From the NCBI RefSeq assembly GCF_028583425.1, contig NC_072800.1:94519001-94583000 (forward strand): a DNA stretch of 64,000 nt, in the 5' to 3' direction. Made by a program: the position numbers and the translations under genes. Shown here one piece after another: positions 1 through 64,000 of the stretch; the stretch's first letter is position 1; every line of letters starts with the position of its first letter. Source of the DNA: Eublepharis macularius (Eukaryota; Chordata; Lepidosauria; Squamata; Eublepharidae). Below the pieces are notes generated by a model. The model did no database searches. It was given only the letters and a program-made list of their open reading frames with translations, and was not told where the DNA came from.

Positions 1-2975
1 CTGCTTGGCGGTGGCTTCGCAGCGTTTCCTCCAGAGTGGGGCAGGGTTTGGAGGGGGGATAGAATGTTACCTCAGAAAGGGGTGCAGGGAGAGAGCCTGT
101 CTGCCGCTGAAGGTCATGTGGACTCGGGCACTGGAGAGCAATTCTGGAAGTTCTAAAAGGCATCTAGAGATCTCTGGGAATCGGTAGGAGTGATCTGCTT
201 CTGGTGTGGAGTGTCCGGTGGTGCAGCTGTCGCTCCCCAGTGGCGCCCCGTGGCTGTGAGTTCCGGGGACATTTCCACTGCAGAGTAGTCAAGACGGATT
301 CCTGTGGGTCTGGAGATGGGGCACCCTTTCATCTCTCTGTAAACAACCATTTGTCCAAAAAAAACCCCTCACCCCACACTTTTATATTTTCTTGATTTTT
401 TGTTCAGTAGAAACTTGAAAATAAATTAGAAAATTGGGAAAAAGAGAGCGTTCTGTTGAGTGAAACATCTTTTTTTGGAGATAAAAACTTCTGAGTAAGT
501 TTGTGTGTGTTTTGTTGCATATAGGAATGGCAAGACGTTTTACTTAGTAAAGCTATTTGAAAAGTTCACCACTCAAGCATTTGTACAACATTTTTGAAGA
601 ATTACATGCTTTACATGGAATTTAAAAACAGAACTTTGTCTAGAGGCTCCCAATCTCCCAAGTAAAGTCAAGAGGAAAAGTAGAAAAGGAGAACCCCCTG
701 CTTGCTGGAAGCCTGCCGGATGGTGGCACCTCTACTGCTTGCTCCTCCCATTCTGGAGAAGTTGTTGGTATGGGCACAACTGAGCCGTGTCTTTTCCTGA
801 CTCTCTCTGGGTTATGTTGGGGAAAGGTCTGCAAGACTGTGGGGTTTCCCTTGACTCCACTTGCTTTGAAATGGGAGTGGAAAGCTCCCCTCTGCGACAA
901 ACCACACAGGCTGATCTTGGGCCAGTTACTCGTAGCCTAACTTACCTCACCAGCTCGTTGTCAGGATGATGTGCAGGGCAGAACCCGCACGAGTGTCCTC
1001 CTGAGCTTTTTGGAGGAAGGGTGGGGATAAGCATGTATGTCGAGGTGGAGGGCAGAGGTCATGACGCCCAGTTCTAAGGCACTGCGTTTTTAAATAGATA
1101 GGATCTTCTTCGTTAATTCAGCATGGCGAGGTTTTTCTCTTGAATCGTTCCCAGGCCTCTGTTGAGTGCAGTGTCCAGTCTGGCCTCCGGCTATCACAGC
1201 TGGAGACCCAGCCTACCCCCGCCCAAGGGCCTGGGCTTCAAAGGCCCCATCAGGAAGATACACTGGATTCTCCCTGTCCCCTCTTTGCAGGGGCGTTTTT
1301 CTGTCTCCTGCAACATGGATGCTGTGAGGGATACTTTGAAGCCAGGGAAGTGATTGGAACAGGGTCCCTGTGCCCTGGTCCATCCTTGGCTAGCCTTCAG
1401 CAAGTGGGTCTCCTGGCCTCTGTGTGAGGGGGAAAACGAGGCCGGGGTTCTTGCGCTGCTTCCCGAAGAGTCTGAACGTGGCAGGTCAGGCCCACTGTGC
1501 TAACAGAGATGCTTTCCTCTGGCCAGAGGGCCTTCAGCTGGCACTCCGGGCCCTTTTGCCAGTGGTGGAACCTCTTGTGTAAGTGGGGTGTGCCTCATGC
1601 CAGCGAAGAGCATCCATTAGTGGAACAGTCCCGTGGCATCCATCTGTCCCAACAGCTTGTCCATGCTGCTAAACGAACTGCTAGCACGGATGCGGCGAGA
1701 GCTTTTTCTTCCCCTGCCTGCCCGCCCGCCCACATGCTTTGCTAGCCTTTTTCTTGGTTGGGGGTCTTTGTCCACCAAGATCCAGCGGTTTGGGTCCATG
1801 CCATGGTGGTGGCTGGTCCCTTCCTATGTCCTGTTCCCGAGTAGACCATTTGCAGGCACAACTGAGGCATAAAATCCAAACAGCCTCTCCCGGGCTCCCT
1901 TCACACTTGTGCCCTTCATTCCAGTGGGCTTCTGTGGGTCGTTTTCTGTTCAGGGTCTCCCAAGGCTTGGCTGTGCCCGACTCCCTCCTGCTCTGCCCCC
2001 TTCAGTCTGCTGTCCTGTGTCAGTATTTCCTTCTGTGCAGATTAAGTGTTGCTGTGGCAAAAAGGGTTCTGTGTAGAGCACTGGACAAGCATGCCTGGGA
2101 GCAATTGTGAACACTCATCTGGATGTCATTGAATGCACACAAGCCTTTGTTAGGGGGAGGCTGCCTGTCAACTCATATTCTTGAGAAAGACCTTGTGATA
2201 AAGAAGTGTGTAGTGTAGCCACTAAAAAGTGGAACTGGAGAATCTTTGCTTTCATCTTGAAAAGAGAAAAGTATTCTAGTTCTCATGAGTGAAACGAAGG
2301 CCGGAAATAAGTAGGATCACCTGGGGAATGAACTCAGCATTCTTCTGTGGAAGAGGAGTGGAGCTTTAATGTCGTCCTGGCCTGCCTTCTCTCTCTCTCC
2401 CCCTCCCTCCCTCCTCTGGCTACTTTATCCAGTCTCTGCCATGTGAACTCTTGCCATCAAAAGTCCAATATTTTCCTGAACTTTGAAAGCAAAAACCGCA
2501 CATCTACCTCCCTCTGTGTAGCAGATCCTGCATGCCTGCCTCTTCCACTTTGAAAGAGAAAGGTGTATTTCGCACACAGCAGATGGAAGTTCTGGGCTTG
2601 GAATAGCAGGTGCAACCTGGTGTGGCTTTCAGCAACATTTTTGTGTTGCTTTGTGCTCTCCTAATAATAGAATTCTTCCCTACTAATTCTGTTTTTTTAA
2701 AACTGGTTCGGTGTGTGTCTCATAAATAGAGTGAAAGTGGCACACACTGAACCAGCTTTTTTAAGATCGTGGGAGAATGTTTTCCCATCATTGAGGTTGG
2801 AGAAGTTCATTTAATCCACAGGAGCTCTGTTCTTCTGTATAACCGAGTGTCATCTGCAGATTGGGCAGCCTCACTGTTGACTCCAGGGAATAGATGTGTG
2901 AGCTGCACACGTTGGCTTAAGTGTAGCTTTAGTGATCTCCTACACAATAATGGTCCCCAATCTGTTTCTTCATAG
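1..2975. other. Presumed intronic or intergenic sequence upstream of zinc-finger exons
   Basis: No KRAB, DUF3669 or finger coding sequence is visible on either strand. A short tRNA-SINE-like piece lies near 900-1000, and pyrimidine-rich tracts near 2390-2420. It is probably intron of the zinc-finger gene that ends at 4849, since that gene's KRAB exons are not in the window. Short open frames here show no recognisable protein. Confidence 0.4.
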
Positions 2976-3077
2976 ACGGTGGCCTTCCCAACCCTCACTT
3001 TCTGCCCTTGGATAAGATGCATTTCAGGGGTGAGGGAGACTCTTCAGAGAGGCAGATCCTTGAGAAGCCAAGCACAG
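2976..3077 (+). CDS. Candidate linker exon of the left zinc-finger gene
   Basis: A pyrimidine-rich acceptor (ending cttcatag) opens a 102-nt segment that closes at a strong donor (cacag/gtgagt). It is open in phase 1 to phase 1, as are the linker exons of the two other KRAB genes here (99-129 nt). Joined to the finger exon at 3849 the frame is kept. The peptide starts GGLPNPHFLPLDK and ends ERQILEKPSTG. It resembles no linker I can name, so the support is splice signals, phase and size only. Confidence 0.45.
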
Positions 3078-3848
3078 GTGAGTCATCCCGGCCCAGTCGA
3101 GCAGAGGTCAGCTGGCTTTCCCTCTCCAAATGCAAGGAACAGCTTGGATCTGCCCAAAGATTTGTGCCAGACTAGGAGGGAGGGAAGGTACAAGGAAAAT
3201 GTGTTGCATATCCTGAGGTCTAGGCATCTGTTCTATGACAACTGAGCACAAATTGCTAAGAGATGCCACCTAATGGGGAATCAGGCAATACGGGAGAGTC
3301 ATTTTAGAAGTCAAGTTCCTAGGCCTCATGGCTGCCGTGAAAAATCCTTTGGAAGCCATAACACTGGAGGTAGAATATTTGCAGCTGCTGGCATTGGATC
3401 AGTCGGCATCTTGGGAATTTAATGGTGAGGGGGAATCCATTTTCTAGAGCTTCTAGGTAAGGTGGTGAGCTTGACAATATGTTGGCGAGTCCTGAGGAAC
3501 AAACAGAAGTCAGAGCTCGTGGGGGGGGGGGGGTCCACCCTGCAAGCCTCCGATTTTGTAACCCGAACGGGGGCTACAGGTTGATTTGTCTGGTTTTCAG
3601 TGCTGGGGGGTGGATCTATGCCAATCTCAGCTGGGGGAGTCGAGTCTCACAGTAAGGGTGTTGAGGCCTGCTTGTTGCTGTGGTTGGTGAGGATCATTCA
3701 TCTCTGGAGCTTGTGTTAGGGTTCCTTTGGATGTTCCATGTCGAGCAGGGCTATATAGGAAAGCGAGAGCCACCTGCGCTGCATCTACCTGTATGGTGGG
3801 GGCCAAGGTGGTCTGACTGCGGATTCTCGTGTCCCTTTTTCCCCTTAG

Positions 3849-4849
3849 CCCTCCCAACGGACAGAGAACTTGCAATCAAAACTGAGCAAGAGGGGGAGCC
3901 GGAAACCTTTGAGCCATGGATGTTAGTAGGAATGTCCGGCACGAGCGACTTCCAGGGCACGGATGCCCCAGGTGAATCTTCCCTTGGCTCCAAGACGTGG
4001 CCAGGGGGCCCTGCAGGAGAGCAAAGAGGTTTCAGCCCCAGCAAAGCCAGCATGGAGGAGTGGCAGGAGCCTGGGGAGGCGAGGCCATATGCCTGCCCAG
4101 ATTGTGGGAAGAGCTTCCAGTTCCAAATTGGCCTCCTGAACCATCAGCGGAGCCACGGCAGCCTTCCAGCCCAAGGATACTGCTGCATGTCTTTGGCCCA
4201 GGGCACCAAGAGCCCCACCACACGTGGGCCCAGTTCCCCACCAGAGGAAGGGAAGGGGACACTCCCTCCTGGCCCAAGGGATGAGAATGTACGGTCTCAC
4301 CCCTGGTGCCAGCAGCGTTTCCGGCTCCAAGTCAACCTGCTGACCCACCAGAGCCCCCACCTGGAGGCCACAGTAGAGCTTGGCAGCAAGGGGCAGCTGG
4401 CTTGCAGGTTTTGCCCCCAGCGCTTCAGCCGCTCTGACCATTTGCTGCGCCACCAGCTGAGCCACACGGGCACCCGGCCCCATCAGTGCCCAGCTTGCGA
4501 GAAGAGCTTCACGGACAAGAGCAAGCTGACGAACCACTATCGTACCCACACGGGTGAGCGCCCCTTCCGCTGCGCTGCCTGCGGCAAGCACTTCATCCGT
4601 CGGCACCACCTTGCTAAGCACCAGCGGACCCATACGCGGGAGAGGCCCCACCAGTGCCCCATCTGCCTGAAGGGCTTCATGCAGAAGCACCATCTCAAGA
4701 AGCACATCCGCACCCACGCAGGGGAGAAGCCCCACCGGTGCAGTTGGTGCCCCAAGGCCTTCTCCTGTCGGCAGCTGCTCCTGCAGCACTGCTGTGCTTC
4801 TGCAAAGGGGGAAATGGAACCGGCTTTGGATGCTGGTTCTGCCTGCTGA
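3849..4849 (+). CDS. C2H2 zinc-finger protein, terminal exon (5' part outside window)
   Basis: This is the last exon of a KRAB-cluster zinc-finger gene, probably a sequence-specific nuclear DNA-binding regulator. The acceptor is ccccttag at 3841-3848, entering in phase 1; the stop is TGA at 4847-4849. The peptide begins LPTDRELAIKTEQEGEPE, where IKTE is a sumoylation-type motif like those in the neighbouring genes. Fingers in order: one isolated finger (YACPDCGKSF), a second that has lost its first cysteine (SHPWCQQRF), then four well-formed fingers in tandem (LACRFC, CPACEKSF, RCAACGKHF, CPICLKGF) with TGERP-like linkers, and a last degenerate one (RCSWCPKAF) lacking the normal second histidine. 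The [14 protein letters not shown] helix is nearly identical to one in the gene at 33-42 kb, which suggests paralogy by cluster duplication. KRAB/DUF3669 exons are expected to the left. I cannot assign a single mammalian orthologue. Confidence 0.9.
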
Positions 4850-5707
4850 GGGAGCCTTGCCCTGCCCTCTAAAAATGCTGCTCTACCTCCTTACCACTTG
4901 TGGACCATTTAATCTAAAGTGACACCTGAAGCGCAGCTCGAACCCTGGAAGCACCCGAGGATCTATCTCCGTAGCGAACTCCTTGTTTAACTTGCAGAAG
5001 AGCTGAAGTTCTGCAGCGGAAGGTGCCACAGGCAGTGGTCCTCTAAAGGCAGGCAGAGCGTCCAGCTCCTCTGCTGGCTCAGCAGGATGAATTATGCTAG
5101 TGGTGAACTGTAGATCGATTAACACTGGAACACAGAACAGGCAAGACTTTCATCCCCAGGCCTCCCTTTAAACACTGCAGCAGTAGAAAAAGCCTTCTAA
5201 ATGGTGCTTTTGATATGTGTTGAAGAAAAATGTTGTAAATGAATGTAAATATTCCGAGGCCAGAGCGGTTGCCACTGACTTCTGTGTGTGTTTTTCGATG
5301 TTCTTAAGGAGAATGTGGCCTGGGATTACTAAATAGTTTAGGGGCTGATGGGGTGGTAGTTAATGGGGGGACCTTAAATTAGGCAGGGGATCTGAAATCT
5401 TTTTCTCTCCTGGATTTAAAATTAATGGATATGCCAGAGATGTTTTCTTGCTTTGATATTGGAGGGCCAGAGAATGTGGGTTTTGTTGTGCCTCCAGCAG
5501 TCTGGTGCTGTGCATCTCTCCCCAGAAGTTAGCCCCCCTGTGTAATGGGGCTGAGTTCCTAGCAAGCATGCTTAGGTTTGCAGATCTACAACCAGAAGGT
5601 TTATCTAACCTGAAGGTGTGGATGAGAGCTGGAGCTCAGGAGAGCCCACTTAAGCGATCCAGTTAGAATCAAGACCTGCCAGGCAGGCCTTCCTCCACAT
5701 TGTGTCT
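4850..5707 (+). other. Probable 3' UTR of the left zinc-finger gene
   Basis: Unique-looking, moderately AT-rich sequence directly after the stop codon, without a recognised repeat. I see no canonical AATAAA on + before 6 kb, so the true 3' end is not placed. Confidence 0.35.
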
Positions 5708-6032
5708 TCTACAGGCGCCATGCTGCATCAGACCAGAGTGGGTCCATCTGGTCTGGCCTCGTGTCTCACAAAGTGGCTGACCAGTTACTCTGAAGGGCCA
5801 ATAACAAGCCATAGAGGCTGAGGTGTTGCTTCCTGGCACTGGGATCCAGCGGTTCACTGCCTCTGGGTGTGAAGATTTGCTTAGTTGATGGGCCTCTCCT
5901 CCTCCGTGGATCTGTCTGAGCCTCTTTGAAAGCCACCTATGCTACCCCTCTTCTGGCAGTGAATTCCGCAATTTAATTATGCGTTGAGTAGAGCCGTGCT
6001 TTTTTGGGTCCACCCTGAATCGATTGCCCATG
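5708..6032 (-). repeat. CR1-like LINE 3' end fragment
   Basis: Reads in reverse as the 3' part of a squamate CR1. It is alignable by eye to 57270-57775: both contain gcagtgaattcc, a gttgag(c/t)a block and the line (gcatcagaccag / ggatcagaccag). It ends where an L1 copy is inserted at 6045. Confidence 0.5.
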
Positions 6033-6044
6033 AGCTTGGATGTT

Positions 6045-6632
6045 TTTTTTTCTCTCTCTTTTTTTTTTTAATAAGTAATTTTTTTAATTAAGCTTTATAA
6101 CATACAACAAATAGAAATCAACGATGAACATCAACTGTAACGCAACAACTAATCAACAATAGTTTACAAGTTTTGAAGAATATGAACATTACAATAACTT
6201 TTAAACAAAGCATACATAATATTACCAAATATCAGAAAACTGAGTCAACGTCTGAGCAATTCTTATTTTGGGATGTAAATCATGCATGTCTATAAATTCA
6301 AGAAAAGGGAACCATTTGTCATAGAAATTAGACCTGGCAGGAAAGCGTTCAGCATTGAGGATACTGTCATCAATTTTATCCAGGATGAAATGGTCCCATA
6401 TCTTAGAGAGCCACATCTCTTTAGTTGGCACTTTCTTTAGTTTCCAGACTGAAGCTGTCGCTGATTTCGCTGCAACTAAAAAAATTGCTATAAGATTCCT
6501 GATAGCTTTTGGGATCTGCGGAATATTCCATGGGTCTAGAAATATAATTGAAGGCGATAATGGAATATCGTAACTCGTAATCTGTTTTATTACTTCCAAT
6601 ATTTCTTTCCAAAATGTGGCTATCCGTGGACA
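6045..6632 (-). mobile_element. 5'-truncated L1 LINE, ORF2 C-terminus
   Basis: The minus strand encodes the C-terminal end of an L1 ORF2 (motif MWLSKIWDHFILDKIDD, then FYDKWFPFLEFI, the usual W-K-W-PFL pattern). The poly-T tract at the left is the reversed poly-A tail. The copy lies between direct repeats agcttggatgtt at 6033-6044 and 6633-6644, a typical 12-bp L1 target duplication. Only the 3' end of the element is present, as in most L1 insertions, and it separates two CR1 fragments. Confidence 0.8.
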
Positions 6633-6639
6633 AGCTTGG

Positions 6640-7275
6640 ATGTTGACAAGCTGGAACGTGTCCAGAGGAGGGCAACGAAGATGGTGAGGGGTCTGGAGAC
6701 CAAGTCCTGTGAGGAAAGGATGAAGGAGCTGGATATGTTTAGCCTGGAGAGGAGGTGATAGGGATAGCATTTGAAGGGCTGTCAGATGGAGGATGGAGCA
6801 GAGTTGTTTTCTGTTGCCCCAGTGGGCTGGTCCAGAAACAAAGGGTTAAAATGGAAGGGAAAGAGTTTTCAGCTAAACATTAGGAAGAGCTTCCTGACCA
6901 TTGGAGCGGTTCCTCGGTGGGACGGGCTTCCTTGGGGGGTGGGGGGTGCTCCTTCCTTGGAGGTATTTAAAAAGAGGCCAAATGGTCACCTGACAGCTAT
7001 GATGATTCTCTGACTTAATATGAATGTACGCAGATCGAGAGGGGGGGGGGCGTGCCTGAAGGGACGAGCCAGTGCTTGGCTCTCGTGGGCCGTTTCTCAC
7101 ATGTCCAGGGTAACGCTGTTCGCCACTTGGAGGTCAGGACTTTTCCTCCAGGCCAGATTGTCCAGGGGGTCTTGCTGACATAGAGCAGGGGTCACTGAGG
7201 CAGGTGAGCGGGGAGACAGCATTGTGCAAGGGGCTGGACTAGATGGCCACTGGTGTACCTTCCAGCTTAGTGTTT
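6640..7275 (+). mobile_element. CR1-like LINE 3' fragment
   Basis: The text from 6645 (gtccagaggagggcaacgaa) through the lines aggaagagcttcctgacc and gggctggactagatggcc is the characteristic CR1 C-terminal/3' UTR order. It is decayed and carries no long open frame. The target duplication of the L1 at 6045 overlaps its 5' edge. Confidence 0.65.
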
Positions 7276-8640
7276 CACTTAGTGCCGTGGCGTGGTACGG
7301 GAGAGGGAGGGGAAAGCTTCCTTTATTCACTGTGAGCATAATTTTATAAGCCTCCGTCTTGTGCCCTTGCGTGTGTTCCCTCCCCCGCCCCCATAGCTGC
7401 CTTCCCCCCAGAATAAATAGCTCCGGAGTGTTGAGCCCTTTCCTCATGAAGAAGGTGCTCCAACCCCAGCCCTCTTGGTTTCGTTGCTTTGGCTGCCTCT
7501 GGTGTGAAGCAGGGGACGGGAGGGACAAGCATTGTAGCTGACTGCTGTATATAATCCATTGCTGGGTTTCTTCCCTCCCTCAAATGGGGCTAGAACTCTC
7601 TCTCCCTGGCTGCAGTGTGGCAGCTCAGTCACTCTCCATGTTTTTTTATTATTCGAATGTGGCATGTTCTTTTTGCCAAAAAGGGTCTTTGCAGTGTGAT
7701 CCAAGGCTGATACTCATCTCTGCATGTGTTGTGGAGGGCTGGGTGTTCTGATTGACTTTAGTCCCTTTTTAATATTTTCTAAGTAGTTATGGCATTGCAG
7801 ATTGTTTGGAAAAGACAAAAGCGCTGGAAATGTGTGGAGGATGGAGATGAAGGTGATCTGCATATTTTAGGTTGTCTTTCCCGCCTCCCCCCTTATTCCA
7901 CCCTGCTCCCTTATCCCTTCCCTCCGACTTTGGGAAGGGGAAAAGTGCTCTGCCTCCCTCCCCCTTTCTGGCTGTCAGAGGTTGACCACCTTTCTGGATG
8001 CTTGCTGTAGGTCAGAGTAGTGGCTGAAATAAGCAGTGGTTATGCCGACAGAAGGCTTTGCCTGCAAGTGTCAGTGACTGGAGTTGGGCTTTGCAGCTCG
8101 TTGGCAACGCCCAGCTTCCCTGCGGCATGTGGCTTTAGTGCAAGGAGCATGTCCTGTGTTGCATCGAACGCTGCAGCCTGGCTGCCACTCAGACTGCAAA
8201 AGGCAAGTCAGATGGTTGCTGGAGAAAGAGGCAGCTGTGGGGGGACTCTTGGAGGGAGCTGGTACAGCATCACAAGCAAGCCCGCTTCTCTTCAGGCACG
8301 CACGCACGGATGGATGGGCGTTCAGAGACTTGGGTGGTGCACATTTGGGATCTCGCCCTGTGGCCAATACAGAGCAGCTATTGGGCATGAACAGGCATGG
8401 TTGGTACGGCTGGGCTGAGCCCAAAAGCAGGGAAGCGTGTTTGGGAGGCTGGGTTTCCTTGATGTTGAGCAGCGCTGGGCCGTGGCCCCCTCCCCTGTTT
8501 CGTTTGGGTCATATGAGAAGCTGGCAGGGGCTCTTAAAACAACAACTGGCAGTGCCAGGCCGTGGGGTGGGTCTTCGGGAAGGCCCTGCAAGCTACTGCT
8601 TGGGTGTGGCGCAGCGAGAAGGGCTCTTGGCCTGGTTCCC
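7276..8640. other. Gene-free stretch
   Basis: Nothing with recognisable homology. It contains AATAAA on + at 7411-7416 (gaataaatag), a weak candidate for a distal poly-A signal of the left zinc-finger gene. The open frames at 8084-8761 overlap each other in several frames and resemble no family known to me. Confidence 0.3.
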
Positions 8641-9660
8641 GTGGGGCAGGCTGCTTAAAGGGTCGGCGGCAGCAAGGCGGCCCTTGAATCGAAGCGTTCC
8701 GAAGGCCTCGGCTAAAAGCTTCCGCCCTCTGCTTGCTCAGTTCACGAGTGTCACCAATTGAGAGACACTGAAATAGAGGCCGCCTTTCCTACACGCATCT
8801 GACCAAGGGCCTGAGGCGCGCCCCCGTGGCGGCGCGGATTGAGGGGGGCGGGCGCCTCGGGGCGCGTGCACGCACGCCGGGGCAGAAGCGCTGGCTGCCT
8901 TGCGGGGCGGCTTTGCGGCGAGGAAAGCGATGGCCCGGCGACGCCTCTTGTTCCTGGCCGCGCTTCTGCCGCCGGGGCCGGGGCCTGGCCGTGCACGGGC
9001 TGTCCCGGAGGACCGGAACCTTCCGGCTCCTCTTCAGGGCTGCCGGGACTCTTCTCTGCTGCCCGACCCCTCCAAGCCCCCGCCGCCGCGTCCTGACAGT
9101 CTGCGGAGCATCTCTGCGTGCGAGTTTGGAAGCGGAGGAGGCGGCGGCGGCTGGGAGAGGCAGCCCTTCCCGCCCGTGCGGGTGAGAAGCGGGGGGCTGC
9201 TTCGCTCCCGCGGGGAGGAGGGAGCGGAGCCCCAACGGTGGCCTCGGGCTGAATCAACAGCCCCCCCCCCCCCGGCCCCTTTGAAGCAGGCGCTGGAGAG
9301 GAAGGCGCCCGCTCCAAGCGGCAAGCCCTCGGTCCAGGGGGAGGCGAAAGCGCCCGCCCAGGCGCCTCCCCGAGGGCTGCAGTCTCTGCCACCCTCGCCG
9401 GGACAAGGGGGGCAGCGGCTGAGCAGAAGGGGGCGGGCTGTGAGAGCCAGCGGGCCGTGCTCGGGAGCCGGGCTGGGGAGACAGAGCTACTCCCGAGGAG
9501 GCTGGAGCGCGAAGAACCTGCGGCAGAGCAAGCGCGTTGGCCCCTGAGACCGCCCCCCCCCCCACACCAAAGCTACGGGCATCGCGGCAGCGCACGTCAC
9601 GGGGCGGGGCTTTCTGGTCCCTCCTCCTCCCTTTGATGCTTTCCCTTCCCCTCGCGAGGT
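8640..9660. promoter_or_regulatory. CpG island without an assigned gene
   Basis: About 1 kb of very GC- and CpG-rich sequence with G/C runs, like the islands that mark the starts of the other genes here. The nearest genes both end towards it (left gene + stop at 4849; minus-strand gene stop at 14316), so it is not the promoter of either. It suggests a further short or non-coding transcript. Confidence 0.6.
8930..9547 (+). CDS. Hypothetical ORF in CpG island, signal-peptide-like start
   Basis: The open frame of 205 codons starts MARRRLLFLAALL, a basic then hydrophobic N-terminus followed by small residues (GRARA), as in a secretory signal. The rest is Pro/Arg/Gly-rich with no domain I recognise. 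A possible donor (cg/ggtgag) lies near 9181, so the true coding part may be only a first exon of about 84 residues. High GC content makes long frames common by chance, and the opposite strand is open too, so this is only a candidate. Confidence 0.2.
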   Translation: MARRRLLFLAALLPPGPGPGRARAVPEDRNLPAPLQGCRDSSLLPDPSKPPPPRPDSLRSISACEFGSGGGGGGWERQPFPPVRVRSGGLLRSRGEEGAEPQRWPRAESTAPPPPAPLKQALERKAPAPSGKPSVQGEAKAPAQAPPRGLQSLPPSPGQGGQRLSRRGRAVRASGPCSGAGLGRQSYSRGGWSAKNLRQSKRVGP

Positions 9661-9864
9661 GCCGGTCGCCTGGCAGAATCGGGAGGCCCGACTGGGCGGC
9701 CCAGCGGCTGAGGCGGGGTTGCCTGTGGGCTGCTTCCAGCAAAGCAGGCGCAGCCTCTTAACTGGCGTCCCTTTTGGCCACTGTAAAGCTAGGGCCACCA
9801 AAAGCCTACGGGTGCCTGACTTGGACGTCGGTTCCAGATGGTGAGCCTGAAGTGCTTATTCATG

Positions 9865-10335
9865 CAACATACAAGCCTGTGGGATTCATTGCCACTGGAT
9901 GGTGCGATGGGCATGATGCTCTTGAGCATAAATGGCTTTAAGAACAGGCTAGACCAGCGGTTATAGTTACACCAGCGGTCCTCACTGTGGCTTGCAGAGC
10001 CACATGATCAAATACCCTAAGCCAAGAGTGCCACATGCCTACTGTGTGCCCTGTGCACCACCCCACCAAACCCACATAATAATGTAACTATTCAAAATAT
10101 AGCCATAACCTTGGCTGCATCTTCCAGGCCCTCTACCTCCATCCTTCACCCAGGGTCTGCAGCTCATCCCTCCCGCAATCCTGCCAGCAGTTGCTGTCTC
10201 AAAGTGGGAACCACCTTACAACCACGAGCCATGGCTATGGCCTTGCCTGCTTTCCTTGAACATGGGGCAGGGGCCATATTGGAGACTGGTGCACAGAAGA
10301 GCCACAGGTGGCTCTTGAGCCATTGACTGTTACTG
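9865..10335. repeat. CR1 3' remnant followed by a DNA-transposon-like foldback
   Basis: 9865-9965 resembles the CR1 3' segment (ggattcattgccactggatg). From about 9964 the line accagcggtcctcactgtgg is answered near 10330 by an imperfect inverted copy (agccattgactgttactggt). Internal repeats of gagccaca are present. The family is not identified. Confidence 0.35.
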
Positions 10336-11223
10336 GTTTACGCCATACCTTTTACTTCTCCTTTATATTAGGTTTTAATTGTATTCATGATTTTCTGACG
10401 GTCGTAGGCTTTGAAAAAATACAGTTTTAAAAATGGATTAGGATGTCTCTCTGGGGAGTCTGATAGCTGGCCATCGAACTTCATATTTGTGGTTTTTAAT
10501 CCTGGATTCCGGGTGCAAAAAAAAAGAACGAGGCTCCGTTGCCCTGCCGGGATGAGCTGAGTTCCAAGTTCTGAGCTCCAGTGGGTTGCTGAGCCTCAGT
10601 TTCCGGGTGTTGCTCTGTGATGCAACTGCTTCCTGCCTGTGGCCCTTTGCAGTATGGGCAGGTGGATGGGAAGCTGCTGTCTTTGTTCGTGGGGGGGCGG
10701 GGCGGGGGATAGGCCTGATCATGTGAACCTTCCACCTGTTTCCTGCTGGTCATACAAGCATCAGGACTCTTTCCAGCGGCCAGGCTATGCCATTTCCCAG
10801 TCCCTGATCCTGCCCCGGACTGAGTGAGGGGAGGAGCTCTGTACAAAGGACCCTGGCTGCTTGTCGAGCCCAGCTGCAGACAGAAGGCTGAGACTGCAGT
10901 TAATACGTATTTTCAGTCCCTTGTGCAAAACCTTCCTGGTTTCAAAATTAACTCTGAAGTAACTCTCAGTAATGAATATTTGTATGTATCACTTGTTCAA
11001 GCAAATTGTTTAATAAGATTCCTCCCAACATCCCACCTCACACTGCTGTAACGTCAGCAAAGGTAATCCTAATCCATATTTAACAGGTTGTCATCTTTCA
11101 GCAAACAGCTTCATAGTACAATATAACAGAGACCACACATGTTCAGTCATTCAGTGGCTTAGTTTTTCCAACGTACAAACAATTCCTGTTAAGCACAACA
11201 CAAAACTAGATTCTGAACAGACA

Positions 11224-11229
11224 TTTATT
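11224..11229 (-). terminator. Candidate poly-A signal of the DUF3669-KRAB-integrase-like gene
   Basis: On the minus strand AATAAA is followed, about 25 nt on, by a GT-rich tract (TTTTGTGTTGTG), the normal arrangement for cleavage and polyadenylation. No better minus-strand AATAAA outside repeats lies between here and the stop at 14316, which would give a 3' UTR of about 3.1 kb. Confidence 0.4.
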
Positions 11230-11471
11230 CATTGTAGCAAGGCCAATTGTTGAGGCACCTGGAGGCACACAGCACAGTACACGAACTTTTTTGGCACTGT
11301 ATTGGGCAAAACCCCAAAGAGGCCGTTGTGAAGGATTCAAAAGGCTTTAAGAACACCCAGGATTCCTCACGTGAGGACAGAATGTAGCCTAAGGCTTCTA
11401 GTAACAGGAGAGAGCTGGATTTCTCAGTCTCACACGGGAAGCCATTTGAACTGCAACATCGCAAACCTTGG

Positions 11472-11473
<2 letters not shown>

Positions 11474-11520
<47 letters not shown>

Positions 11521-11521
11521 A
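11474..11521. repeat. (CT)n/(TA)n microsatellite
   Basis: An uninterrupted run of CT units passes directly into TA units. Confidence 0.95.
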
Positions 11522-12053
11522 AACATATGTTCCACTTTTCCCCCTTGAAATCAAAGGGGCTAACCAAATAATACAAATACAGTATCATCACTCAATTAAT
11601 ATTAAATATATAAAAAACCAAATAAATACTTCATTTATAAAATCAGAGTACACCTTGAAACCATCTATAAATCTAACTGGATCAAATTGCTAAAAGAACT
11701 AAGTAGGAAGGTTGTGCGAGACTCCCTGCCGGATGCTGGCAGACTTCATAAGAGAGGGGATTCCCCAATAACGGGGATACACAATGGAGGAAGCTCTGCT
11801 GTGCACCTAACTCTGTCTCGTAACACAGGTGTATGGAGCCCAACGCAGGGGTCATCGAGAGGCAGAAGGGCTCATCTGTTTGCTGCACAGGAAATAAGGG
11901 ACACCTTCACTCCAGTTACTGAACACACACAGTAGACCTAAAAGGGGGTTGACAACACTCTCAGTGGTGTCAAAAAGCACCCAGCCTCCTTTGGGTAAAT
12001 GGAAGGGGGCAGAGACTGCTCGAAAAGTTGATCCCCAAGGCAATGCCCTCATT

Positions 12054-13194
12054 GGTTGTTGGGGGTTTTCCGGGCTGTATTGCCGTGGTCTTGGCATTGT
12101 AGTTCCTGACGTTTCGCCAGCAGCTGTGGCTGGCATCTTCAGAGATGTAGCACCAAAAGACGGAGATCTCTCAGTGTCACAGTGTGGAAAAGATGTAGGC
12201 AGGTCATTTGTATCTACTCAGGAGGGGTGGGGTTGGGCTGAGTCATTCTGTAAGAGTTTCCCAGGGTGTGGAATGCTAATGGCGGGAGGCTTCACTGTCT
12301 CCTGAGGAGGTTCTTTTGCATATGGATTGGTGCTTGATGTGCTAATCTTCTCTGCAGGGCTATTGTCGGGTGTGGAGTGTTTTGTTGGCCTGGTGTTTTT
12401 CAGAACCGGAGCCCATGCTCTGTTCATTCTTAAGGTTTCTTCTTTCCTGTTGAAGTTTTGCTTATGCTTGTGAATTTCAATGGCTTCCCTGTGCAGTCTG
12501 ACAAAGTAGTTGGAAGTGTTGTCCAGTATTTTGGTGTCCTGGAATAAGATACTGTGCCCTGTTTGAGTTAGGCTATGTTCAGCCACAGCTGATTTTTCAG
12601 GCTGTCCAAGTCTGCAGTGTCTTTCATGTTCTTTTATTCTTGTCTGGATGCTACGCTTTGTGGTCCCGATGTAAACTTGTCCACAGCTGCAGGGTATACG
12701 GTATACTCCTGCAGAGGTGAGGGGATCTCTGCTGTCTTTTGCTGATCGTAGCATCTGTTGTATTTTTCGGGTGGGTCTGAATACTGCTTGAAGGTTATGC
12801 TTTTCCATAAGCTTTCCCATCTGATCAGTAATTCCTTTGATATATGGCAAAAACACTTTTCCTGTAGGTGACTGTTTTTCCTTGGTTGTTTGATTCATCC
12901 TGGGTTTGATTGCTCTTCGGATTTCATTTCTGGAGTAGCCATAACCTTCAAGCCTGGGAAACTCTTACAGAATGACTCAGCTCAACCCCACCCCTCCTGA
13001 GTAGATACAAATGACCTACATCTTTTCCACACTGTGACACTGAGAGATCTCTGTCTTTTGGTGCTACACCTCTGAAGATGCCAGCCACAGCTGCTGGCGA
13101 AACGTCAGGAACTACAATGCCAAGACCACGGCAATACAGCCCGGAAAACCCACAACAACCATCGTTCTCCGGCCGTGAAAGCCTTCGACAATAC
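12054..13194 (-). mobile_element. Penelope-like element copy with GIY-YIG endonuclease and inverted ends
   Basis: The two ends are inverted copies of each other (about 135 bp each: tgttg.gggttttccgggctg at the left, its complement ending cgacaatac at the right). Between them the minus strand encodes a GIY-YIG nuclease module (GVYRIPCSCGQVYIGTT, then R-x3-R-x-KEH and a distal AEH), the endonuclease type carried at the C-terminus of Penelope-like reverse transcriptases. The reverse transcriptase itself is not in this copy. Direct repeats aatgccctcatt flank it at 12042-12053 and 13195-13206. It is a decayed fragment and lies in the presumed 3' UTR of the gene ending at 14316. Confidence 0.8.
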
Positions 13195-13206
13195 AATGCC
13201 CTCATT

Positions 13207-14315
13207 CTGACGCGGTTTCACTGGCTCTCAGTGATGCCGGCACATAGCCGACTGACTGGCTACAGGGCAGGATTTCATCTATGAAATGAGAATCCAAAAA
13301 ATGACCCTGAAACAACAAGGCCAAAGAAGCGAAACAACACGGGTAACGACGACAGAAGAATGAACATTTGTATTTTTAGAGGATTTTCATGATCCAATTC
13401 AGCATTTCGGGGGGGAAAGCCCCAAAACCTTGTGCCTGGAAACTGAAATCAGTGGGTCTTCCTTCAAAGAACCCCTGGGTTGGATCTACTCCGGAAATGG
13501 CAGCACCTTCCTCTGGCCCAAGACCCCTTCCCATCAGGGGAAAGTCACCGGCCCAGGACAAGGGGCCATCATTCACAGAATGGAACTTTGGGATCTCCCT
13601 CCAAAGTGCAAATTCTGTTTTCAAAAGTGGCCACTGAAGCAAGAGTGCAGGGGACAAGGACGTGTATCATGCATGGCCTCAGGCCAGTACTTTAAAAACA
13701 ACAACAACAAAACCCTGCAAAAAGAGTCAGTAATGAAGATACGTTCATCTTCTGAAGAGGCTGAGCAGCTTTGGAATGATTGCTTTCTCAAAAAACTCAT
13801 TCTTGATTTGCGGAGTGCTCTGCAGCCAGGTTCTGTTAATGAGAGCTGGTTATGTAAAACAAGCATGGATTTCTCTTATTGTTTTGACGAAGCTTAAGGA
13901 CTAGAGAAGATACCTGAAGGCCTCTTTAATGACGCCAGACCATTTCTGGCAAGCAAAGGCAGCTGCTTCTAGAGGTTAACCTTTAAACACCAGCATGATA
14001 AGCTGAACTTTCCATGCCTGAATTAAAACAGTTTCAGACTCTGTCCTTTCAGAAGATCTCTTTTCTCCACATGCTGAGCATAATTTCAGTGTTTATGTTC
14101 GACAGAATTTTGGCTTAGACTGTTCCTTGGCTTTCCATTAAACCACACCAAACACGAATTTTCATTTGACTGCAAATTCTCAGCCACTGCTTAGGTACAG
14201 AAAAACATGGAATATTGGCTATTATTAAAAAAAATGCATTAGTCTGCTTAATTGTTAGCAGTTCATGTTTAACATGTTTTGCCAAGTGACCTTGACACAG
14301 TACACCATCAGCATT
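13207..14315 (-). other. Presumed 3' UTR of the minus-strand KRAB gene
   Basis: Sequence between the PLE copy and the stop codon at 14316. It is open over some distance on both strands at 13376-13897 but shows no domain, and it lies immediately downstream of a terminal coding exon. Confidence 0.4.
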
Positions 14316-14875
14316 TTACATATAAAGTATATCAAATGGACAACAAGAATCCGTCTGACTGTGCAATGCCGGTCTTGTGGCAAAACCTTTCTTGGGTCCA
14401 CTTTGCTTTTTCTGGCAAAGTTCACAGAGCTTCAAGTAAGTCATTACAGCTTCAGCGGTAACATTTTTATACTTACGACTAAGTTCCTTCAGCATCCTGG
14501 TCCGGCCCCCGTGGCCAATTGTAATATGCGCCTCATGCAGAATATCAAATAAATCCTCGTACTGAACAAAGAACACCACTTCGGTGTGTCCAGGAGAGAT
14601 GGGGACTACCAGCTTCTCTTCTGCACCGATGTTCAGGACGTTGAAGCGCCGCAGGCGGCGATAATGCTTGCCTTTTTTGCTGCGAAGCCTTTTTGCCTCT
14701 TTGACTTCTTCGATCAAAGTCCTGTATCGGTCACGGTTAATGTAACTGTTGTTGTCCTCACGTTTCGTAGCCAGGATCTCCTCCATCATTTCGTAAAAAC
14801 GTCCTCGGTGTTGTTCGCGCAGCCTGTGTTCCATGCCAGCAGCAGCATCCACCCAAGTCAGAAAGGGGGCTGCAC
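14316..14875 (-). CDS. Terminal exon: integrase-like N-terminal zinc (HHCC) module
   Basis: Acceptor ttgcttag, phase 1, stop TAA. The exon reads in frame from the splice site: [14 protein letters not shown], then a basic stretch ([18 protein letters not shown]) and a segment ([22 protein letters not shown]) leading into H-x4-H-x28-C-x2-C, the HHCC zinc pattern of retroelement/Ginger-type integrases. The frame ends about 25 residues after the CxxC, so only the N-terminal part of an integrase is represented and no catalytic domain is present. The text closely follows proteins annotated as KRBA2-like (KRAB-A domain-containing protein 2) in reptiles and fish. The module is of mobile-element origin but sits in a spliced host reading frame. 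Confidence 0.85.
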
Positions 14876-17800
14876 CTAAGCAAAGAAGGAACTCTTAACT
14901 CAGCAGGCCCCAGGCAATGCCTGCACTTCCTGGATATGTTAGGGGTGGACCGAAGATAGCTAAAGCACCCCAGCCCTGAGCCTAATATTTTGCAACCATA
15001 GGTCTGCTTTCAAAACAGATATCCTGTGGAAACCACTGGCTCTCCCAAAGATTTATTGTGAATAGATCTGTAAGCAGAGACCCAGCTTTCATACGGAGCT
15101 CTAATTGCAGATCTGTCCCAGAAAACCTACACAGACAACCCCCACAGAGATGCAGTCACATGATCGCATTCACAACAGTGAACATGAAATTATCCTGTTC
15201 ACACAGCGCAAAACTAGAAGTGGTTTCTTTAATAACATCAAAATTTTTATACCATCTAAAACTGTTAGAGAATAGCAAAGAATCACAGATAAAGATATCT
15301 GGGGAGGAAAAAAAAACCCAGGTTCACTAGTTCAGTCCTTAGACACCCAACTAATAAGGACAGAATGGGAGCCTCAGAAATACAATTATACTATGAGACT
15401 TCCCCCAAGCCCTGACCTGGGTCACAGAATCGGAATCATAGGGTTGGCAGGGACCTCCAGGGTCATCTAGTCCAACCCCCTGCACAATGCAGGGAATTCC
15501 CAACTACCTCCCCTTCCCCCCACACCCCCAGTGCCCCCTGCCCAGAAGATGGCAAAACACCGTCAGGATCTCTAGCCAAACTGGCCTAGGGAAAATTGCT
15601 TCCTGAACCCAAGGTGACAACTGGCCTTAATCTAGGCATGTAAGAAGGGGCCACGACAACTAAGCACTGATATCAACCCTGCCCTCCCTCTTAAAATTAA
15701 AAGAGGCGAAACGTCAGGAACTACAATGCCAAGACCACGGCAATACAGCCCGGAAAACCCACAACTACCATCGTTCTCCGGCCGTGAAAGCCTTCGACAA
15801 TAAAAAGCCTTCGACAATACAAAAGAGACTGACTGACTGACTGACTGACAGTAAGACAATCCCTCAAATCCTTTCTCCATTTGATCCTCACAACTACCTT
15901 GTGAAGTAGGTGGACTGGCCCAAGGTCACCCAGCAAGCGTCCATAGCAGAGTGGCAATTTGAACGTGGGTCTCCCAGACCCCTACACCACACTGTTTCCC
16001 AAGCCTTTAAAATGCCACAATGAAGACCAACCCTCGGGGGTAGCTCATGCAGCCATTGAAGACACCTTTAAGCGGGGAGGGGAGTTACTGTAATGAATTA
16101 ACGCATGGAGGCGAATTCTTCTACACTAACGATATTGTTCTGCAAGGTATTTCTCACAGTAGCAGACCCCCATTCTACTGCATTCTTGTTACCAAATAAT
16201 CCCACCCCTCTTTTTACTCAAGAAAACAGGTTTCCAGTTCCAGACTGGACAGCAGGTCACAATGGACAGAACACAACAGTTGCCAGGGCAGGACAGGAGC
16301 TGCATCACCACAAAGCTCTCTGGAGGAAACAGGGCAGCACACTCACCAATTCCAGGCAGTCCTGTCTGCTGCTTACCAGTGCTGGGGCCTTCACCAAGGA
16401 ACAGTGGCTCCTGAGCGTATGGGCTTTCCTGTGGTCCAGCCATAGGTCCGTCTTCATCTGGGACAGCTTGATAATCTGTCCAGGAAGGAGAGATGTCACC
16501 AGATTCTCTCACCTGCCTCCCTGCAGAACAATCAAACCCATAACTATATTTAGGCCCTCGCTGAACATCTGTTTGGTAAAGGACCAACTACCAACCTACA
16601 GAGAGAGTCTGTTTCCTGCCACGGTCACACAACTTCTTGGCATGAAGCCATGCTGTGCATGCAAAGGGGGAGAGCAAAAGACGGCTCTTGGCTGGCAGCG
16701 ACTGAGCAACCACAATGCACAGAGACCCGACCAAGTGAGTTTCTGCGATGGGACGGACGGGGGACCTTTAAAATCCCCACAACCCCAAAGCAGCCCATTG
16801 GGTTAAACAAGACACTCATCCCTCAACTAACTGGAGCCCTTTGGATGGGGAAACAATAAATCTTAGACACAACTACGCTATACCAGTTAAACTCGCTAGG
16901 ATCATAAATACAATTATCATCACAAAAGTGGCAGAGGCAGCCATTAAAAACATGACAAGATCCGCCCTGAGCCTGCTGATGCGGGGAGGGCGGAGTATCA
17001 ATCGAATAAAATAAGTAAGACAGGCCTTAAAGTGCAGAACCTGTCAGGAGGGAACGAGAACCGCAGCTAAGCAACCTGGAAGGACAGACTTGCAGATGAA
17101 TTTCCAGCAATGGAAGAGTGCCCCCAGCATAGCCCCCGTTTGCCTTGTTTCCCAAACTCAGTGTGTCTTGGGAAAGGAAGCCAGCCAGGACATGAAAGAG
17201 GGTCCACTGAATAAAATGCTGCTCTGTAACTTGTTTGTGGGGAAAACTGCCTATCCCCGTCATGCGGGCACATGGCCATCATTTTCAGGATGTAACCTCA
17301 ACAAGGAAATATCTATTATTCTCTAGGACTGGGATAACTTGGTCCCACCAATATCTTAAAGTCAAGCAGAGGTACATTCCAGTAGAAATTTCACCCTGAA
17401 AGCAATAAAACAGAAACGCAAGGAAACAGAACTTGGGAAAGAGGGTGGAGGAAGAGAAAGACCAGCCTGTCTGGAGATTAAGAGTGTAACATGTAACTGG
17501 TTCGTCTGAATTATTTTAGCTCTAATCACGGATTAAAATGGCATCCATGTCCGTGTCTTGGGAGAGAATCTGCAGAATTCTCACATTCTTTTCAAGAACA
17601 AGCATTCGGCCGCATCCAGTTCTGAGAGCGGCTGAATGCAAGACTCACCCAGGGCAGCACTGGGGCAGGCACCGCCTTCGCTGCAGTCCCCGGGATCAAA
17701 GCGCACCTCCTCCACCTCTTCTTTAATCCACGAGGAAGCACCCGTTGCAGCAATTGGGGAGCCTGTGGCAGAAGACAGCACAGTGCGTTGTTTTACCTGA

Positions 17801-20800
17801 GAGAGAGAAGTCTCACACAAAATCCAAGGGAAAGGTGCTGCATAGCAAGGAAGTGGGACGAAAGCAGGGCTGCTTGGCAGGCCAGGAAGCTGAGGCGAAG
17901 GAGGGCGCACTGCAGCCGAAGGAAACAGCAGTAGGCGAAGTACACATCAGAAAGGTGGGGAAAAGGAGTTGAAGAAAAGGGTAAAGCACAAAAGGCAGAG
18001 GAAAGCCAGATTTAAATGCATGAAGCAAATCCCATAAGAGGGCACAGGAAGTGATCCAAAGACTGACGAAAGAAACAGTCTTCAAGCCAGGCACGTGCAT
18101 TCTTGCTTAAGACTGAGCAGCCAATGCCATTAATTCAATCCTCACCCATATGTGAGCCATCACTGAACTCTCTCGCCTCCTCGAGGGGCCCATTGTTCCC
18201 ACCTGGTTGTGCCTCGACCTCTTGCTTAAGCCACAAGGAAACGTCCACCGGAGCAACTGGGGAGTCTGCACAGAAGAGGGAAAGAGTACTGTGGAAAGGG
18301 GTGGCGTCACCAAGCTAAGACCGTGGGAATGGTCGTGGGGTTTTCAGACCTCCTGGAACCCCAAAGGAATGGGGCTTGCAAGTCTATCCCTTCACAGTCC
18401 TGAACAGAGAGATGTGGACCTTACCACAGGCCGAGGGTGCAAGTCCGCATCTTCAGCCTCGATGTCCCCGACTAATTTCCAAATTCTACCAACAGATAAG
18501 CTCCAAGCTTCAGATGTCTGCCAGTGTACCTGTGCCAAGGTCCAGAGGGACACTGCTCCCAACTGCGATTCCAGGACCTCTCTCACACAGCTCCTGCCCT
18601 TGCTCTATCCGGGACAGAATTTCGGGCTTGGCAACAGCGTAGTCTGTTAGTTGGACAGAAGGATACAAGGTCATTATATGTCATTCATTAACATAAGGAG
18701 CACACAATTAAGGAAGGCATAAATAAACCTACCCTGACTAATACAACTGACTTAACCATATGTAAAAAGGAATGATAGAACCATAGGATTGGAAGGGACA
18801 TTCAGGGTCAGTCCAACCCCCTGCACAGTGCAGGAAATTCACAACTACCCCCCCACACACACACACCCAGTGACCCCCGCTCCATGCCCCGAAGATGGAA
18901 AGCAAAGAATAAGGAGGCACTGGTGGCACTACCCTGACCTTGCATTTCCAATCTCTGATGACCAACAGCCACAGCCTTGCAAGCGGGGGTGGATTGAAGT
19001 CCCCCTTTAAACTATTTTCTTTTAGACACAAACACACGAATTTGAAAGAAGTGTGGTTGTTGTGGGTTTTCCGGGCTGTATTGCCGTGGTCTTGGCATTG
19101 TAGTTCCTGACGTTTCGCCAGCAGCTGTGGCTGGCATCTTCAGAGGTGTAGCACCAAAAGACAGAGATCTCTCAGTGTCACAGTGTGGAAAAGATGTTGG
19201 CAGGTCATTTGTATCTACTCAGGAGGGGTGGGGTTGAGCTGAGTCATCCTGTAAGAGTTTCCCAGGGTGTGGAATGCTAATGGCGGGAGGCTTCACTGTA
19301 TCCTGAGGAGGTTCTTTTGCATATGGATTGGTGCTTGATGTGCTAATCTTCTCTGCAGGGCTATTGTCCAGCACAGAGTGTTTTGTTAGCCTGGTGTTTT
19401 TCAGAACTGGAAACCATGCTCACTGTGACACTGAGAGATCTCTGTCTTTTGGTGCTACACCTCTGAAGATGCCAGCCACAGCTGCTGGCGAAACATCAGG
19501 AACTACAATGCCAAGACCACGGCAATACAGCCCGGAAAACCCACAACAACCATCGTTCTCCAGCCGTGAAAGCCTTCGACACTACATTGAAAGAAGTAAT
19601 CCATATTATGCCCTGACCTGGATAGACCAGGGATCTCGTCAGATCTCAGAAGCTAAACAGGGTCAGCCTTGGTTAGTAATTGGATGGGAGACCTCCAGTG
19701 AAGATCAGGGTTGCAGAAGCAGGCAATGGCAAACCACTTCTGATAGTCTCTTGCCATGAAAACCCTGCCAGGAGTCGCCAGGAGTCAGCTATGACTTGAG
19801 AGCACTCTCTACCACCAATCTATATTATAAAATTAGTGAACAGAAACTAAAAATTAATAATTTACTCCAAGTATTTAGTGACAGCTCTGCATTCTGGGAA
19901 AAATTACTTTATTTAATGCATCGTTAAATCGTTTATAACCTGCTTTTCCCCCCAACACAGAACCAACGTGGCTTGTAACAATGGCTAGCTCAGGCACGAC
20001 TGCACAGCCTCAAGGGCCTCACAAAGAGCCAGGGCTCCAGTTTTTGGTTATATGATACAAGCACCTGTGGCTCCTCAAGCAGGACAAAATTAAAAACACC
20101 AAACAAATTTTAAAAAGGCGTAAGCGAGATGCAGAGTGGCCTTATTCTGAATCAGACTTTGGGTTCCTCTACCCTAGGCAGCCTAAAGTCCCAAGCAGAC
20201 AGAGTCATTTCCTAGTCCCGCTATTGGTGGTGTTGGAAAGTGACGTCAAATCGTAGCCAACTTATGGCAACTCCTGCTGGAGTTTTCAAGGCAAAGGATG
20301 TTCAGAGGCAGTTTGCCATCGCTGCCTCTGCACAGTGACCCTGGACTTCCCTGGAGGTCTCCCATCCAATGACTAAACAAGACGTACCCTGCTTAGCTTC
20401 TGAGATCCGAGGAGATCAGGCTTGTCTGGGCTATCCAGGTCAAGGCAATTCTGTTATTACAACTTTTTAAAAAGACAAGACCTTCAACAACTACTGAGCT
20501 GCTCAGCTAGTCAAATAGCAAATTATTTCATAATCTTGAGGAAGCAGATATTTCCACATTTGTTTCCAGCAGTCCTAAGGCGCTAGCACAGCTGTTCCCC
20601 CCACCACCACCAATCAGTCACTCTGCAGAATGCAGCATTCCATCTGGCTTATTTTCCTCTCTCCCCACCCAAGCATTTGTGGGGAGGATGGAAGAGCTGA
20701 AAGGGAATAAACATTTCCAAGTAGCTTCTCCTGAAACCTCAGAAGTTAAAAATGTATCAAGGGGTCAAAAAGCAGGCTGAGCAAAGGTTTTAAACAGGTC

Positions 20801-22827
20801 TCTGAGGACAAACATCCATATCCCCAATCAGGGCTTTTTTCTGGGAAAAGAGGTGGTGGAACTCAGTGGGTTGCCCTTGGAGAAAATGGTCACATGGCTG
20901 GTGGCCCCACCCCCTGATCTCCAGACAGAGGGGAGTTGTGCAGAGGGCAATCTCAACTCCCCTCTGCCTGGAGATCAGTGGGCGGGGCCACCAGCCATGT
21001 GACCCTTTCCAAGAGGTTCCGGAACTCCATTCCACCGCGTTCCCGCTGAAAAAAAGCCCTGTCCCCAGTCAATATCACATTTCAAACATTTGAGGAAAGG
21101 GAGGCTCCCTCACCCAGAGAGACCAAAGTCTCATAGTTGCTTTTCATGACAGCCCTGTAGAGATCCTTCTGCAGCTCATCCAGGTCACCCCATTCCTGCT
21201 CGTTGAAGTGGACCGAGACATCGTCAAAGGTTATCGGCACCTGAAAGAGCAAGAGTGACACGCTCCCCCCGTTCAGACTGCAAACTGGAAAGGCAGCGTA
21301 CTGCAAGCCGGTCAGGGATTCTCTCCCGTGGCCTTGTCACAAGCAGAGCGTTTGGTCATACGCTGCCCTTTTCAGACAGCTCAATAATTTTGCTTCAAAA
21401 GATCCACAGGCGTCTTGCAGTCCCATTCAAGACAGTGGGACTGTCTGGGGAAATTAAAACATTTGTATAACAAGCCACCTGTTGAATGTCCACAAAAAGC
21501 TCTAGGGAGTATCTAGATGGCAGTTTCCTGCCTAGGCCCGTAGCATGAAGGAAATGCCTTTTCTTCTGAACACCCTGCCCGTGAGTGTCAGGAGACAGAA
21601 ACGAAGGACTCGGCCCACTTGATGTTCTGCACTGCTGCCAACGTGAATCACAGAATCCTGCGTTCAGTATGACATGCGGCATGTCCGTCAATTCTCTGAA
21701 AAATCACAGCTTTCATTTATTTCAGCATGGGAATGTTTCTTAATCTTTACGGCTGTGAAATAAATGCTTTTGGAGATGAAGGCTGCATCTGCCAAATGCC
21801 CGAGGGGTGGAATCAGGACGGGCTTTGATGACTGAAGATTTTTTTCCAGGTATGTCCTTCGTAACAGCCTCAGTCCCAACTCCCTCCCCTGCAAACATTG
21901 CCTGCCTCTTTGCTTTCTTCTCTTTGCCACCCACTATTCTGTAACTAGGACAAAACCTAAACCACAGCAGGAAGCAAACTGTCTCAACATACAGTGATTA
22001 GGCTTAACAAAATGTACACCATCCATTTAGTAAGTTGATCAAATAAATACGATGCGGTCAAATTGAAAAGAGCAGCGTTCAGCGCCATAAGGGGGAAAGG
22101 CTACACTCAGGGCCTCTCCAGGAATCTCTGCTTAAGACAGTAAACCTGTATCCTTGCCCTGTATCCTAAACTGGCAGGCAGGCAGGCCTTCGTCCTGGTA
22201 AGCACATCTGAATAGAACCAGGTATAAATGTTTTATCATCTATGTTTAATGCATACTGTTATATTCTTGCTATATGCGGCATGCCAAATGGCAGAAGAGG
22301 GAGATGAGTTTACCTCACATTTGCATACGTCAGTTGCATAATTACATTTATGAATTGGCAGAATATGGGGCAAGGGCCACAGGGGCAGAACTCTGGGTTT
22401 GGACTTGCAGTAAGCTGGCATGTCTGACCTTGGGGGTTTCTCCCTTGGAGCCCGGGGGCAGCCTCAGGATCCAGAAGTTCCGGTTCCTGAGCAGATTCTC
22501 CATGTTCTCCAGCCTCCTCTGCAGCTGCTCATATTCCTCCATCAAGGTTCCCAAGGCAGCCCACTTGCCCTCCAGCTGGTTCTCCATTTCCACCGTGGCC
22601 TTCTGACATCCTGTCAGCTTTTTCTCCGCTGAGCCCATCCTGCCCTCCAGACGTAACAAGCGCACGGTGTGGGCATCCACCGTCTTGTCTACAGCCTGGA
22701 TCGCAGCCACTGCAGCCCACATGGAAGTCTCCGACGTCTGAACCTGCATCTCTCGTGTAGCTGCCCGTTTGGGGCTGCCAGGGAGCTGGAAAGGCAGAAG
22801 AGGCCTTGATTGTGCCTCACACTCCAT
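14316..22827 (-). CDS. DUF3669-KRAB protein with C-terminal integrase-like HHCC module
   Basis: A complete spliced gene. Coding exons (minus): 22827-22429, 21240-21114, 18643-18530, 18265-18146, 17762-17649, 16475-16347, 14875-14316; the total is 1563 nt, 520 residues. Every junction is GT-AG and every one after the KRAB exon is phase 1. Order: DUF3669 coiled coil (about residues 35-133), KRAB-A (134-175), an exon beginning [17 protein letters not shown] (the usual post-KRAB exon), two exons with sumoylation-type LKQE and IKEE, a further short acidic exon, then a 186-residue last exon that holds an integrase-type zinc module where relatives have C2H2 fingers. An untranslated first exon ends at 24122 in a CpG island. 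Likely nuclear; the KRAB suggests repression, the tail suggests DNA or protein binding without catalysis (inference). The closest known plan is mammalian KRBA2, also a KRAB-integrase fusion, but I do not know DUF3669 in it. Confidence 0.85.
15426..15655 (-). repeat. CR1-like LINE 3' end
   Basis: Contains gggttggcagggacctccag and tctagtccaaccccctgcac, the standard reversed CR1 3' terminus. It lies in the last intron of the integrase-like gene. Confidence 0.7.
15705..15820 (-). mobile_element. Penelope-like terminal repeat, solitary
   Basis: One terminal segment of the PLE family at 12054 (gaaacgtcaggaactacaat to ccttcgacaatac); the last unit (aagccttcgacaata) is present twice in tandem. No inverted partner is found, unlike other copies in the window. 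Confidence 0.75.
15826..15849. repeat. (GACT)n microsatellite
   Basis: Six tandem GACT units directly after the PLE terminal segment. Confidence 0.9.
15875..15995 (-). repeat. tRNA-derived SINE, reversed
   Basis: Reads as the reverse of a squamate SINE: cccaaggtcacccagcaagc, then ttgaacgtgggtctccca and taca.cacactg, corresponding to the tRNA-like B-box region and the conserved GACCTTGGGC body. Confidence 0.6.
16347..16475 (-). CDS. Acidic linker exon with two in-phase donors
   Basis: Acceptor tcctggacag; the peptide is (D)[16 protein letters not shown] onwards. Two donors keep phase 1: the stronger one ends the exon at 16347 (ttg/gtgagt), a weaker one at 16377 (ctg/gtaagc). Use of the second would drop ten residues ([10 protein letters not shown]) without changing the frame. 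Confidence 0.75.
17649..17762 (-). CDS. Linker exon with IKEE motif
   Basis: 114 nt, phase 1 to 1. The peptide has [18 protein letters not shown]. SWIKxE is the conserved core of this exon in ZNF398/ZNF282-type genes (SWIKQEEEP in ZNF398) and is a consensus sumoylation site. Confidence 0.85.
18146..18265 (-). CDS. Linker exon with LKQE motif
   Basis: 120 nt, phase 1 to 1; the peptide includes [17 protein letters not shown]. It is a paralogue of the exon at 17649-17762: both read SPxA near the start, then [SL]W[IL]KxEVE, so one probably arose by exon duplication. Confidence 0.85.
18530..18643 (-). CDS. Post-KRAB exon ([14 protein letters not shown])
   Basis: 114 nt, phase 1 to 1, acceptor ccaactaacag. 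[18 protein letters not shown] is the standard KRAB-B-like segment that follows the A box in this family (compare DYAINQPDVLSQIQ in ZNF398). Confidence 0.9.
18776..18905 (-). repeat. CR1-like LINE 3' end
   Basis: ggattggaagggacattcag and ccaaccccctgcacagtgca are the reversed CR1 3' end; a short CA tract follows at 18853-18868. Confidence 0.7.
19053..19586 (-). mobile_element. Penelope-like foldback, 534 bp, with target duplication
   Basis: Inverted terminal segments as in the copy at 12054, with only the distal part of the internal region retained and no nuclease module. Direct repeats ttgaaagaagt flank it exactly at 19042-19052 and 19587-19597. Inserted in the intron between the KRAB exon and the post-KRAB exon of the minus-strand gene. 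Confidence 0.85.
19608..19825 (+). repeat. 5S-rRNA-derived SINE
   Basis: gatctcgtcagatctcagaa, then gctaaacagggtcagcc and ttggatgggagacctcc correspond to the internal promoter region of 5S rRNA; the body includes aggcaatggcaaaccact and ends gtcagctatgacttgag. This is a SINE3-type element, not a functional 5S gene. Confidence 0.8.
20232..20455 (-). repeat. 5S-rRNA-derived SINE
   Basis: Reversed copy of the same family as 19608: gaggtctcccatccaatgac, cttagcttctgagatccgag and the tail gtagccaacttatggcaact. Confidence 0.8.
20829..21061. mobile_element. hAT-like foldback MITE
   Basis: Starts cagggctttttt and ends aaaaaaagccctg, with long inverted arms (atggtcacatggctggtggc is repeated inverted). 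Flanks tccccaat (20821-20828) and tccccagt (21062-21069) match at 7 of 8 positions, as expected for the 8-bp hAT target duplication. Confidence 0.75.
21114..21240 (-). CDS. KRAB-A exon of the integrase-like gene
   Basis: Exactly 127 nt, the usual KRAB-A exon size, phase 0 to 1. Peptide [17 protein letters not shown], then [18 protein letters not shown], then TLVSLG. The canonical MLE near the end is absent, as in other DUF3669-linked KRABs, so TRIM28 binding may be weak (inference). Confidence 0.92.
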
Positions 22828-22830
22828 AGC
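22429..22830 (-). CDS. DUF3669 exon with start codon
   Basis: Acceptor gcaaagcag at 22831 onwards; ATG at 22827-22825 in a good context (GCTATGG). The peptide is [13 protein letters not shown], later [84 protein letters not shown]. It aligns along its length with the DUF3669 coiled coil of ZNF398/ZNF282/ZNF777, thought to mediate protein contacts. It ends in phase 0 at AAG/GTCAGA. The related gene at 42.5 kb starts translation one exon earlier. Confidence 0.92.
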
Positions 22831-23434
22831 CTGCTTTGCAAAGAGAGAAGCCCACAAAGGCCTTTTAAATTTCAGGTGACATTTACTGCAATTCAGAAAG
22901 ATCCTTCTCCCCGCCTCATCTTCATTTGTTTGCGTAACACTCTCCATCCTCTAAAATGTCAGAGGCAGTTACATCATTTGATTAAACAGCACCAGGAGCT
23001 AGGCAATTTTCTTCACAACCTGCAAGCGCTTTGTGAACATTTAGTCTAGGGACAGGAAACTAATGGTGGTGCAGGGGCTCAGAATAGATTCCTTCAGTAG
23101 CCTCCCACCTTTATAATGTACCTAGGCCACCCCAGGTGACAGTGGTGCTGTCAACTTTGCCCCACTGTTGTTATTCTCAGCGGAAGGAAGATGCCGGTTT
23201 TTAAGAGAGCCCTTTGCTTGCACAAGAGCTATTTCAGCACGGACGGAAGCAAGTCAGCAGGCAGAAGCGCCACTGGCCCTTCAAACCTGGCTCAATTCAA
23301 GTACCACCTCTGCCTCTCAATGCTCGGCTCTAACCCTTTCTGGGTTATGCCAAAGGAATTTTCCTCCAGGCCAGACTGGCCAGGGATCCTGAAGGTTTTC
23401 TGCTTTCCTCTGGGGTCACGGGGGGGGGGGGGGG

Positions 23435-23505
23435 CTGTGAATTTCCAGGACTGTGCAGGGGGTTGGACTAGATGCCCCTGGGGTACATTCCAGCTCTATG
23501 ATGAT
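23435..23505 (+). repeat. CR1-like 3' end fragment
   Basis: gtgcagggggttggactaga, then attccagctctatgatga, the sense-strand CR1 3' end. Preceded by a G run at 23419-23432. Confidence 0.65.
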
Positions 23506-23639
23506 AGTTGACCAGGGGCTCGGATTGTGCTCGGGCTGCCATAGCACAACATGTAAGACACCTTTTGAAAAAGCAAGGAGAACGTGCCAGTCCTTCACAA
23601 AGCCACGAAGGAAGCGGTTCCAGGCCACCTGTGGGGGGT

Positions 23640-24540
23640 CTGGGGAGCCACAAGCCTCAGCTGGGGGGGGGAGATCAGGGGGGCGCCCTCGGGCCAGACC
23701 CTTGCAGGCGCCCCAGGAGGCCGAGGCTTGGCCAAGGCCGTCAGGCGGCCCCGTTGCCAGCCTCCAGGTGGTGGCTGGGGATCTCCCGGAATTACAGCGG
23801 ATCTCTGGGCCGTGGCGACCAGTTCCCCGGGAGAAAAGGGCTGAGCCCGCTAGAGTCTCCGCCCCCCAAGCCTCCAGGCATTTCCCGGCGTGGACCTGGC
23901 AAACCTCCTGTGCAGGGAAGGGCCCCGCGGCTCCACACGAAGCACGCCCGGCTGTCCTTCGCCAGCCCCGGCCAGGCCTTCGGGCCCCGGAGCCTGCCCC
24001 CGCGCCAGGGCGCCTCAAGCTCCCCACCCAAGCAGGCGGCGCTTCGCCGGGGCCGAAGGCGGGCCAGGCCAACCGCAGCCCCCCCGGGACCACCAGGCCC
24101 GGCCCCTCCCCCGCCCCTCACCTGGACAGGCGCCCCGGCCGAGGCTCCGCACAGGCAGCGCAGGGCGTGACGCGAGCCAGGCAAGCGCGCAGGCGCACCA
24201 GCGGCGGCGGCGACGCCCCCTCCCCCCACGGGCGCCGGTCGAGTGCGGGGGAGGGGCTCCTCCCTCCCCCCACCTCAGGGCCGGCGGCGGCGGCGCCCCC
24301 TGCGGGCCGGGGAGGCGAAGGGCTCGTTTTGGCGGGAAAGGCGGCGGGAGACGACGCCCGGGAGGCCCTCCGAGGCAGCGTTGCGGGACGCCCGCCGGCG
24401 AGTGGCTCTGCGCGAACAAGCCTTTGCTCGAGGCCTCCGCGGAGCAGCCAGTGGACGCGCCGGGCCTGGCGGGAACTGGGCCGCAGGGGCGGCCGGTTGG
24501 TCCGGAGGCACCGGAGAGGCCAGCGAGCTTTATGCATTTC
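23640..24540 (-). promoter_or_regulatory. CpG island / promoter and untranslated exon 1 of the integrase-like gene
   Basis: Dense CpG and G/C-rich sequence at the 5' side of the minus-strand gene. A donor (gcgcctgtccag/gtgagg) ends a first exon at 24122, and closely resembles the first donor of the 42.5-kb gene (cctgcccag/gtgagg). No ATG occurs on the minus strand for over 200 nt upstream of it, so this exon is taken as untranslated. Long open frames on both strands here (up to 386 codons) follow base composition and are not called. Confidence 0.75.
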
Positions 24541-24553
24541 CTTACCTAGTTAT

Positions 24554-24731
24554 CAAAAAGAGTCCAGTAGCACCTTTAAGACTAACCAATTCTATTGTAG
24601 CAGAAGCTTTTGAGAATCAAGTTCTCTTCTCGAAAGCTTCTGCTACAATAAAATTGGTTAGTCTTAAAGGTGCTACTGGACTCTTTTTGATTTTGCTACC
24701 ACAGACTAACACGGCTAACTCCTCTGGATCT
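24554..24731. mobile_element. Foldback element (second family) with 13-bp duplication
   Basis: Inverted arms aagagtccagtagcacctt / aaggtgctactggactctt joined near 24627, followed by one tail (cagactaacacggctaactc). Exact direct repeats cttacctagttat flank it at 24541-24553 and 24732-24744. No coding sequence. The duplication length and single-copy tail suggest retrotransposition with inverted terminal repeats, as in PLEs (inference). Confidence 0.8.
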
Positions 24732-24744
24732 CTTACCTAGTTAT

Positions 24745-25233
24745 GTCATTCATAGCCCGCCTTTCTCGCTCAGACTCAAGGCGGATTACACAGTGTGAGA
24801 GTAGCGCAGTCAGTATCAAGGACAATTTCATAAACAATGCCACAGGGGAAATAAATGCAAGTTTACAAAGACGTAACATCAGCAAGAATCCAATACAGAG
24901 TTGAAGAAATGCTGAAAAGAAGCATAAGCAATTCTAGGGCTGACATAGGAGCACATATAAAAACAACAGATAGTACGGAAGGCAACATAGTGGTGAAGTC
25001 TACGGTCCCTAGCTCGTTAGCAGACCACCCGAGACCCCTCCCTATAACACAAAAGCCTTTTTGAATAATTTGGTTTTGCTCAAGGTGAATCACACAGTGT
25101 GAGATTAGTACAGTCCAGTTCAGGAACATTTCCATAAACAGTGCCGTGGGGTAAATAAATAGTTTACAAAGACATAGCGTTAACAGGAATCTAATGCAGA
25201 GTTGAAGAAATGCTGGAACAGAACAGAAGCCGT
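24745..25233. repeat. Diverged interspersed repeat, tandem partial copies
   Basis: Blocks cacagtgtgag.gtagcg/ttagt, tttacaaagac.taac and gttgaagaaatgctg recur at 24790-24915, 25085-25215 and 25465-25525, and the flank of 25960-26180 continues the family. It resembles a LINE 3' tail in squamates (ggcggattacacagtgtgag is also at 40095 reversed). Confidence 0.5.
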
Positions 25234-25244
25234 TCTAGCAATAC

Positions 25245-25457
25245 GGATAGATCAAGGTGGGTAGCCATGTTTGTCTGCAGAAGTGGAAAAGAGCTAGAGT
25301 CCAGTAGCACCTATACAACTAACAAAATTAGTGGTAGGGTAGGAGCTTTCGAGAGTCACAGTTCACGTCTTCAGATATCTGAAGAAATGAGCTGTGGCTC
25401 AGGAAACCTCATATGCTACCACAATTTTGTTAGTTGTACGTATAGGTGCTACTGGAC
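25245..25457. mobile_element. Foldback element (second family) with 11-bp duplication
   Basis: Diverged arms gagtccagtagcacctatac / gtataggtgctactggactc meet near 25370. Direct repeats tctagcaatac at 25234-25244 and 25458-25468. Confidence 0.75.
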
Positions 25458-25534
25458 TCTAGCAATACAGAGTTGAAGAAATGCTGGAACAGAACATAAG
25501 CAATTCTAAGGCTGACATAGGAGAGACAGGATAT

Positions 25535-26000
25535 GGTAGACAGGTTCCTGTACCATTGCAACAAGAAGTCCAAGCTCTTGGTTAAATGGTTTTATTCAGA
25601 AATCCAATCATTTCCATATATATGTCCATAGAATTACTCAGAGGCAGGAAAGCATCTAAGCAGTACATGCTTCCTTGATAGGAATAGCAACCTGAAGAAA
25701 GTACAGCTCTAAATACCCACTCATTTCCCCCCTCCCACTTAGACTACAGGTTTGCGCAGGAAAGGGTCTGGGAATTTCTTCTGGAGTTTATACATCAGCC
25801 TAGACAGGACAGAAAGGTATAACTGTAACATTTCAGACAATGCAAGGTCGCTCCTGGGAGCTTCAAAGAAAAGAGTTAAGAAGACAGCTGTGTTCTCAGC
25901 TTCTCAGGCTGCTAGAGAAACGAAAATGATGGTTAGAGCATTTGAAAAATGAAATTAAGATACAGCGTTAGCAATGGTTTACCACCTAGAACAATGACAT
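25535..26000 (-). repeat. Unclassified insertion, possibly a retroelement terminal fragment
   Basis: About 460 bp interrupts the repeat described at 24745; taggag occurs at both edges. Reversed AATAAA lies at 25586-25591. No coding domain, and the ends are not diagnostic, so the family is open. Confidence 0.25.
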
Positions 26001-26569
26001 GGATGTAGGAGTACGGACATGACACACATATTTGAAGCAACAGATAGTACATAAGGCAACATGGTGGTGAAGTCTATGGGTGAAGTCTGTGGTCCCTAAC
26101 TCATTAGCAGAGTACCTGAGACCCCCTCACTACAATACAAAAGCCTTTTTGAATAATTCAGTTTTGCTCCATTCGTGGAAAGCCAGGAGAGTGGGGGCTC
26201 TCCTGAACTCCGGCAGGCCGTTCCACAGCTCCGGATGCGTCCACTCCTCCCTGTAGCTGAAGAAAGGGCTCCTTAAAAAACCCACATCTTCCTTTCCAAG
26301 GAGAACAATAACAGTGTGACAATGTTTGCCCCAGACCCTGGAAATCTTGTCAGTCTCTCGGAGGCCGCTGGCCTCAAAACTCTGGCCTGGCTCAAGGGCC
26401 CATCCGATCAGGCACGTGGCACATGGGGAGAGGGAGAAAAGGCGGCGGCACCTCCTCTGCCTTTGGCCCCCCCCATCTGCTGCCTTTTCCCTCATGTCCC
26501 CACCCACTCTAGCTGGTTATCCAAAAGCCCAGGCGATGCAGGAGAGGGCCTGAGTCGCTGCCGATAGCT

Positions 26570-27500
26570 GCGGTGAAATAGCTGGAGGGCAATAAACAGG
26601 AACTGAACCCAGACGAGATGGAAGCGATGCTGGTTGGAAAAGCAGAGACCTTAAAGGATGTTAAACTAGATCCAGCGCTGCTGCCAGAGACGCAAGTAAA
26701 TACAGCTGCAAAAAATTTTCTCCCCACTCAGACTGAGAGCAGAACCACAAGTGACAAAAGGCACAGATTGGACACTTGTCAGCTTCCCTCAAGTGTTGAT
26801 GGGAAACGTAGGCATCCTGGTCTTGCAGTTTGGCTCTGACTGCTGTCCAATGGACTTTACAACTGTCGCTTGTCCAACATTCCGCCAAGCTGCCTACATT
26901 TCCCATCAAAACTTGAGGGAAGCTGACAAGTGTCCAATCTGTGCCTTTTGTCACTTGTGGTTCTGCTCTGAGATGATGCCCCCCCCCACCTTGACATGGC
27001 CGATCTGGCCACCTGGATACATGCCACAGTGACAGACTAGACTACTGTAATGCACTCTACATAGGTCCCCTCAAAGTCCACTCAAAGACTCCAGTTGGTG
27101 TAGAACGCTACGGCTTGATTATTATGAGGAGCTAGGTGGGACATGCATATTACTCCCATACCGTAATCACTCAGCTACCCATCAGTTAGCAGGCTCAGTT
27201 CAAGGTTTTGGCTATCACATACAAAATCCTTTGTGGTCTCGGTCCCTCATATCTAAGGGACCATCTCTCTTTATGCTGCACCGTGGCAGCTTCGCTCATC
27301 TGAACGTGGCCTTCTGCAGACACCACCCTGCAGATGGCTAAATTAACAACTGCCCCTCCACCTGCCTGTTCTGTGGTAGCCCCCACCTTATGGAACAGCC
27401 TGCCTGAGGTCAGGAAAGCGCCTGCTCTCCTGGTTTTCCGCAAACGATGCAAGACCGGTTTATTCAGGGGGGCTTTCTACGCAGATTATAGGGCCGGGTC
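26570..27500 (+). mobile_element. L2-like LINE fragment
   Basis: Contains aactgaacccagacgagatg, gatgctggttggaaaagcag (peptide LNPDEMEAMLVGKAETLK), then tagactactgtaatgcactc and gtggaacagcctgcctgagg-like text, the usual order of the L2 reverse transcriptase end in squamates. Decayed and interrupted at 26733-26973. Confidence 0.6.
26733..26973. mobile_element. Nonautonomous DNA transposon with about 80-bp inverted repeats
   Basis: agagcagaaccacaagtgac, then gcacagattggacacttgtc at the left is answered in inverted orientation at the right (gacaagtgtccaatctgtgc, cacttgtggttctgctct). Inserted in the L2 fragment. Confidence 0.7.
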
Positions 27501-28662
27501 ATAAGAAATAGCTCAAAGAGACGTGTTGAGCTTTGGGAACGTAGGCTGTGTGGGCGGAGCAAAGCAAGCCCTTTAGTTGCATGTTGGGAGGAGTGCGAGT
27601 AGGTAACTAGCTAGCTACGTTGTTCACTGTAACCTTAGTGGGTTGAGGAACATGCTGGCTGTTTGGTTTGACCTGGGCAAGCGGGGGAAGTGTTTTGGTG
27701 GGCCTTGTGCTTGGCTCTAAGCGACTATATTGCTGGAAAGGCCTCAGTTGAAGAAGCGGCAGGCAAGAGTCAGGACAAGAGTGACTCCGCTTCAGGACTC
27801 TGCTGTTGAGCTGCTCAGGTATTCTGGAACAGGCCTTTCCTCTAGGCCTCTCTTTGCCGGACTCGCCTTCAGGTCTTTACTGCCGATTTCATTCATTCAT
27901 TCTGGTGTAGGCCTTTCCTCCAGGCTTCTCTTTGCTGAACTGACCTCCCAGACAGGAAACTGGCTCCCAGACTGACGTTTTGGATTGGAGCCGACTGCTT
28001 CTGGCGTGGGCCCTCCTAGTCTGCCGGCTGAGTTCACTCCCTGGGAAGAAACTGGCCCTGAGACCTGCTCTTCACATAGGAGGCCTGAAACTCAGGAACA
28101 GATTCTGCAAGCAAACGGCGCTTGCAGGCCAGCGGCTCTGGGCATTATCCGAGACCTGCACTCTTAGGGGACTGTGAGGAAGGCCTTGGTTTGATAGGCC
28201 GACCTTCCTCTTGGGACTCTGGGCCTTTGGGGCCGGGGGAGGGGAGTTCCATGCCCTGCATTACCAGTTTGTCTGTTTATCTCTTGTCATAATAAATACA
28301 TTTGTATTCATACCAAGAAGGAGACCCTAGACCTTGATTACAACAACTGGGCTGCAGTTACCTTGGTAAGGGACAGGGAATGCAGACGAGGCTACTGGGC
28401 ACTGTCTGCTGATGCAGATATGCTCCTACTGGATAGTTCGATGCTAAAGATGTCATTATTTAGGCTTTAATTCAGAAAGGTTTCGTCTGTGTGTTTGGCT
28501 GTATGCTAGTTTTCAAACGTGCAGCTGCTATACCCTACTGTATCTGTTGTCAATGAACACCCTGCTGATCATACTGAATTTTTGCTCTGTGAATGTCCCA
28601 GCTATTGATTATATTGTTTTCACTTGCAGAATGTAATCCACTTTGGAGCTCAGTAAGAAAGG
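27501..28662. other. Gene-free stretch, possible LTR-like segment
   Basis: No coding domain. 27800-27950 has an internal imperfect duplication (aggcctttcctctaggcctc / aggcctttcctccaggcttc). An AATAAA near 28290 within a retroelement-like context hints at a fossil terminal repeat, but ends and primer site were not found. Confidence 0.25.
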
Positions 28663-28950
28663 CAGACAGCTTCAAGAGGGGACTGGATAAACATACGGAG
28701 CAGAGGTCCATCCGTGGCTATTAGCCACACAAGGTATAGATGGCACACTCTGTCTCGGGCAGTGAGGCTCTGTATTCTTGGTGTTGGGGAGGGGGCAATC
28801 AGTGGGAGGGCTTCTAGTGTCCCTTCCCCACTGGCAGACCTCCTGAGGACACCTGAGGGGTTTTTTTTGGCCACTGTGTGACACTGAGTGTTGGACTGGA
28901 GGGGCCATTGGCCTGATCCAACATGGCTTATGTTCTTATATATAAACAAT
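28663..28950 (+). mobile_element. CR1-like LINE 3' end
   Basis: Same text as the end of the copy at 31187-32335: ttcaagaggggactggataa, gtggctattagccaca and ggcctgatccaacatggctt. Confidence 0.75.
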
Positions 28951-29805
28951 AATAATTATTTTGGGGGAGAAGCCCAATGCCAGTGGCTTAAAGGCATCAG
29001 CTGTGCCTTCTGAAGAGGCCCCTGGCACCAGGGAGGGCAGTCCAATGGCTGCCTGGCCAAGGGTTCTTTCCAGGGCCTGTTCACTGGCAGTGCTGAACAC
29101 AAGACCAGCTTTCACAGACTAGAGCTTCCCCTTCTCAGATGGGTGAGGAAAGGCCCTCCCTGGTAATTGCACAGAAGGGGGGGGGCAAACTGGTATAAGG
29201 GGTGATGAGGTGGCACAAGTCTGGGGTGAGCCCTGCTGGCACATGCTCCAGCCCAACCCAGATGCCAAAGTCTTCCATAGTCTTCAGGCTGTTCACGGAA
29301 AGCAATCTGAAGATGTCGGGGAATGAGGGAGGCAGTGGGGTGGGGGGGGCAGTACAGATGCCTCCCAGAGGCTTAGCTCACTTCCAATCAACATCAACAT
29401 GGGGGAGGGCGGCTGGCTTGAACCCAGCTGGTGCTGACACAACCCAGGAAATTGTGGTTAAGCCTGGCCCTGGGCCTTATTCTGTATGCCCATGGCATCC
29501 CTGTGGGTGGGGGAGAAACTGTAACTCCTATTTGGCCACTCTGTGGCCATAGACCGCCCCCCCCGGTAGTATCCCACTCACAGGGGATACTTTTAACTGG
29601 GGAGCCAAATTCTCCTGGCCTCGGCTGAATGTCTCCTGCTGCCACCTGCCAGGCCTTGGAAACATCCTCCAACATCCCAGGCCATTCCTCCTCCCACCTC
29701 CCTTTGTGGCGGGTGCTAATAAAACATTCAGGGTTCCACTTGCACCGCTTCTTAAAGCAAACATACAACACATGCATCAGTTATCCAAAGGAATGGTACA
29801 AAATC

Positions 29806-29811
29806 TTTATT
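29806..29811 (-). terminator. Candidate poly-A signal of the ten-finger KRAB-ZNF gene
   Basis: Minus-strand AATAAA followed within 20-45 nt by a TG-rich run (TGCATGTGTTGTATGTTTG). It implies a 3' UTR of 3.6 kb that includes an antisense CR1, so a nearer non-canonical signal is possible. Confidence 0.35.
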
Positions 29812-30250
29812 ATTATTCTACCCCCCACGCCGTATTTTTTTAAAAGCAAAAAAGGTATCATAGTGACCTGGGGCAGAGTCCTCCTTCCCAAACCAAGGTG
29901 TGCTTCCTTGACAGAGCGCAGACTGTGCACAGGTGGGCTAAGGTCAAAAACTCTCCAGCAGCCCCTGCATGGGGCACATTTCAGCCCAACCCTTCTTTGT
30001 GACGGCAGCAGCTTTCTACACGTCTTTGGTTCCTTTGTTCTTACGTTAGTCTCTCCCAAACACCAGTCTTTCTTACAAGGACTCCAGGTTGGGCATATTA
30101 GCAGTTACCTCTTCAGCATGGAATGTGTACCGTCAGAGGCAGACTCTCACCAACCTACAGAGGGCACGCATACTCAAGGGGGAAATGGATCTGGAAACGC
30201 ACAAAGGGTATATTATGAGGGTATATTATGCAGGGACTGAGAGAACAGGT

Positions 30251-30273
30251 CTGCTGCTGCTGCTGCTGCTGCT
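30251..30273. repeat. (CTG)n trinucleotide tract
   Basis: Seven to eight uninterrupted CTG units. Confidence 0.9.
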
Positions 30274-31186
30274 ATTGTGCACTCTCAGGAATTGTGCAAA
30301 AGCATGAACAGGAAAAACCTCCCCACACAAGCATCCCAAGAGAAAAGCCTGCTGGAAAGAAGCTTTGGGGCATGGCAGGAAAAAAGAACAAGCAGCCCCG
30401 CCTCTTGCTGCAATCCGGCCACAATCATGAAGGAGCCACAGTCCATGGCAGGTCCCTGGTGCTTAGTTCCAAGTGCAGGGCAGCCCACAGGGCGTGCTCA
30501 GCCCTTCCTCTATTTCCTTGCACAGTCTCCCCCCCACCCCCCACCCCACATATGAAGTTGCTCCTTCCCTCCCTCTTGTACAAGGCATGTTTGCCAGTCC
30601 GCTAGGAGGCAATGCCCAGTTCCCCTCTGCTTTCTTGCGGGTTGGTTTCCCTGCCCTAACTCCTTTGGTCCTACGCAGTTTTGCACAAGTATATAAGGTA
30701 GGCTAAGGAGAGAGACTTTCCCAAGGCCCGAGTGAGTTCAGGACTGGGAAGGGTCTGGAATCTGGAGTCCCCCAACTGAACCAACTGCATGATACTGGCC
30801 TTGTTCGCATAACCTGTGTGTTCCTGGGTCTGAGTCTGTAATGAACTGCCCAAGTGGCAGGTCCCTGGCCAAGTAGCTCTTCACTGTATTTTCCTTAAAG
30901 AAATAAAGACACTATCTGCCGCTCAAGATCACTGGAGCAAAGGAGCTTAAGGGAAAGTGGCAAGTCCCCTCCCCCTGTTTCTTCTACCAAAGAGCCTCAA
31001 ACAGAGGTTTTACCGTAACTTCAGAAGGCTGGGAACCCACTGCTGCTCACGGGCATATGTCCTTCTGTGCTAAGAACTGGGGCTCGTTTGCAATTTCACT
31101 CTGAACATGAGGATCACTTTGGTATATCAAGACCAAGGAATCCCAGGAACCTCCCCATGTAACATACCAGAATAGAAAGCCCACAT

Positions 31187-32335
31187 TTGGAGGTGGGACT
31201 AAGCTGTGAAGTGGCTAAGTTTGCAGATGACACTAACAGTGCAATCCTATGAAGAGTTACTCCAGTCTAAGCCCATTGAAGTCAATGGGCTTAGACTGGA
31301 GTAACTCTCCATAGGATTGCACTGTAAATTGTTCAGGGTGGTGAGAACCAGGGAGGATTGTGAGGCACTCCAAAGGGATCTGTCGAGGCTGGGCGAGTGG
31401 GCGTCAACGTGGCCAATGAGGTTCAACGTGGCCAAGTGCAAAGTAATGCACATTGGGGCCAAGAATCCCAAATATAAATACACAATGATGGGGTCCAAAC
31501 TGGCAGAGACTGACCAAGAGAGAGATCTTGGAGTCGTGGTGGATAACTCACTGAAAATGTCGATACAGTGTGTGACGGCAATAAAAAAAGCCAAAGCTAT
31601 GCTGGGGATTATTAGGAAGGGAATTGAAAACAAATCAGCGAGTATCATAATGCCCCTGTATAAATCAATGGTACAGCCTCATTTGGAATACTGTGTACAA
31701 TTCTGGTTACCACACCTCAAAAAAGATATGATAGCACTGGAAAAAGGGCAGAAAAGGGCAACTAGAATGATTAAAGGGATGGAACACTTTCCCCTATGAA
31801 GAAAGGTTAAAGCGCTTGGGGCTCTTTAGCTTGGAGAAACGACAACTCAGGGGTGACATGATAGAAGTGTACAAGATTGTGCATGGGACAGAGAAGGTAG
31901 AGAAAGAAGGATTTTTCTCCCTTTCTCACAATACAAGAACTCGTGGGCACTCAATGAAATTGCTGAGCGGTCGGGTTAGAACGGATAAAAGGAAGTCCTT
32001 CTTTACCCAAAGGGTGATTAACACGTGGAATTCACTGCCTCAGGAGGTGGTGGCAGCTTCAAGAGGGGATTGGATAAACATATGGAGCAGAGGTCCATCA
32101 GTGGCTATTAGCCACAAGGTATAGCTGGAACTCTCTGTCTAGGGCAGTGAGGCTCTGTATTCTTGATGTTTGGGGGGCGGGCAATCAGTGGGAGGGCTCC
32201 TAGTGTCCCTTCCCCACTGGCAGACCTCCTGAGGACACCTGGTTTTTTGGCCACTGTGTGACACAGAGTGTTAGACTGGATGGGCCATTGGCCTGATCCA
32301 ACATGGCTTCTCTTATGTTCTTATAGCAGTTCTTC
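31187..32335 (+). mobile_element. CR1 LINE, C-terminal RT and 3' UTR
   Basis: Encodes the distal CR1 reverse transcriptase (NVAKCKVMHIGAKNPKY, then ERDLGVVVDNSLKMS, MVQPHLEYCVQFW) up to NTWNSLPQEVV; one frame change occurs near 31795, after which the frame resumes at 31816. The 3' UTR ends catggcttctcttatgttct. An 88-bp palindromic element is inserted near its 5' edge. Only the 3' third of a CR1 is present. Confidence 0.85.
31237..31324. mobile_element. 88-bp palindromic MITE (Harbinger-like, TAA duplication)
   Basis: Nearly perfect inverted repeat: 43-nt arms with one mismatch around a 2-nt centre, beginning cagtgcaatcctatg and ending cataggattgcactg. The 3-bp repeat taa stands on both sides (31234-31236, 31325-31327), matching the TWA duplication of PIF/Harbinger elements. 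Confidence 0.8.
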
Positions 32336-33397
32336 TTAAGCATGGGTAGCTTTCCATTTGCCAGATACTGATCTCAGTCTCCAAGAATCTCAGAAAGGGG
32401 GACACGGTTCTCCGCTTCCTACTTGATGTTAACAAAAACCCTTTGGAGAGGCTATACAGAGAGTGACTAAACCGAGGTCCCCCGGTGAATGTTAGGAGTG
32501 AGTGGGGATTTGAACCCGGATGTTCTCAGTCCTGGTCTGACACTTTAACCATGAGGCCGGTTTCTCATGTATGACTGCTGAGCTTTACTTTCATCTTGGG
32601 CTCCCACTGCAAGCCCGTCAGCTCAAAAAACCCTGGGACTGACTGGCAGTGCCTTCCCCCCCCCCCAGAAGGGATGCTTGGGAGAGGCCGGGGCCACATG
32701 CTCACTCTTGGTTGGGATTTGCCATAATGTTAGTGAAAGTTGAAAAGGCTGTTTTGCTGTTTGTGTGGCCTTATGCCTGCCCTGCGGGTTTCAAAACATG
32801 GGTCGGCTCAGCTGCTGGTCTGCTGGAGGAAGCAGGCAGCCGCTGATCGTGACACTGGATTGCCGTGGACAGAGGAAGGGTGTGTGGCTGTTGCCAGGAA
32901 AAACAGTGTCCTCTGAAGCTGCTCTTTACACCCAAGGGGAATTGTGCCCCCAAGCCCCAATGTTCCCGAACTCAGAATTACCTTTTGCCCTGTACCTGGA
33001 CAAGAGGTGAAGGAACAGGACAGATTCCTATAGCCACAGCTGAGCGTTACTTTCCATTGGTTGGCAATCCAGACCAAATCTTGAGACAGGCGACGCTTCT
33101 GATTTCTTATACTACGGAAATGCTCTGAAAAAAGACGTCAACAGGCCTCTGAGCCCGTACAGAAGCACTCAGAGACCAGCTGAGTGACCAAGACGTTCCG
33201 CTTTGGCTTGCAAGAAGGTCACCGAAGATGGAGAACAGCATCGGATACGGCCATACAAACTGACCCAGAGCCAACTCAAAGGGAAACCTTAGAGGCTAGT
33301 CCCCCCCGATGTCTTAAATCTGCTTGGCTGCTACCAGATTGGGAGCCTGTTTGTAAATCTGGCTGAGGAGGAATGTGCTCCCCCCATGGAGCCATCT
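32336..33397 (-). other. Proximal 3' UTR of the ten-finger KRAB-ZNF gene
   Basis: Directly after the stop codon at 33398. It holds a reversed tRNA-SINE piece at about 32440-32565 (gatttgaacccggatgttct, accatgaggccggt) and no gene. Confidence 0.4.
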
Positions 33398-34716
33398 TCA
33401 GGTGCCATTTGAAGGGTCGGCTGGAAAGAGAGATGGGTTCTCAGAGGTGCTGCCGAGGGCCGGGCCCTGCTCTACGCTGGGGACAGGGAGTGGTTGGTCC
33501 CCATGCACGCGCAGGTGCTGCTTGAGCGACTGCTTGTAGCGGAAGCGCTTGCCGCAGTGGGGACAGGCATAGGGGTTCTCCCCTGTGTGCATTCGCTGGT
33601 GCTCCAGCAGGTACTTCCTGCGGGCAAAGGTCTTGAGGCACTCGCTGCAGCGGTGCCGCCTCTCCCCGTTGGCATGACTGGCCTGGTGGCTGACAAAGGC
33701 CTGAGTATGGCTGAAGCTCTGGCCACACTCCCGGCACGAGTACAGCTTCGCCCCAGCCTGGTGGACGCTGCTCTGGTGCTTCACGAGGTGGTGTGCTCGC
33801 ACAAAACGCTTGTCGCACTGCCCGCAGCGGTATGGCCGCTCACCAGTGTGAATCCGGTAGTGATTAGTCAGTTTGGACTTCTCAGCAAAGCGCTTCTCGC
33901 ACTCCGGGCACTGATAGGGCTTCTCCCCAGTGTGGGTCCGGGTGTGATCATCCAAGTGCTGTTTGCGGATGAAAGTCTTATGGCACTGTGGGCACTGGAA
34001 CGGCCTTGGTCTCTCCCGGTGGGTTTTCAGGTGGACCATCAGGCTCGATTTGCGGTTGAAGGCCTTGTGGCATTCCGAACACTGGTGCGGCCGATCGGCG
34101 TGGATGGCCTGGTGTCTGGTGAGCTGGCCCTGGTGACTGAAGCCACACCCACATTCTGGGCACACAAACGCGCTGTCGCTTTTCCCCACGGTGTGTGTTT
34201 TCTGGTGGATCAACAAGCTGGTCTTGAGCCGGAAACTCTTGGGGCAGAGGGAGCAGACATACGGCCGGCCGGCCACTTGGGAGAACGGCTGCTCCCCAAA
34301 GCCGCTTTTGTAGTCTGTGCACGCGTATGGGTCGGGAAGCTGCCGGGCACTGGGTTCAGGTGTTGGCAGAAGACTTTCCCCATACATCTCCTCTCCTGTG
34401 TGAATTCTCTGGTGCAAGGAAAACTGCTGTTCACAAGCAAAGCCTTCTTTGCACTTGGCGCATCTGAAAGGTTCCGCCTTGAGGTGGGCTTCGGGCTGAG
34501 CTGCCTCCAGGTCTCGGCAGCCTTTGTCGCCACGGGCAGACTCCTCCACCCTTTGTGCAGGAGGGGCCAGTTGCCGCCTCTCGCTGTTCACTTCTGGCTT
34601 GGGGCCTTGGGAAACGTCTTCCCCAGGTGCCCCAGGCAGCACCCCGTGGCTCGGCAGGTGAACTTTAGGAACCGCGCCAAGATTCTGCTCTTCGCTTTTG
34701 ATCACAGTGGTGTCAT
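33398..34716 (-). CDS. Finger exon: ten C2H2 fingers plus one degenerate
   Basis: Acceptor ctccgtggcag, phase 1. It opens [11 protein letters not shown] (IKSE sumoylation-type). Finger 1 ([10 protein letters not shown]) is followed by a degenerate unit ([10 protein letters not shown], second cysteine and histidines lost), then nine fingers from [10 protein letters not shown] to [21 protein letters not shown]. Most are joined by TGEKPY/TGERPY linkers; [16 protein letters not shown] and a longer [11 protein letters not shown] joint are atypical. The last finger resembles the RYKQTLKDHL finger of ZNF398. The antisense frame at 33494-34753 is a shadow. Confidence 0.95.
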
Positions 34717-37700
34717 CTGCCACGGAGGAGGAGACAGAACAAAGAGCCGTTAGAATCTCTGGGCTGGAAGGAGCCCAAGAGACAAGCAAACTGGTACTGC
34801 CTGGAGACCTCGTGACCAGCTCTTGCACAGCAAGGTTATTGAGGCTAAATAGTTCCAGCCAATTATTAGTATTTGGTAAAAAAAAACCAGAGCCTAGTTA
34901 CCTTAAAGCTATGATATTGGTCCCCCCAAATGAGCTCCTGAATGGGAAATCTCCACGCCTTCCCCCAAACAAACTATCATCAATGTTGTAGTCAAGGTTG
35001 TACACAATCTCCTCTCATTCTCTGCTCAGGTACCTGGGACAGTCGCCACCTTTTCTAGCACATGTGGTGTACATGGATAGGAAACCAGGCACAATTCGAG
35101 CTTGGTGGTTTCAGAAGTGGGGGCAAAAGGCCCACTGAAAATGAGATCAGAGTAATAAAGGATTAGAAAAGGGGACCAAACCCAAAGCCAGTTGAGTGCC
35201 CGTATCCAAATGCCATTAACAAACCCTTTGCTTCGACCTCTGGAAAACAGCATGCAGTTTTGCTTGCCTCTTGGAGAAGACAGAAACAGGCAGCTAAAAT
35301 AATCAGAAGGACTGGATGACTTTTTATAAACGCAGGCATAAAAAGGTGGGGTTTGGTGCCTTAGAAAAAGGATGAGAGGCAGAAAACCATCCTCACACAA
35401 AGTATAGAAAACTTAACTGGGAAAAAACAAAAATTCCACTCAAAATATAATGCCCTCCCGCCGCAATTGGCGGGCAGCACATTTAAGAAAAAACAAAGGC
35501 AATGCCTCTTTCTGCATCGCACAGCTGATGCCCACAGGAAGTTATCACCAACGACTTCCGAAGAGATTCCAGGAAGGGATGGGGCTTCCACCTCCCAGCC
35601 TAGCCCCAGCAGCCAACGCTGGAGCCTCCTGCTGACTCACAGAGGCTGGGGCCAGCAGCAGAGAATGGAGCCGGCTGTTGCGCTTGGCTTGGGACCCTGT
35701 GGGAAGCATCTGAATGGAACAGACCAACGTTCTGAAGCAGCGCAGGGCCATGCTCCTGTTTAGGAAATAACTACAGGGAAATTACAATGAGAGAAGGTGC
35801 AGGCGCATGTCTAAGAACATGCTGCGGGTGGCTGTTTGTGAACACGGCCAGAGAAAAGAAGGATTTGCGCACCCTCCAACTCACCATAGCTAAGGACGGG
35901 GGGGATCTCTCTCTCCGGGTCCCACTTGCCCTTCCCAGGGGGCTCTTCTTGCTTAATCCAGGATAAAAGATCCTCTTTGGAAGTCAAGGACTCTGCTTCT
36001 GAAACAAAGAGTTGCAGCTGTGTTTACACGGGGCGCTGAGTATTTCTGAGCCATTCCAAAGACAAATAGATCTGCACGAGGAAAGCTGACTGGTGTGTGG
36101 GGAGGGTGCGGCGGAATGAAGCAGCCAGCTAAGCCGGCTGCTCAGCTGTGAAGCGACAGTCAAGCAGTGCGCTTCTGAACATACCCAGAGGCCTTTCCTC
36201 ACCCGTGAACGTGTAGTCAGCACACTCTCTTCTGGGGTTGGGGGCCAGGGATTCAGGGTCAGAGGGGGCAGCTTCCAGGCAAGCTTGAGCCCCAGCCCCT
36301 CTGTGTGGCACAGCAGAGCCTGTGGGGAGGAAAGCCCGTGAGGCAGCTGCTAAATAAAAGTGTTATGTAACTTAGGAAATGAGAGTGGTGTTAGCAGCGG
36401 GATTTGAGCCCACCCCTCTTCTGACGCCGCAGAAAGCCCCTCACCTGATAAACTGGCTAATGTTTATGCCCAGGTGGATTCCAGCACGCTTATTCTGGTG
36501 TCCACTAATTTTTCACACTGCTTTAGTGTGCTCCACATGGGGCTGCCCTTGGAAACCACAGCCAGAGCCGAACACTACTCCTCGGCTTCTGACTGGCAAA
36601 AGGAACAGGAAGCATGCTATTCTTGTACCAGTGGTTACCAGTTGAGTTTCCACCTGAAATTCAAGGTGCTGACGTTCCACGTTAAAGCGTGAAATGGTTC
36701 AGTCTCTGATGCTTTCCTCTATGTTCCTACCAGACCCTTGAGATCTGGAGACCTTGCCCATGTTCTCTCTGTAGTGGAGCAGGGCCTTCACTAAGTGGCT
36801 CCAGGAAGTTCTGCCAGGCTTCCTGCCCCTTTCTTACTGCATTACTGTGATTTCATTTCAGTGTCCTTTGAGTACCAAGTTCTTGTAGAAAAGCAGCTAA
36901 CCAACGTAAATGAAGATGATAAACAATGCTTTCTCCTGCAGGCACCACTTGCTGATTAAGCTCCTCTAATGCTTCTGTGGTCCATGTACCTTTTTGGACC
37001 ACTTCGTGGCTTTTTCAGGGGCAGCACCCCTGGGAGAGATCCTTGCTAGTGCCATACTGTTCTAAGGAGAGCGGTGAGAGCATTGCCTGGCATTCAGTAG
37101 TTTCACTTCTCAATCTTGTTTTACTAGAAGGCTGCCATGTATCCTTGACCAACACCACACGCTCTTCTCCGCCCATGTCCCAGATTCTGCTCACCTGTTC
37201 CAAGCTCGGTGGGAAACACCCTTTCCTCCAGGAACTCCTGATGTGGGACATGGGGTACTTCCGCTCCTTCTGCCGGGGGGAGGCTGCTAGCTTTGCAAAT
37301 GGCAGCATCTGGCCGTGTCAACAGAGCAGAAAGTGGTGTGTTGAATTTGTGCAGAGAAAACCAGCAAGTGGGACCAAGGTCCCCCTCCCTCCTCCACACA
37401 AGGAGGCTCTGCATGGGGACCCACTTCTAGCCCCTCTTCTCTGACATGTCTCGGCTCCCCGATTCCTGAACCTAGACCCATCTCCCCAAATCCTCTTATC
37501 CCATCACAGAATGCCCTCCTTCCTGCCAAGCCTTCGGCTCTTTGCTTAACTCCAACTGTGGAGAGAAATGTTCAGTTTGATTTTATTATAGGATACAGAT
37601 AGGGTTGTCAGCTTCCAAGAGGGGGCTGGAGTTCTCCTGGAGTTACAACTAATCTCCAGATGACAGAGATCGGTTCCCAGGAGAAAGTGGCCGCTCTGGA

Positions 37701-40700
37701 AGGTAAACTCTATGGAATCCCAGCCCCGCTGAGCTGCATCCCTTCTCCAAACCCCCCTAAGCTCAACCTTTTAGTCCCAGAGGTCCAGGTCTTCCCCACA
37801 CAGAGATGGCAACACAAGATAGTTTGTATTGGCGAAGGCTTTCACGGCCGGAGAACGATGGTTGTTGTGGGTTTTCCGGGCTGTATTGCCGTGGTCTTGG
37901 CCAAGACCATGGCAATACAGCCCGGAAAACCCACAACAACCACAAGATAGTTTTTTTTTTAAAATTAGCTTTGACAGCCAGTTTCAGTTTAGGCTAGAAG
38001 GAAGTAAATTTCAGGGAGTGAGGGAACAAATAAAAAGAAACCAGCCTCTGTGTCAGCTCCATTTACATAACACCAGGAGCATTTTGGCATAAGTCAGGTC
38101 CACAGATGCCTTTGCTATGCCCCACGGGGACTGAGAACCAAACCAGGCCATGCTGGGAGTTCTGTGTCCAGAGCTCTTGGCTATTATTTTTATCACAGTA
38201 CATCCAAGAACAGGGTTTCGAAAGAACTGCTGGGTGTTCCAGAGCTGGAACCCCCCAGCACACATATGTCTGGTTTAGCCTTCCACCTGCCCCTGTGCAG
38301 AGACGGGACAGGGAAGCCTTGGGAAGGTGGCTGGGCTTGCTGAGCACTTATTTGAGAGACTGGTGCTGAGCACTGCTGCTGAGCACCAGTCTTTCAAGTA
38401 AGTACTCAACAAGCCCAGCCAGCTCACGCCTGCCAAGGCGCTCCCAAAATCTCCTGCTCACACTCGGGCTGCTGGCTCAACATTTGGATCTGCCCTTCAG
38501 GATAAATAAGTGATTCCTGGGGCTGGCCGCTGGGAGAAGGACCAAGGCCCAGGAGACCCTCCTTCTAATCGGGAACCTTGTCCTGCAGAATCCAGGCCAT
38601 GGGGGGGGGGGGATGGCTGTGCTCACTTCTGGCTGAAGAAAAGAAATTCTGTTCATGCTCAGACACATCATGGTGCTCCACCGCCCACCCCAATGGATGG
38701 CGCCTGGAAAGGAGCCCCTTATCCTATGCAGGACGGCCTCCCCAGTCGACCCTCCCCCCGGCCCCTCACCCAGAGAGACCAATGGCTCGTAGTGGCCTTT
38801 GGTGATGTTCTTGTACAGCTCCTTCTGCCACTCCTCCAGGCGGGCCCACTCCTGCGCAGAGAAGCTGACCGCATCATTGTCAAAAGTCACCGGGACCTGA
38901 AAGCACAAGCAGGCCTCAGAAACAGCCAACAGGCGAAGTAGAGATCAGAGACATAAATGTTTCCGAAGCGTGGACTGGTTCACAGGGAGACCTTTTTCCT
39001 CTCTCTTGCCATCTGTCTCCTGTGCTTCCTCCCAAGGGGTCCTAGGTGGCTCTCTCTGCCTCCAGTTTACCCTCACAATAGCCTTACCAAGTTGACGGTG
39101 ACTAGCCCAAGTGGGGATTCGAACCCAGGTCCTAATGAAACCCTTTAACCATTACAGCACACTGGATCTCATTGGCAGCTAACTGTGCTCATGGGACTGC
39201 TGCATGCACCAGTTCTCAGGAGCCCGGGTGAGGGTGTTCTTACAGGACAGGGGCGCCGCAACGCAGGCAGAGTGCCAGCTAGGCCCAGCTAGTCTATGGC
39301 CGAGCTCTGCAGGATCGGACCGAAGTTCAATCTGGTCTCGCATCCTGAGCCCTCCAGTGGCCGGCCAGATTTCTCTGGGGGCCCACTACAGGCCAGGAAA
39401 GCTAGGGCTTACTCCCACTGGTTCCTCCCCAGCGGGGCCAGGGACCGGTACTCAGAGACACACTGCTTCTGGACCTGGAAGTTCTGCCTGTTTTCCATTT
39501 CGCTGGAGTCTTTGGGACAAGAGAAGCAAAGCGCCAAAGAAAGAACCTCCATGCAAGGGGCAGACTTGCCATTTCTGTTTACCTTGGGGACTTCTCCCCT
39601 TGGGCCCAGGGGCAGCCTCAGGATCCAGAAGTTCCGGTTCTTCAGGAGGTTCTCCATGTTCTCCAGTCTCCTCTGGAGCAGCCCGTACTCCTGGATCAGG
39701 GTCCCCAGGGCAGCCACGTGGTTACTGAATTCCAGCTCCGTTTTCTCACACTCAAATATCTTCTTTTCTGCTGTGGCTGTCCTCCCTTCCAGGTTCAGCA
39801 GCCGCGTGGCATAGGAATCCACCTTCCTCTCTACCGCTTGTATGGCAGCCACCACCGTCCACAAGGAGATCTCAGCGGTGGGGTAGATCTCCCTTTCAGC
39901 AGTCTGCTCAAAGAGGGCAGGGGGCTGAAAGGATGCCAGGTGCTGGGGCTCCACGTCCCATTCCCAAGCCTGCGGGGCCAGAAAACATTCAGATCAGAGA
40001 CTGGTGTCCCTGCAGTAGGGGTCTCAGACATAAAGAAACATGCTGGTTGACACTGAATGGAAATGTCCTTGATACTGATTGTACTAATCTCACACAGTGT
40101 AATCCGCCTTGAGTCTCAGTGAGAAAGGCAGACTATAAATAAATAAATGTCCCCAGTCCATTAGGCAGAAGCATGGTTCTGGGACTGAAGAAGGGACGGA
40201 ACGGAAGCTGGCTTGAGCTGCAGGACTGCAGTCCTGTGCAAGCTTCATAGGACATATCCCATGGCGACAGTGGGGTTCACCTTTGGTGCATGCACGTGTC
40301 CTGTCATTCTGCTAGCTATGGGAAGGATGAGCAAGGAACTATGAACTTTGCTCCCTCCTCCACCCTGGAAATCCTGCTCAGCCAACCCTGCAGCTAAAAG
40401 GACTAGAAACTTGGCATTTTAAAAAAATTAAAATGAAAGATAAGATTCCTTGGGATGTTGAACTCAGCACCAGAAAGCAAAGTGCATATTTATGCAACCA
40501 CATGGAGTCAGGATATACACAGCTAGTGCTGGGCAACTGACTGGAAATCCCTGGTGCCTGAGCTACTGCCCAGAATGCTGGGAATGAGCTGTACAGAGTG
40601 GTCACTGGTAGCAGGATTGCAAAATATTCCGGTTGCTTGATTGCTTCCGTATTTCAAATGCTAAATAGTTTGCAGGTAGATCACTATTTTCCACTTGGCT

Positions 40701-42555
40701 TGGTTCACTTGGTGACACAGCATGACTGTTTGAGAAGCAAGTTAATGCAGCCACAAAAAATACTTTCTTCCAACTTGGTTTAGCCCACAAGATGGCCCCG
40801 TACCTTGATTCAGCCCTTGTGGCTACCTGGATCCATGCCTCAGGAACACTGAGACTAGACTACTGTGATGCACTCGACATGAGTCTGGCCTCAAGGTCTA
40901 CTCAGATAGCCCAGCTGGTGCAGAATGCCAAAGCTTGGTTATTACCATAATTTCTAATAACGCAACACCACCCTCTTTGTAGGAACTTTGATGGATAGCT
41001 CCTAACAAGCTGTATCATATTATAACCCTTTACATTCAGACCTCTTCTTCTTTAGTTTGTTGTTTGCCTGACTAGACTGCAGTTATAGCTTCACCCATGT
41101 TATGTGAGAGGAGGCTGCTAGAACCTCTGGCCTCTCTCATCACCCCTTACAACTACCGGAGCTGTTCAAGCCCCCCGAACTGACTCAGGCTGACGGGCCT
41201 CAGTTTGCTCAGCTCCCCCCTTTGCCTCTCCCCTTCTGTAATATTCTGTATAAACGGAGGACAATGATTTTCTTTCTTCTCACTGTATCTGTGGAAGTGA
41301 GCTCTGAGGCACGAAAGATCGGGCTGGAATAAATGTGGTTGGTCTTTAAGGTGCTGCAGGGCTTCTGTTTTGTTTTGCTGCTGCAGACTAACACAGCTAC
41401 CCCACTGGAGGTGTGTGCAAAAGAGTCTAGGCCTGTGGGGATGCGGGGACGGGTCAGGCTTGGTATTCTGGAGGGGGGGACAAGGAGCTCCTCGACAGCA
41501 AAGACCCAAGAAACACACAGCGTCAACCTCTGGTACCTTTTGAGAGCTGCCATTGCCTGGGACTCTCGAAGGGGTCAGAGTGGTGCCATTATGTCACTTG
41601 GCATCTCTCTAGCGACTGCTCTTTTGCTTTTGCAAAGTTGGAAGTTGTGGTGGAGACAAGAAGCTGGATTTTAGACTGGGTGAGAAAATAATGGCTCAGA
41701 GAGGCTCACAGATTCCTGAGACTGCTGAGGAACACCTTTGTGTGCTAGAGGCAAGCTAGTTATGGGCTGTGCCTGACTGTGGACTGCTGAGGGTTTGCTC
41801 TGAAACAGGCAGGCTTCCCAATTCACCCCCCTCCCCTTTTCAGTTTTTCAGGATGCTCTTGCTTGTATGTGGCGATCAGGCTGTTGTCAAACGCAGGCAG
41901 GCCTGGGAGGGATGAACACAAATGCCGCCTTGATTGTTCCCTCTGCCCACTGCCTCCTGGCTTACCACCTTGTGCTAAAGTCTCATCCTCCCCCCTCTTG
42001 CTCCCTCCCCTAGCTACAGTCAAAGTGCCCCAGGAACCCCCTCCTTTCCTTCTCCTGCAGGTAATCCTCCCCCGGAAGTCTTGCCCCTGATCCTGGCAGG
42101 GGGAACTCTGCACCTGCCTAGAGACACCCTCTTTTGCAAGCATGCCTTCCAGAGCCAGGGCACGATAGCATTCAGAGCAGGCTCCGGGGCTGAAATTAAG
42201 CCCCCCCCCCAACTCAGTCCCCCACCCCAAATAAGCCAGCAGCCCACGAGGAGCTCCTTGTCCCCCCCTCCAGAATACCAAGCCTGGCCCCCTCCCCGCA
42301 TCCCCACAGGCCTAGACTCTTTTGCACCCCCCGCATCTACCCAGGCCGCAGGCCCCCCTCCCTCGTGCCCCCTCGGGCTGCCACCAGAGCGTGGAGGGGG
42401 GCTCTTTCCTTCGCCCCCTCCTGCCCCCTCTGCACTGGAGCCCCTCCCCGGCTTGGTGGCAATGGCCGCCCCACGGCGCCCTCCGCCCTCCTCTTCCGCC
42501 ACCCCCGGGCAGGGCAGGGTTAACCCCTCACCTGGGCAGGAGTCCACTCAGCCAT
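33398..42555 (-). CDS. DUF3669-KRAB C2H2 zinc-finger protein (ZNF398/ZNF282 type)
   Basis: A complete spliced gene: exons (minus) 42555-42532, 39969-39583, 38896-38770, 36319-36203, 35998-35885, 34716-33398; 2088 nt, 695 residues. All junctions are GT-AG, phases 0, 0, 1, 1, 1. Exon 1 encodes MAEWTPAQ, matching the MAE start of mammalian relatives. Order: DUF3669 coiled coil (about 45-137), KRAB-A (138-179), two acidic linkers, then ten C2H2 fingers from about residue 340. Expected to be a nuclear, sequence-specific transcription regulator. The post-KRAB exon seen in the gene at 14-24 kb ([14 protein letters not shown]) was not found between 38770 and 36319. Its phase-1/1 nature means its absence keeps the frame. 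It is driven from a CpG island. Which single human paralogue (ZNF282, ZNF398, ZNF212, ZNF783) it matches is not decidable by eye. Confidence 0.92.
35885..35998 (-). CDS. Linker exon with IKQE motif
   Basis: 114 nt, phase 1 to 1; [19 protein letters not shown] matches the [12 protein letters not shown] exon of ZNF398. Strong donor tatg/gtgagt. Confidence 0.92.
36203..36319 (-). CDS. Acidic linker exon
   Basis: 117 nt, phase 1 to 1; the peptide runs [18 protein letters not shown] to ECADYTFTG. It has poor similarity to known relatives, so it is supported mainly by splice signals and phase. Confidence 0.7.
37826..37940. mobile_element. Minimal Penelope-like foldback, 115 bp
   Basis: tgtattgg.gaaggctttca leads into ttccgggctgtattgccg, which turns directly back as its own complement (cggcaatacagcccggaa). 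Exact direct repeats cacaagatagttt at 37813-37825 and 37941-37953. Only terminal sequence is present, no interior. Confidence 0.85.
38770..38896 (-). CDS. KRAB-A exon of the ten-finger gene
   Basis: 127 nt, phase 0 to 1; [17 protein letters not shown], then [18 protein letters not shown], then PLVSLG. The core differs from the canonical VxFEDVAVxF, as in other DUF3669-linked KRABs. Confidence 0.92.
39040..39170 (-). repeat. tRNA-derived SINE fragment, reversed
   Basis: gattcgaacccaggtcctaa, then accattacagcacact give the reversed tRNA-like head of the squamate SINE. Confidence 0.6.
39583..39969 (-). CDS. DUF3669 exon of the ten-finger gene
   Basis: 387 nt, phase 0 to 0. [17 protein letters not shown], then [71 protein letters not shown]: strongly alike the ZNF398 N-terminus ([18 protein letters not shown]). 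It lacks the QLEGKW segment (has EFSNHV instead). Heptad-like leucines fit a coiled coil. Confidence 0.95.
40080..41060. repeat. LINE tail and L2-like fragments in intron 1
   Basis: 40080-40150 ends ctataaataaataaatg, a LINE 3' tail. 40795-41060 has tagactactgtgatgcactc, an L2 reverse-transcriptase line also at 27035. The rest is intron without recognised features. Confidence 0.45.
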
Positions 42556-43210
42556 GGCCGGTGCCCGCTAGGTGACGCGACTGAGCATGCGCGCCAGGAG
42601 CTGCTCCGGCGCAGGCAACAAGCGCCCTCCCGGGTCTCCCGCAGCCGGCTTCGGCCTCGGCGCTCGCGACTGCGCTTGCGCACGGACGCCACCCAATCCG
42701 GGCGGACATCGCCGCCTGCCGGCGGGAGGAACTCAAGCAGCTGCCCGCAGGCACGCGACGGCCGCAGGAGAGCTGCAAAAGCGCGGCTGCTGCGGAGCGC
42801 GTGGAGAAGCGCCGCGCCGGGCTCTTCCCCATCGCCTTGGTCTGAGTTTTTCGTTCTTAATTTGCAGTCTTGCAAAGGGTTTTCTTTTTTAAAAAAAGGT
42901 TTTGGCTCTTAACGCCCCCTCCCCGCCCCCACCGTCAGTTGCTCCTGTCTGCTTCAAGCACCGCCAGTTGGTGCTTTTCCAGTCGCGTTCGGGTTGCGGG
43001 TATGGAAGGCTGCAAGACCCGGGGCGAGAGCGGTGACGTCGCTTGCTCCCGTTTCGGTACAGTCCCGGCCACAGTGCGGGCGCTGCTGCGATGCCCGGTA
43101 ACCTTCCGGAACTCCGGCCGCTCAGCGCTGCGGTTTGCTGGCTCCTGGCTTCGGAGGCCGGGTTTCAACATGATACCGCTCGCCCCAGCAGAAGAGCGCC
43201 CCGGGAGCCT
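42180..43210 (-). promoter_or_regulatory. CpG island promoter of the ten-finger KRAB-ZNF gene
   Basis: GC- and CpG-rich region containing the first coding exon (ATG at 42555-42553, context GGCCATGG; donor cccag/gtgagg at 42531). The island continues to about 43.2 kb, which may reflect the transcription start lying in 42.6-43.1 kb or divergent transcription. Confidence 0.75.
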
Positions 43211-43219
43211 TTGCTGCTC

Positions 43220-44459
43220 ACCTCTGTCTTTTAACTGACTTGTTGGTTTCATTTAAATGAATTTGCATATTGCCTCAATTTGGGGATAGGGAGGGAAGAG
43301 CAAGGGCGCCTACAATTTCATAAGCAAAAACTGCTCATTGTTAGAAGGAAAAGCCAACTGGTTATTTTGGGCCTCGTTTCCTCTATCACAGTAACATACC
43401 AGAACCCATATAGCCCTTAAATGGAGAAGGGGAAAATGATGATGTGAGCCTGCTTGGAATCCCCTTCCCCTTAAAGAGAAAAGTGGGATATAGTGTTTAA
43501 ATTAATACATCCCATCTTCATTGCTAGCACTGCTCTCTGCCTTTTAAATGTGGCCTCCAACCAAAATTTTGGTTGACTAATTTATTGATTTAAGATTTAA
43601 AGCTGCAGTCCTGAGCACAGGCATAGAAAGAGGCTGGCCATTGGTAATAGCCAAATGACTGTTATGTCCTGTTCATGGGACTGTCTCTGTAGACTGTTCA
43701 GAAACTTCAGTTAGTTAATGCCGTTGATGGGAACAGGCAGATCTGAACTGTGTTCAAGATGCTCCCGAAGCAGCGGCACCAAGGAATCTGAAGGCCTGCC
43801 AGGCTGCCATAAACTCTTGCTCTGGGTTCATCTTCTCATGTCCTGTTATGGATGCCCCCTCTAGCCAACTGCCAAGGATATCTAGGGGCAGCAGGTCCTT
43901 CTCTGCAATGGCCTCCCAGATGTGAAAGCCAGGTTAAGACTTTTTCTTTGGATGATGATTATTCCCAGGAGCAAACAGGGATGTTCAAGTAGCCCTGGAG
44001 CAAGCACAGCCAAATGGGCCCTGTGGTTCTGCCATCAATGCAAGAGCCATTTGGCTTACTCCCAGCCACAGCCATGATGGCAACCAATCTAGGCCTACCC
44101 ATGGCCCACACCCGGCTCTGAACCAGATGGCCCCTTGGCACTGCTTGCTCTTGGCATGAGATGAGGGAGTGGAGGACGAAAGGGCTAGGAGATACTGCCA
44201 GCCCAACTGTTGACTGCTGCAGATTGCTGCGTACAGCTCTGCCATGCAGAGCTGACCTTTGGGTGTCACATCACAGAGGGTCTCCTGTCCTTGCAAAGTA
44301 AGAAGGCAGCACAAATCCTTTATCCACAAACACTGTCGAACATCTCCTTTGCTTTGGAAATCCATCCCAAGTTCTCACTGCATGTAACAACCTATTCTGC
44401 GGATGAACCCTGGTGCAGGGGGGAGGATTGCCATGGGTGAAGGGAAGGGCCCACCCTAG
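43220..44459. other. Gene-free intergenic stretch
   Basis: Between the ten-finger gene and KRBA1. An L2-like 3' segment is suspected at 43780-43975 (ccttctctgcaatggcctcc). No coding domain. Confidence 0.35.
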
Positions 44460-45211
44460 CAGTGTTCCCGCTAATGTGAGCACGTGAGCACTCGCTCACA
44501 GATTCTGACTCCTCCGCTCACAGCTTCTCAGACGTAGCTCACAGATACTAACCCTCAGGCGGCCCCGCCCTCCCACTCAGCCAGCATCTGCAGGTGGGCC
44601 CTATAGGGATGGAGCCTCATCCCACTTCTCTCCTTCCTTCCTGGCTTTGGCTGATTTGGCCCCCAAGGTGGTGCCAGAGAGCGCCTCCAGCCACTGCTGG
44701 CTCTCTAGCCGGGGAACAGAGCAGAGCTGAGTGATCGGGTCTGGCCTGACCCGTGCAGCCTGAAATTGCTAGGATCCCCTCAGCCCCAGAGAGCGGAGGA
44801 GAGAAGGTAGCGCCTCAGCCGCCACCATGGTGAAGGCGTCATTTAACTTGGCCTTGGTGCAGAAGGAGGCTGAAGAAGTAAGCACTGACACACAAAAGCT
44901 CATCTTGAAATAAACGTGCTAGTCTTTAAGGTGCCATTGCATGTCTGCTTTATTTTGTAGCAATACCCCTTTGTAACTACCCCTTTGTAATCAGCATGGA
45001 CATAATCCATTTTTATACAGAAGTATACTCTGATTTTTGTGGCCCTTTCACCTAATGGCTTTTATTGTTAAATTGTTTCGATTGCAATCAAAACAATTTG
45101 ATTGTAATTTTTTTTAAAGGAGGTGCACACAAAACTTTAATGAAAGTAGTTGTTTCAACTCACAAAGTAGATTTTTAGCTCACAACACTGCAAAGCTTAG
45201 AGGGAACATTG
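44460..45211 (+). mobile_element. hAT-type element with perfect 8-bp duplication
   Basis: Starts cagtgttcccgctaa and ends ttagagggaacattg (inverted ends with some mismatches). The direct repeat caccctag is exact at 44452-44459 and 45212-45219. Inside lies gccgccaccATGG at 44819-44831, a perfect Kozak start, opening a 17-codon frame (MVKASFNLALVQKEAEE) that ends at a donor-like aagaa/gtaagc. No transposase is present. Confidence 0.8.
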
Positions 45212-45244
45212 CACCCTAGTACCCTTTAACCTCCCCTCATCACT

Positions 45245-45465
45245 CCTTCAGGCTCCAGGAATGATCAGCTTTAAATTATGGGCAAGATCCACAGCCTTCC
45301 CTACAAGTGCATTCTCTCTTGTGTCTCCCACCTGGAGGAACAGCCTGCCTGAGGAGATCAGGAATGCTCCCGAAGAACCTGTAAAGTGGAATTGTTCGGG
45401 AAAGCACTGTCATATATGCCTGCCTACATATCTGCCATGAGTGTATTATGTGCTGGTTCTCTGAG
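45245..45465 (+). repeat. L2-like LINE 3' fragment
   Basis: ggaggaacagcctgcctgag, then gatcaggaatgctcccga matches the L2 terminal coding line at 27395. Confidence 0.5.
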
Positions 45466-45649
45466 GGCATGAGAAGTTTCTTATGGATGTTAAGGCAGTA
45501 GGTTACCTTGCAAGTATTTACTTTCTCTTTCCTGGTGCCTCCAGCAAGTGTCCTTGAAGGCTGGCTGTGGCCGGCTCGAAATGTATCCTTCTTGGGAACT
45601 GAGATGATTTCATTCCTTGTTCTGTCTAGCCTAAACCCAGCCTCTCCGC

Positions 45650-45689
45650 TTCTCTCTCTCTCTCACTCACTCACTCACTCACTCACTCT

Positions 45690-45716
<27 letters not shown>
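45650..45716. repeat. Compound microsatellite (TC)n(TCAC)n(CA)n
   Basis: Three successive simple repeats without interruption. Confidence 0.95.
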
Positions 45717-45720
<4 letters not shown>

Positions 45721-46474
45721 CTCCTTCATGCCCAAATTTAACAGTCCCTATCCTGATGGTGGGAACTTTCACCAACCCCACGTACGTCACTTCTGCCAAT
45801 CCAGTTGTCTGAAGAGAATACAATACAGGAGGGACAAAATACAGTGGTTTCAAAGAACAAAATTTTAACCTCTTATATCCATTTAGCTATACATTACACT
45901 CTAAAGCCAAATGTTCTCATATCAACTTGTGAACAATTATATCACATGAAATTGTAACAAAATTTTCTCTGTGAATCCAGTTGACATCCCCAGGTTTGTC
46001 TGAGCACCTTGTACTTGGTGGATCTCTAATGAAGTTACTTCAACCAATACACCTGTGTGTTTGCTGTGGAGAACTTGGGGATTGTACCTGCCGGAGCCAT
46101 AGTAAAGGCACTGCTTATTGTGTGCTCTCTTGTTCTTATTGCAGTGTGAATGGGAGGAGTGGTGATTTCCAAGCTGTTCCCCCCTCTGCAGGAAGGCTCC
46201 CATAAACTAGGGAACTCAGTATTGTTCAGGAGAGCATCTTTATAAAAGTAATGGGGCCGTAGAACAACTGAAGAGGCCGGGAAGGTGCTTTTATAAAGGG
46301 GACAGGCTATTGTGTACACAGTTATTGCTGCAATTTCCCCATCTTCAGCATTGTTTCACTTATCATCATGTCTAATACGCCCCCCCCCCCCCCGTTTATG
46401 ATGTTTTTAATCCTAGTCCAATTGCATGGCTTATGAGGTGTCTCGGGCTATTTGACTGCACTGATTTATACCCT

Positions 46475-46690
46475 AAGCTTTCGAGAATCAAGTTCTCTTC
46501 ATCAGATGCATGATCCGAACTGGTCAAATACTTTTGACCAGTATTTGACCAGTTCGGATCATGCATCTGATGAAGAGAACGTGATTCTCGAAAGCTTATG
46601 CTACAATAAAATTGGTTAGTCTTAAAGGTGCTACTGGACTCTTTTTGATTTTGCTACTACAGACTAACACGGCTAACTCCTCTGGATCTA
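46475..46690. mobile_element. Foldback element (second family) with 13-bp duplication
   Basis: Arms run agctttcgagaatcaagttc to gatgcatgatccgaac and back through gttcggatcatgcatc, then one tail with agactaacacggctaactcc. Direct repeats tgatttataccct at 46462-46474 and 46691-46703 are exact. Confidence 0.85.
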
Positions 46691-46727
46691 TGATTTATAC
46701 CCTGTAACCCACCTTGGTCTAGAATTG

Positions 46728-46930
46728 GAAAGCCCAGGCAAGCCCAGTCCCCTCAGATCTCAGAAGCTAAGCAGGGTCGGCCATGGTTAGGAAGTGGAGG
46801 GGGTGCCTCGAAAGAAGACCAGGGTTGCTGTGCGGAGACAGGCCACGGCCAGCTACCTCTGCTGGTCTCTTGTCTTGGCACCTTCCACCACCTTGAGTGC
46901 CAGTGAAAAAGGCGGGCTATAAATAAAGCA
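46728..46930 (+). repeat. 5S-rRNA-derived SINE
   Basis: ctcagatctcagaagctaag, then cagggtcggccatggttag; the tail is gtgaaaaaggcgggctataa. Confidence 0.75.
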
Positions 46931-47189
46931 AGAAAATATGTTTCCGACGGGTCCCCAGCTTGTATTTTTGTTCCCGTGAAACTTGCGGCACTTGAAAGCC
47001 TAAGGGTGGCACATGTTCGGGGTTGCCAGCCTCCAGGTGGTGGCTGGAGATCTCCCGGAATGACAACTGCTCTCCAGGCCACAGAGAGCAGTTCCCCTGG
47101 AGAAAATGGCTGCTGTGGAGGGTGGGCTCTCTGGCATGCTACCCCACTGAGACCCCTCCCCAAAGGCCGCTCTTTCCAGCCACGTTTGG

Positions 47190-48420
47190 GATGGCCATGG
47201 GATGGGCCGCCACAGTAACCCTCACGGCGGCTCGGCGCAGGCCTCCTGGGCGCCCGGGGGGGGGGCGCCTTCGGGCAGCAGGGCAGTCCCAGGGGTGGGG
47301 GGCGGCCGGCGGAGGAGCGCGGCGCGGCGCCTGCCGGGAGGGGGAGGTCCTCCGGCCTGGCGCGGGCGGCGGGCGGCGGGCGGCGGGCGGGCGGCTGCGG
47401 CTCCCAGGCAGGCTTTGCAGCCCCCGCGCCGCCGTGGCCGCTGGAGGCGAGGAGGGGCGAGGCGAGGCGAGGGGCGGCCCGGGGGCTCGGGGCCGGGCCT
47501 GCGCGCCAGGTGAGGGCGGGGGCGCGGCGGGGGGGGTGCGCGCCCGGCCAGCGCGGGGGGGGGGGTGCGCGCGAGCGTCGCGGCTCTCCGGCGCCTGCCT
47601 GGGGGGGGGGGGGGTGGCGGCGGCGCAAGGAACGCGCCCTGCTGCGGGCTCGGGGCCGCCCTGCCCTGCCCTGCCCTGCCCGGGCCCTGAGGCGGGCGGC
47701 GGACCAGCGGGCCGGGCGGGTTCGCGGGCCGCGGAAAGGCGAGGCCGCCCCGCTTCATCGCGGGGAGGACGCCGTTGCGCTGCCCGGAGGGCGCAGGAGA
47801 GGCGCGGGCCGGGCGGCCCTGGAGCCGGCAGCGGCCCCCGGCTGCAGTTGCGGCGGGGCTCCGCCGGTGCTGGCGCGCCTCGCTGCGTCCGGAGCATGTG
47901 AGCCCGGGGCTTGGGGCGGCTGGGCTGGGCTGGGCTGGGGCCGCCGCGAGGCTTCCGGGCGCGGGGCTGTCCTGCGGGGGGCCGCTCGGCACGCGGGAGA
48001 GCCTGGCGGGCGGTGCGGGGAGCCGGCAGCATCGCTTGCCCGGCCGGCGGCGGGTCCCGGCCCGCGCTCCCTGGTGCGCCGGGGCGCAAAGCCCGGAGGC
48101 CCCCTCGCCCGCCAGAAGCCGCGCTGCTTCCGGGCTGGGCGGGCGTGGGAAAGCCCTTCCCGGGAAATCGCACCCCTTTGCTGCGCCCCCTATCCCCTCC
48201 CCCCCCGGTCCCGCCTGCTTCAGCCGGCCCCGCACTCGGGCCTAGAACCGGCCCGGAACCCGCCCACCCCTCCCCGCCTGCGCCCGCATCCAAACTCCGT
48301 GATGGCTCCCTTCGCCTTCCGGCCTCGCATGCCGGATCGGCCGGCCGTCTCCCGTGGAAGGGCTGGGCGCCTGGCCCTGCCTGGCCCTGCAGTGTGGGCA
48401 CCCTTCCGCAGCTTGTCACT
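47190..48420 (+). promoter_or_regulatory. KRBA1: CpG island, probable KRBA1 promoter
   Basis: The largest GC-rich block in the window, with long G runs (47531-47536, 47558-47568, 47600-47613) and several GGGCGG boxes. It is the first island upstream of the KRBA1 coding exons on the same side, 4-5 kb before the first candidate coding exon. Long frames on both strands (up to 426 codons) reflect composition. G-quadruplex formation is plausible. Confidence 0.55.
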
Positions 48421-51400
48421 GATGGACGCTCCTCTTGGGTGCCTTGTGTGTGGGATTCTTGCTTTGGTTCGAGGACCTATTGCTTGATACTTTAACTTCA
48501 TGTTTACTCCGCTTTTCTTCCCGGTGGGGGACCCAGAGTGGCTGACAGCATTGGGGGGGGGTGGCTGAGGGTGTGTGGCGGCTGCCCCGAGGGCACCCAG
48601 TGAGCTTCCACTGCGGAGCAGGGATTCAAAACTTTTGTGATGTTTTAGGCACCTTACCGACTGGCCATTTCTAGACAGCTGATGGATATGACATGGTGTG
48701 GCAGCGAGTGTCGTCCAAGGACTTGGGTGGTCCAGGCTAAAATTAGCCCTGAAGTTCGCTGGGCAGTCTTGGACCAGTCTTTCTTTCTCAGCCTAGCCTG
48801 CCTCACAGGGTTGTTGTAAGAATAAAATGTGCAGGAGCAAGGAAGAACTGTGCGGACCACCCAGAGCGGGATAGATAAATGGGTAGGCAGGTGCCCTTGC
48901 AGGTATTATTCTTTAAACAATATGTCAAGATGGGAGGAGATAAGAGTAGAGTCTTTAGTATGGTTTTAGGGACAACTTTCTAATTAATTGATTTAAAAAA
49001 AAAGTAGCATCCAGCCTGATGGAGAGTTCTGATGAACTCGAAAGCTTGCACAGTTATGTGTCATTTAGTTGGTCCTATAAATGGCATTTTGTGGCTTATT
49101 GTTTGTGTCGTCAGTGTTCCGCTGGGGAGGGACAAAGAAAGTAAAGCCAAAGAAAGGAAGGAGCCCCCCCTGCCCCCCACCAGCATCTCTGATTCTCCAT
49201 GAAGCCTTCTCTCGCTGTCTGGGTGCCAGGCTGTTGCCAAGTAAGCCTAGCTTTTTCGTCCTGCTTGTGTTTCTGTGCTCAGAACAAATATGGCGCCTTC
49301 TGTGATCTGTGGGATGAAAGTCAAGGTCTGTCAAATAGGTTAAAGGTGAAGGAGAGATCCCCAGCGATGTTCTTCCCTTCCACCACCTCTGTGCCCTGAG
49401 AGCATCCTCAGGCAGCGTCCAGCCCTTATTTTTTTCCGATTCCATTTTCAGTTCCAAAATTCTGTGGGTGGAAAAGCGGGAGCATTCTTCCACACTCCCT
49501 TGCTGTTGAAACACAGATTTCCGTGGCAGATCCTTTGCGTGGCTGACGCAACCCTTCAACAGTGGGGGTGCTAAAGGACCATAAGTGATTCTCGTGCACC
49601 TCTCCGGAAACCAAGCACTTGGAAAGCTTCTGTTGGAAACACTGTGTTAGGCCAAATGGTCTGTGTGCTGTCCCCAGAGAAACATCTCACACGCACATAC
49701 ACACTACAAAGTGTCAGGAGCAGGGCTTTTTTTCAGCAGGAACGCAGTGGAACGGAGTTCCGGAACCTCTTGAAAATGGTCACATGGCTGGTGGCCCCGC
49801 CCCCTGATCTCCAGGCAGAGGGGAGTTGAGATTGCCCTCTGCGCTGTTCCAGCATTCTGGCCTCTGTTGCTTTTCTTCTAGCTGTATAGATTTAGCCGAA
49901 CTCGTCTACTTAAAAGTTTAACTAAACTTTGGTTCAGCGGAAAGGCATGCTGGGATGAACCTTGGCTGCCTCCCTCCCTTGTCCTCTCTTTTCACCTACA
50001 TGCAAAATTTCACCTTGCAAAATTAGCAATTCAGCTGCAGATAGCAGGAGGTGGAGATGTGCCGTCGTGCCATGATTTGCAATGTGAGGCGGCCCTGAGA
50101 GTGTCTGAATGTTGTGCCCCTGCACTCCCTGTACTGTCTCTCAAATGTATCCTTCTTGGTATGCAAAAAGATAACAAGAGGTGCCATAAGCGTCTCAGGT
50201 CTAAAACTTAGCAGGCTGTACTGCCTGTCAGTCTTTAAAAGTTTTCTGAATAGAAGTTTTTGCATTCTTGTAGAAGTAACTTGATGTTCTAAATAACTCT
50301 TCTGATGGCTTGGTTGCAAGAAGGTATATAAGGGAGTGGGCATGGCCTGTGTGGCATCCACGGTTAGAGCTATCTGCTGTTTTTACTGCCCTGGTTGATC
50401 GGGTGCTGAATCCTGAATTGGGGCCTCCCTCTATTGGCATACTGGTGAGTTCCCTTTCACCTTCATCTGTCCGTTGCTTCTCTCGTTCATTGGGTCTGAA
50501 TGCCTCTCATCTGGTGAAAGTGCTTGTTTTTACTGCAGCTGGCTCAGGATGTATTTTGTAATTTGGTCTTATTGCCTGGGCTGGGAGTAGACAACTCTTG
50601 CAAGGTCTGCCTGTGAAGAGGTTGGGGCACCAGCAAAGAAAACTGTGGGTGGGGGAAGAGAGGAGGGTTGTACCTAGCCAGATCCACTGGGAGCAGTGAG
50701 CCCCAGAAGAGAGGGCCAGTCCTTTTTTCTGAAAGAGGTGGTGGTACACATGATGTTTGCAACCTTGGGAACCTAAGCTTGCTGGCCAAAAGAGGTGCTG
50801 CGTACTGTGGAAAGAGATGCCAGTACTGCGTACTAGCACACACTGCCAGGAAAAAAGCCCCGGGCCTGCCTTTTGGCTGACCAGTGTGCATGCCGGCAAG
50901 TTGCCTGCTTGGTGCTTTTGAGTATTTTCCAGTTGGGTTTGTTTGCTGACTTCTGTGAAATAATCCACATAAATAAACACATTGCCTGTTGTTGAGGAGG
51001 GGGTGCAAATAACAGGGGCAAGTTGTTGTTTTCATACTCTGCTTGTTGGCATCCCAGAGACCAGCCTGGCCGTGCTGAAAAGGGGCTGCTAGAGCAGATG
51101 GGGGCCCAGGGGATGGAGACGGGGACATTCACAAGTCCCTGAAGCCAACTGAGCCGAGTGAGCTCCCGGCCGTATTTTGTTGCTGTGGCCCAAGTGTGAA
51201 CCCAGATACCCCACTGCAGGGTCCACTTGGTTAGTTTGCTTCCGGCCACCAGTGGCTCTCCAGGACAGTAGCCCATAGGGAGCTTTCCCAGTAAGTGAAC
51301 AGGCCAGACTGCTCCTGTGCACTAACCAGGACTTTCCTTCGGCTCCATTGATGTGGACATTTTAACTGTTAAAATGCCCCCACCTCTGCTCTCTGCTCTC

Positions 51401-51890
51401 TCTCAAGATTCAGGACGCCCCACAACAGGCCTGTGCAGTTTGTGTGGTCTGTCGGTCCAGTAGGGAGGAAGGTGTATTGATGGGTTCCTGTACATCCAAC
51501 TCATTTCTAATAAAATACAAATACAAGTAGTATATCCAAGCAACAATTATAAACTGCTGGTCATCTGTGGATTTAGCTGTGTCTTTTGGGATAATTTAGA
51601 ACGTGGATGTTCCAGGGGCCTTGTACATCTCAAAAGTTTAGAGTCCTGTAGCATGGGAGAAAAGTAAACATATTTTTAGCTAAACAAATACCCCCCATGA
51701 TAATTTATCGTAGTCCGATCTGTCCAGTAATATAAGTCTAACACAGTGCAGAACGTACTCCAGTGGGGAGCTACTTGGACTCACGTTCCTACAGTATCGG
51801 TCCACCCTTTCATAAACGGTGAAGGAATAAATGTTTATCTTAGTTGCTGTCCTTGGTCCTTAAATGCTAGTTTGTTTCCCAGCCTGAGCT
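48421..51890. other. Presumed 5' intron of KRBA1
   Basis: No coding exon recognised. Contains a foldback-family remnant near 48990-49080 and a partial hAT-like MITE at 49721-49846 (cagggctttttttcagcagg, family of 20829). Otherwise unique-looking. Confidence 0.35.
49721..49846. mobile_element. hAT-like MITE, one arm
   Basis: Matches one arm of the element at 20829-21061 (ggtcacatggctggtggccc, ctgatctccaggcagagggg). Confidence 0.7.
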
Positions 51891-51894
51891 TAAG

Positions 51895-52062
51895 TCTTGT
51901 TTTTGACCTTTAAAGCACTAGATGGCCTGGCTTCGGGACTGTCTGCGTCTGTATGAACCTACTGCTCCTTAAGATCTGCCCCAAGTCTCTTCATTCTGTG
52001 CCATTCTGGTTGGAAGTCCTGTGGGAGCCCAGCAGGAGGCAGCTCGCCTGGCACGGAGGAGA
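51895..52062 (+). repeat. L2-like LINE fragment next to candidate KRBA1 exon
   Basis: ctttaaagcactagatggcc, then ggcagctcgcctggcacgga resembles the distal L2 coding end (ARLARRR-type peptide). The candidate start codon at 52063 follows it directly. Confidence 0.4.
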
Positions 52063-55000
52063 ATGAGCTTCAGGGACCAGGTGAGTTTTTTCTTTTTACG
52101 GTGGTTTTTGGGTTTTGAGTCCCCTCTTGCCCCGTTCTGGGGAACAGGATTTGATTTAAGTATCTCTGATTTTTTGATGCTGAGCCTGTTACCATGCTGG
52201 ATTTTACTGGGGTTTCAGGTTAAATTATTAAATTGTTATTTGGGGTTGATTCTCACTATTTCTCTACCAGATTTATACCTGGCCTTTCTGCCCTTATCAG
52301 GGCCACCAAGGCACCTAACAGATGAAAACAAGCATAACAGAAAGCATACAAGATATATCATTAAAACAATTAAAACCAAATCTAAACTACATATAGAGAG
52401 ACATTAAAATGGCAATTAAAACATAGGGCAGGAAGGAGGGGCTCACTGGGCAAATGGCCAGGTGCCACAAAGAAGCCTTCACCCTCTGGCAGACGTTGGC
52501 AACAGAAGAGGGCTGGCGAATCACCCTGGGGAGGGAGATCGAGAGTTTGGGTGGGGCCCAAAGGCCTCAGAAGGTGCCCCCCCCCAAGCAAGGCCTCAGA
52601 AGATGACCGTGGTCGGGCAGGTTTATAAGGTTGTTGGTGTTTATTCTATAAATGTAGGTTTTATATTTTTATTTTGTGATTTGGCTTGGGAGCAGGGTGC
52701 TGAGAGGCATGCTCTATAAAATAAACATCTGCAACAGGTGAGACTTTAGGGTGCCCAGATTGCAGCCCCTCCTTTCCCAGCCCCCCCCCCAACACACACA
52801 CACACACACACATACACCTGGATCCTCTCCTCCACCTGATATTTGGGTGATATTTTGCCTTGGTTTTGATTGTTGTGCTGTTTAAAAACCTGTTTTCTCT
52901 CTTAGCCACTCAAATATAGGGTGTAAATACTTTAAACAAATAAATATTTCTCTTTAGGGGGGAAGGGGATTGTCTTAAATAAAAAACAGCTTAGGGTTAA
53001 TAATGTTCCTTAAATCTTTCCAAAGAAGGATATGTTTAGGTGCTTCCACTGTTTCAAATCGTGTTTCAATCTTACAGACAATGAATTGTAATTATTTGGA
53101 TATAATAAATTTATAATTTATATCCACTCCTTTTCAACCATCATTCCTTAATGCTTTGCCTTATATTAAGATGCTTTACTAAATTTAGTTTTAAATTCGG
53201 ATCAATATCTACCATCAAAAATTTGGATTTGCTTATTTTATAAGGTGAGGAGATGCTGTATTCATGTAGTATCTCCAGTAGTCTTTTTTTAAATGATGGT
53301 CATGCAGCTTGGTGACTGACCCTAATATTGTTGACAGACAAGAAAACCTTCAGTTCCTTCAATGGCTTCTTTCAAGTCTTGCATGATCTCATCTAGCTGG
53401 AAGTGTATAGCTGAGGGTTTGAGAGCCAGTTTGGTGTTGCGGTTAAGAGCAGCAGGACTCTAATCTGGAGAGCCGGGTTTGATTTCCCCACTCCTCTGCT
53501 TGAAGCCCGCTGGGGGACCTTGGGCTAGTCACAGCTCTCTCAGAGCTCTCTCAGCCCCGCCCACCTCACAGGGTGATTGTTGTGGGGATAATAATGGCAT
53601 ACTTTGTAAACCGCTCTGAGTGGGTGTTAAGTTGTCCTGAAGGGTGGTATATAAATTGAATGTTATTACTACTATTTAAGAAGGCAAACCAGAGTGGGCG
53701 TAGAGGCCATTCCTCTCTGGTTTCTGCTACCTTTTTTGAACACAGTGGGACTTACTTCCCGTAGACGTGCACTGCCAAAGGCATACACTTCTGGCACCAG
53801 GTTTATTAAAAGGTCTCCTGTTCTCCTGAGCACTTGGTCCTCTCTTTTCCCATCCATACGACTTGGTAGGTCAACATTAGTGTGTTTGAGTAGCAATTTA
53901 TTTAGCCTATTGGTTAAGATTTGGAACTTCCATAATGTCTTTATAAATTACCCTTGTTTTTTATTTCTCCCCATGTGCAAAGTCATAATCTCAGGTCCCA
54001 TCTCCTCCTTTTGTTCAGGGGGACAGAATATTCCTCATTTTTCTTGACAGCTACTGAAGAAGGTTAGTTTAGGTGGATTAACCGCCTTGGTCTGCAGTAG
54101 AACCAGGATTTGAATCCAGTGGCACCTTAGGGACCAACAAGATTTTCAGAGTCTAAACTTCCAAGAGTTTGTGCTTCAGACATCTGAAGGGAGCTCTAAC
54201 TCAGCTTACCCTCTGAAAACCTTGTTGGTCTCTAAGGTGCCACTGGATTCAAATCCTACAGAAGGTGGTTATTTTCCATTATCTTCTTATGTTGAGAATT
54301 CATCTTTATAAATACAAGTTACCTGCTTTCCCAGTTCCCATCTTATATTTTAACCAGGGGAAATATAGACCCCCCCCTTGCATTTTAAAAATCATATTAC
54401 AGTAAACAGCTTGTCAGATTCATCATTTCCATTCCCAAATTGCTTTCCCCCCGATTCATATAAGCCATCGCTTTCCACAGCTAGGATGTATCTTTAATAT
54501 TTAAATGCCTTCAGTCACTTGCTGATTCCCGCCTTAGATGTATATAAATCTTCTTCAAAGCTTTTGTACCAATGTTTTTCAATCTGTTAAACTTTCCCCC
54601 AGTGTCAAAATTCAGTGCTTCTCTTCACATCTGCTGTGTGTAGAAAAAATGATAGTTCTTCCTTTATTCTATGAATAAAAGAGGTTTTTGTGAAAATGCT
54701 ACGCTGGTTCTGGCAACTCCTTTGTAAAGCTTACCCAGTTCTTAATTTTTCAGTGTTTGATGAAGCAAATTTATGATCCAGCCTTGAATATAAGTTTATT
54801 AATTATTGCAGTTTATGAAATTTGTTAACTGCATTTCATAAAACAATAAAACTGAACTGGCAGCAGGAGCGGAAACCTCAGGCCACGGAAAATCTGCAAG
54901 ATCCATCAGGAAAATCCTTGCCTAGCAGAATAAATGAGTGTCCACTTTTTCTCTGGGTCAGTAGAGATCCAGAGATTTACTCCAGTCTTTCAGCCCTTTT

Positions 55001-58000
55001 AAAAAATATTGACAGGGGAAGAGGTTACAGATCCGTCCTGCTTTATCTCTGAAGCAATTCAAGAGGCTGTAAGTCCCCAGCAATAATTACATCTCTCTCT
55101 CTATGAAATATAAACTCTTTTTGTCAGTTAAGATGTATTCTTTGGGTACAGGTTTGGTGTGTATGATACTTGGTTGGGAAGTCTTTCATCAGGACAGGTG
55201 CAAAAGATTTTACAAGGGAGTATACGTACGTAGAGACAGATTTTTTTAAAAACAAGGCCAAGGAATTATATTGGGATAAATAGGATATATTTTTTTAAAA
55301 AGTATGTAAGACTTGCTGATCTCTTGATGAGTATAACATCCAGCAATGGCTTGTATGTGTGACTAAGCCATACATAGACACAACACTCCAGACTGAACAT
55401 CTCATTTCAATTCAAATGTAGGTATTTTTACTGGACCCAATCCTCAAGTGTAGAGTAAAAGAACAGTTATGTATGAGTCAGCTTTAAATCCAGTTGCTGT
55501 TTACATCCTTGATGAGTTTAAAATATGCTGACAATTCAGCATATTTCAGCATAAAAAACAATTCAGCTTTTTAAGGAATGTTTACAGAAGGCAACCACTC
55601 CAATTTTCAGTTCCTAGCTAAACCATTTTTACTTCTTCTGGAAGATACTCAGTGAATTGCTTGGCCTACCAACATGGTTGGCAGCAGTAGTTAACTAAAA
55701 ATTTAATTATGGCAACCGGCAGGAAGAACCTTCTCTGTGTTCAGATACAGAGTAACAAACGCTGAAAAACCACCAGTGCCTCCTTCAAAATGGCGCCTGG
55801 CTGCGTCAGCGTTGTGAGGTGGAAGAGAATCCTGTCAGCTGATACGCTGCCCGCTCTCTCTCCCCTATGAAGGGTGCAAAGGGGGAGTGTTTGAATTGCC
55901 CCAATTATATCAAAAACAGAATGTGGCCACCTAGGGCAGGAAAAGCAAGCCTATCCCTCATAAGGGATCTAATTTTAAAGCGAACAGGGTTTTCCAGGGA
56001 GTTTATCAGAGATCCTGTAACCTGCCTCTATTACAACAGGGATGGGTTTCCCTTGAGCACTTCTTCTAAATGCCATTGCGTTCCAACCATGGAAGACTGC
56101 GTCACACATGAAGGGACTGGCATTTCGAAGAGGTGACATTTCATGTGGTAAAACCGCTAGAGATGGGGAGACTGGTGGTGCCTTGCAGGGCTGGGGGTTT
56201 GGCACTCCAACTTCCAACCTGTGGCTTAATTCTTGGACTGTGCAAATGCTGGCAGGGCCAGGGCTTCAAAGGGGAGGCTTCTGATTGTGACTGACAGATT
56301 TCAGAATCCATCATGGGGGAGGATGGGGCACCAAGAACCACTTGCCGGGCAGCATCAGCGCCTGCCAAGCTCCGTTGGCCGTAGCAGCCTGTGTTTGCTA
56401 TCTTAGACAATGCCAGATGGCCCTTGCCAATTGCGCCAGCGTTGCTGAGTCCGTCTACTTGGTTCTTGTCACGCCAGCACTTGGATCAAATGAGGGAGGG
56501 ACTGTAAGTCATGATCTCCTCATGGGATGGGCAGAATACAAAATGGCTGGATATATGGGAGCTGCCAGGTCCGATGTGTATGGTTTTGAAATTGTCACTT
56601 GTCCCTTCAGTATCTGAGGATAAACAAACAAATACATACCTGCCGTTCTCAGGGACAGGCCCACGGAGGGGGATTTACTCCTGTTGACACGCAGGAACAG
56701 GTGACCTTTGAGGACATTGCAGTCAGATTCTCCCCCGAGGAGTGGTCCATGCTGGAAGGATGGCAGAAAGAGCTGCACCAAGAAGTGATGGAAGAAAACC
56801 GTGCTTTGCTTCTCTCGCTGGGTAAGGCCTTGCATGGCGCCATTTTGTTGTGGGAAGTGACTTCCCATTCCCTTGTTTTGGACTGGGTGTGGAGAATTTT
56901 GTTCGTTTGAAAAGTTCACTAGTTTGATTTGAACTGATCGGCTTGGTCTCAGGGCCTTGTCCCGTATTGCAGTTTACGAGATAGTTTAAAAGTGTCATTC
57001 ACCTCTTGAACCTTATCAGTTGGTTGGGCCTTTGAAGAATCTTTCGAGAACCGCAGTTCTCTTTGTCAGATGCATTTGATCATATAGCAGCGATATTTTT
57101 TTGTGACTGACCACCGATAATAAACAGCTGTTTCCCTCCCAAGAAGGGTGAGCCTGAGCATGTTTTTGACTTGGGCTGAATCAAGCCCATCTGCGGATGA
57201 GACCTGGACTGAGAATGTTCATCTCCTAAACTGATCCATCTTGGCCCTGATGACCCAGAGAAAACCGGCTAAGAACAGCAGAAGAGCCCTGCTGGATCAG
57301 ACCAGTGGTCCACCCAGTCCAGCCTCCTGTCTCACACAATGGCCAACCAATGGCCAACTCGGGGCGGGGGGGGGGCAACCACAGGGTGTGGAGGCTGGGA
57401 ACTTCCCCTGATGCTGGCCCCTGGCACTGGGGTCCAGAGGTTTACCACCTCTCTGCCTCTGGACGTGGAGGCTCCCATCCGTCACCATGGCTAATAGCCA
57501 CCGATAGGTCTCTCCTCCATGAATATGTCCAACCCCGTTTTAAACCCATCTATGCCCATTGCCATGACGCATTCCTTGGCAGTGAATTCCACATTTTAAG
57601 CACTCGTTGAGCAAAGAAGTGTTTCCTTTTGTCCCTCCTGAATCTACTGCCCATCAACTTAATTGGATACCCTCAAATTCTAGTATTTTGGGAGAGGGGA
57701 AAAAGGTTATCTCTGTCTGCTCTCTCTATCCTGTGCATAAGTCTATAAACCTCGATCAGGGCCCCCCTATGTTGTGCTTTGTGTGTGTGTGTGTGTGTAA
57801 AGTGCCCTCAAGTCATAGCTGACTTATGGCGACCCCTGCTGGGGTTTTCAAGGCACAAGACACTCAGAGGTGGTTTGTCTTTGCCTGCCTCTTCACAGCG
57901 ATCCTGGACTTCCTTGGGGGGGTCTCCCATCCAGGACCGAACAAGGGCCGGCCCTTCGTAGCTTCCAAGATCTGACAAGATCAGGCTGTGTGGGCCGTCC

Positions 58001-61000
58001 AGGTCACGGCAATTGCGCTGTAGGGCCATTGAAATCGGCAGGGCCCTGGGTTACTTTGATTTCAGTGGGGTTTGGCAAATCTTCCTTTCTTTGGGCCAGA
58101 GGTCCTTTTGTGAGAAGCTGAATCACCTGCTGTGCAGTTGCCGTTTTGAATCTTCAGACTTCGGATTTTGTATGTCTTTTGAAACTGTAGGTAAGGTTTG
58201 TGCCCTCCGTTGCAAATAAGAGTCACGTTCTGTCTTTATCCTTCCTGGGCAGGTCAGTCCGTTCCCTCAGGAGAGTTTTCATCCTTGATCCGTCAGCAGA
58301 AAGTAGCTGTGGAGGGTCTCAGTCCTAGAAAAATACCTTCGGGTGGTGAAGACGGTACGTTGTTTGCCGCAGTAAAAACAACTAAGGCTGCCAACAGGAT
58401 AGCGTCATCATGATAATGGCGATGGGTGGCGTTGAAAGTGTTTTGGATGGGTCAGAACTGCAGCTGCAGGCTGAGGAGGGATCTTGGCACACTGGTTTTG
58501 GGGGCTTAGAAATTGGTGGCATTGAGAGATGCCACAGAGTCAAATCAAGCTTTGGATCCACTGGCTCGCTTGCACATTGAACTTCACAAGCCAGTGATCT
58601 ACTTGAGCAAGGGCATAACCAGAAGTGGATTAGGAAGTCAAAATGACCTGGGAGCCAGCAGACTGGCCCATGGCAATAGCGGTGTGGCTCAGCTTGCCCG
58701 TTGCCAGCAGTGCAGAGAGAGGCCCTGGGCAAGTCGACACACGTTGCAGTTGCTGCCGGCTGAGTCTGAGCGACGTGAACCTGGAGCCTACCCAGAAGTC
58801 TCCCTATAAGTTAAAGGGCCGATCTGCTCTTGCGCATATCAGTGACAAGGAGGTACTTGGGGGCAGCAAAGGCCGTTTCTGCAAAGAGTGATAGATCCAG
58901 AGGAGTTAGCCGTGTTAGTCTGTAGTAGCGAAATAGTAAAGAGTCCAGTTGCACCTTTAAGACTAACCAACTTTATTGCAGCATAAGCGTTCGAGAGCCA
59001 CAGCTCTCTTTGTCAGATGCATCGGCTGCTTTCAAGAACCACAGCTCTCTTTGTCAGATACGTTGACAAAGAGAGCTATGACTCTCGAAATCTTGTGCTA
59101 CAATAAAGTTGGTTAGTTTTAAAGGTGCTACTGGACTCTCTGCAAAGAGTGGTGTTTTTATCAAGCTCTTAGCCACAACCCCTAAGATCTCTTTTTGGTT
59201 GGTTGTGGTCACTTCAGATCCCACAGTGAGCGTATTTTTTAGATTTTTTTTACCCCAGGCACATCCCTTTTCTCTTACTTTTTTCTTCATTGTGTTCTCT
59301 GGGAGTCACAGGCTACTGATGTCTTCCTTAAGCAGCAAAAAGTTGCATCAGAGAATTTCTTTCACCAGCCAGCCACTTCAGAGCCTCCTTGTTAGTTTTT
59401 AGCTTAAGATGCCTGCTGGGGAAAAAGATCCTAATATTTTTCCTAGCATGCAGTATTTGATATTTAATAATAATAATAATAACAACAAAACATTTGATTT
59501 ATATACCGCTCTTCAAGACAACTTAATGCCCACTCAGAGTAGTTTATAAAGTATATCATTATTATCCCCACAACAACCATCGCCCTGTGAGGTGGGCGGG
59601 GCTGAGAGTGCTCCAGAGAGCCGTGCCTGACCCAAGACCACCCAGCTGGCCTCAAGTGGAGGAGTGGGGAATCGAACCCGGCTCTCCAGATTAGAGTCCT
59701 GTGCTCTTAACCACTACACCAAACAGGCTCTCAGAGTCAACCAGCTGGCAAATCATCCTTTGACCCCTTTTCATAGGCTGGGGTAACAAGGGAAAAAACT
59801 TGTCCCACTTTTCTTTTTGATCTATACAAGAAACACTGAGTGAGAAGGGAAGGGGGGGGCATGAATATCCAGGAATGCGGCATCCTGTTTCTCCTGCAAG
59901 ATCCCAGCTTGGACTAGGAAAAAGTGCCCACGCTTGCTTGATCAGTCTATTAAAAGACATCAAGTGTTGTGTGGGAATGGCTGGCAGAAAGAGTGACTGT
60001 TTGAGGGGTGTTTGCAAAGGACTGACAGGTTGTGTTATGGGGGGAACGAAATCGATGCAAAGGTCAAAGGAGCTTGTCAGACTTTTGCATAAAGGAAAAA
60101 GATGCAGCTTGATCCTGCAGCCCCTCCCCAATCTTGCAGTTCAGCCAAGATGGTCTGCTTTGGCTAGAGCAAGAACAAGAAGCTCTCCCCAACAGATTTG
60201 CCCAGCCACAGCAGCTTCGAGTTTGTGGTGTTGCCTCTCTGTCCTGGCAGGGTTTGAGAGAGGCTAGCAATAGAGAATGGTTGCTGGGTAGAATTGTAAA
60301 ATTAGTGGCTTTTTAGAAAGCAACAAGGGGTGCCCCAAGAGAGGAGGGGATGGTTGTTGTGGGTTTTCCGGGCTGTATTGCCGTGGTCTTGGCATTGTAG
60401 TTCCTGACGTTTCACTAGCAGCTGTGGCTGGCATCTTCAGAGGTGTAGCACCAAAAGACAGAGATCTCTCAGAGACTGTGACACTGAGAGATCTCTGTCT
60501 TTTGGTGCTACACCTCTGAAGATGCCAGCCACAGCTGCTGGTGAAACGTCAGGAACTACAATGCCAAGACCACGGCAATACAGCCCGGAAAACCCACAAC
60601 AACCATCGTTTTCCGGCCGTGAAAGCCTTCGACAATACATCGAGAGGAGGGGATATTTGATTTTGCCATCTGTCCACCATTCCCTCCTCCCCATGTTCAG
60701 CTTCATTAACACCCCTCCTGCATGGGTCCAGTCCCCCCCTCCCATGTCTCACAATTCCCCCTTCTTCCAGCTCCACTTCCCTCCCCGCTCACCACCTCCT
60801 CCTCCTCCTCTTCTGCCTACCATTTTGGGTTGCTTTAGCAAGCTAGAATACTCTCTGAAGTGTATGTTGTTGTTGGTTGCAGTGTCTACAGTCTCTCTCA
60901 CCCCCTTCTCAAAACTTAATTTTTGTGCAAACCTGTGGCAACTGCATCTCCTATTTTTGGCTGGCACGTCTTTTGGAGTTTTTTATATACTAGGTATAAG

Positions 61001-63191
61001 GATGTTTTAAATGTTTTGCAGTATTTTGTGCTGGTGTTTTCTTTATATAAGTTGTTACTCTTGATGTACCTCCGTGGATAGGGGAGGTAAGCGGTAATGA
61101 GGGTATTTGGGAGGTCGAGAGATGTGAAAGCAAGGGATAGGAACTTAGATCAGCCCGAAGGAAGTGAGGAAGTGGTGCAAGGATGAGGCCATGGTGGTGA
61201 GCAGAGGGACGCATTTCATTTCTTGTCTCCGTTCTGCAGAATTTGGAATATTTTGGCATGGGGGAGGGGAAGACAACCAGCCCTCTTTGTGCCCCGTGTC
61301 CCAGCCGTCTACAGGTGGGGTCCGTGGGGAGAATTTGAATAGTGGAACATCTTGCAGCAGCCAACACTCAGCAGAATCTCTTGTGCCTTTTGCTTCAGAT
61401 GAATGTCCATTTCCAGAGCATGCAGTGGAGCTAGACGGGCCCTGGGACATTGAGGACATGAAAGATGAAGATGCAGGCTGCCTGTCCCCCTCGAGCGATC
61501 AAGAAGGTAGGCCCACATCTTCTACTTGAGGAACTGCTGTCTGAAAACGTTGCATAACTTTAGCATTCGTTGAAGTGCTGGGGCCCGCTTGTCAAGGGGT
61601 TTGTGCTCCAAGACTGCTGTGTGAGGTCTGGAAGACGTGTGGGAGAATTCCTAGGGGTCCTTGATCAGTGGTTTGAATGCTAGAAGCTGGGTAAGGTGAG
61701 GCTTGTCCCCAGGATCACCATTCCACTCTTGTTGGTGCAACTCAGTTAGGTGCAGATGCAGCACCTGTTGCTGGTCTTCCTTTGGTTTCCATCATGGCTG
61801 GAGAACCAGTTCCTTGGCTGATGCAGAGCCTGGCAGCGAGCAGGTTTCATTACCAAACTGGGATTTGGGAGTGGGATATGAGCAAAATAGAGGCAATTGC
61901 TCAGGGCTTGGGAGGTGGATCTGAACTGGTGGGCTGGACAACAGGGGTGGAAGCAGCCCTTCAAGTGCCCTGGCCCCGAGCCACTAAGGGTGAGAAGCAG
62001 CGCTTGGAATTGTGCCTGGAAACAATGGACAGCCAGTGCAGAACTTTCAGCGCTGGGGCGATGCCATTCCCAAATCCAGCCCCTGAGGTGGCTTTGCAAA
62101 GGGAACCTGGAGAAGGAAGTCTGGGTGGCTTAAACAACACATGAGCCCCTCCCCTGGGAGGCAGCCCCCACCCAACCCTGTCCCCATTATTACCAAGTAG
62201 GCTCCTTGACCCTGCCACAGTTCAAGGGTTAGGGGCTCTGATTCCTTCTCTTTTGTTAGTCCCTGATGCCCCTCGTTGTTTGTGCTTGCATTGCCCTCGG
62301 GTCTTGTGGCTGTCGGGACCCTGGGCCATCCCGCTGACTGCTCTCTGCCCTGAACAGGTGAATGCCGAAGCAGCCTTCACCTCTGCGCTCTCATGAAACT
62401 TGTGAAGGAAATCCCCGAGTTCCTCTACGGACACCCAGCTGCCACTGCTGGCGGCAGTGAAGAGGACGGGGAGAACGAGGGGGCAGGTGAGGGGGGTGAA
62501 TGAGCTTCTGCACAGCTGAGGCTTTGGGTGGGTCAGTGGAAGGGCCTGTCATGGCCCAGAGGAGGGTCTCTGTGATCCTGGAGCCACACAGTTTACAGAG
62601 GAGAAGCCCCTCAGTGGGGCAATGGATACTCCATGTTCAGAAGCAGCGTACCACTCGAGGGCAGCAAGGGTGGGCTATACTTTGTGCCCTGATAATCTGG
62701 ACAGCCAGTATGTTGTAGTGGTTTGAATTTCGCACTAGATTCTGGGAGACCCGAGTTCGGATCCCCATTCTGTCTTGAAGCTCTTGGGGTGACCTTGGCC
62801 TAGTTACGTTCTCTCTGTCTGTGAGAACAATAAGGGGAAGGGAGAAAAATGTATGCTGTCCTGAGCTCTGGAGGAAAAGTGGGATAAAAACAAGCTCGAC
62901 ATATCGGCAAACCTGCTGTCCGGGCTTCCTGGACCCTCGAGATGCTGTAAATAGATCAGAACACCCCAAAAGGGCCTGCAGGGATCATGGCACCATCGCA
63001 TTAGGCCCTAATTTGAGTTTGTTCTCTTCTTGTAGCCAAAACTGAAGCCCCCACAGAGAACTGGCATCCCCTGAGCTTGGAGAGTGACTCAGCAGATGCC
63101 GCTGGGGGCCTGGGCAGCCCCCCCAGTCCTCCTGGCAGTAGCACACTGGCAGACTGTGGCGACACTCGGTTGCACGGACTGGACACACAGG
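52063..63191 (+). CDS. KRBA1: KRBA1, 5' half (continues beyond window)
   Basis: KRAB-A domain-containing 1, a KRAB protein without zinc fingers. Exons on +: 52063-52080 (tentative, MSFRDQ), 56695-56821 (KRAB-A), 58253-58354, 61240-61506, 62358-62486, 63036-63191; further exons lie right of the window. All junctions are GT-AG, phase 0 at the first and phase 1 at all others. The exon at 62358 encodes [18 protein letters not shown], matching [18 protein letters not shown] of human KRBA1, the first of its characteristic repeats (L..L...VKEIP). The position after a DUF3669-KRAB ZNF array agrees with human 7q36.1, where KRBA1 lies beside ZNF777/ZNF746/ZNF767. Function in the cell is poorly known; the KRAB box suggests nuclear repression (inference). 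Confidence 0.88.
52270..52600 (-). repeat. Reversed LINE-tail-like repeat
   Basis: atttatacctggcctttctg, then a run of attaaaacaattaaaacc and agaagccttcaccctctggc suggest a reversed LINE 3' region; the family is not identified. Confidence 0.35.
52788..52815. repeat. (CA)n microsatellite
   Basis: Tandem CA with a preceding C run. Confidence 0.9.
52920..53420. other. AT-rich intronic stretch
   Basis: No coding or repeat family recognised with confidence; possibly old LINE-derived. Confidence 0.3.
53421..53682 (+). repeat. Sauria-type SINE (tRNA-derived)
   Basis: gagccagtttggtgttgcgg, ttaagagcagcaggactcta, gggtttgatttccccactcc (tRNA-like B box), ccttgggctagtcacagctc, and the 3' tail gtaaaccgctctgagtggg, ggtatataaattgaatg. 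Nearly full length. Confidence 0.85.
53690..55860. other. AT-rich intronic stretch with one foldback
   Basis: 54080-54260 is an inverted repeat (gaatccagtggcacctta / taaggtgccactggattc) of the type seen in the second foldback family. The rest has no recognised gene; caaaatggcgcc near 55787 is a YY1-like site. Confidence 0.35.
56695..56821 (+). CDS. KRBA1: KRBA1 KRAB-A exon
   Basis: 127 nt, acceptor gttgacacgcag, donor ctgg/gtaagg, phase 0 to 1. [17 protein letters not shown], then [18 protein letters not shown], then RALLLSLG. It is closer to the canonical KRAB ([15 protein letters not shown]) than the two DUF3669-linked boxes here. Confidence 0.93.
57270..57775 (-). mobile_element. CR1-like LINE 3' end, reversed
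   Basis: gccctgctggatcagaccag, gtggtccacccagtccagcc, then ggcagtgaattccacatttt and tactgcccatcaacttaatt give the reversed CR1 3' UTR. In the intron after the KRAB exon. Confidence 0.7.
57780..57798. repeat. (TG)n microsatellite
   Basis: Tandem GT units at the junction of the CR1 and a 5S-type SINE. Confidence 0.9.
57799..58022 (-). repeat. 5S-rRNA-derived SINE, reversed
   Basis: catagctgacttatggcgac, ggtctcccatccaggaccg, cttccaagatctgacaagat, gtgggccgtccaggtcacgg. Confidence 0.8.
58253..58354 (+). CDS. KRBA1: KRBA1 exon after KRAB
   Basis: 102 nt, phase 1 to 1; [18 protein letters not shown], then [15 protein letters not shown]. It takes the place of the SKPELISRIEQ-type exon of KRAB-ZNF genes. 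Confidence 0.8.
58891..59138. mobile_element. Foldback element (second family) with 13-bp duplication
   Basis: Starts atagatccagaggagttagc, has arms gagtccagttgcacctttaa / ttaaaggtgctactggactc. Exact direct repeats tctgcaaagagtg at 58878-58890 and 59139-59151. Confidence 0.85.
59463..59745 (-). repeat. Sauria-type SINE, reversed
   Basis: aataataataataataac tail, tttatataccgctcttcaag, ggggaatcgaacccggctct, gagtcctgtgctcttaacca. Nearly full length. Confidence 0.85.
60352..60641. mobile_element. Penelope-like foldback, 290 bp, near-perfect palindrome
   Basis: The left arm starts ggttgttgtgggttttccgg and the right arm ends with its complement plus cttcgacaatacatc; the centre is near 60483. Exact direct repeats gagaggaggggat at 60339-60351 and 60642-60654. 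Confidence 0.88.
61240..61506 (+). CDS. KRBA1: KRBA1 acidic exon
   Basis: 267 nt, acceptor cgttctgcag, donor gaag/gtaggc, phase 1 to 1; starts [13 protein letters not shown], ends [19 protein letters not shown], then CLSPSSDQE. An internal acceptor-like site (ttttgcttcag) at about 61399 is out of phase for the incoming frame, so one exon is preferred. Confidence 0.75.
61713..62144 (+). other. Unassigned 143-codon open frame in a KRBA1 intron
   Basis: Open from an acceptor-like ccccag through to a stop; contains [18 protein letters not shown] and [18 protein letters not shown]. It ends its exon-like part at a donor-like aagg/gtgaga (61987). The frame does not match the phase-1 junctions of KRBA1. 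No family recognised; it may be a fossil coding fragment or chance. Confidence 0.3.
62358..62486 (+). CDS. KRBA1: KRBA1 repeat exon (LVKEIPEF)
   Basis: 129 nt, phase 1 to 1; [19 protein letters not shown], then [18 protein letters not shown]. Diagnostic for KRBA1. Confidence 0.93.
62698..62900 (+). repeat. tRNA-derived SINE
   Basis: tgttgtagtggtttgaattt, cccgagttcggatccccatt (B box), gtgaccttggcctagttacg, and the end aaagtgggataaaaaca. Confidence 0.7.
63036..63191 (+). CDS. KRBA1: KRBA1 Ser/Pro-rich exon
   Basis: 156 nt, acceptor ctcttcttgtag, phase 1 to 1; [18 protein letters not shown], then [21 protein letters not shown] recalls the sumoylation-type motifs of the other genes. Confidence 0.88.
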
Positions 63192-63748
63192 GTGAATATC
63201 AGACGTGCAATCATGGGGGGTGGGGGGGTCACATGGCCCTGCTTTCTTTCAGTCTGTGAAACATTGGAAGCGAGCTGCTGACTTACACAGGACACTTCTT
63301 CAGGCCAAGGGAAGAGGAAAGGCCCTGTGTGAATTAGCCTTCCTGGCAGCATTCCCATCGGAGACGCCCCTTCAGAGGGAAAGCAGTAAACAAAACTGCA
63401 GATCAGAGAGTAATAATTTGCATTCCTCTAAGAGCTTCATTGACACGGTGGAATTCTTGGCAGCAGTCCTGCTGGGTAGGCCAGCCTCCGTACTGCAGAC
63501 GTACAGCTGGGGAAGAGAAAGTGGCGTGGCTGAAGCCTCCTGGTGAATTTTTGGCAAACGGGGAACCTCCCAGCCTTTGGCTCCTTTTAGCTCCTTTGCT
63601 TGGCGTCATAGACGGCCTTTGGTCCCCCTGGCTGGTTATCATTCTCTCAGGTCTTCCCGGCTCTGTACTTGAGTCCTGTGACTGGAGATGTTGGGGACTG
63701 ATCCGAAAGCAAAGCGCCTGCTCCTCTCCTGCACTGTGGCCAGGCAGT

Positions 63749-63831
63749 CTATAATAATAATAACATTTGATTTATATACTGTCCTTCAAGACCACGCCCA
63801 CTCAGAGTGGTTTACAAAGTACGTCATTATT
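63749..63831 (-). repeat. Sauria-type SINE 3' end, reversed, cut by a foldback
   Basis: ataataataataacatttga, then ctcagagtggtttacaaagt; the element breaks off at 63832 where a Penelope-like foldback begins. Confidence 0.75.
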
Positions 63832-64000
63832 GGTTGTTGCGGGTTTTCTGGGCTGTATTGCCGTGGTCTTGGCATTGTAGTTCCTGACGTTTCGCCAGCA
63901 GCTGTGGCTGGCATCTTCAGAGGTGTAGCACCAAAAGACAGACACTGGGAGATCTCTGTCTTTTGGTGCTACACCTCTGAAGATGCCAGCCACAGCTGCT
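63832..64000. mobile_element. Penelope-like foldback, runs off the window
   Basis: The left arm begins ggttgttgcgggttttctgg; it turns back near 63947 (agacagacactgggagatct) and the right arm is cut by the window end. Same family as 60352. Confidence 0.85.

What the first reader, a model, noticed from the sequence alone, without database searches (positions are those of the whole stretch)
14316..24122. KRAB gene of the ZNF398/ZNF282 family whose zinc fingers are replaced by an integrase-like HHCC module
Seen: seven coding exons in phase with GT-AG sites and one stop. The first five have clear family likeness, and the last enters an integrase-type zinc module (H-x4-H-x28-C-x2-C) by a normal phase-1 acceptor. 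Known: mammalian KRBA2 is also a KRAB plus integrase-like protein, at a different chromosomal place. Inference: a DUF3669-KRAB gene in this cluster captured a transposon-type module as its last exon, giving a 520-residue host protein that may aim KRAB repression through a transposon-derived binding module. Open question: whether KRBA2 stems from this locus or the two fusions are independent.
Basis: partly seen in the sequence, partly recalled or inferred. Interest (0 to 1): 0.85.

Follow-up and report, generated by a model that had tools for sequence, protein, structure and literature searches.

The report
KRAB gene ending in integrase zinc module
A gene-silencing-type gene in this vertebrate genome seems to lack the usual DNA-reading zinc fingers of its family and instead ends in a small zinc module taken from an old jumping gene, much like a known mammalian gene but built from a different relative.

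Summary
Seven coding exons on the minus strand (22830 to 14316) join in phase at GT-AG sites into a 520-residue frame: a DUF3669-type N-terminus, a KRAB box (Pfam 8e-17) and, in the last exon, an integrase H2C2 module (Pfam 7e-7).

The held genome (2.24 Gb) shows eight DUF3669-type exons at E<=0.001, all on one contig. Seven of 7 others have 5 to 10 C2H2 fingers in the 14-20 kb scanned downstream; this gene has none in 20 kb. The last exon is single-copy. Its one significant relative is a decayed fossil (34%, two stops), and it is not close to the genome's Gypsy-type integrases. It is open over 185 codons; the same frame beyond its stop has five stops in 138.

Best reading: a host-transposon fusion gene, analogous to KRBA2 but built on a DUF3669-KRAB gene and keeping only the zinc-binding part. 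Its KRAB lacks the MLE motif, so an oligomerising modulator is likelier than a classic TRIM28-recruiting repressor. Transcription, orthologues and cross-species selection could not be tested.

The parts
24122..24180 (-). putative noncoding first exon, 3' end at 24122 (5' end unknown, 24180 is arbitrary), in a GC-rich stretch
   Evidence: GT donor at 24121-24120 read by eye; GC 0.80 at 24000-24499; not tested by transcripts
22429..22830 (-). coding exon 1: start ATG 22827, DUF3669-type N-terminus, 133 codons
   Evidence: 8 members in own genome at E<=0.001
21114..21240 (-). coding exon 2: KRAB-A box (variant, MKS in place of MLE)
   Evidence: Pfam KRAB E 8.1e-17; sequence printed
18530..18643 (-). 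coding exon 3
   Evidence: splice sites and frame
18146..18265 (-). coding exon 4, small exon with LWLKQE motif, duplicate of exon 5
17649..17762 (-). coding exon 5, small exon with SWIKEE motif
16347..16475 (-). coding exon 6, phase-1 donor into the last exon
14316..14875 (-). coding exon 7 (terminal): transposon-derived exon, 185 codons and stop
   Evidence: single copy in genome
14403..14546 (-). Integrase_H2C2 (HHCC) zinc-binding module, residues 445-492
   Evidence: Pfam PF17921 E 3.6e-6 in the whole protein, 7.4e-7 for the exon alone; motif
13980..14315 (-). possible decayed remainder of the integrase core, now 3' of the stop: same frame, interrupted by stops
   Evidence: four in-frame stops in its 112 codons (five in the 138 codons down to 13900), CpG o/e 0.20 over 13900-14315; core likeness rests on recalled motifs; Pfam sees nothing at E<=10

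Best explanation
This is a host fusion gene. A member of the DUF3669-KRAB zinc-finger cluster lost, or never kept, its C2H2 exon and gained a terminal exon from an integrase-type DNA transposon, most like the Ginger2/KRBA2 kind (family likeness recalled). Shown: frame, splice sites, domains, single copy, absence of fingers, one significant decayed relative. Inferred: it is transcribed and makes a 520-residue nuclear protein. Its DUF3669 part pairs with other DUF3669 proteins, of which the genome has seven more. Its variant KRAB represses weakly. Its H2C2 fold binds zinc and adds a second oligomer interface, perhaps with nonspecific nucleic-acid contact. Having no fingers, it most likely works as a modulator that joins finger-bearing partners and alters their repression, rather than choosing DNA sites itself.
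For: Seven exons in phase at GT-AG sites, one 520-residue frame. KRAB 8.1e-17 and H2C2 7.4e-7. Seven of 7 other DUF3669 genes have 5-10 C2H2 fingers in the 13.8-20.0 kb scanned downstream on the same strand; this gene has 0 in 20 kb. Two neighbouring finger exons use the same acceptor phase (read by eye). The exon is open over 185 codons while the same frame beyond the stop has 5 stops in 138 codons; CpG o/e 0.82 against 0.20. Its one significant relative is a fossil with two stops. Exon 1 against a 54%-identical paralogue: dN 0.30, dS 1.08. DUF3669 oligomerises, and variant KRABs of this family bind TRIM28 weakly (passages).
Against: No transcript, no orthologue and no dN/dS on the last exon could be obtained. 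The H2C2 score is only a little above the curated cut-off (27.4 and 29.6 against 25.5 bits). The decayed-core reading rests on recalled motifs: Pfam sees no rve domain there, and the best match to 26 Gypsy-type integrase stretches has E 0.70; if that stretch was never coding, its stops and low CpG say nothing about selection on the exon. The one fold model was of too low confidence to use (mean pLDDT 38). The last acceptor has the lowest pyrimidine count of the seven (11 of 16; the others 12-15). Fingers were assigned to the other members by strand and nearness, not by spliced models.
Confidence: 0.66

Rival explanations
1. A real DUF3669-KRAB gene in decline: it lost its finger exon, and a nearby transposon relic offers a cryptic phase-1 acceptor, so the fusion frame exists on paper or as a minor transcript without function.
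For: No transcript or orthologue data. The module is truncated before the catalytic core. An acceptor in the right phase occurs by chance about one time in three (inference).
Against: All six upstream exons are intact with GT-AG sites. The last exon is open over 185 codons where the same frame beyond the stop is broken and its one significant relative is broken. High CpG and GC3 in the exon against the flank.
Confidence: 0.24
2. The last exon is a recent or still mobile integrase-type element that happens to lie in the intron or 3' end of the gene.
For: The module is an integrase domain, and the genome holds very many H2C2 matches with long open frames (9882 first-look candidates, 150 scored).
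Against: Single copy. Only one significant relative, a fossil at 34%. Best match to 26 Gypsy-type integrase stretches of this genome has E 2.8. No long terminal inverted repeats at 13200-16300: of 8 pairs the longest is 28 bases at 75%. Catalytic core not in frame.
Confidence: 0.03
3. The exon and KRBA2 descend from one old amniote KRAB-integrase fusion (shared origin).
For: Same pairing of KRAB with an integrase domain. KRBA2 is listed among rve-derived genes (PMC3257199, passages).
Against: PMC3257199 lists KRBA2 with Eutheria-specific domesticated genes. KRBA2 is recalled to have no DUF3669 part and to lie elsewhere. Here the fusion sits inside the DUF3669 cluster.
Confidence: 0.07

Closest known systems
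KRBA2 (mammals)
   Same: KRAB box joined to an integrase-type domain of transposon origin (PMC3257199 passages; title of Llorens et al. 2012 seen in reference lists)
   Different: KRBA2 is filed under rve; here the frame stops before a core. Here a DUF3669 part precedes KRAB (KRBA2 recalled to lack it), and the gene lies in the DUF3669 cluster. KRBA2 is grouped with eutherian-specific genes.
ZNF398 / ZNF282 / ZNF777 / ZNF746 (DUF3669-KRAB-ZNF family, human 7q36.1; PMC6923878 passages)
   Same: N-terminal DUF3669-type exon, KRAB exon, small linker exons, phase-1 entry into the terminal exon (compared here with paralogues of this genome, not with the human genes)
   Different: no C2H2 fingers; an integrase H2C2 exon takes their place
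SCAND3 (ZBED9)
   Same: regulatory N-terminus fused to a similar integrase domain (title of Llorens et al. 2012)
   Different: SCAN instead of DUF3669-KRAB; further domains (recalled)
GIN1, GIN2 and Imagin (Ginger1-derived host genes; passages)
   Same: domesticated integrase that keeps the HHCC finger; catalytic residues lost in Imagin and not conserved in GIN2
   Different: no KRAB found in those papers' text; Ginger1 kind
Host-transposase fusion genes (Cosby et al. 2021; recalled, paper not held)
   Same: TE-derived exon spliced to KRAB exons
   Different: a Ginger-type integrase zinc module rather than a transposase DNA-binding domain

Membership tests
DUF3669-KRAB-ZNF family | DUF3669-type N-terminal exon | tested here: met
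   53-64% identical to the seven other members of the genome, E 3.8e-34 to 1.7e-45. Against it: the Pfam scan at E<=1 listed no DUF3669 model for this protein, nor for the window paralogue at E<=10; whether the library holds that model was not checked.
DUF3669-KRAB-ZNF family | KRAB-A box | tested here: met
   Pfam E 8.1e-17
DUF3669-KRAB-ZNF family | C2H2 zinc-finger array | tested here: not met
   0 fingers within 20 kb downstream on the same strand, against 5-10 in 7 of 7 other members
KRBA2 (orthologue) | KRAB plus integrase-type domain | tested here: met
KRBA2 (orthologue) | DDE-type integrase core in frame | tested here: not met
   stop at 14318-14316, 28 residues after the H2C2 match (match ends at 492 of 520); Pfam sees no rve in the read-on
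KRBA2 (orthologue) | same locus and sequence clade as KRBA2 | not testable with these tools
   no eukaryotic protein collection was on hand; Llorens et al. 2012 not held
Ginger2 transposon | H2C2 zinc finger | tested here: met
Ginger2 transposon | DDE catalytic domain | tested here: not met
   not in frame; Pfam sees none in the read-on
Ginger2 transposon | terminal inverted repeats (45-297 bp in the table of PMC2836005) | tested here: not met
   8 short pairs at 13200-16300, longest 28 bases at 75%; an old relic may have lost them
Ginger2 transposon | sequence clade of Ginger2 | not tested
   likeness to the KRBA2/Ginger2 kind is recalled, not from a call
Gypsy integrase | close likeness to Gypsy-type integrases of the same genome | tested here: not met
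   best E 2.8 against 26 stretches; 15 rows at 34-36% over 51 residues with E 1.5-5.9
Host-transposase fusion gene | in-frame splice of host exons to a TE-derived exon | tested here: met
   (sequence only)
Host-transposase fusion gene | fusion transcript and conservation across species | not testable with these tools
   no RNA data, no related vertebrate genome held

The most novel reading that the evidence does not exclude
An independent capture, outside mammals, of a Ginger2-type integrase by a KRAB gene, here in the DUF3669 cluster. Only the zinc-binding half was kept, giving a fingerless family member that pairs with finger-bearing partners and tunes them. The decayed relatives in this genome would show that this transposon kind once lived in sauropsids.
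Probability: 0.45. Interest if true: 0.66.

Novelty: new variant of a known kind. Interest (0 to 1): 0.57.

Why it matters
If expressed and conserved, it would be a second case of a KRAB gene that took an integrase zinc module, at another locus and from another parent gene, so a test of convergence rather than a single mammalian oddity. It would also be a DUF3669-KRAB protein without fingers, which makes it possible to ask whether this family can act by pairing alone.

Tried and rejected
Relatives of the last exon in viral contigs (local BLAST) and in prokaryote genome contigs: nothing related. Phage records by tblastn: no match. Solved structures by sequence: best E 0.33, chance. NCBIfam: one row at E 0.17, chance. 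Fold of the last exon alone: mean pLDDT 38, so no fold search was run. Idea that the first residues of the last exon are a remnant of a small SWIKE-type exon: not supported (shuffle p 0.26, 0.28, 0.42 and 0.44 against four exon starts or regions). Idea of a recent Gypsy exonisation: rejected. Search of the genome with the stretch after the stop did not complete (9 calls).

Full report
What was checked. I located each by sequence and joined them. All introns are GT-AG; the second exon enters in phase 0 and the next five in phase 1; the frame from ATG 22827 to TAA 14318-14316 codes for 520 residues. The Pfam scan finds KRAB (residues 135-176, E 8.1e-17) and Integrase_H2C2 (residues 445-492, E 3.6e-6 in the whole protein, 27.4 bits; 7.4e-7 and 29.6 bits for the last exon alone; curated cut-off 25.5). 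The HHCC motif is H451-x4-H456-x28-C485-x2-C488.

The parent family. A search of the held genome (2.24 Gb, 72 contigs) with the DUF3669-type exon found 8 places at E<=0.001 among 22 candidates scored, all on contig C11: six between 94.45 and 94.56 Mb, including this gene and one paralogue inside the window, and two at 93.52-93.53 Mb. I scanned 13.8 to 20.0 kb downstream of each on its own strand. Seven of 7 other members have 5 to 10 C2H2 fingers, and this gene has 0 in 20 kb. Fingers were assigned by strand and nearness, not by spliced gene models; in one case (94507223) the scan may span more than one finger exon. tblastn found a KRAB-like exon near 8 of 8, the weakest at 46%. In the window no finger of either strand lies between about 4720 and 33500. 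So I see no rival finger exon for these six upstream exons, and the H2C2 exon takes its place. The terminal exons of two neighbouring finger genes also enter in phase 1, as I read them by eye from the sequence printed. Exon 1 against the minus-strand paralogue of the window (127 codons): dN 0.30, dS 1.08; exon 2 (42 codons): dN 0.30, dS 0.65. These values speak for constraint on the N-terminal part among paralogues, not for the last exon.

The last exon. In the genome it matches itself (2.8e-123) and one other place at E<=0.001, C1:101096120-101096413, 34% identical with two TAA inside. At E<=10 there are 20 rows of 28 candidates scored. Besides these two they are two short, broken stretches (L060, E 0.76; L063, E 1.75), one short open stretch (L066, E 4.7), and 15 long open frames matching only residues 106-156 at 34-36% with E 1.5-5.9, which I take for Gypsy-type integrases. 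L060 reads HGGRNR in the zinc region with a stop, then after a frame shift an FCAPCQK stretch; this is suggestive, not significant. The family search for PF17921 found 9882 first-look candidates, of which 150 were scored and listed, with strong matches and often long open frames; 'Gypsy' is my label. Of the 30 loci fetched, 26 gave a translated stretch; against these the exon's best E was 2.8. The exon is thus neither a recent Gypsy insertion nor, as far as these searches go, part of a living repeat family of this genome.

Signs of constraint from one genome. The exon is open over 185 codons; its other frames hold 9 and 11 stops; chance of an open frame by composition is about 3e-5. Read on in the same frame, the 3' flank has stops at codons 66, 88, 93, 110 and 129 of 138. 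CpG o/e is 0.82 in the exon and 0.20 in the flank, third-position GC 0.51 and 0.35. If the flank is the rest of the same integrase, its stop rate (4 in 115 codons) would give about 6.4 stops in 185 codons, P(0) about 0.002. That premise rests on recalled KRBA2/Ginger2 motifs that I think I see in the read-on. Pfam finds nothing there at E<=10, and the best pairwise match to the Gypsy-type stretches has E 0.70. It should be taken as a lead.

How it may work. Published work: DUF3669 oligomerises among family members, and the KRAB of this family is a variant. In ZNF746b one change towards the MLE motif raised repression and TRIM28 binding, and ZNF746a and ZNF777 segments did not stably bind TRIM28 (PMC6923878, passages; DUF3669 pairing also in PMC6745500, passages). 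Here the KRAB reads MKS at that place. The H2C2 domain is cited as helping multimerisation (PMC12863088, passages), while GIN authors suggest DNA or RNA binding (PMC3424704, passages). I therefore favour a fingerless oligomerising modulator over a self-targeting repressor; this step is inference.

Relation to what is known. KRBA2 is listed with SCAND3, GIN1 and NYNRIN under rve, and among Eutheria-specific domesticated genes (PMC3257199, passages). Llorens et al. 2012 on SCAND3 and KRBA2 is not held; only its title was seen in reference lists, and its conclusion, Ginger2 origin and apparent absence of Ginger2 from vertebrates, is recalled. Bao et al. 2010 (PMC2836005, passages) describe Ginger2 as having H2C2 and DDE domains without the YPYY motif. 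The Repbase review (PMC5753468, passages) names Ginger1, not Ginger2, among the DNA transposon kinds known in human only as genes. Five searches of the library (7, 5, 5, 6 and 4 papers listed) showed no title or abstract start reporting a KRAB-integrase fusion in a reptile; I saw listings and passages only, and most subscription journals are missing.

Verdict. A probable host-transposon fusion gene, of a known kind but a new variant: other parent gene, other locus, only the zinc half kept. What is missing is transcription and comparison with related species.

Noticed in passing
window 10786-10860 (+): Relic of a family exon like coding exon 3 (48% over 25 residues, E 0.025) with an in-frame stop, between this gene and the plus-strand finger exon.
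   Followed up: no
window 17649-18265 (-): Coding exons 4 and 5 are a clear exon duplication; 53 bases align without gaps near their starts.
   Followed up: partly
window 12221-12964 (-): Open frame of 248 codons that looks like the GIY-YIG end of a Penelope-like element (label recalled), just downstream of the gene.
   Followed up: no
window 31305-31796 (+): Open frame like the reverse transcriptase end of a CR1/L2-type LINE (label recalled).
   Followed up: no
window 56701-56859 (+): Another KRAB exon on the plus strand, 36% like this one.
   Followed up: no
L060 and L063 (C1:86752694-86752807 +, C6:58757910-58758077 +): Possible further decayed copies of the same integrase kind; not significant genome-wide (E 0.76 and 1.75); L060 keeps an HGGRNR stretch and, frame-shifted, FCAPCQK.
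   Followed up: partly
G000 C11:93518799-93532622: A second, separate pair of DUF3669 genes about 1 Mb away from the cluster of the window.
   Followed up: partly
G000: Very many integrase H2C2 matches with long open frames (9882 first-look candidates, 150 scored), which suggests young Gypsy-type elements (label mine).
   Followed up: no
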